A stretch of DNA of 50,341 nt from Phycisphaerae bacterium (lineage in GTDB: Bacteria > Planctomycetota > Phycisphaerae > UBA1845). The stretch lies in the NCBI GenBank assembly GCA_029260075.1, contig JAJDDY010000071.1:1-50341 (forward strand), given 5' to 3'. The first letter of the stretch is position 1; every line of letters starts with the position of its first letter. The translations under genes were made by a program, and so were the position numbers. This document shows, piece after piece, positions 1 through 50,341 of the stretch. The notes below the pieces were generated by a model. It saw only the letters and a program-made list of their open reading frames with translations. It did no database searches and was not told the origin of the DNA.

Positions 1-145
1 GCCCTCGCTGTCTTCATGCCGAATCAAAACCTCACAGGGCTTGATTCTGCGCGAAAACCAGCCAGGGCGGCCAAGGGCGCTACGTTTTTCAACCGACCGC
101 CGGAACCGCCAAAGCGCTACGTTTTTCAACCGCCGTTCACACCTC
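1..145. mobile_element. Possible end of an IS21-like element
   Basis: A 19-base unit, GCGCTACGTTTTTCAACCG, occurs twice (77-95 and 114-132), and the stretch ends in a CCGCCGTTCACA-like tail near 142. Multiple terminal repeats of a T-rich core and a CA-3' end are, from memory, typical of IS21-family (istA/istB) elements. No transposase is visible, so only the outer end would be in the window. From 146 to 367 I see no convincing gene. The family assignment is inference from the repeats alone. Confidence 0.4.
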
Positions 146-367
146 CTGAGTCATGGGGGTCTCCATCTGTCGGCCGCAGATGGCGGGACCACCATGCCTG
201 AACTGGCCCGGTGGGTTCAGGTGCGTGACGTTGTGCGGGGGTCTACTTCGTTGGGCCTCCAAGCAAAGGGCACAGGATCGTCGGAGTGGGGCACCCGGTG
301 GCAGACAGCCCCTCAACTTTGGCTCGGAGGTCGTGGCTGAGCGTGTGTGCGATGGGCAGGTGGATGA

Positions 368-1204
368 TCAGATTTCCGCGTCACCGGCAGACGGCGTCCC
401 CCGCCAGGGGTCGCCGGTCAGCCGGCTGATGAGATTCTCGCGGACGAGCGTCGCGGCCACCTTGACGTCATACCTGATGCCCGTTGCCAGAAGCGGTCTG
501 ATGTCGTCCAGAAATACCGACGCAGTCTCCTTCTCGAACAAGTTACGCTCAAACTCGGCGCGCGAGATCGTCCGTTTCTCGTGCTCCATGTATGCGGAAA
601 AGCACGCCACCACCTGGTCGGGGTCCAGCAAGCCGCGGCTCAGACACAGCCATAAATCGAAGAGGTCGCGCCCTTTGCGACGCTGATAAAGGGCTCGCAG
701 CTTCGTGCCCATCAGTTCGTCCAGCTGGTATGTGGTCACGCTGGCCTCGCCGGTGAACCACGGGTTCGCCACTGCGAGTGGCTGACGGTGGTAGTCCAGA
801 ACCGCGAAGTGCTCGCGCGTGTTCATTTCGATTTTCAGGCGCAACGGGCGGATCGGCTGCACCTCCGATTCGAAACGATAGATCAGCGTCACACTGGCTT
901 CGCTGCTTGACCGCTTGGGCCGCCCGAGCCAGGGATCCAGGCGACGGCGTAGACCGTTCAACACGTCGCCTATGGCACCAGGCTCTGTTTGAACCAGATC
1001 GATGTCCTCTGAGTATCGACTGGGGGGATGGATGAACAATTTGTTCAGGGCCGTCCCGCCCCGAAGGGCGAGTGAACCGCTCAATTCGGGGTCGGTGAAT
1101 ATCTCAACGGTCGCACGTGACAGTACGAGATCCTGTTCAACCTGAGCGTCATCGGCCCAGGGTGCGGTCGCTCGCCAGGCGGTAATGTTTGCTTGCGGAA
1201 TCAT
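368..1204 (-). CDS. abiEii: AbiEii-type nucleotidyltransferase toxin
   Basis: This 278-residue protein is a nucleotidyltransferase-superfamily toxin of the AbiEii family, which in type IV toxin-antitoxin or abortive-infection systems modifies nucleic-acid targets such as tRNA with nucleotides. The N-terminal part holds the family signature L-R-G-G-T-A-L-N-K followed by S-E-D-I-D-L, the G-S/D-x-D-like catalytic core (about residues 46-70). A second conserved block Y-Q-L-D-E-L-M-G-T-K-L-R-A-L and K-G-R-D-L-F-D-L follows near residues 155-185. Its start ATG overlaps the stop of the upstream AbiEi gene by four bases (ATGA), so the pair is translationally coupled. Length is normal for the family and no break is seen. 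Confidence 0.88.
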   Translation of the reverse strand: MIPQANITAWRATAPWADDAQVEQDLVLSRATVEIFTDPELSGSLALRGGTALNKLFIHPPSRYSEDIDLVQTEPGAIGDVLNGLRRRLDPWLGRPKRSSSEASVTLIYRFESEVQPIRPLRLKIEMNTREHFAVLDYHRQPLAVANPWFTGEASVTTYQLDELMGTKLRALYQRRKGRDLFDLWLCLSRGLLDPDQVVACFSAYMEHEKRTISRAEFERNLFEKETASVFLDDIRPLLATGIRYDVKVAATLVRENLISRLTGDPWRGTPSAGDAEI

Positions 1205-2037
1205 GTCTCGATCTCGATCGGCTCAGTGACACGCACATGCCACCGCCGGTCCTCCAGCGCGCCGTTAGTGTTTCGTCCTGGGCGCAGCGGAACCACGTGC
1301 GGGGACTGACGCCCGAGCCATTCATGAAGGACCTTCGCCTGCGGGCGCCCTCGGACCCTTTCGAGTACGTAACCCAGCCGCTGCGCGTTGGGCAGGTCCC
1401 CACTCGCGCGCACGACCTGGAGCAATCGCTTCGGGTCCAGCAGCGGAGCCAGATCCATCAGAACGGTCGCAACGTTATCCAGATGGCCGGCCGCTTTCGC
1501 GAAGCGCACCAGGTCCACGGCCGTCGACTCCGGGGTGGACACGCGCATCGCGCCCGTTGGCGTCTTCACGTTTTGCACCGCGGTGTCCGTGCCGCGCTTG
1601 TTGACGAAGAATCGAATCCGCCCACGACCGACCTCCAGGGGTCTGACAGGCCGGTCGGTGAGAACCTGAAACTCTTGAGGCTGCTGGTGGGACGCTCCAT
1701 GGATGCCGGCCGCACTGAGCAATCCGACGTAGTAGGGTCGCTCCATCACCTTCATCAGGTCGTCGATGAACCAGGACGGGGGCGGAGCGCCGGCATGGAG
1801 ATACTCGAGCGGTACGACCACGTAGAAGTAGCTCTTGACCTTCGCCACGCGTTGGCGTCGAGCGAGTCGTTGGAGGGCTTTCTTGACAGCCTCGGCCGAG
1901 AGGCCGCTGCCGCTGATCGCCTCGGCCCGGAGGAACGTGTACCTCCCCCGCGCTTGCAGAGAATCGACCCAAGATTCTACCGTCGGTGCCGGCATCATCG
2001 CCTCGGAGTAACGTTTGCACATAGGGTCATATTTCAT
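1201..2037 (-). CDS. abiEi: AbiEi-type antitoxin / transcriptional regulator
   Basis: This 278-residue protein is the cognate AbiEi antitoxin: an N-terminal winged-helix region (about 20-75, with an A-x-x-G-L-S-A-E-A-V-K-K-A-L helix) followed by the C-terminal AbiEi domain with V-G-L-L-S-A-A-x-x-H-G and R-V-S-T-P-E-S-T-A-V-D-L. Such proteins bind their own promoter and block the paired nucleotidyltransferase. The frame is open up to 2190, but a consensus promoter at 2053-2081 places the transcript start near 2046, so the ATG at 2037 is the likely start, with an almost absent leader. It is first in a two-gene operon with abiEii. Confidence 0.85.
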   Translation of the reverse strand: MKYDPMCKRYSEAMMPAPTVESWVDSLQARGRYTFLRAEAISGSGLSAEAVKKALQRLARRQRVAKVKSYFYVVVPLEYLHAGAPPPSWFIDDLMKVMERPYYVGLLSAAGIHGASHQQPQEFQVLTDRPVRPLEVGRGRIRFFVNKRGTDTAVQNVKTPTGAMRVSTPESTAVDLVRFAKAAGHLDNVATVLMDLAPLLDPKRLLQVVRASGDLPNAQRLGYVLERVRGRPQAKVLHEWLGRQSPHVVPLRPGRNTNGALEDRRWHVRVTEPIEIET

Positions 2038-2052
2038 CCCTTTCCGCAAACA

Positions 2053-2081
2053 ATAATACAACACGATTCCGCTCCTGTCAA
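2053..2081 (-). promoter_or_regulatory. Consensus sigma70 promoter of abiEi-abiEii
   Basis: On the minus strand a perfect -35 TTGACA (2076-2081) and a near-perfect -10 TATTAT (2053-2058) are separated by exactly 17 bases. Predicted transcription starts near 2046, nine or so bases before the abiEi ATG. AbiEi antitoxins usually autorepress, so an operator is expected here, but I cannot identify its half-sites. Confidence 0.75.
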
Positions 2082-2279
2082 GCGGCTTCTGCCGTAAACG
2101 TATCTTCATTCGGCCGAACACGCACTGGCTGCCGTGGCGGTCGAAAACCGCGTCCGTGCGTAAACCGACGTTCCGTGGTCTCAAGAGCACCGGATGTGGA
2201 ACCGCTTGGAGAGGGTCGCGGCGGCAGGGGACGGGGGGCGATTTCCCCCGCGTGTCAACCGATGGTCACTTCCTGGCTG

Positions 2280-2345
2280 GTTCCTGGCAAATGGGTGTCA
2301 ATCGATGTCAATGGATGTTATCGGATGTCACCCTGGATGTGCGCA
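2280..2345. repeat. Short degenerate GGATGTCA-type repeats
   Basis: Units resembling (C/G)GATGTCA or GGATGT recur about every 11-16 bases between 2290 and 2342 (GGGTGTCA, CGATGTCA, GGATGTTA, GGATGTCA, GGATGTGC). There is no gene in 2082-2626 apart from this and the GC-rich repeats that follow. Confidence 0.4.
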
Positions 2346-2444
2346 AACCCCTGTAAACACAGTGTTTCGGCGGTTCCGCCGCTCGGGGTCGGAGCTTCGA
2401 TTCCCCCCGCCTCCATTTTATGGCACTTTGGCTCTTCCCCCCGC

Positions 2445-2615
2445 CCGCTGGGGGGTGAGGGCCTCCCCCGTACAAATCGCCGATAACCCGTCCGTTCCCG
2501 CCCGGCCGGCGCTCGGGAGGGGCAGGGTCTCCCCCGTGGCGAGCCGATTTGGCCTGCCCGCCGCCGCCTTTTCCGGTTGGCTTGGGAGGGGTGGGGTCTC
2601 CTCCCGAACCGCCGC
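2445..2615. repeat. Three GC-rich GGG(n)GGG-TCTCCCCC units
   Basis: Three related, partly palindromic stretches occur near 2449-2472, 2514-2540 and 2585-2610. Each has a G-rich run (GGGTGAGGG, GGGCAGGG, GGGTGGGG) directly followed by a CTCC(C)C(C) run, so each can fold on itself. They look like short interspersed intergenic elements. They overlap an open but low-complexity Gly/Pro-rich minus frame that I do not believe is a gene. Confidence 0.45.
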
Positions 2616-2626
2616 CGCCATCGTCG

Positions 2627-2812
2627 TCAGGACTGTCGCGGTCGATAACCTGCGGATAGATGACCTTGCCGTTCGCTGGTGGCATCCGTAGCGCCTGCGG
2701 CTCCCCTGCCGATGCGGGGAACAGCAATCGCGGCGATGATTCCAATGATGACGACCACGATGACCAGCTCGACGAGCGAGAACGATGGTTTTCGGACTAG
2801 CATGCTGTTCAC
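2627..2812 (-). pseudogene. Truncated type IV prepilin-like gene
   Basis: The first 40 or so residues are a textbook type IV pilin/pseudopilin N-terminus: a short basic leader, F-S-L-V-E-L-V with Glu at +5, then a hydrophobic helix (I-V-V-V-I-I-G-I-I-A-A-I-A-V-P-R-I). After G-A-T-D-A the frame leaves the family and stops within 20 codons. The C-terminal globular domain is missing and only GC-rich repeat DNA follows. The residue before the cleavage-site Phe is Ser rather than the usual Gly. I read it as a gene broken by deletion or repeat insertion; a functional mini-pilin is unlikely. Confidence 0.6.
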
Positions 2813-3023
2813 AGAACATCTCCACTACGGTTCATGAACTATCGACAAACCTGCGGTCGTCGTCGAGTTCTTGAAATGACGCGGCGATGCCGGCGGCGAC
2901 CTAATCTCGCTCGTCGAACTTCTGTCCTCTAGCCGTCGCTGGCTACTTGTTTTAGGACGTCCCCACGCTGGAGACTTAGGAACTCGGTTCCGGTCCTGAA
3001 AAGAACAAAGCTCGAAACAGGTT

Positions 3024-3066
3024 TTGACGGATGCCTCTCCGCGTCGTATATGGATAGGCGTATATG
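3024..3066 (+). promoter_or_regulatory. arsR promoter with paired CGTATATG repeats
   Basis: A -35 TTGACG (3024-3029) and -10 TATATG (3047-3052) are separated by 17 bases. The octamer CGTATATG occurs twice in direct orientation (3045-3052 and 3059-3066), the first over the -10 and the second running into the arsR start codon. This arrangement fits an ArsR operator that blocks RNA polymerase. The predicted transcript start (about 3059) lies only a few bases before the ATG, so arsR mRNA may be almost leaderless. Confidence 0.6.
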
Positions 3067-3414
3067 ACGACGAAGCTAAGCACAACCCCCGACCTGTTCC
3101 GCGCGTTCGCTGACCCGACGCGGCTGCGGATTCTCAATCTGCTGCTGGAAGGCGAGGTTTGCGTTTGCGACCTTTGTACGGTTCTCGATGAGATTCAGCC
3201 GAAGGTCTCGCGGCATCTGGCCTACCTGCGACGGGTGGAGCTTGTCACCGTGCGAACGGAGGGCAAGTGGAAATACTACGCCGTCGCAAAGCACCCGAAG
3301 GGGTTGCAGCGGACGCTGCTCAGTTGCGTCAGGTCGTGCCTGCGCGAGATGGATGAGTTGCAGGACGACCTTGAGCGGCTCCGCACGATGGATAGCGGCG
3401 ACTGTTGCGGATGA
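3064..3414 (+). CDS. arsR: ArsR-family arsenite-responsive repressor
   Basis: This 116-residue winged-helix protein is a SmtB/ArsR repressor. The start of the DNA-binding domain reads F-R-A-F-A-D-P-T-R-L-R-I-L, and the metal site is the classical C-V-C-D-L-C (Cys33, 35, 38) in the alpha-3 helix, as in arsenite-sensing ArsR. The recognition helix follows (Q-P-K-V-S-R-H-L-A-Y-L-R). A second Cys pair closes the protein (Cys114-115), which might add a ligand. It begins a co-directional run with the arsenite exporter and arsenate reductase, so it presumably controls them; binding of As(III) would release the operator overlapping its own start. Confidence 0.9.
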   Translation: MTTKLSTTPDLFRAFADPTRLRILNLLLEGEVCVCDLCTVLDEIQPKVSRHLAYLRRVELVTVRTEGKWKYYAVAKHPKGLQRTLLSCVRSCLREMDELQDDLERLRTMDSGDCCG

Positions 3415-3463
3415 CGGACTGGCGAGGCGCGTTGCTATCGCCGCAAGGAGTTGAGTACGAATC

Positions 3464-4549
3464 ATGACCGATGGATGCCCGAAACGACTGTCCTTTCTCG
3501 ACCGCTTCCTGACGCTCTGGATATTTCTGGCGATGGCGGTTGGCGTCGGGGGTGGGTACTTCTTCCCCGGAGTGGAAGGGTTCATCGATCGCTTTCAGGT
3601 CGGCACGACGAACATTCCCATCGCCATCGGGCTGATTCTGATGATGTACCCACCGCTGGCCAAGGTGAAGTACGAGGAACTCGGCGACGTGTTCCGCGAC
3701 TTCAAGATTCTGGGCCTTTCGCTGGTGCAAAACTGGATCATCGGACCGGTCCTAATGTTCGCGTTGGCAGTTCTTTTTCTGAATGGCTATCCCGAATACA
3801 TGGTCGGTCTCATCATGATCGGCCTAGCTCGCTGCATTGCGATGGTCATCGTTTGGAATGACCTAGCCGAAGGCGACGCGGAGTACGCAGCCGGGTTGGT
3901 GGCTTTCAACTCGGTGTTTCAAGTGCTATTCTTCTCCATCTACGCTTGGTTGTTCATCACCGTCCTGCCGCCGCTCTTGGGTCTCAAGGGGGCGGTGGTG
4001 GCGATCACCATCGGCGAGATCGCCAAGAGCGTGTTTATCTACCTCGGCGTTCCTTTCCTCGCGGGCATGTTCACACGGTTCACGCTGCTCAGGCTCAAGA
4101 GCCGCGTATGGTACGAAGAAAAGTTCATCCCGAAGATTTCGCCGATCACACTCGTCGCACTCTTGTTTACGATCCTGGTGATGTTCTCGCTCAAGGGTGA
4201 GTACATCGTGCAGCTTCCGATGGATGTCGTCCGCATTGCGATTCCGCTCTGCATCTACTTCGTCATCATGTTCCTCGTATCGTTCTGGATGGGCAAGCGG
4301 ATCGGCGCTGGCTACGCCAAGACCACAACCATCGCCTTCACGGCTGCAAGCAATAACTTCGAGTTGGCTATCGCGGTGGCGGTGGCCGTGTTCGGTATCA
4401 ACTCCGGCGTGGCCTTCGCGGCTGTCATCGGGCCGCTTGTCGAAGTACCCGTGCTGATCGGTCTCGTGAATGTGGCGTTCTGGTTTCGGCGACGGCACTT
4501 CGCGGTGGAAGCCCATGGATCACTGGCCACCGGAGAGCAACAAGCATGA
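3464..4549 (+). CDS. acr3: Acr3-family arsenite efflux permease
   Basis: This 361-residue protein has about ten membrane segments and belongs to the ACR3 (bile acid/arsenite/riboflavin transporter) superfamily, exporting arsenite driven by the proton gradient. Diagnostic features are the N-terminal [11 protein letters not shown], the motif [13 protein letters not shown] with the conserved membrane Cys (Cys124), and [17 protein letters not shown] purine-rich AAGGAG site precedes the ATG. Its stop overlaps the arsC start (ATGA), indicating coupling. Full length, no odd features. Confidence 0.93.
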
Positions 4550-4962
4550 AGAGGCGAGTCCTCATCCTCTGCACGGGCAACTCGTGCCGATCACAGATGG
4601 CCGAGGGGCTGTGGAACGCGCTGGCCGATGGCAAGTGGATAGCTTTCTCAGGAGGCTCGTCACCGTCTGGATTCGTGCATCCCCTAGCCATCGAGGTGAT
4701 GCGAGAGATCGGCATCGACATCTCAGCCAATCGCAGCAAACATGTCGACGAGTTCGCCAATGAGTCCTTCGACCTCGTGGTCACGGTTTGCGATAACGCG
4801 AAGGAAGCGTGTCCGGCGTTTCCCGGTGCGAAACACACCGAACACTGGCCCTTCGATGATCCTGCTGAAACAGACGCTATGGGCGACAACCATCTTGCTG
4901 TCTTTCGCCGCGTCCGCGACGAGATTACAAGTGCGATACGCACCCATCTCGCGGGATCGTAA
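4546..4962 (+). CDS. arsC: Thioredoxin-coupled arsenate reductase
   Basis: This 138-residue protein has the low-molecular-weight phosphatase fold and reduces arsenate to arsenite in the cytoplasm for export by Acr3. The P-loop is C-T-G-N-S-C-R-S (Cys9, Cys14), and the relay cysteines are in C-D-N-A-K-E-A-C (Cys82, Cys89). This is the same triad and spacing as in thioredoxin-dependent ArsC of Gram-positive plasmids, so thioredoxin rather than glutaredoxin is the expected electron donor. All three catalytic Cys are ordinary TGC/TGT codons, unlike the UGA-containing genes downstream. It overlaps acr3 by four bases. Confidence 0.93.
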
Positions 4963-4965
4963 CGC

Positions 4966-5172
4966 ATGTCGAACCACGATGCGGCAGCATCAGCGGAGCG
5001 CCATGAGCGAGCATGGGCGATTGTCCGCATCGCGCTGGGCATGACTCAAATCATGGGGGCTACTGCGACGGTCTACTGGTTCGCATTCACGGGCGTGAAC
5101 TTTCTGTCCCTCGGCGGTTTGGCTGTCACGAGCATAGCGTTCATAGCGAGTCGCCTGCTCTTTCGAGACTGA
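4966..5172 (+). CDS. Small two-helix membrane protein
   Basis: This 68-residue protein starts three bases after arsC and ends six bases before the next gene, so it sits within the arsenic operon. A charged N-terminus (about 1-18) is followed by two hydrophobic segments (about 20-42 and 47-65) with a short Gly-containing turn. I recognise no family. The tight packing argues that it is a real gene, possibly a helper of the transporter or of the glycosyltransferase that follows; that role is only inferred from position. Confidence 0.65.
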   Translation: MSNHDAAASAERHERAWAIVRIALGMTQIMGATATVYWFAFTGVNFLSLGGLAVTSIAFIASRLLFRD

Positions 5173-5178
5173 CAAAGC

Positions 5179-5874
5179 ATGATTTCCGTCATCGTCCCGG
5201 CAATGAATGAAGCCATCAACCTTGAGCCATGCTTGGCATCGCTGCGGTCAGCGCGGCATTCGGTCGAGGTCATTGTCGTGCGGTCGGGAGATACTGACCG
5301 GGAGACAAGCGTCGGCATTGAGGGCGTGAGAACCGTCAGGTCTCCGATCCCCGGTCGAGGTGCGGCCATCGACGCTGGTATGGCTGCGGCACAAGGCGAA
5401 ATCGTCGCCTTCGTTCACGCCGACTCGCGGTTGCCCGACTCCGCATATGACGACATGACAAGCGTGATGGATAATCCCAAGAATATGGGAGGATGGTTTC
5501 GCCGACGGCTCGATGACCCTCGCTGGCGTTACCGTCTTGTCGATCTTGGCGCAAACTCGTTCAGTCGATTCTGTTGCATCGCCACGGGCGATCAGGTGAT
5601 TTTCTGCCGTCGTTCTGTTTTGCTAACGATAGCTCCGCTCAAGGACTACCCGCTGTTTGAAGACATGACGCTTTGCCGCCGCCTCAAGAAGCACGGTCGC
5701 CTTGTCCAACTGCCCGGCCCGATTCTCGTCTCTCCGCGTCGTTTCCACGAGCGCGGCATCATCCGAACGGTTGCGACGAATCTGCATCTGACTTGGGCGT
5801 ACTTCCGTGGCCGCGATCCGACGATCCTCTACCGCTCGTACTACGGCAACGAAACGGGCGGCAATTCTGACTGA
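5179..5874 (+). CDS. GT2 glycosyltransferase, arsenosugar-type
   Basis: This 231-residue GT-A protein opens with I-S-V-I-V-P-A-M-N-E-A and has the D-S/D-x-D-like metal motif F-V-H-A-D-S-R-L-P (about residue 76-84), then G-D-Q-V-I-F-C-R-R and P-L-F-E-D-M-T-L-C-R-R-L. These features match the family often annotated as TIGR04283 arsenosugar-biosynthesis glycosyltransferase, a name based on frequent linkage to arsenic genes. Here it directly follows acr3-arsC. No ArsM methyltransferase is in the window, so arsenosugar synthesis would need one elsewhere. The substrate is not shown by the sequence. Confidence 0.8.
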   Translation: MISVIVPAMNEAINLEPCLASLRSARHSVEVIVVRSGDTDRETSVGIEGVRTVRSPIPGRGAAIDAGMAAAQGEIVAFVHADSRLPDSAYDDMTSVMDNPKNMGGWFRRRLDDPRWRYRLVDLGANSFSRFCCIATGDQVIFCRRSVLLTIAPLKDYPLFEDMTLCRRLKKHGRLVQLPGPILVSPRRFHERGIIRTVATNLHLTWAYFRGRDPTILYRSYYGNETGGNSD

Positions 5875-6067
5875 ATGCGCTTGGCACATGTCTCGCCCCG
5901 GCGCTCTCCTTGACCGTGACGATCTCGACGGACGCATGGAGGGGCAACGCGCTCTGGCACGATCCGAGATGCGCTCGTGGTCACGCCACCCGCACGCCCG
6001 CTCTTGGCCGCAAGAGCGCGGTTTCATGCCGTCGGACGAACGACAAGAAAAGACATGGGCTTTCTCC
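5875..6067. other. Gap between arsenic and mer-like operons
   Basis: I see no convincing gene between the glycosyltransferase stop and the MerR promoter. One plus frame is open through the gap, but its composition (many Arg, Ser, Trp) is unlike a real protein and it has no family match that I know. Confidence 0.5.
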
Positions 6068-6099
6068 TTGACCCTGCACTAAGGTTCAGGGTGTAGACT
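6068..6099 (+). promoter_or_regulatory. MerR-type promoter and operator
   Basis: A -35 TTGACC (6068-6073) and -10 TAGACT (6094-6099) are separated by 20 bases, the overlong spacer that MerR regulators act on by DNA untwisting. Between them lies a dyad with arms ACCCTG (6071-6076) and CAGGGT (6087-6092), centred in the spacer as in mer operators. It lies directly before the merR-like gene, so regulator and downstream genes are probably co-transcribed and autoregulated. Confidence 0.85.
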
Positions 6100-6116
6100 C
6101 AAGAAGGATGGTCATC

Positions 6117-6542
6117 ATGAAACTGAACAACGGGACACAAATGACGATTGGACAGGTCGCCAAGACGCTCGATCTGCGGATTTCGACGCTGCGGTACTAC
6201 GAGCGAGAGGGGCTTCTCGCCCCGCCCGACCGGAGCGCGTCGGGATATCGGCTGTACGACGAAGCCGCCGTCGAGCGGCTGGAGTTTATACGCTCGGCTC
6301 AAGCGGTGGGATTCACGCTGGAGGACATCCGTGAATTGCTGCGGCTCGACGAGGAATCCTCGTGCAAGGATGTTCAGCAACTGCTGAACCACCGCCTTGC
6401 CGAGGTGGAAACGAAGCTGGCCGATCTCAATCGCGTCCGCACCGCCCTGTCCGGCGCACTTGAACAGTGTCGCAAGTCGCGCCGGGGATGTGGCGTCTTG
6501 ATGAGCCTGAGACATCGCAAGGCAAGCAGGAAATCGAAATGA
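6117..6542 (+). CDS. merR: MerR-family regulator, probably Hg(II)-type
   Basis: The protein begins with the MerR winged helix (M-T-I-G-Q-V-A-K-T-L-D-L-R-I-S-T-L-R-Y-Y-E-R-E-G-L-L) and a dimerisation helix. Three cysteines sit where Hg(II)-sensing MerR has its ligands: S-C-K-D at the start of the long helix, E-Q-C near its end, and R-G-C-G-V-L in the C-terminal loop. The loop is two residues shorter than in Tn501/Tn21-type MerR, so metal choice (Hg, or Pb/Cd/Zn-like) is not certain. I chose the ATG at 6117 because AGAAGG lies nine bases upstream; an ATG at 6108 is too close to it. The stop overlaps the next start (ATGA). Confidence 0.85.
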   Translation: MKLNNGTQMTIGQVAKTLDLRISTLRYYEREGLLAPPDRSASGYRLYDEAAVERLEFIRSAQAVGFTLEDIRELLRLDEESSCKDVQQLLNHRLAEVETKLADLNRVRTALSGALEQCRKSRRGCGVLMSLRHRKASRKSK

Positions 6543-7771
6543 AAACAACGACGACAACATCCAAACAACGCGACGATCAAACCCCTGTGAAGCTGGCGTG
6601 TCCGGCCTGCGGCGAAAGGGGTTGCAAGGTCACGCGCGTGACCCTTGAAAGCCTACTGCGCCCCGAACGGCGCGGCGACATCGGCGAAGATCAATACTAT
6701 GTATGCGCAACGCCGAGTTGCGACACGGTGTATTTCGGTGCGAGCGACAGTCAGACATTTCGTAAGACCGACTTGACCGTCCGCTTCGGCCTGAAAGAGA
6801 CCGATGCCCCGCGTCCTGTCTGCTACTGTTTCGACCACACGGTCGAGGAGATTCAGGACGAGATTCACCGCACCGGGGAATCCACCGTCGTGGAGAGCAT
6901 CAAGGTTGACATGAAAGGCCCCGGCTGCCGCTGCGAGTATACGAACCCGCTGGGCGGTTGTTGCCTGAAAACCGTTCAGGGCGCGGTCGCCGATGCGCAC
7001 CGCTCACTCGGCAACGCGGACCAAGCCACAGCGGCTGGCGCTGTCGATCACGGTGACTGCTGCGCGGGCAACGGTCACGCACGCAAGGATGAAGAGGTGA
7101 CGGCGGACTGCTGCGCCACGCAAGGCGATGCGTCGGGGGGCGTCGGAGTCGGCTCCGGGCGCGATCGCGCCGGAACACTGGCGGCGGGCGGCTCTGTCAT
7201 AGCGGCTATCCTGTCATCCGCGTGCTGCTGGCTCCCCTTGGTGTTGATTGCGTTCGGCGCGTCGGCGGCTGGCGTGGCTGGCTTCTTCGAGGCGTACCGT
7301 GCGTACTTCATCGTCGCTGCCGTCGGGCTGCTTGGATTCGGGTTCTACATGGTCTACTTCCGAAAGGAGCAGTGCGAGCCGGGTACCGCGTGCGCCGCGC
7401 CGAACCGCAAGCTCGTGAGATTCAACAAAGTGATGTTGTGGACTGCGACAGCGCTGGTAGGCGCGTTCGTGATGTTCCCCAATTATGTCGGGCTTGTGTT
7501 CGGCTCGCCGAGTCAGACATCCGCTGCGGTCGATACCGCCGGACTGGCGAGCGCCGAATACCGCATCGACGGCATGACCTGTGAGGGCTGCGCGGACATC
7601 CTGAATGGCGCGTTGAAAAAGTTGCAGGGAGTGAAAAACGCCGAGGTTGACTTTGCTACGAAATCAGCGGTTGTCCACTACGAGCCGGGCAAGCCCGTCC
7701 CTCCAGAGCGCGTGATCGAGGTAGTTAAAACCGCCGGGTATAGCGCGACGCCTGTAGGCGAGATACCATAG
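6539..7771 (+). CDS. CopZ-N / MerT / HMA metal-transport fusion protein
   Basis: This 410-residue protein fuses parts usually encoded separately. Residues about 18-75 form a zinc-binding Cys domain (C-P-A-C near 21-24), and about 85-150 a BFD-like [2Fe-2S] domain (C-Y-C, G-C-R-C, G-G-C-C); together they resemble the N-terminal half of Archaeoglobus CopZ. A His/Cys-rich linker follows. About 195-320 is a MerT-type membrane domain with the Cys pair in its first helix (S-S-A-C-C-W-L-P-L-V-L). About 341-400 is a MerP/HMA domain with G-M-T-C-E-G-C (Cys348, Cys351). It probably takes up Hg(II) or a related thiophilic metal and hands it on. It is coupled to merR by ATGA. Its cysteines are all ordinary codons. 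Confidence 0.85.
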   Translation: MKTTTTTSKQRDDQTPVKLACPACGERGCKVTRVTLESLLRPERRGDIGEDQYYVCATPSCDTVYFGASDSQTFRKTDLTVRFGLKETDAPRPVCYCFDHTVEEIQDEIHRTGESTVVESIKVDMKGPGCRCEYTNPLGGCCLKTVQGAVADAHRSLGNADQATAAGAVDHGDCCAGNGHARKDEEVTADCCATQGDASGGVGVGSGRDRAGTLAAGGSVIAAILSSACCWLPLVLIAFGASAAGVAGFFEAYRAYFIVAAVGLLGFGFYMVYFRKEQCEPGTACAAPNRKLVRFNKVMLWTATALVGAFVMFPNYVGLVFGSPSQTSAAVDTAGLASAEYRIDGMTCEGCADILNGALKKLQGVKNAEVDFATKSAVVHYEPGKPVPPERVIEVVKTAGYSATPVGEIP

Positions 7772-7800
7772 GTGTTATTCATTAGGGTCAGGAGATAGTC

Positions 7801-8046
7801 ATGAAGGCATTGAAGATCAGCCTCCTCGCGGCAGCGATTTCGATTCCGCTCTGGTTTGTGGGTGCGCGTCGCGTCTTGGGGTGACCTCTCTGTGCGCAAG
7901 ACGCTGCTCCCCGGTCGGGAGGCATATGGGATGCAACCGAATCCGCGCGCACGGTCGATATCGTGACTTGGTTCGGCGTAGCGGTGGGTGTTCTCTTTCT
8001 GATCAGCCTGCCCCGAATCCGGCGGAGCCGAAACAATGGTAGGTAG
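7801..8046 (+). CDS. Small membrane selenoprotein candidate with UPLC motif
   Basis: Reading the in-frame TGA at 7882-7884 as selenocysteine gives an 81-residue protein. It has an N-terminal hydrophobic segment or signal anchor (about 5-21), the motif L-G-U-P-L-C-A-Q (U28, Cys31), a short polar stretch, a second hydrophobic helix (about 54-68) and a basic tail. The U-x-x-C pair is a standard redox motif. A good AGGAG site (7790-7794) lies six bases before the ATG and the stop is TAG. It sits 29 bases after the MerT fusion gene. A conventional reading would give only 27 residues. I know no named family. A hairpin lies about 23 bases after the TGA. Confidence 0.75.
7907..7921 (+). promoter_or_regulatory. 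Candidate bacterial SECIS hairpin (UPLC gene)
   Basis: CTCCC (7907-7911) and GGGAG (7917-7921) form a 5-bp stem with loop CGGTC. The loop G residues lie about 29 bases after the UGA at 7882-7884, inside the distance range reported for bacterial SECIS elements, and the GGTC loop resembles the loop of the E. coli fdhF element. Folding is by eye only. Confidence 0.5.
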
Positions 8047-8098
8047 AGAGCATGGAAGCTGAAACGAATACTTCAACGAAACGAGGAGAAAGAAACGA

Positions 8099-8854
8099 AT
8101 GAACCGTATCAACGCCAGCCTGTCAGCCTTCGCCGTGGCGACGGCGCTACTTTCCACGAGTACCTTGGGCGAGCCGCCGAGTGCAAACCCATCCCATGGG
8201 GAGCCATCGGTACAGAAGAACATCGCCTTTCATGTCATCGGCCTGATGAAAACGAAATCGGGTGCGACATGAATGGGGTGACCGAACACGGTCACAAAGT
8301 CTCTGGAAGAGACTAAGGCAACGAAGGGTATCACTTGGGATTACGGCAAGGATCGTGTGACAATCGGGTACGATCCGAAACTGACGACCACGAAAAATCT
8401 GGCCAAGGTCATCACCGATCTTGGGTACATGGTGGAGGCGATTGAAGTACCGAAAACTGAGGCCGATGCGAAACGGGGGAAGCCCGTCAAAGCGCCGCTG
8501 CCGAAAGACGCGCCCAAGTTTCTGCGCGAAGCTTTCGACAAGGCGCGTAGAGCCAATCAGCCACTCGTGGTTGATTTTTGGGCTGAATGGTGCGCGCCGT
8601 GTCTACAACTAAAGAAGGTCACCTTCCACGACCCGAAAGTCGCCAAACTCCTCGACAAGGTGGAATTAGTCTTCGTCGATCTCGACAAGTACCCGGCGTT
8701 GGGGAAGGCCTTCGGCGTGGCGTCAGTGCCGGATGTGTTTCTGATTGACCGCAAGGGGATGATCGTGGATCGGCTGCACAACTTCGTGCCGCCAGCCGAC
8801 TTCCTCGTGCGTCTCAAGAGGCTGCTCGACGAACAGGGGAACGACTCTCCGTGA
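8099..8854 (+). CDS. Secreted HMA-thioredoxin selenoprotein with UxxU
   Basis: The open frame runs from ATG 8099 (GAGGAG at 8083-8088) to TGA 8852 if TGA codons at 8270 and 8279 are read as selenocysteine, giving 251 residues. A signal peptide (about 1-24) is followed by an HMA fold (about 48-115) whose metal-binding loop reads G-A-T-U-M-G-U-P-N-T-V, aligning U58 and U61 with the two Cys of the classical G-M-T-C-x-x-C site. Then comes a thioredoxin domain (about 130-245) with W-C-A-P-C (Cys165, Cys168) and the cis-Pro region S-V-P-D-V. Both selenocysteines hit the expected Cys columns. It probably binds Hg(II) or a similar metal, or acts as a diselenide redox protein in the periplasm. The true stop is also UGA. 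Confidence 0.85.
8278..8314 (+). promoter_or_regulatory. Two candidate SECIS hairpins after the UxxU codons
   Basis: Two perfect 7-bp hairpins follow the paired UGAs. The first has arms GTGACCG (8278-8284) and CGGTCAC (8289-8295) with loop AACA and includes the second UGA itself. The second has arms AGTCTCT (8298-8304) and AGAGACT (8308-8314) with loop GGA. The loop guanines of the second lie 24 bases after the UGA at 8279-8281 and 33 after the one at 8270-8272, within the range known for bacterial SECIS elements. One element may serve both codons. Confidence 0.6.
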
Positions 8855-8951
8855 CGATCCGTGTGTAATGCGAGTCGTATCACATGTCCTGCACAATCGC
8901 AGAGACAGTGATCCGCATCCTCGTAGTGTTTTTGATACTGGAGAAGCGATC

Positions 8952-9473
8952 ATGAAACGACGAATCGTATGTTTGGGAACAATCAGCGCCGCACTCGGCA
9001 TCAGCGCGTGTCTGGCCTTCTACGGCGGTGCGCCCGCCAAGGCCCAAGCCCCGGCAGTCGAACGACCGTTGTTGCTTCACCTACTGACGGACGCCAACAG
9101 CAACGACGCCAATGCTTGTGTTGCCTTCAACCTGGCGTGGGTCGCAATCGAACGGGGGCATCCGGTGGAGATGCTGTTCGACGGCTGGGCCAGCTACAAC
9201 ATCAAGACGGGTGACTTCTGGGCAAAGTACCGTGTGCCGGAGCATTTCCGCAAGCTGGTCTCGCAGACCGTCGGCCACGATGTCGAATGGGCTGGAGGAA
9301 CCTATGTTGACCTCCTCAAGTATCTCCAAGGCAAAGGTTTGGTCGTCGCGGCCAACAAGACAATTCTGGCATTGTCGGGTGACGATAAGAAGTTGCCCTC
9401 GTTCGTCGAGCAATGGACACTGGCGGAAATGGTCACACATCTACGTGGTTCGAGCGGCTACGCGAGCTATTGA
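8952..9473 (+). CDS. Secreted DsrE-family protein
   Basis: This 173-residue protein has a signal peptide (about 1-30, ending near P-A-K-A-Q-A) and a DsrE/DsrF-like domain: L-L-L-H-L-L-T-D-A-N near the start, A-F-N-L-A-W-V-A-I-E-R-G-H, V-E-M-L-F-D-G and a C-terminal G-Y-A-S-Y. DsrE-like proteins handle sulfur (or selenium) as per- or polysulfides on a conserved Cys; here a single Cys in D-A-N-A-C may serve. GGAG at 8940-8943 supports the ATG at 8952 rather than earlier starts. Lying between two selenoprotein genes, it probably belongs to the same pathway. Its UGA stop is at the normal end of the family, so I do not read it as selenocysteine. Confidence 0.75.
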   Translation: MKRRIVCLGTISAALGISACLAFYGGAPAKAQAPAVERPLLLHLLTDANSNDANACVAFNLAWVAIERGHPVEMLFDGWASYNIKTGDFWAKYRVPEHFRKLVSQTVGHDVEWAGGTYVDLLKYLQGKGLVVAANKTILALSGDDKKLPSFVEQWTLAEMVTHLRGSSGYASY

Positions 9474-9804
9474 CCCAAACGGCGTATCAAGCTCATGTTC
9501 ACATGGTCTCTTTGCGGTCGCGGATAGGACTAATACAATCGGGCCGATCGGTAAAACACGAGCTCTCCGCCATGATTGCGGCCAGGAGGGCTTTCGAGCG
9601 TATGACGACTGCATTGTTGGGCTCTCCGAGCCGTTTTGACGTGTTGCGCCGTGAGAATTGACAGGATCGCGCCGTCATCAGCGTCTCTAAGGGCGGACCG
9701 ATTCCGTGCGCGTGACGTCAAACTTCTGGCGTCTAACTCTGATGATGCAGAGACGCTCGAACGGATACGAAAAAGGAACAGCAAAACTCCATAGGAGATT
9801 CGAT
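9474..9804. other. 331-base gap with no gene seen
   Basis: Short frames cross this gap but none has a family signature or good ribosome-binding site. I looked for a tRNA-like cloverleaf, including tRNA-Sec, and saw none. It may hold a promoter for the following gene; I could not identify one with confidence. Confidence 0.5.
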
Positions 9805-11904
9805 ATGACGCTCGTAGGTAGCCTACTCTTCGGATTGGTGATCTCGGTCGCGGCAGCAGCGGATTCACCTCCGGCCTCGAAAACCAAGGCATCCGGTTGT
9901 TGCTCTAAACCGGCCGGAACAAGTGCCAAGTTGGTGTCCCGACCCACCGCCGATTCTCTCGGCACCGACGTTCTTATTTCGCTCGAAGATTCTGTTGAAC
10001 CGCTGCGCAAACGATTCAACGCTGAGGCCGACAAACCTCGTGTCGTAGCGATTCTATCGCCGACGTGAGGCGGCTGTGTCTACGGCGCCCGTGCGGTGCT
10101 CGACGCGGTAGTTCGTGGTTATCCTACCCATGACATCAGCATTCACGTCGTTTGGGCAGCCATGTTGGGAGGCGACACGGAAGAGGCAGCGATAGAAATC
10201 AGCAGGATGTTCGATGATCCACGTGTCAAACAATACTGGGACCCGAAGCGGCTTACGGGAACGAGCTATTCTGCAGAAGTCTTTCCCACGTATCTTGCGG
10301 ACCTGGAAAAAGGCATGAAGGCCGGTCTTCCAGATGACCATTGGTGGCATCAAGAAGAACGGAATTGGAAGGACAAGAAACCCGAACAGGCACCTCTTTG
10401 GGACGTCGCTTTTACCTACGGCAAGGACGAACACTGGCGCGAGGCCCCTCCGCCACCGCGTGGAATGGTCAAACAGGTGCTGTATTCTGGTGGCGGCGGA
10501 GACGGGCCAACCGAATTGTTCTTCACTGACTTCAAGAAGCCTGTCCGTGACGGCGATTGGATTGAGGATATGTCGCTGGCCATGACGTCTCTGATGGGGC
10601 GCGAACCAAAGACACCTGCCAAAACAAAACAGACTGCACTAAGTAATGTGGAGCCAAGCTGTCAAGGGACCAGGATTCAGGCGTTACCTATCGCACTGAA
10701 GTTTGATGGATTGAAAGATGCCGACATCGATCGGGTTCAGGCGGCCGTCGGCGCCATGAAGGGCGTGATGCGAGCGTCGTTTGATTCCGAAAAAGAAACG
10801 ATGACGGTACTTGCCGATGCGAACGGTTCGGCAACCGCCGAAAAGATCGTCGAATTTGTTCGGCTTGCAGGATATAACGCTCGCGAAGCCAATGAGGAGG
10901 AACTGGAGCAAGCGTTGGACTCGATGCGCGCCGGTGGAGCGATCGTAATTCGCCGAGAAGCCGAACCGGAAGCCAAGGGCAACGTGACGTGGCCAGATAC
11001 ACCGGCTAGTCGAACAGCTCGAGCGTTTGTCGCCGCCTGCAATAGCGGTGACTCGAACAAAATGCGTGAGTATTCGGAGGTCCATCGCTCCAAGTCGGCG
11101 CTCGAATCCCGATCCGTAGACGAACGGCTCGAACAATACCGCGAGCTACTTGGCGACTGGGGTCAGCTCGACGTCCGCGCGGTTGAATCCCACGACAAAC
11201 GCCATGTAACAGTCACCGTAAAACCTGAGCGCGGTTTCTCGGGGTTGGCGATGACTTTTCAGTGCGAAGATGACCCGCCCCACAAGCTTGACGGGATTCG
11301 GATAACACCGACGATTCTTGATGATGGTGATGACAAGTCGACCGAGGAAGAGGGGGACGAAGGGAAGATGGGCGACATTACGGTTCTCGCTGAATCGCTG
11401 AAACCACTGCAAGATCATTTCAACGCCAACAAAGACAAACATCGGTTCATCGCGATTCTCTCGCCGACGTGACCGGGCTGTGTTCAAGGCGCCCGTGCGG
11501 TGCAGAAATCAGTACTTAAGGAATTCCCGGATGCAGACATCAGCGTGAGCATCGTTTGGATTCAGATGCCCGGATTCAGAGACAACGAGCGGACCGCGCG
11601 CAAGATTGCGGGCACGTTCTCGGATCCGCGGGTCAAACAGTTCTACGATCCATTCCCGGCACATATCGTAGGAAAAACATTCGCGAAGGGTCGCATCGCA
11701 CAGGGACCGGCGTGGGACATCTACTTTTTCTATAAGAAGGGGCAAGAATGGGCGGACGGCCCACCAGAGCCGGCAGAGTGGATGCACCAGTTGGGCGGTG
11801 GAGACCGCGCCGATGCGACAAAGTTCCGAACCGGACAGGACTTAGTCGATCAGCTTCATGAGGCGATGCACACGGTAACCGGGGCGGAGTGTCAGTCGGA
11901 TTGA
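9805..11904 (+). CDS. Secreted double SPTUxxC thioredoxin-like selenoprotein
   Basis: One frame runs 699 residues from ATG 9805 (TAGGAGA just upstream) to TGA 11902 if TGAs at 10066 and 11470 are read as selenocysteine (U88, U556). A signal peptide (1-22) precedes a thioredoxin-like domain with A-I-L-S-P-T-U-G-G-C and D-P-R-V-K-Q-Y-W-D. About 295-370 is an HMA-like fold without the CxxC. About 395-510 is a SnoaL/DUF4878-like domain. A second thioredoxin-like domain has the matching A-I-L-S-P-T-U-P-G-C and D-P-R-V-K-Q-F-Y-D. The two U sites lie in the same motif of two diverged copies, so independent nonsense mutations are very unlikely. Function is probably extracytoplasmic thiol/selenol redox or metal sequestration. 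From memory, Cys versions of the S-P-T-C-x-x-C domain exist as unnamed proteins. Confidence 0.82.
11474..11495 (+). promoter_or_regulatory. Candidate SECIS stem after second SPTU codon
   Basis: CGGGC (11474-11478) and GCCCG (11491-11495) can pair as a 5-bp stem with a 12-base loop, starting one base after the UGA at 11470-11472. After the first SPTU codon only 4-bp stems are visible (GGCG 10069-10072 with CGCC; ACGG 10082-10085 with CCGT). These are weaker than the hairpins in the two genes upstream, so the call is tentative. Confidence 0.35.
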
Positions 11905-12009
11905 TTGCGAACAAAGTGGAGTAGTCGGCTCCTAGCCAGCCTGACGCCCGACTAGTACTACAACGCTAGATCAGGAGGCCGCGATGCGGACATCACCGGT
12001 CAAAAGAAC

Positions 12010-12381
12010 ATGTCCGAGTGCTGCTGCAAGGAACATGGCACGTGTTCAAGCTGTTGTACCGCGAGCGCCGATAAGGGGTGTCCGGGCCGAGCGGGTACCC
12101 ACGGCGAACCCGATGATGCAGTGAAGCTCTCCGCGTCATGCTCGGGGTGCTGCGATATCACGCTGCAACTACCTGCCCCTCTCGTCCTCCAAGCGAAGGA
12201 CACCGCGAGTGATCGGTCCGGGGGCAAAGCGTCCCACGACCATGCGATACAGGCTCTCGCCGTGTCGTTCGAGATTGTGCCAGCACTCACTCCAAGACTT
12301 TCATTGCCGCCGCCTGATCATCGTCAGCGCGGCGATGAATGCGCACCGCTCTATATCACCATCTGCTCGCTTCTGATCTGA
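12010..12381 (+). CDS. Cys-rich protein of unknown function
   Basis: This 123-residue frame opens with S-E-C-C-C-K-E-H-G-T-C-S-S-C-C and has further Cys near residues 24 and 44-48, then a low-complexity Ala/Ser stretch and a hydrophobic end (L-Y-I-T-I-C-S-L-L-I). The Cys content suggests metal binding and the position after the selenoprotein genes fits. However, the ribosome site is weak, and an AGGAGG at 11970 instead serves an ATG at 11984 in another frame that yields only about 45 residues. I recognise no family; it may be a degraded gene. Confidence 0.45.
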   Translation: MSECCCKEHGTCSSCCTASADKGCPGRAGTHGEPDDAVKLSASCSGCCDITLQLPAPLVLQAKDTASDRSGGKASHDHAIQALAVSFEIVPALTPRLSLPPPDHRQRGDECAPLYITICSLLI

Positions 12382-12468
12382 CAGTCGTCGCCTCTTGCAA
12401 CGTTGCTGTTTCGCGCTTGTGTGCGGTACGCGTCTAAACGTTTATCACGACTGTTTGAGATCGATAAT

Positions 12469-12597
12469 ATGGTGAGATTTCACAACCACGCCTTGCGTAT
12501 CGCTGTGTTCGTTGTCGTCGCGGTCCCGATTGCGGGCTGCTCGACGGCAGGGCCGTTCCGCGCCGACAATCGTCTGGAAACGCTCACGGAAAAATGA
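12469..12597 (+). pseudogene. Lipoprotein N-terminus, probably truncated
   Basis: From ATG 12469 a 42-residue frame gives a convincing lipoprotein signal: basic N-terminus, hydrophobic stretch and lipobox P-I-A-G-C-S. It stops after about 20 residues of mature sequence. It could be the start of an outer-membrane efflux lipoprotein cut by rearrangement, since transposase-like sequence follows at once. It overlaps an opposing frame on the minus strand, so only one of the two can be real here. Confidence 0.35.
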
Positions 12598-13058
12598 GCC
12601 AGAAGTGCATCGAAAATGTGGTTCTCCTCCAAAAAAGTTGTTGGAAGTACGCCCCGGTAGGGCCTGTTTGACTTTGAGGGCGAAGTAGTCGAGATCGTGA
12701 AAGCCGTAGGCGGAGAGTCCGTGTTCCGTAGAACCCCGAAAGTGATAATCCGTAGCCTCTCGCTCCCAGACACCCACACCCTCGCAAAGTCGTTAACCCT
12801 GGCATAAGTTGGGATCGCGTCGCGATCCCACGGAGGGGCTCGATGGGGCAAGAGGGAATCTACGTCGTCAAGCGCATGGAACTTAATGGCACCGAAGTCT
12901 TCGATCTGTCCCCGCCGTTTTTCCCGCAGCAGCTGGCGCACATTGCTCGGTGGCTCAGCTGCTGCCGAATGGGAATCCTGAACGAGAACACCGATGCAGA
13001 GCATCGAAGCCAGCATCGCCCGACTCAGGTCCGGTTGAACGAATCGCGATACATACAT
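12480..13058 (-). CDS. Hypothetical protein, signal-peptide start, chimeric end
   Basis: From ATG at 13056-13058, with GGAG at 13068-13071 nine bases upstream, the protein begins with a credible signal peptide (about 1-35, ending near H-S-A-A-A-E). The first 90 or so residues look protein-like. The rest reads through the transposase-like remnant and antisense to the lipoprotein frame, so the natural C-terminus is probably lost. It starts 15 bases after the stop of the upstream minus-strand ORF, suggesting a two-gene operon. I recognise no family. Confidence 0.4.
   Translation of the reverse strand: MYVSRFVQPDLSRAMLASMLCIGVLVQDSHSAAAEPPSNVRQLLREKRRGQIEDFGAIKFHALDDVDSLLPHRAPPWDRDAIPTYARVNDFARVWVSGSERLRIITFGVLRNTDSPPTAFTISTTSPSKSNRPYRGVLPTTFLEENHIFDALLAHFSVSVSRRLSARNGPAVEQPAIGTATTTNTAIRKAWL
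12600..12777 (-). pseudogene. Possible transposase C-terminal remnant
   Basis: The minus strand reads A-Y-G-F-H-D-L-D-Y-F-A-L-K-V-K-Q-A, which resembles the C-terminal G-F-R-D-x-x-Y-F-x-L-K-(I/V) block of ISL3-like transposases. Nothing upstream fits the rest of such a protein. It probably marks the edge of an old insertion that truncated the lipoprotein gene. The assignment rests on one short motif. Confidence 0.35.
12810..12830. repeat. Near-perfect 21-base palindrome
   Basis: Arms TGGGATCGCG (12810-12819) and CGCGATCCCA (12821-12830) are separated by a single T. There is no T-run after it on either strand, so a classical terminator is unlikely. It could be a protein-binding site or the footprint of a mobile element. 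It lies in the eroded region after the selenoprotein genes. Confidence 0.6.
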
Positions 13059-13073
13059 GTAAAGTAACTCCAA

Positions 13074-13619
13074 CTACCGTCGTCCGAGCCACACCTGGCT
13101 GAAGAGCCCAGGCTTAGGAGGGCATTCGCACTTCTCGATCGCATCCACGTTCGTTCTAGCGAAGTCATCCTGGAATCCCTGTAGGCGTTGTGCTATCGCC
13201 CCAATGGCTGCCGCGTAGACGCCGATCATATCGCCTATGCCATCGAGCGGCTTCAGGAGTCCAGTGCGGTCACCAAGCTGTTCGCCGAGACGCATGAAAT
13301 CTGCGAGGGTCTGCACGCCGTCGGCGCTGCTGCCGGAAGCGCTCGAAGCAAGCCTTTGGATTAGTTGCGCAGAGTCTAGGAACGAATCTATGTCGTTTAG
13401 GCTTCGACTTATCTCCCCCTTAACCTTCAGTGCAGCCCTGAGGTTATCATCCAGTTTGAGACCTGTTCCGTTTGGGCCGTTCCACTTGTCCTCACCATAT
13501 CGAGTCTTCCGAACCTCTGCTAGTCCGAGTTTCGCATGTTGCGGTGCCGTTTCTTGAGATTCGGGTAGAGAAAAGCGACGAGTAACCGTGCAGACTATTG
13601 GGTTGCGTGGCAGGGGCAA
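13074..13619 (-). CDS. Hypothetical helical protein
   Basis: This frame of up to 181 residues is rich in Leu, Ala, Asp and Ser and looks mostly amphipathic helix (for example around 60-165, with repeated heptad-like Leu spacing). It ends in a Cys/Pro-rich tail, K-C-E-C-P-P-K-P. The only start at the 5' end is a TTG; no good ribosome site is visible, so the gene may be N-terminally truncated. It lies just upstream of the other minus-strand ORF. I recognise no family and assign no function. Confidence 0.45.
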   Translation of the reverse strand: MPLPRNPIVCTVTRRFSLPESQETAPQHAKLGLAEVRKTRYGEDKWNGPNGTGLKLDDNLRAALKVKGEISRSLNDIDSFLDSAQLIQRLASSASGSSADGVQTLADFMRLGEQLGDRTGLLKPLDGIGDMIGVYAAAIGAIAQRLQGFQDDFARTNVDAIEKCECPPKPGLFSQVWLGRR

Positions 13620-13738
13620 GCGCAGCGTACACGCGTCTTCTCGTTTTTCGTCCCGACTAGTCCGTCCACGCCTACCCGCCGGCGATCAAATCGACCAAGG
13701 GTTGAATTCATCGCGGAATCCGTCAAGAATTCCGCACT

Positions 13739-15772
13739 ATGAGCAGCAAACAATCGAACAAGACCAGTCGTACCGAGAAGAGTGAGCCCACCACCGCCGG
13801 CGGACTGATCGCCCTGATCCTCCCTAACGCCACCGTGTTCATATCGAGCGGTTGCATCATGGTGATCGAATTGGTGGCTGGCCGGCTGATCGCACGCCAT
13901 CTCGGTTCATCAATCTACACGTGGACATCGGTGATTGGCGTCGTGCTCGCGGGCATCGCGGTGGGCAACTACATCGGCGGCTTGATCGCAGATCGATACC
14001 CCTCGCGGCGAACACTAGCCCTGCTGTTCATCCTCTCTTCAGGCATGGCGGGGTTGATCTCGGTGTTCGACAACATCGTGGCTACAGCCGACATACTTTT
14101 CTCGCTTCCGTGGTCGTTGCACGTGGCCATGCACGTCGCCTTGGTCTTCTTCCTTCCGGCGGCGATGCTCGGCACAATCAGTCCGGTCGTGGCGAAGATG
14201 GCGTTGGACTTGGGTTACCGAACCGGGCGTACGATCGGCACGGTCTATGCATGGGGCGTGGTGGGTAGCATTTGCGGCACGTTCTTGACCGGGTTCTGGT
14301 TGGTCGCGTGGTTCGGTACGAAGGCGACGATCTGGGGCGTGGCCGGTGTGCTGGCTGTGATGGGGATGTACTACGCTGGGCTCGCGGCGCGAAAGACGTG
14401 GATGTTTGTCGGCGTGCTTGGGCTGACGGCGGTGTTGGCCAACGCCCCGTGGGGTTGGGCTAAGAGCGCTGGTGAGGCCTTGGCGTTGCGAACACCCGTC
14501 GGGAAGAACGTCATTCACTCAAAGGAGACGCAGTACTCATACCTGGAAATCGTGTACGTCGATCGTGCCCGAGACACGCGGGCGTTCCACCTCGACAAAC
14601 TCGTGCATAGTCAGATCGACATGGCCGATCATGGGAATCTGTTCTACGGATACGAGCGGATTTGTTCTGCGCTCACCAAGCGGCTGGTCGGTGACGATCC
14701 GTCGCCGCGAACCCTGACGATCGGCGGTGGGGGGTATGTCTTTCCGCGATACCTCGACGACGGCTGGCCGGCCGGTCACGCTGACGTGGTCGAGATCGAC
14801 CCGGCGGTGACCGAGGCAGCTATGATCGCGTTCGGTTTGCCGAGGGATACGCGGATTAACTCCTTTCACGAAGATGGCCGCGTCTTCGTCGATCGACTGT
14901 ATCGAGAGAAACGACGCGGTGGTTCGGTGACGCCGTACGATCTAATCTTCCTCGACGTGTTCGATGACGTGACCGTCCCGCACCAACTGGCCACGCTGGG
15001 GTTTGCGAAGATGGTTCGCGATCTGCTCGCTTCGGATGGGGCGTACATTGTCAACTCTGTCGACGTTTACGATCAGGGATATTTCCTGGGCTCGCTGGTG
15101 AAGACGCTTCGGGAGGTTTTTCGCTACGTGTATGTATTCGTCGAAGGCGCGTCACTGGAAGGCAAGCGAAGCCATCAAGACACGTTCGTGATCGTGGGTA
15201 CCGAGCGGCCGTTCAATGCGGACCGCCTTGGGCGCGATAGCCATCCGCCCACGCGCATCATCACACTGACCGACGAGAATATCGCTCAACTTGTGAACCG
15301 GCCGGGAACCATGGTGCTGACCGACGATTACGCTCCGGTCGAAAACCTGTTGGCCGGCGTCGTACGGCAACACGCCAACCGGCGGGCGGAGATTCGGCGA
15401 GCCACGAAGTATTTCATCGCCGCCAGGGCGCTGGACAAGCATGGTGAGTGGGCGCGTGCGGTGGATGCGTACAAGAAGGGTTTGGCGCATCAACCCGGCA
15501 GCGCTGGGGCGCACTACAGCTTGGCCACCGCGCTGTATCAACTCAAGCGCTACGACGAAGCTCTGCGCCACTACGACTCGGTGCTTCGACTCAACCCGGC
15601 GAACGCCGACGCACACTACATGACCGGCAACGTCCACTTCATAGCCAAGCGGTATGCCCAAGCGGAGCAAGCCTATACGCGATATGTGAACTTGAAACCC
15701 GACGACGCCAAGGCTCGCAAGCTGCTGGAACAGGTGAAGCAGGCACGGCGACAGGCCGAAGGCGGTGGATAG
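13739..15772 (+). CDS. Membrane spermidine-synthase-like protein with TPRs
   Basis: This 677-residue protein has three parts. Residues about 25-240 hold seven or eight membrane helices of the fused MFS/spermidine synthase type (V-I-E-L-V-A-G-R-L-I-A-R-H-L-G-S-S is characteristic). Residues about 250-540 are a spermidine-synthase-like Rossmann methyltransferase fold with I-G-G-G-G-Y-V-F-P-R and V-V-E-I-D-P-A-V and a later D-D-Y-A-P-V-E-N. Residues about 555-665 contain roughly three TPR units. The soluble part keeps the nucleotide-binding glycines, but aminopropyl transfer is not proven for such membrane forms. It is monocistronic as far as I can see. Confidence 0.85.
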   Translation: MSSKQSNKTSRTEKSEPTTAGGLIALILPNATVFISSGCIMVIELVAGRLIARHLGSSIYTWTSVIGVVLAGIAVGNYIGGLIADRYPSRRTLALLFILSSGMAGLISVFDNIVATADILFSLPWSLHVAMHVALVFFLPAAMLGTISPVVAKMALDLGYRTGRTIGTVYAWGVVGSICGTFLTGFWLVAWFGTKATIWGVAGVLAVMGMYYAGLAARKTWMFVGVLGLTAVLANAPWGWAKSAGEALALRTPVGKNVIHSKETQYSYLEIVYVDRARDTRAFHLDKLVHSQIDMADHGNLFYGYERICSALTKRLVGDDPSPRTLTIGGGGYVFPRYLDDGWPAGHADVVEIDPAVTEAAMIAFGLPRDTRINSFHEDGRVFVDRLYREKRRGGSVTPYDLIFLDVFDDVTVPHQLATLGFAKMVRDLLASDGAYIVNSVDVYDQGYFLGSLVKTLREVFRYVYVFVEGASLEGKRSHQDTFVIVGTERPFNADRLGRDSHPPTRIITLTDENIAQLVNRPGTMVLTDDYAPVENLLAGVVRQHANRRAEIRRATKYFIAARALDKHGEWARAVDAYKKGLAHQPGSAGAHYSLATALYQLKRYDEALRHYDSVLRLNPANADAHYMTGNVHFIAKRYAQAEQAYTRYVNLKPDDAKARKLLEQVKQARRQAEGGG

Positions 15773-15839
15773 CGCGTGGATGATTGGTCGAGGGTGCTCT
15801 CGTAGGCTCTTTCTCGCCTTACGTGGCGCGCTCTTCCGA

Positions 15840-15922
15840 ACCGAGACGCGACCGTTAGGGAGCGGTTGCTACATGTCCGGGCCGGTTCGCGAACTTCCGC
15901 TCCCTCACCGTCTCGGCTCGGT
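15840..15922. repeat. Palindromic intergenic repeat, copy 1
   Basis: Left arm 15840-15865 (ACCGAGACGCGACCG... GGAGCGG) and right arm 15897-15922 (CCGCTCCCTCACCG... GGCTCGGT) are nearly inverse complements around a 31-base unrelated centre. It lies between the convergent TPR protein and lpxI genes, so it could also act as a bidirectional terminator. Related copies are listed separately below. Confidence 0.75.
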
Positions 15923-15951
15923 AGACTCCTCAATCGAGGCGAGACAATGCG

Positions 15952-16821
15952 CTACTCGACCGGTGTCGGATCGTTCGCTCGACTCACAACCACGATGCCC
16001 GCTTGATCGGCGGCGGCAAGCATGACATCGCGATCTACGATGAGCGTTCGTCCGGCTTCGATGACGAGCATCTTGGCGCCGTGTTGTTTGAGGTTGGCGA
16101 TCGTATCGGGGCCGACGGTGGGTACGTCGAAGCGCATGTCCTGATCGGGTTTGGCGACTTTGACCATCGCCCATCCGCCGTGGCGACAGAGCTGGCCGGC
16201 ACGTTCGATCATCCGGTCCGTGCCCTCGATCGCTTCGACGGCGATCACTTCCATCTCCTTGATCGCCACGGACTGACCCACGTCGAGGCGGCCCATTTCC
16301 TTGGCGATGCGCCAACCGAAAGCGGCGTCTTGTTCCTGCGCCGTGGTCGGTTGACGCTGCGTCAAGACGCCGGCGGGGGCCATGTCTTCGGGGCAATAGC
16401 TCGTGCAATCCGCCATGATCATCCCGTGTCGCGCGAATTCGTCCGCGACGGCTGACAGCACGGTGTCATTGCGTTTGTCGCGGAGACTCAGAAACCACAG
16501 TCTCAGCGAAGTGGCGTCGGGCAGCAAGCGCAGCAGTCGAAACCGACCATACATACAGCTTTTGGTCACGGAACCAGCCAAAATGACTTCACTGATGCCC
16601 GCCCCGCGCAAAACGCGAATCCATCGTCCGATTCGGGCCAGACCGCTCCAGCGAAATCGGTCCGCACAGTTGGCGAGGTCAGGATCGGCGAACCCCCGAA
16701 GACCCACGACGGTCACGTGGCGCCCAGCCCGTTTGGCGCCGCGTGCCACCATGAACGGAAAGTGTCCGGCGCCGGCGATGATGCCGAGTCGGGGTTGGTC
16801 ATCCTCGCGTTCGATGATCAT
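15952..16821 (-). CDS. lpxI: LpxI, UDP-2,3-diacylglucosamine pyrophosphatase
   Basis: This 289-residue protein matches LpxI, which cleaves UDP-2,3-diacylglucosamine to lipid X in lipid A synthesis in organisms lacking LpxH. It has L-G-I-I-A-G-A-G-H-F-P at the start, S-E-V-I-L-A-G-S-V-T-K, a T-Q-R-Q-P-T block and the C-terminal domain with G-P-D-T-I-A-N-L-K-Q-H-G-A-K-M-L-V-I-E-A-G. I chose the ATG at 16819-16821; the frame is open upstream to 17088 but that part overlaps lpxD and does not fit the family. It lies 61 bases after lpxD in the same direction. Confidence 0.88.
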   Translation of the reverse strand: MIIEREDDQPRLGIIAGAGHFPFMVARGAKRAGRHVTVVGLRGFADPDLANCADRFRWSGLARIGRWIRVLRGAGISEVILAGSVTKSCMYGRFRLLRLLPDATSLRLWFLSLRDKRNDTVLSAVADEFARHGMIMADCTSYCPEDMAPAGVLTQRQPTTAQEQDAAFGWRIAKEMGRLDVGQSVAIKEMEVIAVEAIEGTDRMIERAGQLCRHGGWAMVKVAKPDQDMRFDVPTVGPDTIANLKQHGAKMLVIEAGRTLIVDRDVMLAAADQAGIVVVSRANDPTPVE

Positions 16822-16882
16822 GACAAGTACGACTCGAAGCGCGCATACCGGAGAGCCGATGCCACACTTGTTCAACTGGCTG

Positions 16883-17959
16883 CTAACCCCGCGTGTCGGG
16901 TTCGGTGGCCATGTTTTGATGCAACTCCGCGAGTTGGCGTTCCAGCTCTTTGACTCGCTTTGTCCACTCGGGCAGCTTTTGATACGCGATGGCGCATCGC
17001 CGTGCTCTGTCGATCGGAAGGGCGGGTGATCCGAAGATTTCTTCGCCTGGCTTGGTGTCGGTATGAATCCCGGATTGTCCGCCCACACGTGTGTTGTCTG
17101 CGATTGAAATATGTCCAGCCATCCCGACCTGCCCCGCGAGCGTCACGTGTCGACCCACGGTCACCGAGCCAGCCATCCCAATCAGGCCCACGAACAGGCA
17201 ATTCGGACCGATCGTGGATCCGTGGCCGATGACCACGACGTTGCCGAACTTGGTGCCGGATGCGATTTCCGTGGCGCCGAGCGTGGCGCGATCGATCGCG
17301 CTGTTCGCGCCGATTTCCACATCGTCACCGATCAGCACCGTTCCCGCTTGCGGTATCTTGAACCATTCCTCGCCCTTTGGGGCGTATCCAAGCCCATCTT
17401 CACCAATGACGGTACCGGAGTGAATCGTGACACGGTGCCCAAGTTCGCACCGGTCGTAGATCACGACGTTGGGGAACAGGACGCAGTCATCGCCGATTTG
17501 AGCTTCGTCACCCACGTAGCAGCCTGGGTAGATGGTGCAGCGGTTCCCGATTCGCGCTCGGCTAGCGATGGTGGCGCCGGCGGCGATGTTCGCGTTCTTG
17601 CCAAGCGTCGCCGTCGGGTCAATTTCGGCGCGGTCGCTCACACCCCACGCGGGGTGCTTCCGATAACCGTGGATGGCGATGATGGCGACCGTAATGGCTG
17701 CGTACGGGTCTTTGCACCGGATCATCGTTGCGGTGTCGTGTCCCGGTCCACCTTCCTGTGTGATGATGGCTCCGGCACGCGTGCTTTTGACGCGATTGCT
17801 GTACTTCGGATTAGCGAGGAACGTGATATCGTCTTCCGAGGCGCGTTCCAGCGTGTTGACGGCAGAGACGGATCGGTCTGCCGGGCCCCCGTCGATACGG
17901 GGTGACAGGCCTTCCTTTTCCAGAACTTTACACAATTCGTCAAGATGGATGCTTGGCAC
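16883..17959 (-). CDS. lpxD: LpxD, UDP-3-O-acylglucosamine N-acyltransferase
   Basis: This protein of about 358 residues adds the second acyl chain in lipid A synthesis. After an N-terminal domain with S-V-S-A-V-N-T-L-E-R-A-S-E-D-D-I-T-F-L-A it forms a long left-handed beta-helix of hexapeptide repeats (about 110-300), including V-I-G-x-D-G-L-G-Y-A and the catalytic-region V-V-I-G-H-G-S. A coiled C-terminal helix ends it. I prefer the GTG at 17959 as start because it gives the normal length; an ATG at 18106 would add about 49 residues that do not look like the family. Together with lpxI it shows the cell makes lipid A. Confidence 0.9.
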   Translation of the reverse strand: MPSIHLDELCKVLEKEGLSPRIDGGPADRSVSAVNTLERASEDDITFLANPKYSNRVKSTRAGAIITQEGGPGHDTATMIRCKDPYAAITVAIIAIHGYRKHPAWGVSDRAEIDPTATLGKNANIAAGATIASRARIGNRCTIYPGCYVGDEAQIGDDCVLFPNVVIYDRCELGHRVTIHSGTVIGEDGLGYAPKGEEWFKIPQAGTVLIGDDVEIGANSAIDRATLGATEIASGTKFGNVVVIGHGSTIGPNCLFVGLIGMAGSVTVGRHVTLAGQVGMAGHISIADNTRVGGQSGIHTDTKPGEEIFGSPALPIDRARRCAIAYQKLPEWTKRVKELERQLAELHQNMATEPDTRG

Positions 17960-18144
17960 GAAGAATCTTGCCCCCGGTTTCCATGGTGTCTGATCCGGGG
18001 CGGTATTGTGTTGAACATGGCGAAGACTGTCAAACCGGGCTGACCTCTTCAGGCGGGCGACGCAGTTATCGTCCGCCACAACATTTTTTGAAATTCCTCG
18101 CGACAAACTGGTGTTTCAAATAGGGATAACTACACTACGCCCCC

Positions 18145-18215
18145 TTGACACGGGGTGTCACGTATCGGCGACGCCCCGCTCGCGCCGGAGTCCGGCGGTC
18201 GCCGGTATGTGGTTA
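18145..18215. promoter_or_regulatory. Dyad and nested hairpin between divergent genes
   Basis: TGACAC (18146-18151) and GTGTCA (18155-18160) form a perfect short dyad with spacer GGG, overlapping a TTGACA (18145-18150) that could be a -35. A larger imperfect hairpin follows (CGGCGAC ... GTCGCCG, with CGCCGGA/TCCGGCG nested inside). The region lies between divergent lpxD and the GT2 gene, so promoters for one or both are expected here. Confidence 0.4.
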
Positions 18216-18389
18216 GTGACCGTAACGGCCTTGAACGGTACGCCGCTCCGGCGGGCACAAATACTGGTGCTCCAGACCTCGAATGATTCGGTAGGGAGGT
18301 CGCGGCGATCGCAATAAGATCGCCGGATCGGACACGTGGATACTCAAGACAAGCGGTCGCGACCGCCCCAACGGAATTGAGGTAGACAA

Positions 18390-19958
18390 TTGCAAGCCGT
18401 AGTTTTTTGGGCCGTTCTGGCGTTGTTTGCGGTCGCGACAGTGGCGTTGGTCGTGTACGGCCTGCACCTGTACGTCTTGCTCGTGCTGTTTCGTCGTCGG
18501 GTGAGGGGCAAGAAGTCGCTTCAGGCCGAGATCATCGAGAACTTTCATCGTGACCGCCCGGAGGCCTCCTGGCCCGTCGTCACGACGCAATTGCCCATCT
18601 ACAACGAGATGGATGTAGCCCGCCGGATTATCAACGCGGCCACACGCATCGAGTATCCCGCCGGGAAACATGAAATTCAGGTATTGGACGACAGCGACGA
18701 TGCGACGTGTGCGATTGTTGACGAGACGGCTGAGCGATTGCGGGCTCGCGGATTCGACGTCAAGGTCGTTCGTCGAGACGATCGATCGGGCTACAAAGCC
18801 GGCGCGCTGGAACATGGTCTCCGCTCCGCCCGTGGTGAGTTCGTAGCCATTTTCGATGCCGATTTCGTTCCGCCGGAGGATTTCCTGCACAAGGCCGTTC
18901 CACTCTTGGACGCGGAACCTAAGCTGGCCTGTCTTCAAGGGCGTTGGGCTCACCTGAACCGCGACGAATCCTGGTTGACCGAGGCGCAGGCGTTGGGCAT
19001 CGATGGGCATTTCGCCATCGAGCAAGGGGCCCGCGCGTGGAACGGGCTGATGATGAACTTCAACGGCACCGCGGGTTTGTGGCGCCGAGCAGCCATCGAC
19101 GATCCCGACGTCGGTGGATGGAGCGGAGACACCCTCACGGAGGATCTTGATCTTTCGTATCGCGCTCAGCTCGCCGGATGGAAACTCGACTACTGTTTGG
19201 ACCTCGAATGTCCGGCCGAGCTACCCGGAACCGTGGCGGCGCTGAAGAGCCAGCAGCGGCGATGGGCGACGGGGTCGATTCAAGTGGCGTGCAAATTGCT
19301 GCCGCGAATCTGGCGTGCGCCGATATCGTTGGGCGAGAAAGTCGAAGCCACGTTACACTTGACGCACTATTCCGTGGCGCTGTGGATGCTGGTCTTGGCG
19401 CTGGTGGCCCGGCCGATGTTGTTTGTGTTCGCGGACGATCGCATACTCCAGCAGTGGTTCTGGGTGTTTTGGACGGGCGTACTGATGTCGGCGTTCGCGC
19501 CGTCAATGGTCTACGCCTACGCTCGGTACACGCTCGTCGGCCGATGGAACGGCTTCAAGACGATTCCATCGATGATGATTCTCGGATGTGGTATGTGTGT
19601 GAACAACACGCTGGCCGTGTTGCGTGGTCTATACCTGCAAGGCGGCGAGTTTGTGCGTACGCCCAAGTCCGGAAGCGAGGCGGATGCGGCCAAGCTCTCC
19701 AGCTATCAACTCGCGCAGTCGCGCATGTGGTGCATCGAGTTGATGCTGGGTGTCTATGCTCTGATTTCCTTCGTGGTGTATTTGACGGCGCTGCACACCG
19801 GGTTCAGCATTTTTCTGTTGCTCTACGCGATCGGATTTTGCATGATCGGTTGGCTCTCCCGTCCGCAGCGTCGCTCCGAGTCGAGCGCGGCTCCGGCGGC
19901 GGTCGGTGCCCTACTGGGTGCAGAGGTAAGCTCGGCGAAAACGCCCAGCGGTGCCTAG
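18390..19958 (+). CDS. Cellulose-synthase-like GT2 membrane glycosyltransferase
   Basis: This 522-residue processive-type GT2 enzyme has an N-terminal membrane helix (about 1-27), the catalytic domain (about 65-300) with V-T-T-Q-L-P-I-Y-N-E, I-F-D-A-D-F-V-P, T-E-D-L-D-L-S-Y-R and the Q-x-x-R-W motif Q-Q-R-R-W-A-T-G, and four or five C-terminal membrane helices. It belongs with CESA/CslA-like polysaccharide synthases. No PilZ domain or BcsB partner is nearby, so the polymer is unknown (glucomannan-, cellulose- or glycolipid-type are all possible). The start is a TTG preceded by TTGAGGTAG. It is not in an obvious operon. Confidence 0.85.
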   Translation: MQAVVFWAVLALFAVATVALVVYGLHLYVLLVLFRRRVRGKKSLQAEIIENFHRDRPEASWPVVTTQLPIYNEMDVARRIINAATRIEYPAGKHEIQVLDDSDDATCAIVDETAERLRARGFDVKVVRRDDRSGYKAGALEHGLRSARGEFVAIFDADFVPPEDFLHKAVPLLDAEPKLACLQGRWAHLNRDESWLTEAQALGIDGHFAIEQGARAWNGLMMNFNGTAGLWRRAAIDDPDVGGWSGDTLTEDLDLSYRAQLAGWKLDYCLDLECPAELPGTVAALKSQQRRWATGSIQVACKLLPRIWRAPISLGEKVEATLHLTHYSVALWMLVLALVARPMLFVFADDRILQQWFWVFWTGVLMSAFAPSMVYAYARYTLVGRWNGFKTIPSMMILGCGMCVNNTLAVLRGLYLQGGEFVRTPKSGSEADAAKLSSYQLAQSRMWCIELMLGVYALISFVVYLTALHTGFSIFLLLYAIGFCMIGWLSRPQRRSESSAAPAAVGALLGAEVSSAKTPSGA

Positions 19959-19998
19959 TGCATGGTTATGACTCACGTGACGGGTTCGTCCGATCGGA

Positions 19999-20077
19999 TC
20001 TGCGACCGTGAGGGAGCGATTTCAAGCTGTCACGACTGGCTTTACAACGTTCCCTTCCTTACGGTCGCGGCTCGGTA
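19999..20077. repeat. Palindromic intergenic repeat, copy 2
   Basis: Arms around 19999-20018 (TGCGACCGTGAGGGAGCG) and 20052-20077 (CCTTCCTTACGGTCGCGGCTCGG) pair imperfectly, as in the other copies. It lies in the 299-base gap between the GT2 gene and the next plus-strand gene, where I see nothing else. Confidence 0.65.
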
Positions 20078-20257
20078 AGCCCGTCATTCAATGTGTGCCC
20101 GGGTGGCCCATGGCTCTAGCCGTGTTGGAGTCGAATCGGCGGTGTAGTCGTGTCAACCATATTCCCGACCGGTCCTTGATCCGACAGTGTTCAACAAAGT
20201 GATGCCACCGCACTACGCAACCCCTTCGCCGCTTTTGAGCTGCAGCACACCACAGCG

Positions 20258-21622
20258 ATGATCCACTCAACAACCAACGAAAGCACCGACGCGGGAGGCC
20301 ATCGCTCCGTCGCGTTCCGACGCGGCGCCGTTGTGGTCGGCTGGTCGTTGCTCGGTGCGTTCGCCTTGATTGCGGCGACCATCGGACGCATTGGTGAGAA
20401 CGTTCGCCTCTTTGAGGTCGCATACGCCGGGGCCTTCCTCGGATACCTCGCGCTCGTGTGGGTCGTCGTATCGGGTGACCGTAGATCAAGTGGTGGCCGG
20501 TGGTGGTTGTGGCTGATCGGCTGCGTCGTGATTCGTCTGCCGCTGCTCGGCATGGAGCCGAGCGACGACGCCTATCGATACGTCTGGGAGGGACGTGTCC
20601 AGCTGGCCGGGTTCAACCCCTACGCCCATGCGCCGGACGATCCGTTACTGTCCGACTTGCGAAACGAGGACTGGTCGCGGATCAACCACCCGGACTATCC
20701 AGCCATCTATCCACCCGTTACGCAGGCCGAGTTCGCATTGGCTGCGGCTTTGCGCCCCTCGATTTTCTTCGTCAAGGCCCTGCACGTTCTCTGGGATATC
20801 TTAGCCGTAGTCGTTGTCGCGTCCGTGTTGCGTCGTCGCGGGCGATCGCCGCATCTGGCCATAGTCTATGGCCTCTGCCCGCTGACACTCACCGCGTTTG
20901 CCATCGATGGTCACCTCGACAGCTTGATGTTGCTGACCGTAGCGCTTACGACGTGGGCCATCGCCACGAAACGCATCGCCATGGCGGCGGTGATGTTGGG
21001 CTTGGCCATGGGCAGCAAGCTCATCCCCATCGTTTTGCTCCCTTGGTTCGTGCTGCGCCACTTTCGAGCGGCCATGCTCGCGATGTTCGTGTTCGCTTGC
21101 ACGTTCATGCCCTATCTGGCGGCTGGACCGGAACTGTTCGAGAGCTTCGGTCGCTTCAGCGGAGTTGAGTTCTTCAGCTTGCTCGGAACATTCGGAGTTA
21201 CGCACTACGAAACGATGGTCGTGCGCGTGGTCGTTGGCGGTCTGGTCGTACTGATCAGTTTCACCTTGGCACGGTGGCGCGAGGACTTTCCCAGCTTCGC
21301 CGCCAGCGCGGTGGCGGCGCTGATTCTATTCATGCCCGTCATGCATTACTGGTACATCGGGTTCGTCTTGCTGTTCTTGCCGTTCGGAATACGGGCGCGC
21401 TGGTTGGTGATGAGTTTCTTTCTCGTTGTGTATTTCGAAGCTACACGCCACCAGGAACTTACCGGCGATTGGACGATGCCCCTCTGGGCGAACAAGCTCG
21501 TGTGGGGGGCGTTTCTCTTGACGTGGTTGGTCGAATGGTGGGTGTCCCGTCGCGCCAGCTACCGCGGTAATGGGGTGTTGCAATCACCGTCCGACGGTAT
21601 CATGTCTCACTGGGCAGATTAG
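20258..21622 (+). CDS. GT-C fold (GT87/mannosyltransferase-like) membrane protein
   Basis: This 454-residue protein has about 11-12 membrane helices and an early extracytoplasmic loop with the acidic motif P-S-D-D-A-Y-R-Y-V-W-E-G-R-V, followed by G-F-N-P-Y-A-H-A-P and H-P-D-Y-P-A-I-Y-P-P. That arrangement is typical of polyprenyl-phosphate-dependent GT-C enzymes such as GT87/MptB-like alpha-mannosyltransferases. It probably adds a sugar from a lipid carrier on the outer face of the inner membrane. Donor and acceptor cannot be read from the sequence. It ends about 30 bases before a lipoprotein gene. Confidence 0.75.
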   Translation: MIHSTTNESTDAGGHRSVAFRRGAVVVGWSLLGAFALIAATIGRIGENVRLFEVAYAGAFLGYLALVWVVVSGDRRSSGGRWWLWLIGCVVIRLPLLGMEPSDDAYRYVWEGRVQLAGFNPYAHAPDDPLLSDLRNEDWSRINHPDYPAIYPPVTQAEFALAAALRPSIFFVKALHVLWDILAVVVVASVLRRRGRSPHLAIVYGLCPLTLTAFAIDGHLDSLMLLTVALTTWAIATKRIAMAAVMLGLAMGSKLIPIVLLPWFVLRHFRAAMLAMFVFACTFMPYLAAGPELFESFGRFSGVEFFSLLGTFGVTHYETMVVRVVVGGLVVLISFTLARWREDFPSFAASAVAALILFMPVMHYWYIGFVLLFLPFGIRARWLVMSFFLVVYFEATRHQELTGDWTMPLWANKLVWGAFLLTWLVEWWVSRRASYRGNGVLQSPSDGIMSHWAD

Positions 21623-21653
21623 TCGTATCGTTCTCACCGAAAGGAAATGTCTT

Positions 21654-22223
21654 ATGAACCGAAACCGTATTGCGCATCTCGTTCTCGTTCTCGGTAGCAA
21701 CGTGTTGCTCACCGGGTGTATGCCGAAGATGTCCATGGAGGACATGCAGCCGCCGGAGCGTCCGGCACAACTCGACATGCTCGATGCGTTCACCGGTCGC
21801 TGGACGATGGACGGTGAGATGAATATGGCTGGTATGGACGAAGCCATGAAGACCAGCGGCACAGCCGAGGGCAAATGGGACGAAACGAAATGGTTTATCG
21901 TGAATCGTGGCAACTTCTCGATGGACGGCATGGGCGACATGGTTGGCGTTGAGACGTGGTCCTACGATGCGCACAGCAAGAAGTTTCGAACCACATGGGT
22001 GGACTCGATGGGGACGATGGGCCACGGAACCGCGTGGTACGACGAGCGTGCCAAAATCTGGCACTCCCGGGCTACGGGTCACGGCATGATGGGCAAGACG
22101 TCTATGAAGGGTACGGCCAAGTTTGTTGACGACGACACCATGGAATGGTGGTTCGCCGAGTACGCGATGGGCGGATTGATGAAGACCATGGAAATGACGG
22201 GCACGAGCCGCAGGGTGCGGTAG
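21654..22223 (+). CDS. DUF1579-like lipoprotein
   Basis: This 189-residue protein begins with a lipoprotein signal (lipobox L-L-T-G-C, about residue 19) and continues with a Met-rich beta domain of the DUF1579 type (L-D-A-F-T-G-R-W-T-M-D-G, W-S-Y-D-A-H-S-K-K-F-R). Methionine is unusually frequent (more than 20 residues), which could indicate copper or redox exposure, though it may only reflect family habit. AAGGAAAT precedes the ATG. The function of the family is unknown. Confidence 0.75.
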   Translation: MNRNRIAHLVLVLGSNVLLTGCMPKMSMEDMQPPERPAQLDMLDAFTGRWTMDGEMNMAGMDEAMKTSGTAEGKWDETKWFIVNRGNFSMDGMGDMVGVETWSYDAHSKKFRTTWVDSMGTMGHGTAWYDERAKIWHSRATGHGMMGKTSMKGTAKFVDDDTMEWWFAEYAMGGLMKTMEMTGTSRRVR

Positions 22224-22264
22224 CGCAGGGTGTGATAGCGTAGAGTGTGATAGCGCAACTACAA

Positions 22265-22298
22265 ACGCGGGGACGAGATCACCATCTCGTCCCCGCGT
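22265..22298. terminator. Perfect 15-bp hairpin, repeat or terminator
   Basis: Arms at 22265-22279 and 22284-22298 are exact inverse complements (starting ACGCGGGG) with loop CACC. It lies about 40 bases after the lipoprotein stop. No U-run follows, so it is either a rho-independent-like terminator without tail or part of the GGGACGAGAT repeat family, whose sequence recurs nearby at 22312-22337 (GGGACGTGATTCCCATCTCGTCCCC). Confidence 0.6.
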
Positions 22299-22417
22299 CT
22301 TGGAATTCCTGCTGGGACGTGATTCCCATCTCGTCCCCATCTGCCTAGATACTTGACTTTCCGGCGCTGGTGAGAGCGGTGGATTCACGCACCGTCACTG
22401 TTACATCGCATCGTAAC

Positions 22418-23050
22418 TCAGCTTCCGTCAGCCTCTTCGATGACCTTCTGGGCAACGAAAGTGAACGTGTCGTTGAGATTGGCTTCGGGGATGTCGATCG
22501 GTAGTGTCACCTCAGTTTCGAACGTAAACGTACCCGTCATGGTTTCCGGATCGTCGGGATCAATCGAGCCCATGGCGGTGGCGGTGCCCGTACCGATCGG
22601 GAACCCTACCAGAAAGGCCTCGATTTCCGCATCGAATGTGAAACCGCTGGCGTCTGCTGTTTCGGCGCCGACGGTCGTTGCGGAATAGGCCAATCCCGCT
22701 TGCGTCGTGTCGTGCTTCTCGCCGTCGAAGATCAATTCGTCACCGAAGATTTCCTGCGCAAGGCGGTTGTTCTCGAACCGCAGTAGTTCGCCGTTGTCGC
22801 CGAAGCGAACGCGAACGAATGGGATAGACTGAGCGGCTTCGGCGGCGCGGACGAAATCCCATGCCGTATTGGCCAGCGATGCGGCGCCGGCGCCTTCCTC
22901 CACCTCGACGGTGGTGCCATCCGGCAATTCGATCACGACCGTGGAGGGCAGACTGTCGCCGCCGATCGAGTCACACCCCGTCGTCAAACCGATGAGGCCA
23001 ATCACGCTTAAGGAATACATGCACGCAAGACGTAGCGATCGAACTGACAT
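22418..23050 (-). CDS. Hypothetical lipoprotein
   Basis: This 210-residue protein has a clear lipoprotein signal (lipobox L-T-T-G-C, about residue 26) followed by an acidic, Thr/Gly-rich, probably beta-stranded domain. Repeated short acidic strands such as D-P-E-T-M-T-G-T-F-T-F near the end suggest a small beta-barrel or lipocalin-like fold. I recognise no named family. It is convergent with the upstream lipoprotein gene and appears monocistronic. Confidence 0.6.
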   Translation of the reverse strand: MSVRSLRLACMYSLSVIGLIGLTTGCDSIGGDSLPSTVVIELPDGTTVEVEEGAGAASLANTAWDFVRAAEAAQSIPFVRVRFGDNGELLRFENNRLAQEIFGDELIFDGEKHDTTQAGLAYSATTVGAETADASGFTFDAEIEAFLVGFPIGTGTATAMGSIDPDDPETMTGTFTFETEVTLPIDIPEANLNDTFTFVAQKVIEEADGS

Positions 23051-23490
23051 TGTTGTTGGCTCCCGGAAAGAAAGATTCGCACAGGGTTTATCAAGGTTTC
23101 ACGTCTCCATCGGATCATTTCGCATGCTTCTGGTGCAATCGGACAGCCTCAGTTGCTTGGCGTAAACAAGGGCGAAAGCGGACCAAGAGCGTATTCCCAT
23201 AACAATTAAGGCGTAGGCTTTCAGGCTTGGAAACAGGGGGAATGATGCCTGCGCTACACAGTTCCCGGGCGGAATCTGATGTGCGCGGACTCTGCCGATC
23301 GCTTAGAACGTGTTTATGGAGTTTCTTTCAGAGCCGCGCCCGTAAGGAAGCGGATGTTCGAAAACCGGTGGCGACAGCTTGAAAACACTCCCTCACGGTC
23401 GCGGCTCGGTTCGGACCAACCCATCACTTGAGTCGTGACAGAGCACTAGCTTCGGATAGGGTTTTCTCGCATCTGTTCGGCCGCGTATTA
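23051..23490. other. 440-base gap, promoter side and repeat
   Basis: The gap between the minus-strand lipoprotein and the threonine synthase stop contains one palindromic repeat (copy 3, 23331-23410) and otherwise no gene-like frame that I can support. Confidence 0.55.
23331..23410. repeat. Palindromic intergenic repeat, copy 3
   Basis: Left arm GAGCCGCGCCCGTAAGGAAGCGG (from 23331) and right arm CTCCCTCACGGTCGCGGCTCGG (to about 23410) pair imperfectly around a 35-base centre. It has the same layout as copies 1 and 6. Confidence 0.75.
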
Positions 23491-24711
23491 TCAGCCCAAC
23501 GCGGTGTAGTCCACGTCGCCGGGGTTCTCGATGACGGGAAGGTCGAGCGATACGGCTTCGATATATTTCGCTGACGATCCCGTGTTGAACAGCACGACTC
23601 GGTCGGACGGGCTGATGCGGCCATCGCTCACAAGTTGTTCCGTCGCCAACACGCACGCAGCAGCCTCGGGGCAGATCGCAATGCCCTCAGCGGCGATCGC
23701 GCGGCGCATGGCGTCTTTGATTTTCGCCTCGGGCACGGCCACCGCGCAGCCGACACTCTCGCGAATCGTGTCGAGCATCATGAAGTCGCCCACGGCTGAT
23801 GGCACGCGCAGACCGCTCGCCACGGTATGGGCGTTTTCCCACGGTTGAGCAAAGCGTTCGCCGGCGTCGAAGGCTCTTGGGATGGGGGCGCATCCATCAC
23901 TTTGCACCGCCACCATGCGTGGCATCTTCTCCGACGCAAGCCAGCCAAGCGTGCGCAGTTCGTTGAACGCTTTCCACATACCAATCAATCCGGTTCCGCC
24001 GCCGGTGGGGTAGAGGATGACGTCAGGGAGTTGCCAGTCGAACTGCTCCGCGATTTCCAGACCCATCGTTTTCTTGCCCTCGATGCGGTAGGGCTCTTTG
24101 AGCGTCGAACAGTCGAACCATCCCATCGACTCGACGCCGCCGCGCACGATGGCTCCGCATTGCGGAATCAGCCCGTTGACCAGAAACACCTTCGCCCCCG
24201 CGAGCACGCACTCCATCTGATTGATCACCGGTGTGTCGCGCGGCATGAACACGTAGGCTTCGATTCCGGCGCGGGCGGCGTAGGCAGCCATGGCGCCGCC
24301 GGCGTTGCCCGCCGTGGGGATGGCCAGTCGTTTGACGCCGAAGCGGTGGGCCATGGATACGGCCATGGTCAAGCCTCGACTCTTGAAGGATCCGGTCGGG
24401 AGTTGCGATTCGTCCTTGATCCAAAGGTCGGAGAGTCCTAACGATGCACCCAATCGATCGGCCTTGAGTAATGGGCTCATGCCTTCACCGAGCGACACGG
24501 GCTCGTGGTTCGTGGGTAGCGGAAGCAGTTCGCGATATCGCCAGAGGGTGGACGGTCGATCGCGTAGTGTGGTCGGTGTGATGGCGTTGCGGACGGCGTC
24601 GAGGTCATATCGAACCCAGAGCGGACGGTCGTTGTGCATCGTCTGGATTTTGTCATGTTCCAGGTGCGTGCCGTCGATGGCGCTTTCCAGATGGGTGACG
24701 AAACTCGTCAT
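23491..24711 (-). CDS. thrC: Threonine synthase
   Basis: This PLP enzyme of about 406 residues converts O-phosphohomoserine to threonine. It carries the PLP lysine in T-G-S-F-K-S-R-G, the phosphate-binding glycine loop Y-P-T-G-G-G-T-G and the N-terminal threonine synthase block (W-R-Y-R-E-L-L-P). The ATG at 24709-24711 has GAGGAG nine bases upstream and is preferred over the one at 24729. Domain order and length are like the class with the short N-terminus found in many bacteria and archaea; a cysteate-synthase-like paralogue cannot be fully excluded. No hom or thrB gene is adjacent. Confidence 0.88.
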   Translation of the reverse strand: MTSFVTHLESAIDGTHLEHDKIQTMHNDRPLWVRYDLDAVRNAITPTTLRDRPSTLWRYRELLPLPTNHEPVSLGEGMSPLLKADRLGASLGLSDLWIKDESQLPTGSFKSRGLTMAVSMAHRFGVKRLAIPTAGNAGGAMAAYAARAGIEAYVFMPRDTPVINQMECVLAGAKVFLVNGLIPQCGAIVRGGVESMGWFDCSTLKEPYRIEGKKTMGLEIAEQFDWQLPDVILYPTGGGTGLIGMWKAFNELRTLGWLASEKMPRMVAVQSDGCAPIPRAFDAGERFAQPWENAHTVASGLRVPSAVGDFMMLDTIRESVGCAVAVPEAKIKDAMRRAIAAEGIAICPEAAACVLATEQLVSDGRISPSDRVVLFNTGSSAKYIEAVSLDLPVIENPGDVDYTALG

Positions 24712-24741
24712 GTCTTCGTTGCTCCTCAATTTGTCGTCGTT

Positions 24742-24941
24742 GGTGCGAGAAGGGATTCACGCACCAGCCATTCGCAATACGCTGGGACGAAGATTCCTAT
24801 CTCGTCCCTCGGGTGTTGAACGAGTCACGCACAGCTATTCGTATTTCGCGCACCAGCGAGTGCGAGAATGGATTCACGCACGAGCTAACGACGTTGGGTG
24901 CGAGAAAGGATTCACGCACCAGCCATATTCACGCACCAGCT
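24742..24941. repeat. GATTCACGCACC hairpin repeat cluster
   Basis: Units of the form GGTGCGAGAA(A/G)GGATTCACGCACC, each able to pair GGTGCG with CGCACC, occur at about 24742-24769, 24859-24884 and 24896-24923, with a partial unit at 24928-24941. A related GGGACGAAGATTCCTATCTCGTCCC lies near 24781-24808. They fill most of the 323-base gap between the HAD gene and threonine synthase, in which I see no gene. Confidence 0.65.
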
Positions 24942-24946
24942 AGCTT

Positions 24947-24971
24947 ACCGAGCCGCGACCGTAAGGGAGCG
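24947..24971. repeat. Palindromic intergenic repeat, half copy 4
   Basis: Only the left arm (ACCGAGCCGCGACCGTAAGG plus GAGCG) is present, directly after the other repeat cluster. It matches the left arm of copy 6. Confidence 0.6.
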
Positions 24972-25034
24972 AACAACACAAGCCGGCACATTCAAGAGTG
25001 GCGATGCACTAGCCACAATCGCCCGCCGTCAATC

Positions 25035-25715
25035 CTACTCCGCGATGATAGCGTCTAAATCAGCCAACGTGTAGATTTTGTGATCTGCGTTTCCGCCCGG
25101 CGGGGCGACGGCGTCGCCATAGAACCCGTCGTCGCGGAGCACCTGAACAGTTTTCCATCCGAGGGCATTCGGTGCGACGAAGTCCTTGCCCGCGTTGTCA
25201 GCCACATAAACACATCGCTCGTGGGTAACGCCCAATCGATCGGCCATCAGTTCAAACGCTGCCGGGTGCGGTTTGCCCAGCCCCGGACCAAGCTCGTCGG
25301 TGAGAATGATCTCGTCGACAAGGCTTGCTACGCCCAAGGCGTCGACCTTGGCCTGCTGCTGAACCGCTGCGCCGTCGGTGATCAGCCCGAGCGCAAATCG
25401 ACCGCGAAGGCGTTCGAGCAACGCGGCTGCATCGCGGTGCAGGGAGATTGTCGGGCGGTGCGTACGAAACGTCTGAATCATTCGTTGAACCAGCTCCGCA
25501 TCGTCCGACAGGCCTCGCTGCTCTACGAAACAGTTGAACACGCGATGGCGATCCGATCTGTCCAACAGAGCGCCCATCTCGTCCACCGCAAGATCGGGAT
25601 CGTCGACAAGGTCGGCGCACGAATCGACCACAGCGCGAAACCCGCTGAACGCATAAGTACGCTCCGGGTATAGCGTGTCGTCCATATCGAAGATGACGGC
25701 TGCAATGGTTGTCAT
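25035..25715 (-). CDS. HAD-family hydrolase
   Basis: This 226-residue HAD phosphatase has motif I F-D-M-D-D-T-L-Y (nucleophile Asp near residue 10), an alpha-helical cap (about 20-90), motif II L-I-T-D-G and motif III/IV K-P-H-P-A-A-F and Y-V-A-D-N-A-G-K-D-F. It is similar to small-molecule phosphatases of the phosphoglycolate phosphatase-like group; the substrate is unknown. About 1.1 kb upstream on the same strand is an ATP-grasp gene. HAD/ATP-grasp pairs are common in cell-surface or sugar-linked clusters, but here repeats and a protease gene lie between them. Confidence 0.82.
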   Translation of the reverse strand: MTTIAAVIFDMDDTLYPERTYAFSGFRAVVDSCADLVDDPDLAVDEMGALLDRSDRHRVFNCFVEQRGLSDDAELVQRMIQTFRTHRPTISLHRDAAALLERLRGRFALGLITDGAAVQQQAKVDALGVASLVDEIILTDELGPGLGKPHPAAFELMADRLGVTHERCVYVADNAGKDFVAPNALGWKTVQVLRDDGFYGDAVAPPGGNADHKIYTLADLDAIIAE

Positions 25716-25799
25716 ATGTGCATCCCCATTACCGGTTTCCAGAAGTGAAACGCCCTTGATCGCGACCGAGCTTTGCTAATGAGGAAGTAACAATCGTAG

Positions 25800-25920
25800 G
25801 CCGGGTCATCGACCCGGCAGGTCTTGAGCGTGACGATCGGTTGTGTACACCTCATTTCACATTGTCCAACGTGCTTGGTTGAGATATTCGTATCATACAT
25901 CGCCGGGTCGATGATCGGAT
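25800..25920. mobile_element. MITE-like element copy A
   Basis: The unit starts with the hairpin GCCGGGTC-ATC-GACCCGGC (25800-25818) and ends near 25920 with GCCGGGTCGATGATC, whose inverse complement matches the left end, so the ends form terminal inverted repeats. The inner sequence (…GACGATCGGTTGTG…GTCCAACGT…) aligns with a second copy at 26590-26712 across roughly 120 bases. It has no coding capacity; it is probably a non-autonomous element or dispersed repeat. Confidence 0.6.
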
Positions 25921-25976
25921 CTACTCACCTACCCGTGCCGATCGCAAAGGCAGGTCATCAACCTGCGCTACCAGGC

Positions 25977-26528
25977 TTAGGCTGAGAGTGACTGGTAGAT
26001 TGAGAAAAGATTCCCGGTTGCGTGCATGAAGACGGGAAGCAGGACCGATCGGCTATGATAGCGCGCCAATCCCAGCATGATACCGTCGAGAAAAATAAGC
26101 AGAATCGCCAGCGGAGCGTATCTATAGTGCATCGATGCCCAAACTGCGGCGCAGATAATGATCGCCCCGGCAGAACCCAAGCGAGTCTTGCGGATTCTCG
26201 AGAATATGATCCCGCGCATAAGCAACTCTTCGGAGAACGGGCCGAGCAAACCGATCGCGATGATCCGGAGCACTACGACGAGCCGGCTGAAGTCGGCTGA
26301 CCACGGCTGGGGTGGTTCAGCGCCGAGGAAAGCAAAAAGTAGTTCACTTACGATCAGCCATGAGATCCACGCTGCGATCCAGAGGGCTATCGCACTACGC
26401 GCCGGTCGGGTCAGTCCCAGATCAGATTTCCAGGACAAATGCCTTCGCTTCGAGACGGCCAACACAAACGCGATCACAAGGACTGGCAATGCTAGTTTGA
26501 GCAACGTTGACGTCACTTCAGAATGCAC
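25977..26528 (-). CDS. CPBP-family intramembrane metalloprotease
   Basis: This 183-residue protein has about six membrane helices and the CPBP/Rce1 (Abi) motifs: E-E-L-L-M-R-G (motif 1, glutamates and Arg), S-M-H-Y-R-Y (motif 2 His) and F-M-H-A-T-G-N (motif 3 His/Asn). Such enzymes cleave prenylated or small peptides, and some give bacteriocin self-immunity. The gene is flanked by two diverged copies of a MITE-like repeat (25800-25920 and 26590-26712) in the same orientation, which is unusual and may mean it travels with them. There is no bacteriocin gene that I can see. Confidence 0.8.
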   Translation of the reverse strand: MHSEVTSTLLKLALPVLVIAFVLAVSKRRHLSWKSDLGLTRPARSAIALWIAAWISWLIVSELLFAFLGAEPPQPWSADFSRLVVVLRIIAIGLLGPFSEELLMRGIIFSRIRKTRLGSAGAIIICAAVWASMHYRYAPLAILLIFLDGIMLGLARYHSRSVLLPVFMHATGNLFSIYQSLSA

Positions 26529-26589
26529 TTTCTCTCCTGTTCGCGGCTACGGTACGTCCCGGACGCACCATCCTTCTGAAGTCTCGTAC

Positions 26590-26712
26590 GTGGGCTCATC
26601 GACGCGACACTTCCGGTGTGTGACGTTCGGTCGCACACTCATCATTCCACGACGTCCAACGTAGCTGGACGAATTACTCTCGTCAAACAATGTTGGATCG
26701 ATGACCCGACCC
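26590..26712. mobile_element. MITE-like element copy B
   Basis: This stretch aligns with copy A: GGGCTCATCGACGCGAC at the left, GACGTTCGGTCGCAC and GTCCAACGTAGCTGGA inside, and GTTGGATCGATGACCCG at the right. The two ends are again inverse-complement-like. It is more diverged than copy A and fills most of the 302-base gap upstream of the CPBP gene; the rest of that gap shows nothing. Confidence 0.55.
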
Positions 26713-26830
26713 CAACGGGCGGTCGCCATTGTACGCACTACGTTCCCCAACGCCTCCCTCTAGAGGAGGAGAGGATACAATCATACGATCATTATGAATG
26801 CGGTACGCTTCTGCTTGCAAGCCGGTGACG

Positions 26831-27865
26831 TCAATCACCAAACAGCTTGGCTCCGTTTGGGATGAATACGGATTGATCATAGCGCAGCATGACCATCTTA
26901 TCGCGGAAACCGGTGGAGTTGATTTTTGGTTTGCTTCCAAGCAACTCAGCCAGAATCCATTTCGGAAAATCAGCGCCCGCTCGGATGGCCAATGGTGCGC
27001 CGCCGCCGAATCTTGCATTGATCTCGATTACCCTAATCCGCCCATCGGCGGTCACCATGCATTGCACGGTGACAACGCCTTGGCAGTCGGCCAGGGTTTC
27101 CACGACGCGGCGTCCGACGGCCATGATGGCTGGGTCTTTAACTACAACAGCCTTGCTGACCTCGCCGCTTCGGACTTCGATCCGGCGGCGCGGTACCACG
27201 CAGCGCGGCTTGCCGTCGAACCCGGTATACACATCGAGCGTGTGCTCCACGCCGTCGACGAATTCCTGAACGATCGGATCGCGCACGAGTCGGCCGAGTG
27301 TGGTCAGTTCATCCACGTTGCGAATGATGTAATTGCCGACCGCGGCGCTGCCGGCGTTGGGCTTCATGAAGTAGGGGAATCGGTGGCGCTTGCGCTTGAG
27401 CACGTCGGACCAGCGCCAGGTTTTCGGCGTATCAATCCCGGCGCCAACGAGCATCTCATGAGTGCCCAGCTTGTCGCCGCAAATGCGAATGACGGACTCG
27501 GCGGAGATTAACGCCCGACATCCGAGCTCGGCGAACCGATCGGCAGACTCGGACAGTATGGCCAGCTCGCTGTCAATTAGCGGGATCAGTACGTCGATCT
27601 TCCGGGTGCGGACGATGCGCAAGAGTGCGTCGATGTAGCGTCCGCTGGCGATGGACGGGACGATGTGCTTCTTGTCCACGTGGTGTATGGCCGGGGAGAG
27701 TCGCGTGGCATCAGCCCCGTGGATTTCAATACCGCAACGAAGCCGCAGCGCCGCCGCTCGAAACGCCTCCAACAGCTCCACCCGCCGTCCGACGCAGGTG
27801 AACAGAACGCGTAGGTTCGGCGTGGACTTCTTGCCGCCGCGACCGGCCGTTTTGGCTTTGGCCAT
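26831..27865 (-). CDS. ATP-grasp family ligase-like protein
   Basis: This 344-residue protein has an N-terminal Rossmann-like preATP-grasp part (V-L-F-T-C-V-G-R-R-V-E-L-L) and an ATP-grasp fold (about 120-320) with K-P-N-A-G-S-A-A-V-G (ATP loop), V-Q-E-F-V-D-G-V-E-H-T-L-D-V and the metal-binding E-I-N-A-R-F-G-G-G. It resembles carbamoyl-phosphate synthase large-chain-like ATP-grasp proteins found in polysaccharide or amino-sugar clusters. It probably joins a carboxylate to an amine; the substrate is unknown. I start it at the ATG 27863-27865. Confidence 0.8.
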   Translation of the reverse strand: MAKAKTAGRGGKKSTPNLRVLFTCVGRRVELLEAFRAAALRLRCGIEIHGADATRLSPAIHHVDKKHIVPSIASGRYIDALLRIVRTRKIDVLIPLIDSELAILSESADRFAELGCRALISAESVIRICGDKLGTHEMLVGAGIDTPKTWRWSDVLKRKRHRFPYFMKPNAGSAAVGNYIIRNVDELTTLGRLVRDPIVQEFVDGVEHTLDVYTGFDGKPRCVVPRRRIEVRSGEVSKAVVVKDPAIMAVGRRVVETLADCQGVVTVQCMVTADGRIRVIEINARFGGGAPLAIRAGADFPKWILAELLGSKPKINSTGFRDKMVMLRYDQSVFIPNGAKLFGD

Positions 27866-28055
27866 AGAATCAATCACTCGAACCGTGGTCCCGGTCCGCG
27901 GACGGCGGGTCGGGCACCCGGCTGACCGGTGACTATAGCCCGGAGGAAAGCGTGTGGCCACATGACGGGTGCGTGACGGAATCGGCGGATCTGTGAATCG
28001 CCGTGCGGAACGGCCGATTCATGCGGAAAGGGCTCGTTGCGCGTATGCCCTTCTA

Positions 28056-28078
28056 CCACTCCCTCACGGTCGCGGCTC
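28056..28078. repeat. Palindromic intergenic repeat, half copy 5
   Basis: Only the right arm is present (CCACTCCCTCACGGTCGCGG plus CTC), in the gap between the divergent ATP-grasp and cinA genes. Confidence 0.6.
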
Positions 28079-28172
28079 TAATCGGGCGCGTCCATACCGC
28101 CGAAAGCGTCACGCACCCCCACATGACGGCGGAGTTGGGAACGGTTCGTTGGTGTGATAGGCTGTCGCTGCG

Positions 28173-29432
28173 ATGAACGCTTATGTGTTGAGCATTGGAA
28201 CCGAGCTGACCACCGGGCAGGTGGTGGACACCAACGCGGGTTGGCTGGCTGCGGAGATGACCCGGTTGGGTTTGCGTGTGGTTGGACATCGCACGGTGGC
28301 GGACGATCCGGAGCGGATTCGTCTGGCGATAGCCGAGACGATGGCTTCGAGCGAGTTCGTTGCGTGTACCGGCGGTCTTGGCCCGACGCCGGACGATTTG
28401 ACGCGGCAGGGGTTGGCCGATGCGACCGGTTGCCCGCTGGAGGAGAACGCCGAGGCCTTGCGGCAGATCGAAGCGTTGTTCGCCCGACTGCAGCGTCCGA
28501 TGGGCGATCTGAACCGCGTGCAGGCGATGATTCCGCGCGGGGCGAACGTGATTGCGAATCCCGGAGGGACGGCGCCGGGTATCCACATTCGACATGACGG
28601 TTGTGAATTGTTTTCGCTTCCGGGCGTGCCCTCTGAGATGCGGGTGATGTTCTTGCAGTACGTCGTTCCGGTGGTGAGCGACCTCGCCGGTGGGGTTCGA
28701 ACTGCGATTCGGCGGATTCACTGTTTCGGGATCGGCGAGGCCAAGGTCGGTGAACGGCTTGGCGACCTGATGGCGCCCGATCGGAACCCGGCGGTGGGAA
28801 CCTCTGCGACTGAGGGCGTGATCACCGTTCGCGTGGTCGCTCGTGGTGGCACCGAGTCTGAGGCGGAGGATCTTGCGGAACAGGACTTGGTGGTCGTTCG
28901 GGATCTCCTTGGGTCGGCCGTGTTCGGAAGCGGTACGGATTCGATGGAGTCTGTGGTCGGGCGATTGTTGCGCGAAGCGGGGGTCACGGTTTCGACGGCT
29001 GAATCTTGTACGGGCGGTCTGTTGGCCAAGCGTCTGACCGACGTGGCGGGGAGCAGTGCGTATTTTCGCCGGGGGTTCATTACGTATTCAAACGCATCGA
29101 AGACGGACTTGCTCGACGTCTCGCCCGAGTTGATCGAAGACTTCGGTGCGGTGAGCGGTGAGGTGGCGGAGGCCATGGTCGTTGGTTGTCGACGCTCGTC
29201 CGAGGCGGACTTCGCCCTGGCTATTACGGGTATTGCAGGACCGACCGGTGGTCAGCCGCCGGACAAACCGGTGGGATTGGTATACCTTGCCCTCGCGGGC
29301 GAAGGCGGGGTTGAGGTCAAACGGGCTCTATTCGGTGAACACCTGAGTCGTGCGGCCGTTCGCCATCGAGCCGCGAGCGTCGCGCTGAATATGCTCCGCC
29401 TGCGTTTGGATGGGGCCGGCGCCAGCGCATGA
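28173..29432 (+). CDS. cinA: CinA family: MoCF-like plus nicotinamide-amidase domains
   Basis: This 419-residue protein has an N-terminal MoaB/MogA-like (COG1058) domain (G-T-E-L-T-T-G-Q-V-V-D-T-N at the start, G-G-L-G-P-T-P-D-D near residue 65) linked to NMN/ADP-ribose pyrophosphatase activity. The C-terminal PncC-type nicotinamide-nucleotide amidase domain (about 255-415) has S-T-A-E-S-C-T-G-G-L-L, G-A-V-S-G-E-V-A-E-A-M and G-I-A-G-P-T-G-G. It recycles damaged or hydrolysed pyridine nucleotides. Full length and intact; the ATG at 28173 matches the family start. Confidence 0.92.
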   Translation: MNAYVLSIGTELTTGQVVDTNAGWLAAEMTRLGLRVVGHRTVADDPERIRLAIAETMASSEFVACTGGLGPTPDDLTRQGLADATGCPLEENAEALRQIEALFARLQRPMGDLNRVQAMIPRGANVIANPGGTAPGIHIRHDGCELFSLPGVPSEMRVMFLQYVVPVVSDLAGGVRTAIRRIHCFGIGEAKVGERLGDLMAPDRNPAVGTSATEGVITVRVVARGGTESEAEDLAEQDLVVVRDLLGSAVFGSGTDSMESVVGRLLREAGVTVSTAESCTGGLLAKRLTDVAGSSAYFRRGFITYSNASKTDLLDVSPELIEDFGAVSGEVAEAMVVGCRRSSEADFALAITGIAGPTGGQPPDKPVGLVYLALAGEGGVEVKRALFGEHLSRAAVRHRAASVALNMLRLRLDGAGASA

Positions 29433-29439
29433 GGCCTCA

Positions 29440-29620
29440 GAAGGTGCCGAGAAGGGATGCACCGCACAGCGTAGGGATTCGCGGCGCGGGGTGTTGAGTT
29501 TCGCTGGTGCGTGATTCGCTGGTGCGTGATTCCTATCTCGCACCCTGCAACGCGCCGAGAAAGGATTCACGGCGCAGCGTTCTCGCACCCTGGAACCCGC
29601 CGAGTGCAACCCACGAGTCA
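29440..29620. repeat. GTGCGTGATTC / CTCGCACC repeat cluster
   Basis: After cinA, units such as GCTGGTGCGTGATTC (twice in tandem near 29505-29532), CCTATCTCGCACCCTG and GCGCCGAGAAAGGATTCACG recur. They are the same repeat family as at 24742-24941, in mixed orientations. No gene is visible between 29433 and the nuoI promoter. Confidence 0.55.
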
Positions 29621-29688
29621 GCGTCCGGCGTCTTGAAGCGGGTCGGAGTTTCCCCTGGCAAAAAAGAAATGTCAGCGTGCGAATTGTG

Positions 29689-29717
29689 TTGCGGCATGGC
29701 AGGTCGTGCGCTAGAAT
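29689..29717 (+). promoter_or_regulatory. Predicted nuo operon promoter
   Basis: TTGCGG (29689-29694) and TAGAAT (29712-29717) with a 17-base spacer form a plausible sigma70 promoter about 60 bases before the nuoI ATG. It is the only good match I see in the gap after cinA. Confidence 0.5.
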
Positions 29718-29783
29718 CGCCGCACTTATGGCCGGAGGCGTTTGGCACGCCGGTCTCAGGGCAACCACGAGTACGTTAAGAAC

Positions 29784-30416
29784 ATGCAGAACGGGACGGT
29801 TCGGGGCTATTTTCGCGACATCTGGCAGACGGTGTATTCCATCCTGGTGGGGATGCGGATATCGTTGAAATACTGTTTCGCCAAGACCGTCACGCTGCAA
29901 TATCCGGACATGGCTCCGGCGTTGCAGCCCAGGTATCGTGGTTTTCATTTTTTCGAGATCGAGAAGTGCATCGCCTGCGATCTCTGCGCCAAGGCCTGCC
30001 CGGTCGACTGCATCTACATTGAAAAGACTGGCCCGCGAAAGATTGACAAGGCGACGGGCGTTGCGGCCGGCGGGGCCATGACGCGATATGCGATCGACTA
30101 CTCCAAGTGCATGTTCTGTGCCTTGTGCGTCGATCCTTGTCCGACCGAATGCATCCATATGGGTAATCTTCACGATCTTTCGGGCTACGACCGCGAGAGC
30201 ATGATCGTCGAGTTTACTGATCTTGCCGTGGAGGGTCTTCAAACGCCTCAACCGCTGTGGATGCAGCGCGACAACCTGCCCGAGTGGGCACGGCAGCGCA
30301 AGGAGGATTGGGTAGAATTTCGCCAATCCGACGACAAACTCAGCGGTAAGAACGAAGTCCGACGAGAGAAGATGCAGGCGGCGATGGTGGCATCGGTGCC
30401 GTCGAAGAAAAAATAG
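29784..30416 (+). CDS. nuoI: NADH-quinone oxidoreductase subunit I
   Basis: This 210-residue subunit carries two [4Fe-4S] clusters (N6a, N6b) that pass electrons from the peripheral arm of complex I towards the N2 cluster. Both ligand sets are complete: C-I-A-C-D-L-C-A-K-A-C-P and C-M-F-C-A-L-C-V-D-P-C-P. A membrane-associated N-terminal helix precedes them and a charged tail of about 60 residues follows. An upstream in-frame TTG at 29742 is possible, but the ATG at 29784 gives the usual N-terminus. It is first in this operon, whereas nuoI usually follows nuoH. Confidence 0.93.
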   Translation: MQNGTVRGYFRDIWQTVYSILVGMRISLKYCFAKTVTLQYPDMAPALQPRYRGFHFFEIEKCIACDLCAKACPVDCIYIEKTGPRKIDKATGVAAGGAMTRYAIDYSKCMFCALCVDPCPTECIHMGNLHDLSGYDRESMIVEFTDLAVEGLQTPQPLWMQRDNLPEWARQRKEDWVEFRQSDDKLSGKNEVRREKMQAAMVASVPSKKK

Positions 30417-30501
30417 ACGTATCGGGCGGGTCGAACTCGCCGACGGTTCGTCGTCTAGAAGGGTGGAGTCGTCATTGGGGCGATGGCGGTAGGAAACGGC
30501 T

Positions 30502-31056
30502 GTGGGCAATATGGAATCAGTAGCGATCCTTGCGAATGCGGCGCCGAGCGGCGCCTACAGCGGTACCAACCTCGAGTTGGTCTTGGGCATCGGTCTGTGC
30601 ATTCTCGCTGGTTTCGGTCTGGTGTTCGGCGGGTTGACCATGGGTCGTCTGGTGCGCCCAAAGCAGCCGCATCCGGAAAAGGCCGCCGCCTATGAGTGCG
30701 GAGAGCCGGCCATCGGCGACAGTTGGGTTCAGTTCGATCTCCGATTCTACACCGTTGCGTTGGTGTTCATTGTGTTCGACGTCGAGTTGGCACTGCTCTG
30801 GCCTTGGGCTGTGGTGTTCAAAGACATGGGCGGACCGGCGTTCTGGGCGTTTGCGGTGTTCTTCGTACTGATTGCGATCCCGTTTCTCTATGAGTGGAAG
30901 TCGGGCTACTTGTCTTGGGTGCGTTCGAGCGACGCTCAGGAACGGCCATCCTTGTTGACGCCGCCGTCGTCAACGTCCAGCGACTCCGATTCGTCGATCG
31001 CGGATGGCGTTTCAAACGTCGTGGCCGACGAGAAGCCGGCGGAGGTGACCACGTGA
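30502..31056 (+). CDS. nuoA: NADH-quinone oxidoreductase subunit A
   Basis: This 184-residue membrane subunit has three helices and the conserved Y-E-C-G-E-P loop and [15 protein letters not shown] motif. It anchors the peripheral arm near the quinone site. The GTG at 30502 follows TAGGAAA at a good distance. The protein has an unusually long Ser/Asp/Pro-rich C-terminal tail (about 45 residues after the third helix). Its stop overlaps the nuoB start (GTGA). Confidence 0.93.
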
Positions 31057-31571
31057 GTTGGATCGAAAACCGATTCGAAGAAGGCTTGATCGTTACGTCG
31101 CTCGACTGGGCGATCAACTGGGGTCGTAGCAGTAGCATCTGGCCCATGACGTTCGGGCTGGCGTGTTGTGCGATCGAGATGATGGCCGTCGGGGCTTCAC
31201 GGTTTGATATCGATCGATTCGGCGCCGGCGCCTTTCGTGCGTCGCCGCGCCAGTCGGACTTGATGATCGTCGCCGGCACGGTGACCTATAAGATGGCCAG
31301 TCGTCTGAAACGTCTGTACAACCAGATGGCTGAACCGAAGTATGTGATGGCGATGGGGGCGTGCACAATCGGTGGCGGTCCCTATTTCAAGCATGGTTAC
31401 CACGTGGTCAAAGGCGTAGACCTTGTGGTTCCGGTGGATATTTACATCCCCGGTTGCCCGCCTCGCCCCGAAGCGTTGTTGGAAGGGTTGATGCGGTTGC
31501 AAGATAAGATTCGCCACCAGACGCGTGCCAAGACCGTCATGACCAAAGCCAAGGAGGTTGCACTGAGCTAG
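31053..31571 (+). CDS. nuoB: NADH-quinone oxidoreductase subunit B
   Basis: This 172-residue subunit holds the N2 [4Fe-4S] cluster next to the quinone site: tandem Cys in [10 protein letters not shown], then G-A-C-T and P-G-C-P-P-R-P-E, all present. It starts at a GTG overlapping the nuoA stop by four bases with GGAGGTGACC upstream. A 222-base gap containing a palindromic repeat separates it from nuoC, unusual for subunits that must be made in equal amounts. Confidence 0.94.
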
Positions 31572-31600
31572 TTCTCTGTCGCACGTCTAATGACGGGTTT

Positions 31601-31686
31601 ACCGAGCCGCGACCGTTAGGAAGCGGAGGTTTGAAATCCGGTTGTGACGGCACAAGGAACGCTCCCTCACGGTCGCGGCTCGGTTC
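31601..31686. repeat. Palindromic intergenic repeat, copy 6 (inside nuo operon)
   Basis: Left arm ACCGAGCCGCGACCGTTAGG plus AAGCGG (31601-31626) and right arm GCTCCCTCACGGTCGCGGCT plus CGGT (to about 31686) are nearly perfect inverse complements around a 36-base centre. It lies between nuoB and nuoC and could act as a processing or attenuation hairpin in the operon mRNA. Confidence 0.8.
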
Positions 31687-31793
31687 GGACGAACCCGGAC
31701 ACTGCTCAAACGCAGTGGCACAGTCGCAGTTTCAGGCGTGGTGGCACGCTGGTATAGCAGTGAAAACATGGTCGCTGGGCATTTGATGCCTTC

Positions 31794-32357
31794 GTGGATC
31801 CGCACAAGTGGAGTGACACAGGGTTGGCCCCTGAAGAGATTTGCAAACTGCTGACGACTGAGTTCACCGACGCGATCGTCAAGACGGTCGTGGAGGGGGC
31901 GCATCCCTACGTGCAGGTTTCGCCGGACCGCTGGCCCGACGTGGCTCGTTTCTTGTGCGACGATTCCCGCCTGGGCATGAATCTTCTTCGATCGATCTCC
32001 GCGTTGGATCTGCTGTCTGATGATCGACTTGCGTGTGTGTACGACCTGATGCGCATCGTCGTGGATCGTCCGGATGTGCTGATCACTGAGACGCACGAGT
32101 TTGCCATACGAGTGGAGACCGACCGCAACGAGCCTGTGATTCCCTCGGTGGCAGATGTTTGGCCGGCGGCGGATTGGCATGAGCGCGAGGCGTATGACCT
32201 GATGGGGATTCGGTTCACGGACCACCCCGATCTCAGGCGGATACTTTGCCCCGACGACTGGGAGGGGTATCCGTTGCGAAAAGACTACGAGTTCCCGCTG
32301 GAATACCACGGGATTCCCGCAACCACGGAATATGAACTGCCGAACCCACGGCACTGA
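31794..32357 (+). CDS. nuoC: NADH-quinone oxidoreductase subunit C
   Basis: This 187-residue peripheral-arm subunit has the 30-kDa subunit signature [24 protein letters not shown] and the C-terminal P-L-R-K-D-Y-E-F-P. The start is a GTG with no strong ribosome site; an upstream start is possible. Its stop overlaps the nuoD ATG (TGATG). It is separate from nuoD, not fused as in some enterobacteria. Confidence 0.92.
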
Positions 32358-33562
32358 TGACTATGGCTGATACCGTTCTCGAATCCGCTCCTGACCTATT
32401 GGTCGACACTGATCGCGTCGAACAGGGCGACCTGCGCACCGAAGAGATGTTGGTCAACATGGGTCCGCAGCACCCGTCGACGCACGGCGTGCTCCGCGTC
32501 GTGTTGCGCACCGACGGAGAGATGGTGCTCGAAGCCATTCCCCACATCGGATACCTCCATCGCTGTGCTGAAAAAATCGGCGAGAGCTTGGCACCCTACC
32601 AGTACATCCCCTACACCGACCGCATGGACTATCTCGCCGGGATGAATAACAACCAAGCGTTCGCCATTGCGGTCGAGCGTTTGTGCGGGCTTGAAGTGCC
32701 GGCACGGGCGCAGGCGATCCGTGTGGTTTTTGCCGAGTTCAATCGTATCGCCTCACATCTGGTGTCGCTCGGCACGTACGGGTTGGACATGGGTGCGTTC
32801 ACGCCGTTTCTGTATTGCTTCCGCGAGCGGGAGATGATCCTCGACCTGTTCGAAGCCGCATGTGGCGCCCGTTTGACCTACAGCTACATCACCGTCGGCG
32901 GCATTCACGAAGACCTTCCCGCCGGCTGGGTCGAGCGGTGCTTGGAGTTCCTCGATTACTTCGAGCCGAAGATCGACGACTACAACAACCTGCTGAGTTT
33001 CAACCATATTTTCGTGAAGCGAACAGCCGGTGTCGGCGTCGTCTCGGTTGACGAGGCCATTGCGTATGGCCTCACCGGTCCGCCGCTTCGCGGCTCGGGT
33101 ATCCGGTGGGATTTGCGCAAAGTGCTGCCGTACGATGGCTACGAGATGTACGATTTCGACGTTCCTATCGCCCGATCGGGCGGTACGGACGAAATTCCGC
33201 ACGGCGTCGTCGTGGGTGACTGCTGGAGTCGTTACTACGTACGCGTTCTCGAGATGACGCAGTCAGTTCGAATCATGCGCCAAGCCCTGGCGAATCTTCC
33301 CGATGGTGATACGGAAGCGAAGAAAATCAAGAATCTCAAACTGCCCGACGACGAGGTCTACGTCGGTATCGAAAACCCGCGTGGGCAGCTTGGGTTTTAT
33401 GTTCGTGGCGATGGTTCGACCATCCCCAGCCGGGTCAAGGCGCGAGGCCCGAGTTTTTGCAACTTGTCGATCACGACGCCGCTGTGTCGCAACGTCATGC
33501 TCGCAGACGTTCCGGCCATCATCGGCAGTATCGACGTGGTCATGGGCGAGGTCGATCGTTAG
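32357..33562 (+). CDS. nuoD: NADH-quinone oxidoreductase subunit D
   Basis: This 401-residue 49-kDa-type subunit forms much of the quinone pocket with nuoB. It has G-P-Q-H-P-S-T-H-G-V-L-R, the N-F-x-x-H-like segment, R-G-S-G-I-R-W-D-L-R and a C-terminal M-G-E-V-D-R. The hydrogenase-type Cys ligands are absent, as expected for complex I rather than a hydrogenase. ATG overlaps the nuoC stop. Confidence 0.94.
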   Translation: MTMADTVLESAPDLLVDTDRVEQGDLRTEEMLVNMGPQHPSTHGVLRVVLRTDGEMVLEAIPHIGYLHRCAEKIGESLAPYQYIPYTDRMDYLAGMNNNQAFAIAVERLCGLEVPARAQAIRVVFAEFNRIASHLVSLGTYGLDMGAFTPFLYCFREREMILDLFEAACGARLTYSYITVGGIHEDLPAGWVERCLEFLDYFEPKIDDYNNLLSFNHIFVKRTAGVGVVSVDEAIAYGLTGPPLRGSGIRWDLRKVLPYDGYEMYDFDVPIARSGGTDEIPHGVVVGDCWSRYYVRVLEMTQSVRIMRQALANLPDGDTEAKKIKNLKLPDDEVYVGIENPRGQLGFYVRGDGSTIPSRVKARGPSFCNLSITTPLCRNVMLADVPAIIGSIDVVMGEVDR

Positions 33563-33607
33563 GTCGGCGCTCTTCGAGCATGTTTGGTTAGGGTTGCTTC
33601 GAACCGC

Positions 33608-33678
33608 ACCGAGCCGCGACCGCAAGAGGGTGGTTTTCGTCGGGAAAGTCAGACCGCTTCCTCACGGGCGCGGCCCGG
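33608..33678. repeat. Palindromic intergenic repeat, copy 7 (inside nuo operon)
   Basis: Left arm ACCGAGCCGCGACCGCAAGA and right arm CCGCTTCCTCACGGGCGCGG pair imperfectly. It lies in the 260-base gap between nuoD and nuoH; I see no gene there. It is a diverged member of the same family as copy 6. Confidence 0.65.
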
Positions 33679-33828
33679 AAAGGACTTCTTGGACAACCCT
33701 CTTTATCGGGACCGAACTCGATCGCTCATGCTGGCGGGCGGGACGTGCTTGCGGTGACAAGGCGACAACCGTACGATCCGCCGGTTTGTTCTTTACCCTC
33801 CGGGCGACTTAGTCCGCGGAGTTGATTG

Positions 33829-35403
33829 GTGACGCAGTTTTCCGTTCCCTGGCAGCCCAGACCGGCCCATCCGTACGGGATGGCGTCGCGCGCCGTAATT
33901 GCGCTGGCGCAGTCAGTGTACGGTTTCGCAGCCCCAATCGTTTCGCGGTTCCCGGGTGCGATTCTGATCTCAGCGGTCATCGCCACGTGCGTCGGCGTGT
34001 GGATGCATTCCGTCCTGTTCGGCTGGGTTGATACGCAACTGATTCAGGCCGCCGTCACCTTGCCGGACTATACACCGCCTGCGCTTTCGTTGCTTTCGCC
34101 GAGCACGTGGGGCCTAACCCCTTCGGTGATTCATGCCCTTCGTGTTGACGAAACCGTGGCCGCCTCGGTCGCCGGTCTTCTCGACTACGTGCTTTGGCCT
34201 GTGCAGTTCTGGATCGTCCGCGATGTGGTCGGTCTGGGTGCATTGTTCGGCCTGTTCAACGTGATTCCTGTCTACGTCATCTGGTGGGAACGCAAGGTCG
34301 CCGGGCGTATTCAGTCTCGGCTTGGTCCGATGCGTGTCGGTGGATGGCATGGTTGGGCGCAGTCGCCGGCCGACGGCATCAAGCTGATTCTTAAGGAAGA
34401 CCTCGTACCCGCCGGCGCGGACGGTCCTCTGTTTCGCCTCGCGCCTTATCTGACCATCATCCCGTCATTGCTTGCGTTCTTGGCGTTGCCCTTCGGGGCG
34501 ACGTATGTGCTTCGCGAGTTGGACGTCGCGCTCGTGTTTATTCTTGGTGTGCTGGGTGCTGAGGTGGTTGGGGTCATACTGGCCGGTTGGGCGTCCAACA
34601 ACAAGTGGAGCGTCTACGGCGCGATGCGTGAAGCCTGCCAGATGATCTCGTATGAGATACCCATGGGCATGGCGTTGCTCGTGCCCGTCATCTGCGTCGG
34701 CACGTTGAGTCTTTCCGGGATCGCCGACGTGCAACAGGGCGGTTGGTTTTCGTGGATCGCGTTTTCGAATCCGTTTTGTTTCGCGGCGTTTGTTTGCTAC
34801 TTCATCGCGTCGCTGGCGAGTTTGAAGCGTGCGCCGTTCGACCTTCCGGAAGCGGAGAGCGAGCTGGTCGCAGGGTTCGTGACGGAATACTCAGGTTTTC
34901 GCTGGTCGCTGTTCTTCTTTGCGGAATATGCAGCCATGTTCGTGATTTGTGCGATCGCGTCGATCGTGTTTCTCGGCGGATGGCATTCGCCGCTTCCGGC
35001 GTCGTGGGGCGGTGGGCTTGGCGACGGCTTGCTCGCTCGCGGGTTGACGGGGCTCCTGTTCAGCGGACCCATCTGGTTGATGTTCAAGAGTGTATTCCTG
35101 CTATACGTGCAGCTTTGGTTGCGCTGGACGTTGCCCAGAATTCGTATCGATCAGGTGTTGTATTCGTGCATACAGGTGTTGTTGCCGCTGACGATGGTGT
35201 TGGTGTTTGGTGCGACCGTTTGGACGTGGGCGTCTACGGGTCATAACGCACTTTGGTCGACAGTTGAAGCCGCGACGCGGATTATTCTCGGATCGATCGG
35301 ACTCGTGTTTATCGGTGGTTTCATCGCGATCGCGGGGTACGGTTTCTATCATCGGCGTCGAATGGTTGGCAATTTGGTTCAAGACGTGATGCCCGGTTCG
35401 TAA
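33829..35403 (+). CDS. nuoH: NADH-quinone oxidoreductase subunit H
   Basis: This membrane subunit joins the two arms and helps form the quinone channel: P-V-Y-V-I-W-W-E-R-K-V-A-G-R-I-Q, G-P-x-R-V-G-x-x-G-W-x-Q and R-A-P-F-D-L-P-E-A-E-S-E-L-V-A-G are all intact. At about 524 residues it is longer than the usual 330-430, mostly because of an N-terminal extension of about 110 residues before the first family helix. I prefer the GTG at 33829 (GGAG seven bases upstream) to the TTG at 33826. Confidence 0.92.
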   Translation: MTQFSVPWQPRPAHPYGMASRAVIALAQSVYGFAAPIVSRFPGAILISAVIATCVGVWMHSVLFGWVDTQLIQAAVTLPDYTPPALSLLSPSTWGLTPSVIHALRVDETVAASVAGLLDYVLWPVQFWIVRDVVGLGALFGLFNVIPVYVIWWERKVAGRIQSRLGPMRVGGWHGWAQSPADGIKLILKEDLVPAGADGPLFRLAPYLTIIPSLLAFLALPFGATYVLRELDVALVFILGVLGAEVVGVILAGWASNNKWSVYGAMREACQMISYEIPMGMALLVPVICVGTLSLSGIADVQQGGWFSWIAFSNPFCFAAFVCYFIASLASLKRAPFDLPEAESELVAGFVTEYSGFRWSLFFFAEYAAMFVICAIASIVFLGGWHSPLPASWGGGLGDGLLARGLTGLLFSGPIWLMFKSVFLLYVQLWLRWTLPRIRIDQVLYSCIQVLLPLTMVLVFGATVWTWASTGHNALWSTVEAATRIILGSIGLVFIGGFIAIAGYGFYHRRRMVGNLVQDVMPGS

Positions 35404-35405
35404 CT

Positions 35406-36059
35406 ATGTCCATTGATCGAGTTAACCAACTTAGTTCCACATGTGTGCGGCGTCGGTTCGCACTTGCCCCGGCGTTGTTGGTGCTTGGTGTCACGCTCCT
35501 GTGTGGCACCCGGGCGATGGCGTCGTCAGGCGGCGAAGTCGTGACGACGGCGGCGGAACCGGGCAGTCTGCTTGAAGTTGTGCTTTTCTACGCGGTGGCC
35601 ACCATGACGATCGTGTCTTCCGTTGCGGTGTGCATGAGCAAGAACATCGTTCGCATGGCCCTCTGGCTGTTCATGACGTTGGCGTCCGTGTCGTTTCTGT
35701 ATTTTCTACTTGCCGCCAATTTTCTGGCGTCGATTCAGCTTGTGGTCTACGCGGGCGGTACGCTGGTGCTCTTGGTGTTCGGCGTCATGTTGACGAACAA
35801 ATCGCCGTGGGCGCGATATACGCCCGGCAAGCTCGAACTGGTCGGAGCCGCCGCGGTGTGCAGCGTGCTGCTGGTCGCACTGTGGCTTGTGTTCTTGCGT
35901 GCGGAATGGTCCCGGTTGCCGGGGGCGTTTGCCGGCACGAGCGTGGCCGACTTGGGTCGGAGTTTGCTTTCGGTCTACGTCGTTCCGTTCGAAGTGGCCG
36001 GTGTGCTGTTGATGATTGTCATGGTCGGTGCGGCGCATCTGGCGCGTCAGGATAAGTGA
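35406..36059 (+). CDS. nuoJ: NADH-quinone oxidoreductase subunit J
   Basis: This 217-residue membrane subunit has five core helices with the V-Y-A-G-G-T-L-V-L-L-V-F-G-V-M-L signature in helix 3. Before the core lies an extra N-terminal segment of about 45 residues that reads like a cleavable signal peptide (hydrophobic run, then T-R-A-M-A-S-S-G-G), which is unusual for the family. It starts two bases after nuoH and overlaps nuoK. Confidence 0.9.
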   Translation: MSIDRVNQLSSTCVRRRFALAPALLVLGVTLLCGTRAMASSGGEVVTTAAEPGSLLEVVLFYAVATMTIVSSVAVCMSKNIVRMALWLFMTLASVSFLYFLLAANFLASIQLVVYAGGTLVLLVFGVMLTNKSPWARYTPGKLELVGAAAVCSVLLVALWLVFLRAEWSRLPGAFAGTSVADLGRSLLSVYVVPFEVAGVLLMIVMVGAAHLARQDK

Positions 36060-36379
36060 GTGGTCTGATGACGATCGGTGTGACACATTTTCTGGTGGTA
36101 GGGGCGGTGATGTTTTGCTGTGGCCTCTACACGATGAGTACAAAGCGAAACGCCATCGGCATTTTGATCGGCGTCGAGTTGGTGCTCAACAGTTCGGCGC
36201 TCAACTTGGTCGCGTTCGATCGGTACATGGGCGCGGGGCGGTTGGATGGTCAGATCATGGCTCTATTTATTATCGTGCTGGCTGCCGCCGAGGCTGCCTT
36301 GGCGGTGGGTATTTGCATTAACGTATATAGGAATCTTGCAACGGTCGACGTGGACAAAGCCACACAGCTTCGGGGCTAA
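36056..36379 (+). CDS. nuoK: NADH-quinone oxidoreductase subunit K
   Basis: This subunit of about 107 residues has three helices and the two buried glutamates needed for proton transfer (I-G-V-E-L-V-L-N-S and A-A-A-E-A-A-L-A-V). The GTG start overlaps the nuoJ stop (GTGA); an ATG five codons later is also possible. A 100-base gap follows before nuoL. Confidence 0.92.
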   Translation: MSGLMTIGVTHFLVVGAVMFCCGLYTMSTKRNAIGILIGVELVLNSSALNLVAFDRYMGAGRLDGQIMALFIIVLAAAEAALAVGICINVYRNLATVDVDKATQLRG

Positions 36380-36480
36380 CGTGTATGTTTGGCGCGGCTT
36401 CCGCGCGGCGACGAAATGGACAATCGATCAATCTGACCGTGGGAATAAGCGGTCGTTTCTTGACCTGACATAGAGTATTG

Positions 36481-38826
36481 ATGGGCGAGCACACGTACGA
36501 AATCCTACTAGCCGCGGCTGTCGCATCGCCGCTTGTCAGCTTCTGGCTACTCGTCTTCTTCGGTCCGCGACTGGGCAAGCCCAAAGCCGGCTGGGTAGGC
36601 GTCCTTCTTGGCATGGGCGTGCCGTTGATCATGGGCACGATCGTGATGATCGGCTGGTGGTTCTTCGAAGATGAAGCCTCCCGCGCCGCGCTAACCGAGC
36701 ACGCCTTCCGCTGGAAGTGGGCCAACCTGGGCGCCGTAGCTGTAGATATCGGCGTCAAGCTTGATTCACTCACCGTGGCCATGTTCTTCATGGTGACGTT
36801 CATCGCGTTTTGGATCTTCGTCTTCAGCGTCGGCTATATGAAAGGCCACAGCGACGAGGTCTCCGGGCAGTGCAAGTACTGGCGTTTCTTCGCATACCTG
36901 TCGCTCTTCGGTTTCGCGATGCTGGGGCTGGTACTCAGCAGCAACCTGCTGTTCCTCTTCATTTTCTGGGAGTTGGTCGGCCTGTGTAGCTACTTACTGA
37001 TCGGGTTCTATTTCGACAAGGCGTTCGCGTCGAAGGCGGCGATGAAGGCGTTCATCACCAACCGCGTCGGCGACTTCGGATTCTTGATCGGCCTGATGCT
37101 GGTTTATTTCCATCTGGGCACGCTCGATCTGGATCAGGCGGCGACTCGCTTTGCCGAGCAATATGCAAGCGGCACCGGCATTTTCGCGAGCGGATTTACG
37201 ATGTTCGGTTGGTCGCTGGCGACGATTATGGGCGTCGGGTTGTTCTGCGGGGCGATGGGTAAGAGTGCTCAGTTTCCGCTGCACGTCTGGTTGCCCGATG
37301 CCATGGCCGGCCCCACGCCGGTCAGTGCGCTCATTCATGCAGCCACCATGGTAGCCGCCGGAGTATACCTTGTAGCGCGGGTGTATCGCCTGATGACCCC
37401 GGACGCGCTGATGTTTATCAGCACAATTGGCTGTCTGACGCTAACGCTCATGGCCCTGATCGCCATGGTACAGGTCGACATTAAGAAGTGCTTGGCCTAT
37501 TCGACGCTTTCGCAACTCGGCTACATGATTTTTGGAATGGGCTGTGGGGCGTGGGTGGCTGCGCTGTTCCACTTGGTGACGCACGCGTTTTTCAAAGCCA
37601 TGCTCTTTCTCGGTTCGGGTCAGGTGATTGAAGGGTGTCACCACGAGCAAGACATGAGGAAGATGGGCGGCCTTCGCCACAAGATGCCGTTTACGTGCTG
37701 GACGTTTTTCGTCGGCGTGTTGGCCATCTCCGGTGCGGGCATACCGGCCATGCACATCGGTCTGGGCGGCTACTTCAGCAAGGACGAAATTCTGGCGGTG
37801 GCTTACACGCGATCGTATGTGTGGGGCGAGGGCGACTTCTCCAAGCACGAGGCGCACGAAGGTGAGCACCACTCATCAACGAGCACGGTACACGATGTCC
37901 CGGTTCAACTCGCAGCCTATCAAGAGCACGGCGAGCCGGAACATGCGGACCACGGCGGCGCGCACGAATCGGTAGATGCGCATTCATCCGCACCCCTCGC
38001 TTTGATTTTTGAACATACTAAGCCCCTGCCGAAGTGGATGTTCTGGCTGGCGATCATCACCGCGTACATTACGCCGTTCTACATGATGCGCTGTTGGTGG
38101 CTTACCTTCATGGGTAAGCCGCGCGACGAGCACGTACATGAACACGCCCACGAGACACCGATGATGTTCATTCCGCTCGTCGTGCTTGCCATCGGGACGG
38201 TGTTTGCGAGTTACTACCTGTTTCGACCGCTCATGGCCGATGCAGCCGGAGCGGCCACAGCGGCGCCCATGGTCATGGCGATCGACGGCGACGTTCACAC
38301 GCCGGCGATCACCTCGGCGCACAGTTGGTTGGTCTACGGCGTGGGCTTTGCGTTCGTCGCGGGGTTCGCTCTGGCCTACTTGATCTATCGCGATGGGTTG
38401 GCCGTGGGTGATCGCATCAAGCAGCGCTTGTGGCCACTGCACACATTACTCGTCAACAAGTACTACATCGACGAGTTGTACGAGCTTGTGTGGGTCAAGG
38501 GGTGCGTGTTGTTGGCGAAGACGGCGGGCTTCTTCGACAAGTGGGTTGTCGATCTAATCTTCAATCTTGCGGCCGCTATCACGGAACGCCTGGCTTCGTT
38601 CTCCGGGATGATCGTCGACAAGCACGGCGTGGACGGCGTCGTGAATGGTATCGCCCAGACGTCGATGGACGTCGCCGGCGTCGCCAGTTCAGCGCAGACC
38701 GGGCGCATTCGTAACTACGTGTTGGTTACGGCAGCCGTAGCGGCTGTCGTGTTGATTTGTCTAGTTTGGTTTGGCACGAACTCTGGATATTCCGGCGCGA
38801 GATCGTTCAGCGCGTTGTCGCCGTAA
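36481..38826 (+). CDS. nuoL: NADH-quinone oxidoreductase subunit L
   Basis: This 781-residue antiporter-like proton-pumping subunit has the family blocks F-I-F-W-E-L-V-G-L-C-S-Y-L-L-I-G-F, the lysine-bearing central helix region (L-P-D-A-M-A-G-P-T-P-V-S-A-L-I-H) and the long lateral C-terminal helix. Residues about 455-505 are a His/Glu-rich insertion (clusters such as H-E-A-H-E-G-E-H-H and E-P-E-H-A-D-H-G-G-A-H), followed by E-H-V-H-E-H-A-H-E, in a loop that is normally short. That could bind metal. An in-frame TTG lies just before the chosen ATG. Confidence 0.93.
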   Translation: MGEHTYEILLAAAVASPLVSFWLLVFFGPRLGKPKAGWVGVLLGMGVPLIMGTIVMIGWWFFEDEASRAALTEHAFRWKWANLGAVAVDIGVKLDSLTVAMFFMVTFIAFWIFVFSVGYMKGHSDEVSGQCKYWRFFAYLSLFGFAMLGLVLSSNLLFLFIFWELVGLCSYLLIGFYFDKAFASKAAMKAFITNRVGDFGFLIGLMLVYFHLGTLDLDQAATRFAEQYASGTGIFASGFTMFGWSLATIMGVGLFCGAMGKSAQFPLHVWLPDAMAGPTPVSALIHAATMVAAGVYLVARVYRLMTPDALMFISTIGCLTLTLMALIAMVQVDIKKCLAYSTLSQLGYMIFGMGCGAWVAALFHLVTHAFFKAMLFLGSGQVIEGCHHEQDMRKMGGLRHKMPFTCWTFFVGVLAISGAGIPAMHIGLGGYFSKDEILAVAYTRSYVWGEGDFSKHEAHEGEHHSSTSTVHDVPVQLAAYQEHGEPEHADHGGAHESVDAHSSAPLALIFEHTKPLPKWMFWLAIITAYITPFYMMRCWWLTFMGKPRDEHVHEHAHETPMMFIPLVVLAIGTVFASYYLFRPLMADAAGAATAAPMVMAIDGDVHTPAITSAHSWLVYGVGFAFVAGFALAYLIYRDGLAVGDRIKQRLWPLHTLLVNKYYIDELYELVWVKGCVLLAKTAGFFDKWVVDLIFNLAAAITERLASFSGMIVDKHGVDGVVNGIAQTSMDVAGVASSAQTGRIRNYVLVTAAVAAVVLICLVWFGTNSGYSGARSFSALSP

Positions 38827-38952
38827 CGATTGAAGGGCACGTAGGTGCTCAGACGTATCGCCGGTGACACGCCGGTGTCGCACTATTTCCGGTAACGAGT
38901 GCGCGACGTCGCGTGGTCTGAGGTTCGTACTACAAAGAAAGACGCAATAGCG

Positions 38953-40605
38953 ATGGACTTGCTTACACTCATCGTGTTCCTCCCGACGTTGGGGGCTGTG
39001 GCGTGTCTGGTGACGCCCAGACAGCACATACGCATGGTGGCGCTGGCTGTTTCCTTCGTCACGTTCGTGCTTTCGCTTACGCTGTTCGGCACATTTTGGG
39101 CCGGGTCCGGCGATGTGGCGATTTTCGGCGAGCACTACGGCACGCTGCACGAAACGGTACGGGCGGATTGGATCGTCGGCGACCGCTTCGCCATCGAGTA
39201 TTTTCTCGGCGTCGATGGGTTGTCCTTCCCGCTGATCATTTTGACGACGCTCGTTTCGTTCCTGGCCTGCCTGGCCAGTTGGAACTTCGACAGTTGGAAA
39301 GTCAACCGAGGCCCGCGGGCCTATTTCATATTGTTCCTGCTGCTCGAAACGGGGATGCTCGGCGTGTTCGTTGCGTTAGATTTTTTCCTGTTCTACATTT
39401 TCTGGGAGCTCATGCTCCTGCCCATGTATTTCCTGATCGGGGTGTGGGGCGGTCCGAGGCGTGAATACGCGGCGATCAAGTTCTTCCTGTTTACGCTCGG
39501 CGGTTCCGTGTTGATGCTCGTGGCGCTCGTGGCCATGTACTTCTTTAGCGACCACGCGATCACGCAGGCCATGGTTGAACAGGGTGTGGACGTAATCGAA
39601 AGCGGATACCGCGACGGCGTGGGTGTTACGCACGGCACGTTCGACATGATCGAACTCGCGACCAACACGGCCATTCAGGGTTATTTCGGAGCCAAGTCGA
39701 CGCTGTTTCTCGGCCTTCGTTTCGCGCCGCTGATGTTCGCGTTCCTGTTCATCGGATTCGCGATCAAGCTGCCGATTGTGCCGCTACACACGTGGCTACC
39801 CGACGCCCACGTCGAGTCGCCGACGCCGATCAGTATGATTCTGGCCGGGGTCTTGCTGAAGATGGGCGGCTATGGGTTCCTGCGGATTTGCTATCCAATA
39901 TTCCCGAGCGGTGGATATACGCTGGCGTTCTACGTGGCCATGATCGGCGTGGTGAGTATTGTCTACGGGGCGCTGTGCGCTATGGCGCAAACCGACTTCA
40001 AGCGGCTCGTGGCCTATAGCTCCGTGTCGCATATGGGTTTTGTGCTTCTGGGTATCGCGGTGATGACGAAGTCGGGCATGCAAGGTGCGATGTTTCAGAT
40101 GATCGCCCATGGCATTTCGTCGCCGATGTGCTTCTTCCTGGTCGGCGTCATCTACGAGCGAGCCCACCATCGCGAGATCAATCGCTTCGGCGGACTGTGG
40201 CTGACCATGCCTAAGTATGGCACGATGGCGACGATCGGTTTCTTCGCTGCTCTTGGGCTGCCCGGTTTGTGCGGATTCATTGGTGAGGTGTGGGTGTTGC
40301 TCGGGACATTCGCCGCCCGCGACATGTTCCCTTGGGCGATTCCGATGGCGATCGTAGCCGCGTCATCAGTGATTCTTACGGCCGGATACATCCTCTGGCT
40401 CATTCAGCGTGTGTATCTCGGTCGTGAACGTGAGGAGTACAAGGGCTTCCTCGACGCGAGTCCTCGTGAGATGTTCGTGCTCGTACCCCTGGCCGTTCTT
40501 TGTATCGCGCTGGGTGTGCTGCCGATGCAGACGGTTTTCAATTTCACGAACGGAACGTTGGACTTGATGCTCGCCCAGGTTCTAAGTGGTGCAGGAGTTG
40601 GATAG
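38953..40605 (+). CDS. nuoM: NADH-quinone oxidoreductase subunit M
   Basis: This 550-residue antiporter-like subunit has F-F-L-F-Y-I-F-W-E-L-M-L-L-P-M-Y-F-L-I-G with the essential Glu and K-L-P-I-V-P-L-H-T-W-L-P-D-A-H-V-E-S-P-T. I chose the ATG at 38953 because it gives the usual N-terminal helix; the frame opens 54 bases earlier. Its last codons overlap the possible starts of nuoN. Confidence 0.94.
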   Translation: MDLLTLIVFLPTLGAVACLVTPRQHIRMVALAVSFVTFVLSLTLFGTFWAGSGDVAIFGEHYGTLHETVRADWIVGDRFAIEYFLGVDGLSFPLIILTTLVSFLACLASWNFDSWKVNRGPRAYFILFLLLETGMLGVFVALDFFLFYIFWELMLLPMYFLIGVWGGPRREYAAIKFFLFTLGGSVLMLVALVAMYFFSDHAITQAMVEQGVDVIESGYRDGVGVTHGTFDMIELATNTAIQGYFGAKSTLFLGLRFAPLMFAFLFIGFAIKLPIVPLHTWLPDAHVESPTPISMILAGVLLKMGGYGFLRICYPIFPSGGYTLAFYVAMIGVVSIVYGALCAMAQTDFKRLVAYSSVSHMGFVLLGIAVMTKSGMQGAMFQMIAHGISSPMCFFLVGVIYERAHHREINRFGGLWLTMPKYGTMATIGFFAALGLPGLCGFIGEVWVLLGTFAARDMFPWAIPMAIVAASSVILTAGYILWLIQRVYLGREREEYKGFLDASPREMFVLVPLAVLCIALGVLPMQTVFNFTNGTLDLMLAQVLSGAGVG

Positions 40606-40609
40606 GGTG

Positions 40610-42274
40610 ATGGCGTTACTGGGACAGACCGATCTGTGGGCAGGAATCGACGTCGGGGAACATTTGTTCTTGTTCTCGCCGATGATCGTGCTTGTCTGCA
40701 CGATGCTGGCTGTGGTCGCGTGTCCGATCATTCTAGGGCGCGGCCCCCGTTCGATCGCCACAGTCGTGTGGCTTGGGCTGGGGATTACGCTGTTCATGAC
40801 GTTCCGCGTCGCGGGGGCGGTGGCCGACGGCGGTGTGAGTGGTCTGTCGACGCAACCCGGCGGCATGTTGATCGCGGACAATCTTTCCGTCGGTTTTCAA
40901 TTTCTTCTGCTCGCTTTTCTTGCCGGTGTGATGTTGATGTGGTGGATGGGTTCCTCCGCCACGGAGCGCAACGCCCCTGAGTTTTTCATTCTGCTGTTGG
41001 GTAGTGCGCTGGGTATGGTGCTGATGGTGAGCACGACCAACCTGCTCATGATAGTCATGGCCATCGAGCTGGCTTCCTTGCCGAGCTACGCCATCGTCGG
41101 GTTCGAAAAACGCAATCGCGTTGCGGCGGAAGCATCGTTGAAGTACATGATCTTCGGCGCGGTCTGCGCCGCGATCATGCTCTACGGTGCAAGTCTGCTC
41201 TACGGTTTGGTGGGCAGTCTCGACATGGCCGTCATCGCCAGCTACACCATCGACAACTTGTCACTAGGCCCTAATCGTGTGTTGCTCGCGGTCGGTCTGC
41301 TGTGTTTCCTGGTTGGTATCGCGTTCAAAGTCTCCGCCGTTCCGTTTCATTTCTGGTGTCCCGACGCCTTTGAGGGCGCTCGGATCGAGGTGACGACGTG
41401 GTTAAGCGTAGTGAGTAAAGGCGCCGGATTGCTCTTGCTCGCGCGGTTGGTCACGGTGTTCTGCGCCGGTGGCGGCGCCGATGCGAATCCTGCTTTGTCC
41501 ATAACTTTCCTGACCCCGTTGGCGTGGACGATCGGCATTATCGCCGCCGTCACCTGCACGGTCGGTAACTTCGCAGCGTACAAACAGCGAAGCGTTAAGC
41601 GCATGCTGGCTTACTCCTCCATCGCGCACGCAGGCTACATGATGATGGCGACGGCGGTGTTCATTCATCCCTCCATCAGCGGAAGCACAGCCGGCATCAC
41701 CGCGCTGTTGACCTATGTCGTGATCTATCTGCTCATGAACCTCGGGGCGTTCGGTGTGACCGCCATGGTCGTTTGGGATACCGGCAGCGACAAGATCGAA
41801 GCCTTCACCGGTCTGATGCGGCGTTCACCGTGGCTTGCGGTTCCGATGGTCGCTTGTTTGATGTCGCTTGTGGGTATGCCGCCGTTTGCCGGCTTCATCG
41901 GCAAGTGGTGGATACTGGTGGCGCTGGGCCGGTTGCAGAACACGGCTACGTCGTCGGGCATGTTCTCGCTGTCGACGCTCGGTTGGCTGCTGATGATCGT
42001 CGCCGTCGTCAACACGTTCATAAGTTTGTACTACTACCTACGCATCGTCGTGCAGATGATGTTTCGCGACGACGGGCAGCGAACGGTGCGGACGCCGATC
42101 GTTGGCTTGGCCATGGTCAATGGTTGTGCGGTGGCGCTCTTCGCGCTGTTGATTTTCGCTCAGCCGCTCAAGCGCACGGCCGAACGATTTACCCGAAACA
42201 TGTACACCGCCTCGGTCGAACAAGATGGCAAGCACAAGACGTTGGCGTCGGCGATTCAGCGAGGTACGCCATGA
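40610..42274 (+). CDS. nuoN: NADH-quinone oxidoreductase subunit N
   Basis: This 554-residue antiporter-like subunit has A-I-E-L-A-S-L-P-S-Y-A-I-V-G-F with the conserved Glu, K-V-S-A-V-P-F-H-F-W-C-P-D-A-F-E-G-A and M-P-P-F-A-G-F-I-G-K-W. GTG 40607 or GTG 40586 could also start it. The stop overlaps the next ORF's ATG (ATGA), so a non-Nuo protein is translationally coupled to complex I. Confidence 0.93.
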   Translation: MALLGQTDLWAGIDVGEHLFLFSPMIVLVCTMLAVVACPIILGRGPRSIATVVWLGLGITLFMTFRVAGAVADGGVSGLSTQPGGMLIADNLSVGFQFLLLAFLAGVMLMWWMGSSATERNAPEFFILLLGSALGMVLMVSTTNLLMIVMAIELASLPSYAIVGFEKRNRVAAEASLKYMIFGAVCAAIMLYGASLLYGLVGSLDMAVIASYTIDNLSLGPNRVLLAVGLLCFLVGIAFKVSAVPFHFWCPDAFEGARIEVTTWLSVVSKGAGLLLLARLVTVFCAGGGADANPALSITFLTPLAWTIGIIAAVTCTVGNFAAYKQRSVKRMLAYSSIAHAGYMMMATAVFIHPSISGSTAGITALLTYVVIYLLMNLGAFGVTAMVVWDTGSDKIEAFTGLMRRSPWLAVPMVACLMSLVGMPPFAGFIGKWWILVALGRLQNTATSSGMFSLSTLGWLLMIVAVVNTFISLYYYLRIVVQMMFRDDGQRTVRTPIVGLAMVNGCAVALFALLIFAQPLKRTAERFTRNMYTASVEQDGKHKTLASAIQRGTP

Positions 42275-42699
42275 GTCGCGACGAGGTTCTCGGTGTGCTC
42301 GACGAGTTGCTCACGCTTGAGCGACGCAGCTTGGCCGCACGCGTGTTGGAATCCGGCGTCTTTCTCTCCCGAGGCGATGCCGACGAACTGGCGACCGTTC
42401 ACGCCATGGCCAGCGCTAGTGAAAATACCGCGCGCCGACTAAGTGCCGCCATCGAGTCACTAGGCGGTGCGCCGGGTTTGCGCCGCGGAGACCTGTCCAC
42501 AGCCGACCTGCACTTCCAATCGCTTGAACATGCCGCGTCGCTCTTGCCGGCGGATTGCGAAGCGATCATTGGGCAGTATGAACGGGCGATGGACTTGGTA
42601 GCCGATGAACCGGAAGCCGCACGGCTGGTCGGTGAGCTTATCGAGGGTCATCGCGACAGACTCGCGGCGCTACGAGCAGTGGCACACCCGAAAAACTAG
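42271..42699 (+). CDS. Small helical, ferritin-like protein coupled to nuoN
   Basis: This 142-residue protein is predicted to be almost entirely helical, with four amphipathic helices (roughly 1-30, 38-65, 78-110, 112-138) in the pattern of ferritin-like or DUF2383-type four-helix bundles. Acidic and His residues recur (L-D-E-L-L-T-L-E, H-F-Q-S-L-E-H), though I cannot place a full di-iron E-x-x-H set. It starts within the nuoN stop (ATGA), so it is the last gene of the complex I operon. The role is unknown; iron handling or complex I assembly are guesses. Confidence 0.65.
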   Translation: MSRDEVLGVLDELLTLERRSLAARVLESGVFLSRGDADELATVHAMASASENTARRLSAAIESLGGAPGLRRGDLSTADLHFQSLEHAASLLPADCEAIIGQYERAMDLVADEPEAARLVGELIEGHRDRLAALRAVAHPKN

Positions 42700-42767
42700 C
42701 CGATTCGACTCTCCCACCGCTAAAACGATGGGCCACCCGGCTTCTGAAGCGATTGGCCATCCGGCTA

Positions 42768-43595
42768 TCACGCCAGCAACGTCGCGACTCCGACGATCCA
42801 GCAGTAAACCGCAAAGTAGTGAAGCTTGGCGCGTCGTACGGCGCTGAGTAGGAGTTGCAGGGCGACGATGCCCGTTAGCAGGGCGGTGGCGCTGCCGCTG
42901 AGAATGGCCAACCAATTCACTTCCTGGAGTTGAGCCGAGGACATGTGCGATACTTCCAACAGCTTGATCATGGTTGCCCCGAGTATGGCCGGTACCGCAA
43001 TGAGAAAGCTGAAGTGCGCCGCCCAGCGCCGTCGAAGACCGCAATACGTCGCCACGCAGATGGTTGCGCCGCTCCGTGACAGCCCCGGCATGATGGCGGC
43101 TGATTGAGCCACGCCCACCGCAGCCGCCTGCCACCACGCGAACTCTTGCCAGCCGCGTCGCCCTCGCTTGATTCTCGCCATCGTCGCCAGCATCGCACCG
43201 GTGAAGATCAGCGCCCATCCGATCCATATCGGCTTGTTGAACGCCTTTTCGAACGTGCTTTGAAACCGTAGACCGATGATCGCCGTCGGGATGGTTGCAA
43301 TCACGGTGAGAAGCACGATGCGCCATCCGTGGCGGCGGCCTAGATAATCGCTCGACGATTCTCGTTGAAGGCGACGCATAAGCAGAGCAGCGGGTTTTGC
43401 GAAGACGATAGCGACAGCCAGAAGCGTGGCGAGGTGAACAAGGACGTCGAAGAGCAGCATTTCGGTAGTGTCTGGTGTCAAGCCGAATTGACGCTGCGCC
43501 TGCGCCAGGTGGGCACTGCTGCTGATCGGCAGAAACTCAGCCACGCCCTGCACGATACCGAGGATGGCGCCGTTAACGAGGTTCAGTTCACTCAC
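42768..43595 (-). CDS. uppP: Undecaprenyl-diphosphatase UppP/BacA
   Basis: This 275-residue membrane enzyme recycles undecaprenyl pyrophosphate to the lipid carrier for peptidoglycan and LPS. Both catalytic blocks are present: G-V-A-E-F-L-P-I-S-S-S-A-H-L near the start and M-P-G-L-S-R-S-G-A-T near residue 170. It starts at a GTG overlapping the pgsA stop (GTGA) on the minus strand. The rimO-pgsA-uppP order reads as one operon. Confidence 0.93.
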   Translation of the reverse strand: MSELNLVNGAILGIVQGVAEFLPISSSAHLAQAQRQFGLTPDTTEMLLFDVLVHLATLLAVAIVFAKPAALLMRRLQRESSSDYLGRRHGWRIVLLTVIATIPTAIIGLRFQSTFEKAFNKPIWIGWALIFTGAMLATMARIKRGRRGWQEFAWWQAAAVGVAQSAAIMPGLSRSGATICVATYCGLRRRWAAHFSFLIAVPAILGATMIKLLEVSHMSSAQLQEVNWLAILSGSATALLTGIVALQLLLSAVRRAKLHYFAVYCWIVGVATLLA

Positions 43596-44194
43596 GCTGG
43601 CGTGCTTTCGTCGAGGATGTGCCGGGAGCGCTTCAGGTATTGCGCCATAGATATCGCCGTGACTACGACGGTCAGCCAAACGAGTGCTTGCTTGATGGGT
43701 CGAGAGGCTGCGCCGAGCACCTCGTCGTGGGCGACGATCAGGATGATGGCCGGCGCGGCGATACTCTGCATCCACATTTTCATCTTGCCGAACACCGAAG
43801 CGCCGAACGATTTCCCAAGCGATTCGTTGAACCCGCGCAGTCCGGTGACGAGCATTTCACGCCCTACGATGACCACGACCATCCACGCCCGAATTTCCGT
43901 AACATTGTGTCCGCTCTCGTCGACGAATTGCGGACCCAATAGAAGAATGAACGCACCGCAGACCAGCACTTTGTCGACCAGTGGATCGAGCACGCGTCCG
44001 AAGGCGGTTTCCTGTCCGCGCTTGCGCGCCAGGTAACCGTCCAAAATATCCGTCACCGCTGCAACAACAAACAGCCCAGCGGCGAGGTCGAGTGTGATCG
44101 CGCTGTGGTCATTGTAGGAGTATTGAGACAGCAGGACGAAAAAGACGACGGCGAGCCCGAGGCGGCCGATGGTGATCTGGTTCGGCAGATTCAT
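43592..44194 (-). CDS. pgsA: CDP-diacylglycerol-glycerol-3-P phosphatidyltransferase
   Basis: This 200-residue CDP-alcohol phosphotransferase makes phosphatidylglycerol phosphate. The motif D-G-x2-A-R-x8-G-x3-D-x3-D is exact: D-I-L-D-G-Y-L-A-R-K-R ... G-R-V-L-D-P-L-V-D. Five or six membrane helices are predicted. It begins nine bases after the rimO stop and overlaps uppP by four bases, so the three genes are almost certainly co-transcribed. Confidence 0.93.
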   Translation of the reverse strand: MNLPNQITIGRLGLAVVFFVLLSQYSYNDHSAITLDLAAGLFVVAAVTDILDGYLARKRGQETAFGRVLDPLVDKVLVCGAFILLLGPQFVDESGHNVTEIRAWMVVVIVGREMLVTGLRGFNESLGKSFGASVFGKMKMWMQSIAAPAIILIVAHDEVLGAASRPIKQALVWLTVVVTAISMAQYLKRSRHILDESTPA

Positions 44195-44202
44195 CGCAAC
44201 CC

Positions 44203-45573
44203 TTAACCTGGAAGAACCGGTAGTTTCACGTTGATCGGCGAAGCCACAAGGTCGTAGGTGTCGCGTCCGACGCAGCGCACGGATACAAAGTCACCCGGCG
44301 ACGCATCGCACGATTGCACGAGTGTGACGCCGTCGACCGAGGGTGCTTGACCTTGATGACGCCCGATCACAGTGCCATCGTCGCGGCGTTCATCGACAAG
44401 GACGTCAAATACAGATCCGATGCGTTCATCAGCCAGAGCGAACGCCACGCCTTGCTGCGCTTGCATCAGGGCGTCGACACGTTCGTTTGTGATGGCATCC
44501 GGAATTCGATCTTTCATGCGTCCCGCCGGCGTTTCGGGTTCGGGAGAGTAGGGGAACACCCCGAGTGCGTCGAATCGAAACGCTTCAATGAAGTCGACCA
44601 GCTCGGTGAACTCAGCCTCGGTCTCGCCCGGGAATCCGGCGATCAAGGTGGTTCGTATGGTGACGTTCGGAATGCGATCGCGGATGCGTTCGAGCAGTCG
44701 TTCCGTCTCGCGCCGATCCACACGCCGGTGCATCGACTTGAGCACGCGGTCGTTGATGTGCTGCAGCGGGATGTCGATGTACTTGCACACACGGTCACAC
44801 TTGGCGATGGCGTCGAGAATGTCGTCGGTCATGGCCGTGGGGTAAGCGTACATCAGGCGCACCCAGCCGAGACCGTCCAAGTCGTTGAGTTGTCGTAGCA
44901 AACCCGCGAGTCCGCCATCGAGCACCTCTTCACCTCGGCCATAGCTTGTCGTGTCCTGCCCGATCAAGCTCAACTCGATGGCCCCATCGCGGATGAGTTC
45001 GCGCGCTTCAGCCACAAGAAGCGACGGCGGCTTGCAGTGCATCGCCCCACGAATCGAGGGGATAGTGCAGAAGGTGCACTTCTGATCACAGCCCTCGCTG
45101 ATCCGGAGATAGGCGTAGTGGCGCGGTGTCAGTCGAAGGCGGGCGGTGTCAATCTGTACGAACGGATGGTAGTCGCTGAGGTATACATCCGTCGGGCTTT
45201 GCTTATCGCGTTCGGTTGGTGCAAGCACCGCCCGGACGATATCGTCGCGGTTGTTCACGCCGACCAAGGCGTCGATTCCGGGGATTCGGTTCAGGAGTGC
45301 CTCGCGGTCGCGCTGCACTAGGCATCCTGCGACGATCACACGTTGTAGTTGGGAATCCTTTTTCCTCTCAACGGCGTCCCGAATAATCTCGTCAGCCTCA
45401 ATGCGCGAGGCGTCGAGAAAACCGCACGTATTGATCACGATGGCGTCCGCTTCCGATTCGCACGGCGTGATGACGCACCCGTGCTCCGCCAACTGCCCGA
45501 GCATTTTCTCGGAGTCGACGAGATTCTTGGCGCAGCCAAGTGCTACAAAGGCAACTCGAATCGGTTTCGTCAT
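44203..45573 (-). CDS. rimO: Ribosomal protein S12 methylthiotransferase RimO
   Basis: This 456-residue radical-SAM enzyme methylthiolates Asp88 of ribosomal protein S12. The N-terminal UPF0004 domain has the three cluster cysteines (A-L-G-C-A-K-N, I-N-T-C-G-F, A-G-C-L), the radical-SAM motif is C-D-Q-K-C-T-F-C, and a TRAM-like domain ends it (about 385-450). The A-L-G-C-A-K-N-L-V-D-S-E start is RimO-like rather than MiaB-like. First gene of the minus-strand operon with pgsA and uppP. Confidence 0.93.
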   Translation of the reverse strand: MTKPIRVAFVALGCAKNLVDSEKMLGQLAEHGCVITPCESEADAIVINTCGFLDASRIEADEIIRDAVERKKDSQLQRVIVAGCLVQRDREALLNRIPGIDALVGVNNRDDIVRAVLAPTERDKQSPTDVYLSDYHPFVQIDTARLRLTPRHYAYLRISEGCDQKCTFCTIPSIRGAMHCKPPSLLVAEARELIRDGAIELSLIGQDTTSYGRGEEVLDGGLAGLLRQLNDLDGLGWVRLMYAYPTAMTDDILDAIAKCDRVCKYIDIPLQHINDRVLKSMHRRVDRRETERLLERIRDRIPNVTIRTTLIAGFPGETEAEFTELVDFIEAFRFDALGVFPYSPEPETPAGRMKDRIPDAITNERVDALMQAQQGVAFALADERIGSVFDVLVDERRDDGTVIGRHQGQAPSVDGVTLVQSCDASPGDFVSVRCVGRDTYDLVASPINVKLPVLPG

Positions 45574-46116
45574 GCGTGTCCTTCTTGTTCCATGCGTGGC
45601 GGATTCGTTCGCCGAGAGTTTAGCGGATCATGGGGTCGAGGAAAGAGCATCGACGCTTCGGACCTCTTACGCCGCCTCGGTCTAGCCTTGCTACTGTTTC
45701 CGGAGAGGCGGTTTGACGCTCGACGGTTCCGGGCGGTGGGTACCACGGCCATTGGGGTTCCATGGCCAAGCGCCGCGGCCATGTCCGGGGCGGCCGGACG
45801 CATGCTCGCGCCTTCGGTTCGAGCACGGCACCTCAAATATGGAGCAACGCTCTCGGACCGGACACAAGCGTCTTGGCGAGCCACAAAGTTCGCCGCACGC
45901 GGGAAGCTGAACACTTGGCTCTGAACAGAACACCGGCGAGCCTATTCGGTTAGTCTCCCTGGGCGTGATCCGGGCTCGATCAATACGCGTAGGGGGACGT
46001 GGTGGCCGACAACGCCGCTTTGTAGTATATTTGGCACTGTTCGACACTCGTGACGGCGGTTGTTCGGCGTGGGACGCCGCTTCCGCACGGGACTGATCTT
46101 CGGTGGGCGTTGGCGG
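45574..46116. other. 540-base gap with small inverted repeats
   Basis: No supported gene lies between divergent rimO and the methyltransferase gene. Two short inverted repeats are visible: CATGGCC (45761-45767) with GGCCATG (45777-45783), and GTCCGG (45783-45788) with CCGGAC (45794-45799). Opposing frames in this stretch are rich in Arg/Pro and look like composition artefacts. A rimO promoter is expected but not identified. Confidence 0.5.
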
Positions 46117-46770
46117 ATGGCTCTTGTTCGGCGGCTGCAGTTTCTTCGGAGCTACCTGCGCCAGCCCGGCGTCGTTGGGAGTATCTCGCCCAGTTCGCTT
46201 GCCCTGGCGTCTGCCCTGTGTGATCCATTTCGCCAAAGTGACCAACCGGCCTGTGTGCTCGAGGTCGGCGCCGGAACCGGCGCCGTGACGCGTCACCTCG
46301 GACGCATCCTCGGCGATTCCGACACCTTGGACATTTGCGAGGTGAAACATGATTTCGTCGAAGCGCTGAGAAAAGACGTCTTGTCCCATCGGAACTTCGT
46401 ACCAGCGGTCACTTCCGGACGTGTCCAACTCTTGCGGGTTCCGGTTCAAGAGATTGAGCACAAGGATCGGTACGACTTCGTCATCTCGGGTCTACCGTTT
46501 ACGGCGTTCAAGCTGCAGGAAGTATTGGATGTCTTCCGCGTGGTACGGCGTCTGCTCAAGCCGGGCGGCGTGTTCAGCTATTTCGAATATGTAGGCATCA
46601 GGCGTACGTCGAGGCTATTGTCAATGGGGAATCGTCGCGAGCGAATTCGTGGCGTCTCGTCCTACCTGAGCAACAACATCCGCAGTCACCAATTTCAACG
46701 ACATACGGTGCTGCGGAATTTTCCGCCGGCGCATGCACGACATCTGCGATTCGACGACGGTCGGGCGTAG
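46117..46770 (+). CDS. PmtA-like phospholipid N-methyltransferase
   Basis: This protein of about 217 residues is a SAM-dependent methyltransferase with the class I motif L-E-V-G-A-G-T-G-A-V-T-R-H-L and, before it, V-V-G-S-I-S-P-S-S-L-A-L-A, typical of Rhodobacter-type phosphatidylethanolamine N-methyltransferases and rRNA-dimethylase-like relatives. It probably methylates membrane phosphatidylethanolamine. The ATG at 46117 is chosen; a TTG at 46060 is also open. A role in rRNA methylation is a possible alternative. Confidence 0.7.
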   Translation: MALVRRLQFLRSYLRQPGVVGSISPSSLALASALCDPFRQSDQPACVLEVGAGTGAVTRHLGRILGDSDTLDICEVKHDFVEALRKDVLSHRNFVPAVTSGRVQLLRVPVQEIEHKDRYDFVISGLPFTAFKLQEVLDVFRVVRRLLKPGGVFSYFEYVGIRRTSRLLSMGNRRERIRGVSSYLSNNIRSHQFQRHTVLRNFPPAHARHLRFDDGRA

Positions 46771-46897
46771 CGGTTTCACAGACTACGGTTTTCTGCAACA
46801 GGTTGCCACGGTCTTTTCAGAGCGTGTATCGCGTGGCCGTGATCTCGATTCTGCGTCCGAGACGAACGGCGTCGGCAGCGTACGATCGATTCTTCGA

Positions 46898-47317
46898 ATG
46901 TCCGAATCACCGCTTACTCCCACAGCCCTTCGCCCATGGATTGAGTTCACCTATGCCCGATCTCCCGGACCGGGCGGCCAGAATGTGAACAAGGTCAACA
47001 CGCGCGCTACGCTGCTGTTGGACTTCACATCATGCCCACTGTTCTCACCGGACCAACGAAGCGTCATCCGGCGGACGGGCCGCACTCGTCTCTCGCGTGA
47101 CGGGCGCATTCGCTTCGTGAGTCGTCGCGAGCGGACGCAGCGCCGCAACCGCACCGTCGCCCTCGATCGACTCATTGTGTGGTTGGCAGAATCGCTCGTG
47201 CCGAAGCGCGTCCGGCGTACAACGAGGGTGCCGTTCGCCTCCCGGCGGCGACGCTTGGATGAGAAAAAGCGACGCGCGGAGACCAAGCGCCTTCGCGGTT
47301 CGTCGGAGCCGTCTTAG
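46898..47317 (+). CDS. arfB: Peptidyl-tRNA hydrolase ArfB (class I RF domain)
   Basis: This 139-residue protein has the release-factor catalytic G-G-Q in R-S-P-G-P-G-G-Q-N-V-N-K-V-N-T, followed by a basic C-terminal tail (K-K-R-R-A-E-T-K-R-L-R) that enters the empty mRNA channel. It rescues stalled ribosomes by hydrolysing peptidyl-tRNA. The ATG at 46898 gives the family length. In an organism that recodes UGA, ribosome rescue may matter when selenium is scarce, but there is no direct link here. Confidence 0.88.
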   Translation: MSESPLTPTALRPWIEFTYARSPGPGGQNVNKVNTRATLLLDFTSCPLFSPDQRSVIRRTGRTRLSRDGRIRFVSRRERTQRRNRTVALDRLIVWLAESLVPKRVRRTTRVPFASRRRRLDEKKRRAETKRLRGSSEPS

Positions 47318-47355
47318 ACCGTGTGTGAGAAGATGTATTTGAGGGTTTGCGATGA

Positions 47356-47426
47356 GCCGAGCCGCGCCAGCGAGGAAGCGGTTGTCACCTGCGAGCCCGG
47401 ACCGCTTCCTCACGGGCGCGGCTCGG
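47356..47426. repeat. Palindromic intergenic repeat, copy 8
   Basis: Left arm GCCGAGCCGCGCCAGCGAGG plus AAGCGG and right arm CCGCTTCCTCACGGGCGCGG plus CTCGGC pair well. It lies between convergent arfB and the hybrid histidine kinase, a typical place for a terminator-like palindrome. Confidence 0.7.
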
Positions 47427-47565
47427 CACGAGGCTTTTTGCGCACGTTCTTAGTCTTGTATTCCACAACGTGTAGCGTAGGAATCCGGCGCGTTCGTTAT
47501 GCCAACCGGCGCCACCACGGGTCGACGTCGCCCCTCGCCCCGGTTGTCGATGGGTGACTGCTTGA

Positions 47566-49584
47566 CTAAGTGACGTCGGTGTGGCAAGCCGCTGCCGGTC
47601 GCGCGGTGTTGTCGTCAATGATCTTCAGCAGAGTCTTCCGATTGATCGGTTTGGTGGCAAATTCTGTGCATCCGGCGTCTAGGCACCGTCGACGGTCATC
47701 GGCCATGGCGTGGGCGGTCAGGGCGACGATGGGTCCGGTGTAGCCTAGCCGTCGAAGTTGACGCGTAGCTTCGTACCCATCCATAACCGGCATCTGCATA
47801 TCCATCAGCACGATATCAAATTCGCTTGTCGTTGCTTTGCCCACGGCCTCACGCCCGTTTTCTGCAACGACAACGGAGATACCGGACTGTTCAAGAATCA
47901 ACGTGATAAGGCGTTGGTTGTCTGCGCAGTCCTCGGCGAGCAGTACGCGGCGGTCGAGTTGTGGTGGTGCGCTGACTTCCTTGGGCTTCGCCGATTGGTT
48001 ACACGTTGAGCCGGTGGGTCGTACCATCGTCACATCGGTAAGTGGTCCCGACGGGACTGTTACGTGGAACGTGCTGCCGACGCCGAGGTCGCTATCCAGC
48101 GTCAGGTCGCCTCCAAGTAGTCGTGCAAGGTTCTTGCTGATGGTCAATCCCAGTCCCGTCCCACCATACCGTCGCGACATGGTTTCATCGGCTTGAGTGA
48201 ACGCTTCAAACACATGCTCACGGTGGTCTTCGGACATGCCAATCCCCGTATCAACGATGTCAAACCTGAGCATCCATTCGTTCGTTGCGTCTCCCACGGT
48301 CTGCGCACTCACGGACATGGTGATACTTCCGCGCTCGGTGAATTTGACCGCGTTGCCAACCAGGTTGAGGAGTATCTGCCTTAGGCGCATCGGATCACTT
48401 TGTATGACTCGCGGAACATCGGTGGCGTACTTGACTTTGAGATCAAGTCCTTTATCCGTCGCTTTTGCGCGGACTAGCGTCTCCACGTCGTTGACGATGC
48501 CGACCACGTCGCAGTCAATAGACTCGACGTCAAACCGGCCCGACTCGATTTTCGTTACGTCAAGAATGTCATCGATCAACGCCAAGAGATGGTCGGCGTT
48601 GCGGTGGACGGTATTAATCGCGCTCATCATTTCGTCGGGTTCGAATTTCGAGTTCGCGAGCATTTCCGAATACCCGAGGATCGCGGTCATGGGTGTGCGG
48701 ATTTCGTGGCTCATGTTCGCGAGGAAGTCGCTCTTCGCTTGATTAGCGCGTACGAGTTCGGCCGTACGTTGTTCGACTGTCCGTTCGATCGACTCATAAC
48801 TCGACTGCAACCGATCGGCCATGTGGTTGAACGACCGGGCGAGCACGCCAATCTCCCCAACGGCACGATCTGATGCCCGTCGTGTGAGCTCGCCGTCCGT
48901 GATGCGACACGTCGTCTCGACAAGATCGTGGACCGGTTCAAGAAGTCGGCGAACCGCCACCACAGTCGCGCCAACACCGACGATGACGACGGCGCCGGCG
49001 ACAAGCAACGTGAACAACATCATCTCCGCCGCCTCTGACCGAATGCTGTCGAGGCTGTGGATCAGCGCGACATATCCGACAATTCCCTCGCGCGCATTTT
49101 CTCGGTCAGGATCGGGTTCGTCGTCCAGATCCAAGGTGATCGACGTGCGATTGGCGATGATCGGAACGACGACGTGAAGTTGAGTAGCTGACCAGTCTAT
49201 GTCTGCTTGGTCCTCGTCCAGCCCCACAGCCTTGGCGCTTGGTTTGTGGATGTCGCGCTCGGATACAAAGCCCTGATGTCGTTCGTACCTAGCGAGAACC
49301 GTGAGGTCGGGTGTTGTGACGTAGGCGAGTTCGATGGCGGTGTTGGCGGCGGTCGTTCCCACAAGGTGTTGTAGTTCTTCCAGGTCGCCGAGGAGGACGG
49401 CAGGTTCTGCACTGTGGGCCAGCGCCCGCGCGTGGATCAGTGCATTCTCGTCAAGACGGCGCAGCGATTCGTCGTACGATTTCCAAATGAGCGCACCGCT
49501 AATGCAAGCAGCGGTCCCCATCACGAGCACCACGCACACGGTGATGGCGCGACCCTGCAATCCAATTCTGACCATGGTGTACAT
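47566..49584 (-). CDS. Hybrid sensor histidine kinase / response regulator
   Basis: This 672-residue protein has two membrane helices (about 10-32 and 190-212) enclosing a periplasmic sensor of about 155 residues, a HAMP domain (about 213-265), a HisKA domain with H293 in N-M-S-H-E-I-R-T-P, an HATPase domain (N-L-V-G-N-A-V-K-F, D-T-G-I-G-M, G-G-T-G-L-G-L) and a C-terminal receiver (L-L-A-E-D-C-A-D-N, M-D-M-Q-M-P-V-M-D-G, K-P). The periplasmic part has no recognised ligand domain; its start resembles CHASE8-like sensors. No Hpt or partner regulator is adjacent. Confidence 0.9.
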   Translation of the reverse strand: MYTMVRIGLQGRAITVCVVLVMGTAACISGALIWKSYDESLRRLDENALIHARALAHSAEPAVLLGDLEELQHLVGTTAANTAIELAYVTTPDLTVLARYERHQGFVSERDIHKPSAKAVGLDEDQADIDWSATQLHVVVPIIANRTSITLDLDDEPDPDRENAREGIVGYVALIHSLDSIRSEAAEMMLFTLLVAGAVVIVGVGATVVAVRRLLEPVHDLVETTCRITDGELTRRASDRAVGEIGVLARSFNHMADRLQSSYESIERTVEQRTAELVRANQAKSDFLANMSHEIRTPMTAILGYSEMLANSKFEPDEMMSAINTVHRNADHLLALIDDILDVTKIESGRFDVESIDCDVVGIVNDVETLVRAKATDKGLDLKVKYATDVPRVIQSDPMRLRQILLNLVGNAVKFTERGSITMSVSAQTVGDATNEWMLRFDIVDTGIGMSEDHREHVFEAFTQADETMSRRYGGTGLGLTISKNLARLLGGDLTLDSDLGVGSTFHVTVPSGPLTDVTMVRPTGSTCNQSAKPKEVSAPPQLDRRVLLAEDCADNQRLITLILEQSGISVVVAENGREAVGKATTSEFDIVLMDMQMPVMDGYEATRQLRRLGYTGPIVALTAHAMADDRRRCLDAGCTEFATKPINRKTLLKIIDDNTARPAAACHTDVT

Positions 49585-49895
49585 GCTCGTTCAGTGCCTC
49601 TTACCCACTCGCCCTGGCCGTGACCATAGTGCCGTACGGCTTATCCAGTCGCCGAGGCGCACCTCGCACTGAATCCCCAAAAAGAAATGCGGCACCATGC
49701 ATATCGGCGAATGGTTCGCGTAGGTTTGAAACGTGGACACCGGTCCAGTCCGGTGACCCGAATGCCCGCGTTCGCTCCGAATCGATGCATTGATACTGCG
49801 AACGAAATGCCGATAACCTAGTGCGGATACCGGTCGTTGTGCTTCCCGACGTACTCCGATCGACAGGTCTTGCTCGGGCTGAAAGCTCCTCGCGG
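49585..49895. other. 311-base divergent gap
   Basis: Between the kinase start and the ABC substrate-binding gene I see no gene. A weak TTGATA (49790-49795) with GATAAC (49812-49817, 16-base spacer) could be a plus-strand promoter, with low certainty. Confidence 0.35.
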
Positions 49896-50216
49896 ATGCG
49901 ATGCTCTACGCCCATTCGGTTGGTCTCGTCTCGGTTGGCACTTGCCACTGCCGTGTTCGTCTGCGGAAGCATGACGACCGTGGCGCGTGCCCAAGAATCG
50001 CGCCGGGTGCGTGTCGCGGTATTGATTGGTGGCAAGAGTAGCTATCGCGCGGCCGCCCATACGCTTCGGGCAAGCCTGGACTATCAAGGATACGAAAGCG
50101 TATTGTTCGAACTGCCGTCGAGCCGCGACCACGCCGGTCGTGCGGACGTCGGTCGTGAGTTAGTAGCCGCACGTGCGACGATTGTTGCGACCGGCGGGCA
50201 AGAGCATGTCCCGAAC
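49896..50216 (+). pseudogene. ABC substrate-binding protein, cut by insertion
   Basis: From ATG 49896 the frame gives a signal peptide (about 1-34, ending A-R-A-Q-E) and then R-V-R-V-A-V-L-I-G-G and L-V-A-A-R-A-T-I-V-A-T-G-G, like the first third of an ABC_sub_bind-type periplasmic protein. At about 50216 the sequence becomes unlike the family and merges with an insertion-element start that carries its own ribosome site and ATG. The frame continues open, but the natural C-terminal two thirds are not in the window. Probably disrupted by insertion; the family call is moderate. Confidence 0.55.
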
Positions 50217-50217
50217 G

Positions 50218-50341
50218 TAGTTGAAAAAGAGCGGTTCTCCCCTGGGGCCAACCACGGTGGTAGGCTCCGGGAAGAGAAGAACAGTCCCAAAAAGGAGAAC
50301 CGCCATGTCGAAAAGTTACTCGAAGCGAACGAAGAAATCGA
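50218..50341 (+). mobile_element. Left end of an insertion element, cut by window edge
   Basis: A short leader (AGTTGAAAAAGAGCGGTTCT...) is followed by AAGGAG (50292-50297) and an ATG at 50305 that begins a very basic frame (M-S-K-S-Y-S-K-R-T-K-K-S), as in many transposases. The host gene frame is interrupted just here. The element and its family cannot be identified from 12 codons. Confidence 0.5.
50305..50341 (+). CDS. Partial ORF, possible transposase start
   Basis: Only 12 codons are in the window; they follow a strong ribosome-binding site with an eight-base spacing and encode a Lys/Arg/Ser-rich N-terminus. Transposase is inferred from the interrupted gene on its left and the basic composition; another kind of gene is possible. 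Confidence 0.4.
   Translation, partial: MSKSYSKRTKKS

Follow-up and report, generated by a model that had tools for sequence, protein, structure and literature searches.

What does a bacterium do with a run of genes whose reading frames contain five UGA codons and which stand behind a MerR-type operator? The question has two parts: whether these codons are read as selenocysteine (Sec), and, if so, what the resulting proteins would be for. We study it in one stretch of 50,341 nucleotides from a Phycisphaerae bacterium, the whole of which we call the window.

Results

A MerR-controlled cluster with in-frame UGA codons

The first-pass annotation placed a MerR operator, a MerR regulator and a CopZ-MerT-HMA fusion at the start of the cluster, and this layout is found both in the sequence itself and in the Pfam domains of its products. 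It also described five in-frame UGAs in three open-frame genes, here called A, B and C; we recover all five, at or very near the positions first proposed. The cluster and its in-frame UGAs are therefore real. Table 1 collects the features.

Table 1. Features of the cluster, in window coordinates.
Feature	Position	Strand	Basis
MerR-type operator/promoter TTGACC-N20-TAGACT, dyad ACCCTG...CAGGGT in the 20-nt spacer	6068..6099	+	sequence
MerR-family regulator, three candidate metal-binding Cys	6108..6542	+	Pfam MerR_1 80 bits, MerR-DNA-bind 69 bits
zf_CopZ / CopZ N-terminal domain-MerT-HMA fusion, without Sec	6539..7771	+	Pfam zf_CopZ, MerT and HMA above cut-off
Gene A, 81 aa, two hydrophobic segments, motif GUPLC	7801..8046	+	open frame, one TGA
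Predicted Sec codon, gene A (uncertain)	7882..7884	+	in-frame TGA
bSECIS-like hairpin CUCCC[CGGUC]GGGAG, gene A	7907..7921	+	fold -8.6 kcal/mol
Gene B, UxxU HMA domain behind leader peptide, DsbD-gamma-like thioredoxin (CAPC)	8099..8854	+
Sec codon 1, gene B	8270..8272	+	conserved in homologues
Sec codon 2, gene B	8279..8281	+	conserved in homologues
SECIS hairpin, gene B	8298..8314	+	covariation in 37 sequences
173-aa protein with leader peptide, no TGA/Sec, between genes B and C	8952..9473	+
Gene C, 699 aa	9805..11904	+	two Sec thioredoxin-like domains, HMA-like stretch without CxxC
Sec codon 1, gene C (SPTUGGC)	10066..10068	+	conserved in homologues
SECIS hairpin GCGCC[CGUGC]GGUGC after Sec codon 1, gene C	10085..10099	+
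Sec codon 2, gene C (SPTUPGC)	11470..11472	+	conserved in homologues
SECIS hairpin after Sec codon 2, gene C	11489..11503	+

The operator has the long spacer and the dyad that mark the promoter of a mer operon. The same kind of pattern occurs at 11 of the 13 gene-B loci that have a MerR gene (against 0.56 on average, and at most 3, in 300 shuffles), and in loci L033, L034, L039 and L077 such operators lie between MerR and gene B. Immediately upstream of the cluster are ars genes.

One TGA falls in gene A, two in gene B (ATUMGUP) and two in gene C, and the frames of all three genes are open on both sides of these codons. The coding frame has the highest codon score of the six frames in every piece of the three genes except that of gene B ahead of its first TGA, which scores 0.12 versus 0.16 in one frame of the opposite strand. 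Measured against shuffles, the z-values of the codon score are 2.6 before and 2.1 after the TGA of gene A, 2.9 before and 6.7 after the first TGA of gene B, and 2.6, 8.0 and 4.7 for the three pieces of gene C.

The cluster also includes the gene that lies between B and C. Its protein matches nothing in Pfam, nothing in NCBIfam below E 0.15 and nothing in a search of 149 other genomes, so that among 150 genomes it is found in its own alone; by eye it is DsrE-like.

Sec machinery and the meaning of UGA in this genome

A search of the host genome (96.9% complete) for selA, selB, selC and selD, proposed with the first-pass annotation, finds every one of them. The tRNA-Sec gene scores 69.4 bits (gathering score 47) and is called tRNA-SeC, anticodon tca, by ARAGORN; selB (337.7 bits) and selA (570 bits) are adjacent on contig C4; and selD (370 bits) has an in-frame TGA of its own, in SCAGUAGK. 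That is, the tRNA and the three proteins expected alongside selenoprotein genes are all present. In-frame TGAs would also appear if the genome had reassigned TGA to some other amino acid throughout. Against this stand the clear tRNA-Sec with selA, selB and selD and the end of gene B itself, which is a TGA in 6 of 14 loci (the remaining 8 end at a TAA or TAG close to that position). We therefore reject a genome-wide code change, which we regard as scarcely credible.

Conservation of the UGA codons

Other genomes carry these TGAs of genes B and C in the same columns. Among the matches listed from a search of 150 genomes, all 14 rows that span the HMA domain of gene B have two TGAs, and in all 14 their positions within the motif are confirmed; two of these rows (G022 and G038) have an extra TAA or TAG in the matched stretch, but when followed to the stop of the gene their frames are clean. 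A phylum-wide search (E <= 1e-22) gives two to four TGAs in 29/29 HMA-spanning rows, 5 of its 34 rows (one of them G460, locus L194) being left out for want of the HMA motif span. Motif positions are confirmed in 24 of the 29 and unread in the remaining five (G168:C47, G273, G385, G214 and G363).

For gene C, five homologues have Cys at the U column, the Sec/Cys exchange expected of a selenoprotein family. Its homology search returned 26 places, 3 of them without coverage of the motif; two partial relatives whose motif is uncovered (L048, L049) have TGAs outside it. In gene B such an exchange is seen in the thioredoxin motif, where 11 distant loci have an extra Sec and so form a Sec/Cys pair; for UxxU the counterparts are distant HMA-thioredoxin relatives without Sec, namely a Cys protein at L071 875-1534, which lies in one of the gene-B genomes yet is not among the 14 matches listed, and L194. 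Since such relatives exist, Sec is not obligatory for the wider HMA-thioredoxin fold. The homologue columns, which the first-pass annotation proposed to check for U or Cys, hold one or the other in genes B and C; for gene A the two weak matches have Cys and Glu.

In a contig scan for the Cys form of the gene B motif, which by its design cannot detect TGA forms, 79 of the 80 loci listed matched outside the HMA domain, and one (L157) matched weakly across both parts of gene B at 23% identity; 20 genomes behind such loci have no match at E <= 1e-15 that covers the HMA domain of gene B. A plasmid search yields a single P-type ATPase match, and a Cys-pattern search of viral contigs for the gene C domains yields none.

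Covarying hairpins downstream of the UGA codons

According to the rule given in PMC13188914, the apical loop of a bSECIS hairpin lies 16-37 nt past the UGA and has G in its first two positions, on a stem of at least 4 bp with a folding energy of -7.5 or lower. The hairpins of genes B and C follow this rule, except that the second one of gene C (-7.4 kcal/mol) is 0.1 short in energy. A simple SECIS rule of our own does not settle the matter by itself: it is passed by 18.6% of 1540 control TGAs, and the share of these controls that score as well as the first and second hairpins of gene C is 15% and 11%, respectively. Since it permitted one G-U pair only, it also hid the covarying stem at the first of these. 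Rfam has no match at gathering scores in the whole window, and none in 7700-12000 at E up to 1.

In gene B the hairpin loop lies 33 nt past the first UGA and 24 nt past the second, so that a single hairpin is in range of both. Across 37 sequences, 97.3% of 222 cells are paired, versus 39-64% in slid controls; two-sided changes number 34, where shuffles average 11.8, and the covariation score is 0.420 against 0.171. None of 500 shuffles, which ignore relatedness, is as high on any of these three measures; two others are weaker, with 34 of 500 as high for the number of pairs with two-sided change and 10 of 500 for further pair types. Of the hairpin codons, one is CTG in 37/37 and another GGG in 34/37. 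The 37 sequences were chosen by their pattern of both Secs, and their UGA count is thus given by construction; the unbiased counts are 14/14, among matches listed, and 29/29. An earlier hairpin, which contains the second UGA, is paired in 209 of 259 cells, a weaker result due in part to conserved codons, and we do not claim it as a SECIS. For gene C, 125 of 130 cells are paired over 26 Sec domains, as compared with 42-76 when slid, and the hairpin is not kept in the five Cys homologues (14 of 25 cells).

Might the TGAs nevertheless be true stops, in decayed or frame-broken genes or through assembly errors? Gene A has no usable homologue, and the off-motif TGAs of L048 and L049 do resemble those of decayed copies. 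But the same TGAs occur in assemblies from many genera, the hairpins covary and the genome has the Sec machinery; for genes B and C we reject true stops, pseudogenes and assembly errors on the grounds of conservation and covariation, and for the cluster at large we hold this explanation to be very improbable. Genes B and C each contain conserved in-frame UGAs within a frame open on both sides. Because these UGAs are conserved across genera, followed by a covarying hairpin and accompanied by Sec machinery, genes B and C are, on this computational evidence, selenoprotein genes, as the first-pass annotation had proposed, and Sec at four of the five UGAs is close to certain.

Gene A

The fifth UGA is a different matter. 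The hairpin score of gene A is equalled or beaten by 6.6% of the 1540 control TGAs, and its protein has no family match in Pfam or NCBIfam. The only matches in 149 other genomes are two weak ones: at the U column L087 has Cys, though its frame looks non-coding, and L088 has Glu. When 18 loci are scanned for a small membrane protein that contains U/C-P-x-C, gene A itself and one unlike ORF are the only finds. By eye, gene A resembles a small protein encoded at the corresponding position of L072 (CLCPAC). With no usable homologue, selenocysteine in gene A stays plausible only.

Domains of the selenoproteins and their neighbours

Gene B passes the Pfam cut-offs for HMA (32.7 bits) and Thioredoxin (46.2 bits). 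Its predicted model has a pLDDT of 90.5, and the best PDB match is 1vrs_D, DsbD (E 4.6e-08). Signal or lipoprotein leaders are visible by eye in the translations, so that export is likely. Gene C consists, in order, of a Sec thioredoxin-like domain, an HMA-like stretch (18.3 bits, under Pfam's 24.8), a stretch common to other proteins of relatives, and a second Sec thioredoxin-like domain; the domain model has a pLDDT of 94.8 and weak thioredoxin-family PDB matches.

The regulator scores 124 bits against the NCBIfam MerR equivalog TIGR02051, under the cut-off of 150.85, with the Zn, Cd/Pb and Cu regulator models close behind. Its best-scoring solved relative is MerR (5crl, 98.1 bits), followed by 5gpe, which we take to be PbrR (84.2), and CadR (82.8). 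In alignments, its last two Cys are spaced C-x6-C as in CadR, versus C-x8-C in MerR. The fusion protein (6539-7768) belongs to NF047645 CopZ_Nterm_CC (110.7 bits, cut-off 100). Among 34 gene-B loci, MerR is found in 13, CopZ/MerT in 9 and a gene of the C type in 6; the other 21 have no MerR in the stretch examined, some of their contigs being short. Locus L194 encodes a single CopZ-MerT-HMA-thioredoxin polypeptide without Sec.

MerT normally imports Hg(II) for MerA. The first-pass annotation reported no MerA, and this extends to the whole genome at the curated cut-off: the best score for TIGR02053 is 312.9 bits against 454.45, and none passes. Of 150 genomes, three have a MerA above the cut-off, and the 13 that carry gene B are not among them.

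Discussion

A proposed function and its alternatives

We consider it probable, by a modest degree, that the cluster is an operon under MerR control which deals with a thiophilic metal, Hg(II) being the likeliest, and acts by extracytoplasmic sequestration and hand-over in a genome without MerA. Mercury as the substrate and capture as the mechanism are what we infer. The metal would relieve MerR, and the CopZ-MerT-HMA membrane protein would deal with the ion at the inner membrane. Once exported, gene B would bind it through both selenolates of the U-x-x-U in its HMA domain, while its DsbD-gamma-like thioredoxin and the pair of Sec thioredoxin-like domains in gene C would keep the selenols reduced or, alternatively, accept the metal by selenol/thiol exchange. 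A third selenoprotein, in the form of a small membrane protein, may be encoded by gene A. The net result would be sequestration and hand-over outside the cytoplasm in place of reduction by MerA. We count against this model the sub-cut-off score and CadR-like Cys spacing of the regulator, the presence of MerT without MerA, and the 21 of 34 gene-B loci without MerR.

Some of these same facts would fit an operon with the same selenoproteins and MerR control but another metal, such as Cd, Pb, Cu(I), Ag or another soft ion. The Cys spacing, the closeness of the Zn, Cd/Pb and Cu models to a MerR model that itself falls short, the CopZ-type domains and the ars genes directly upstream all point this way; yet the MerT domain is above its Pfam cut-off, MerR is the best-scoring solved relative, and in locus L221 the Sec HMA of a neighbouring gene is best matched to MerP, though with 55 against a cut-off of 92.55. 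On this evidence we judge a metal other than mercury rather unlikely. A lesser chance still attaches to a Dsb-like extracytoplasmic redox relay, which would protect proteins during metal or oxidative stress and in which the UxxU of the HMA domain would serve as a redox diselenide instead of binding metal. The DsbD-gamma-like thioredoxin of gene B, the thioredoxin-like domain of gene C and the further Sec in the thioredoxin motif of 11 distant gene-B loci agree with such a relay, but the HMA domain retains its fold, its neighbours include a metal-sensor regulator and a metal transporter, and the published UxxU family is annotated as metal-binding.

Returning to the proposed mercury operon, we note that Sec is usually viewed as the better redox catalyst. 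In gene B, the U-x-x-U stays Sec-Sec in many genera, whereas the adjacent redox motif varies between C and U; this pattern suggests that selenium has been selected for its role as a metal ligand. More tentatively, and with rather more doubt than belief, we propose that a MerA-less, selenium-based mercury defence is widespread in the phylum, in which MerR would induce an exported HMA-thioredoxin protein that holds Hg(II) with a bis-selenolate U-x-x-U, selection would have preserved Sec-Sec within the close family, one SECIS would serve two UGAs, and Sec thioredoxin-like partners would regenerate or unload the protein. Annotation that reads UGA as a stop would truncate genes B and C, and such families may therefore be missed. 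Whether bacteria use selenolates to defend themselves against Hg(II) could be tested cleanly in this operon, and its covarying hairpin, which has two UGAs nine bases apart within its range, is well suited as a model of tandem Sec insertion.

Relation to known systems

Of the interpretation first offered, the selenoprotein genes B and C, the MerR start and the lack of a MerA above the cut-off hold, while Sec in gene A stands on thinner ground. The suggestion that the gene set is undescribed agrees with the literature searched, whose scope leaves Haft & Tolstoy 2025 and Zhang & Gladyshev 2007 outside; mer-type and UxxU selenoproteins, however, are already in print. Selenoprotein MerP and MerT families are listed by Zhang & Gladyshev 2008 (PMC2398784), and the UxxU family has been published as a 'putative mercuric reductase'.

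Genes B and C score under every NCBIfam cut-off. NF041115 UxxU_metal_bind, a metal-binding (seleno)protein, has an HMA-type domain with two Sec in U-x-x-U, as does gene B; but gene B scores only 28.3 bits against its cut-off of 95, and differs in its KTKSGAT stretch ahead of the motif and in its fused thioredoxin domain. NF045683 MerT_CopZ_Se (MerT/CopZ fusion-like heavy metal transport selenoprotein) and the MerP/MerT selenoproteins likewise combine mer-type transport with Sec. The fusion in the window scores 67.6 bits against the cut-off of 375 of that model and is itself Sec-free, Sec being placed in separate proteins. The SAO and Tso operons of Haft and co-workers, as reviewed in PMC13188914, also have several selenoprotein genes each, but differ from our cluster in its MerR-MerT-HMA content; gene B reaches 66.3 bits against TsoB NF045694 (cut-off 805), over its thioredoxin part only. 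With the C-terminal (gamma) thioredoxin of DsbD, the C-terminal domain of gene B shares its fold, that of gene B being fused to an HMA domain. With the mer operon (MerR, MerT, MerP, MerA) the cluster has in common the operator architecture, a MerR-like regulator, and MerT and HMA domains; it differs in that no MerA exceeds the cut-off in its genome, and a MerP-like role would fall to the Sec HMA-thioredoxin protein.

Selenocysteine decoding in the MerR-controlled cluster

The first-pass annotation proposed that three genes of the cluster encode selenoproteins, and all five in-frame TGAs on which it relied were located (see table). By its genome, the organism can make selenocysteine (Sec): selA (570 bits) adjoins selB (337.7 bits) on contig C4, the tRNA-Sec scores 69.4 bits and is also called by ARAGORN, with anticodon tca, and selD (370 bits) has an in-frame TGA of its own in SCAGUAGK (locus L084, contig C36), so that all four genes of the machinery are present. 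The proposal is borne out for genes B and C, which carry Sec decoding signals; for gene A we lean only modestly towards Sec.

Features of the MerR-controlled cluster and its flanks
Feature	Position	Length	In-frame TGAs	Content
ars cluster	3064-5874			same strand, directly upstream; compact; ArsR, Acr3, arsenate reductase, 68-aa ORF, TIGR04283 glycosyltransferase
MerR-controlled cluster	6068-11904			MerR-type operator, MerR, CopZ(N)-MerT-HMA fusion, genes A, B, 173-aa protein, C
Gene A	7801-8046	81 aa	7882	GUPLC
Gene B	8099-8854	251 aa	8270 (UGA1), 8279 (UGA2)	UxxU HMA, thioredoxin
Gene B hairpin	30 to 44 bases from UGA1 first base			
Protein between genes B and C		173 aa		without Sec
Gene C	9805-11904	699 aa	10066, 11470	SPTUxxC twice
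ORF directly past gene C	12010-12381	123 aa		rich in Cys (MSECCCKEHGTCSSCC...); no family match

Gene B: conservation of the UxxU motif

Pfam finds an HMA domain (32.7 bits) and a thioredoxin domain (46.2 bits) in gene B, both above cut-off, and the AlphaFold2 model (mean pLDDT 90.5) begins with an HMA-like part, followed by a thioredoxin domain whose nearest relative, by model comparison, is DsbD-gamma (1vrs_D, E 4.6e-08). Full-length matches occur in at least 13 of 150 genomes, the organism's own included, and make up at least 14 rows; each listed row has two TGAs, and SGA-x-U-x-G-U-P stands in frame in 14 of 14. When the gene-B alignment was searched against 392 genomes of the phylum (E <= 1e-22), 29 of 34 rows, from 28 genomes, spanned the HMA motif, and all 29 contain two, three or four TGAs. 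Homologues were to be checked for C or U in the Sec columns. In the 24 of these 29 rows whose motifs were inspected by eye, again with our own included, UxxU is made by two TGAs without exception; in eight three-TGA loci the third falls where the thioredoxin motif has its first Cys (GPGUxxC), and the three four-TGA loci read GDxUxAC and IPDTU. Thus, among these loci, the redox motif varies between C and U, while UxxU does not. A more distant HMA-thioredoxin relative (L071, 875-1534) lacks Sec and reads CDTC.

The decoding hairpin of gene B was compared across 37 sequences, picked by a pattern requiring both Sec. Standard pairs fill 97.3% of 222 pair cells, as against 39-64% when the partner strand is slid, and 34 cells are altered on both sides, compared with a shuffled mean of 11.8 (0 of 500 shuffles as high). 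Two weaker measures give three pairs with two-sided change (34 of 500 shuffles as high) and eight further pair types (10 of 500). At one pair the flanking residues shift jointly, mostly Ser with Thr/Ile versus Ala with Leu, which turns U-A into G-C or G-U. Within the hairpin the codons CTG (37/37) and GGG (34/37) are nearly fixed, against an identity of 31-35% predicted from pooled codon use. From UGA1 to the beginning of the loop there are 33 nt, from UGA2 24 nt; both distances fit the bSECIS rule of 16-37 nt given in PMC13188914, and we read the hairpin as a single SECIS that may serve both UGAs.

Genes C and A

The domain around SPTUxxC of gene C is modelled as thioredoxin-like (pLDDT 94.8), with weak PDB matches (best E 4.2e-04). 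Among 26 such places in the window and its relatives, U stands in 21 and C in two, the motif not being covered in three. The phylum search brought the comparison to 26 Sec and five Cys domains. In the Sec domains 125 of 130 hairpin cells are paired (42-76 when slid), versus 14 of 25 in the Cys forms, and two-sided changes give T-A in L031 and L032 and C-G in L042 and L044. Between the two Sec domains lie an HMA-like stretch, below the Pfam cut-off (18.3 versus 24.8 bits), and a second stretch, present in many relatives, without TGA. Another Sec domain of this type, with one TGA, lies elsewhere in the genome (L037, G000:C58:48466-48966), and the 16 kb surrounding it contain nothing that matches the MerR or MerT of the window. 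Two partial relatives, L048 and L049, have TGAs outside the Sec motif and are perhaps decayed copies.

Gene A has an open frame, a ribosome-binding site and weak, though positive, in-frame coding scores. Its hairpin, with loop CGGUC, is equalled or beaten by 6.6% of control TGAs, and two weak matches elsewhere have Cys (in a frame that looks non-coding) and Glu in the U column.

Operator and gene neighbourhood

Across 34 gene-B loci, MerR occurs in at least 13, a CopZ/MerT-like gene in at least 9 and a gene of the C type in at least 6, these being lower bounds because several contigs are short; no MerR is visible in the stretches compared for the other 21. A TTGAC-N20-22-TA operator is present in 11 of the 13 loci with MerR (shuffled stretches: mean 0.56 loci, maximum 3 in 300 shuffles). 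It sits between MerR and gene B in L033, L034, L039 and L077, so that gene B is likely its direct target there, judging by position.

MerT-HMA proteins with GMTUPQSC lie near gene B in L213 and L221, and small UxxU HMA proteins in L038 and L215. In L221 (G445:C40) a four-TGA gene B stands beside such a MerT/CopZ/HMA gene and a glutaredoxin with Sec (SSATUGSC); selenoprotein genes are packed more densely here than in the window. The three-TGA gene B of L188 is closely preceded, at about 1124, by another HMA ORF, whose UMGCP combines one Sec with one Cys. A YHS-domain protein adjoins gene B in L072 (7945-8322) and L219 (7413-7787), the two sharing 66% identity, and L215 holds a weak match; the protein was not found in the window's first 16 kb.

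Metal and mechanism

Hg(II) is held more tightly by selenolates than by thiolates. Two features favour mercury as the candidate metal: the presence of MerT, and the fact that 5crl, a MerR, scores best among the solved relatives of the window's MerR. The mercury-capture reading has two main competitors, a different soft metal and a redox relay with no metal role. The MerR reaches no MerR-type equivalog cut-off, and its Cys spacing, C-x6-C, is that of CadR in the alignments. The upstream ars genes include an Acr3 (461 bits; cut-off 282.8), an arsenosugar-type glycosyltransferase (186.1; cut-off 182) and an arsenate reductase under its cut-off (131.6; 174.3). A distant relative of gene B, one ORF without Sec (L194, G460:C208), comprises a CopZ N-terminal domain, MerT and HMA domains and thioredoxin; it resembles gene B fused to the second gene of the window, and its predicted domains tie MerT and thioredoxin functions in one polypeptide.

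The sequence analysis establishes the Sec decoding signals of genes B and C, the MerR operator and the domain content. Beyond that, the products are probably exported, as leader peptides spotted by eye suggest, UxxU would capture the metal, and the thioredoxin parts might recycle or unload that site. Reduction to Hg(0) would probably be absent. MerA reaches its cut-off in 3 of 150 genomes and in none of the 13 listed gene-B genomes, in line with its absence from the cluster noted at first.

Comparison with known systems

The first-pass annotation knew of no described system with this gene set. As far as the literature searched goes, this holds: we found no description of gene B or gene C there, and neither reaches an NCBIfam cut-off. 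Mer-type and UxxU metal-binding selenoproteins, however, are already in print. Among the selenoproteins in Table 2 of PMC2398784 are MerP and one described as a putative mercuric transport protein, and PMC13188914 lists NF041115 UxxU and MerT and describes multi-selenoprotein operons.
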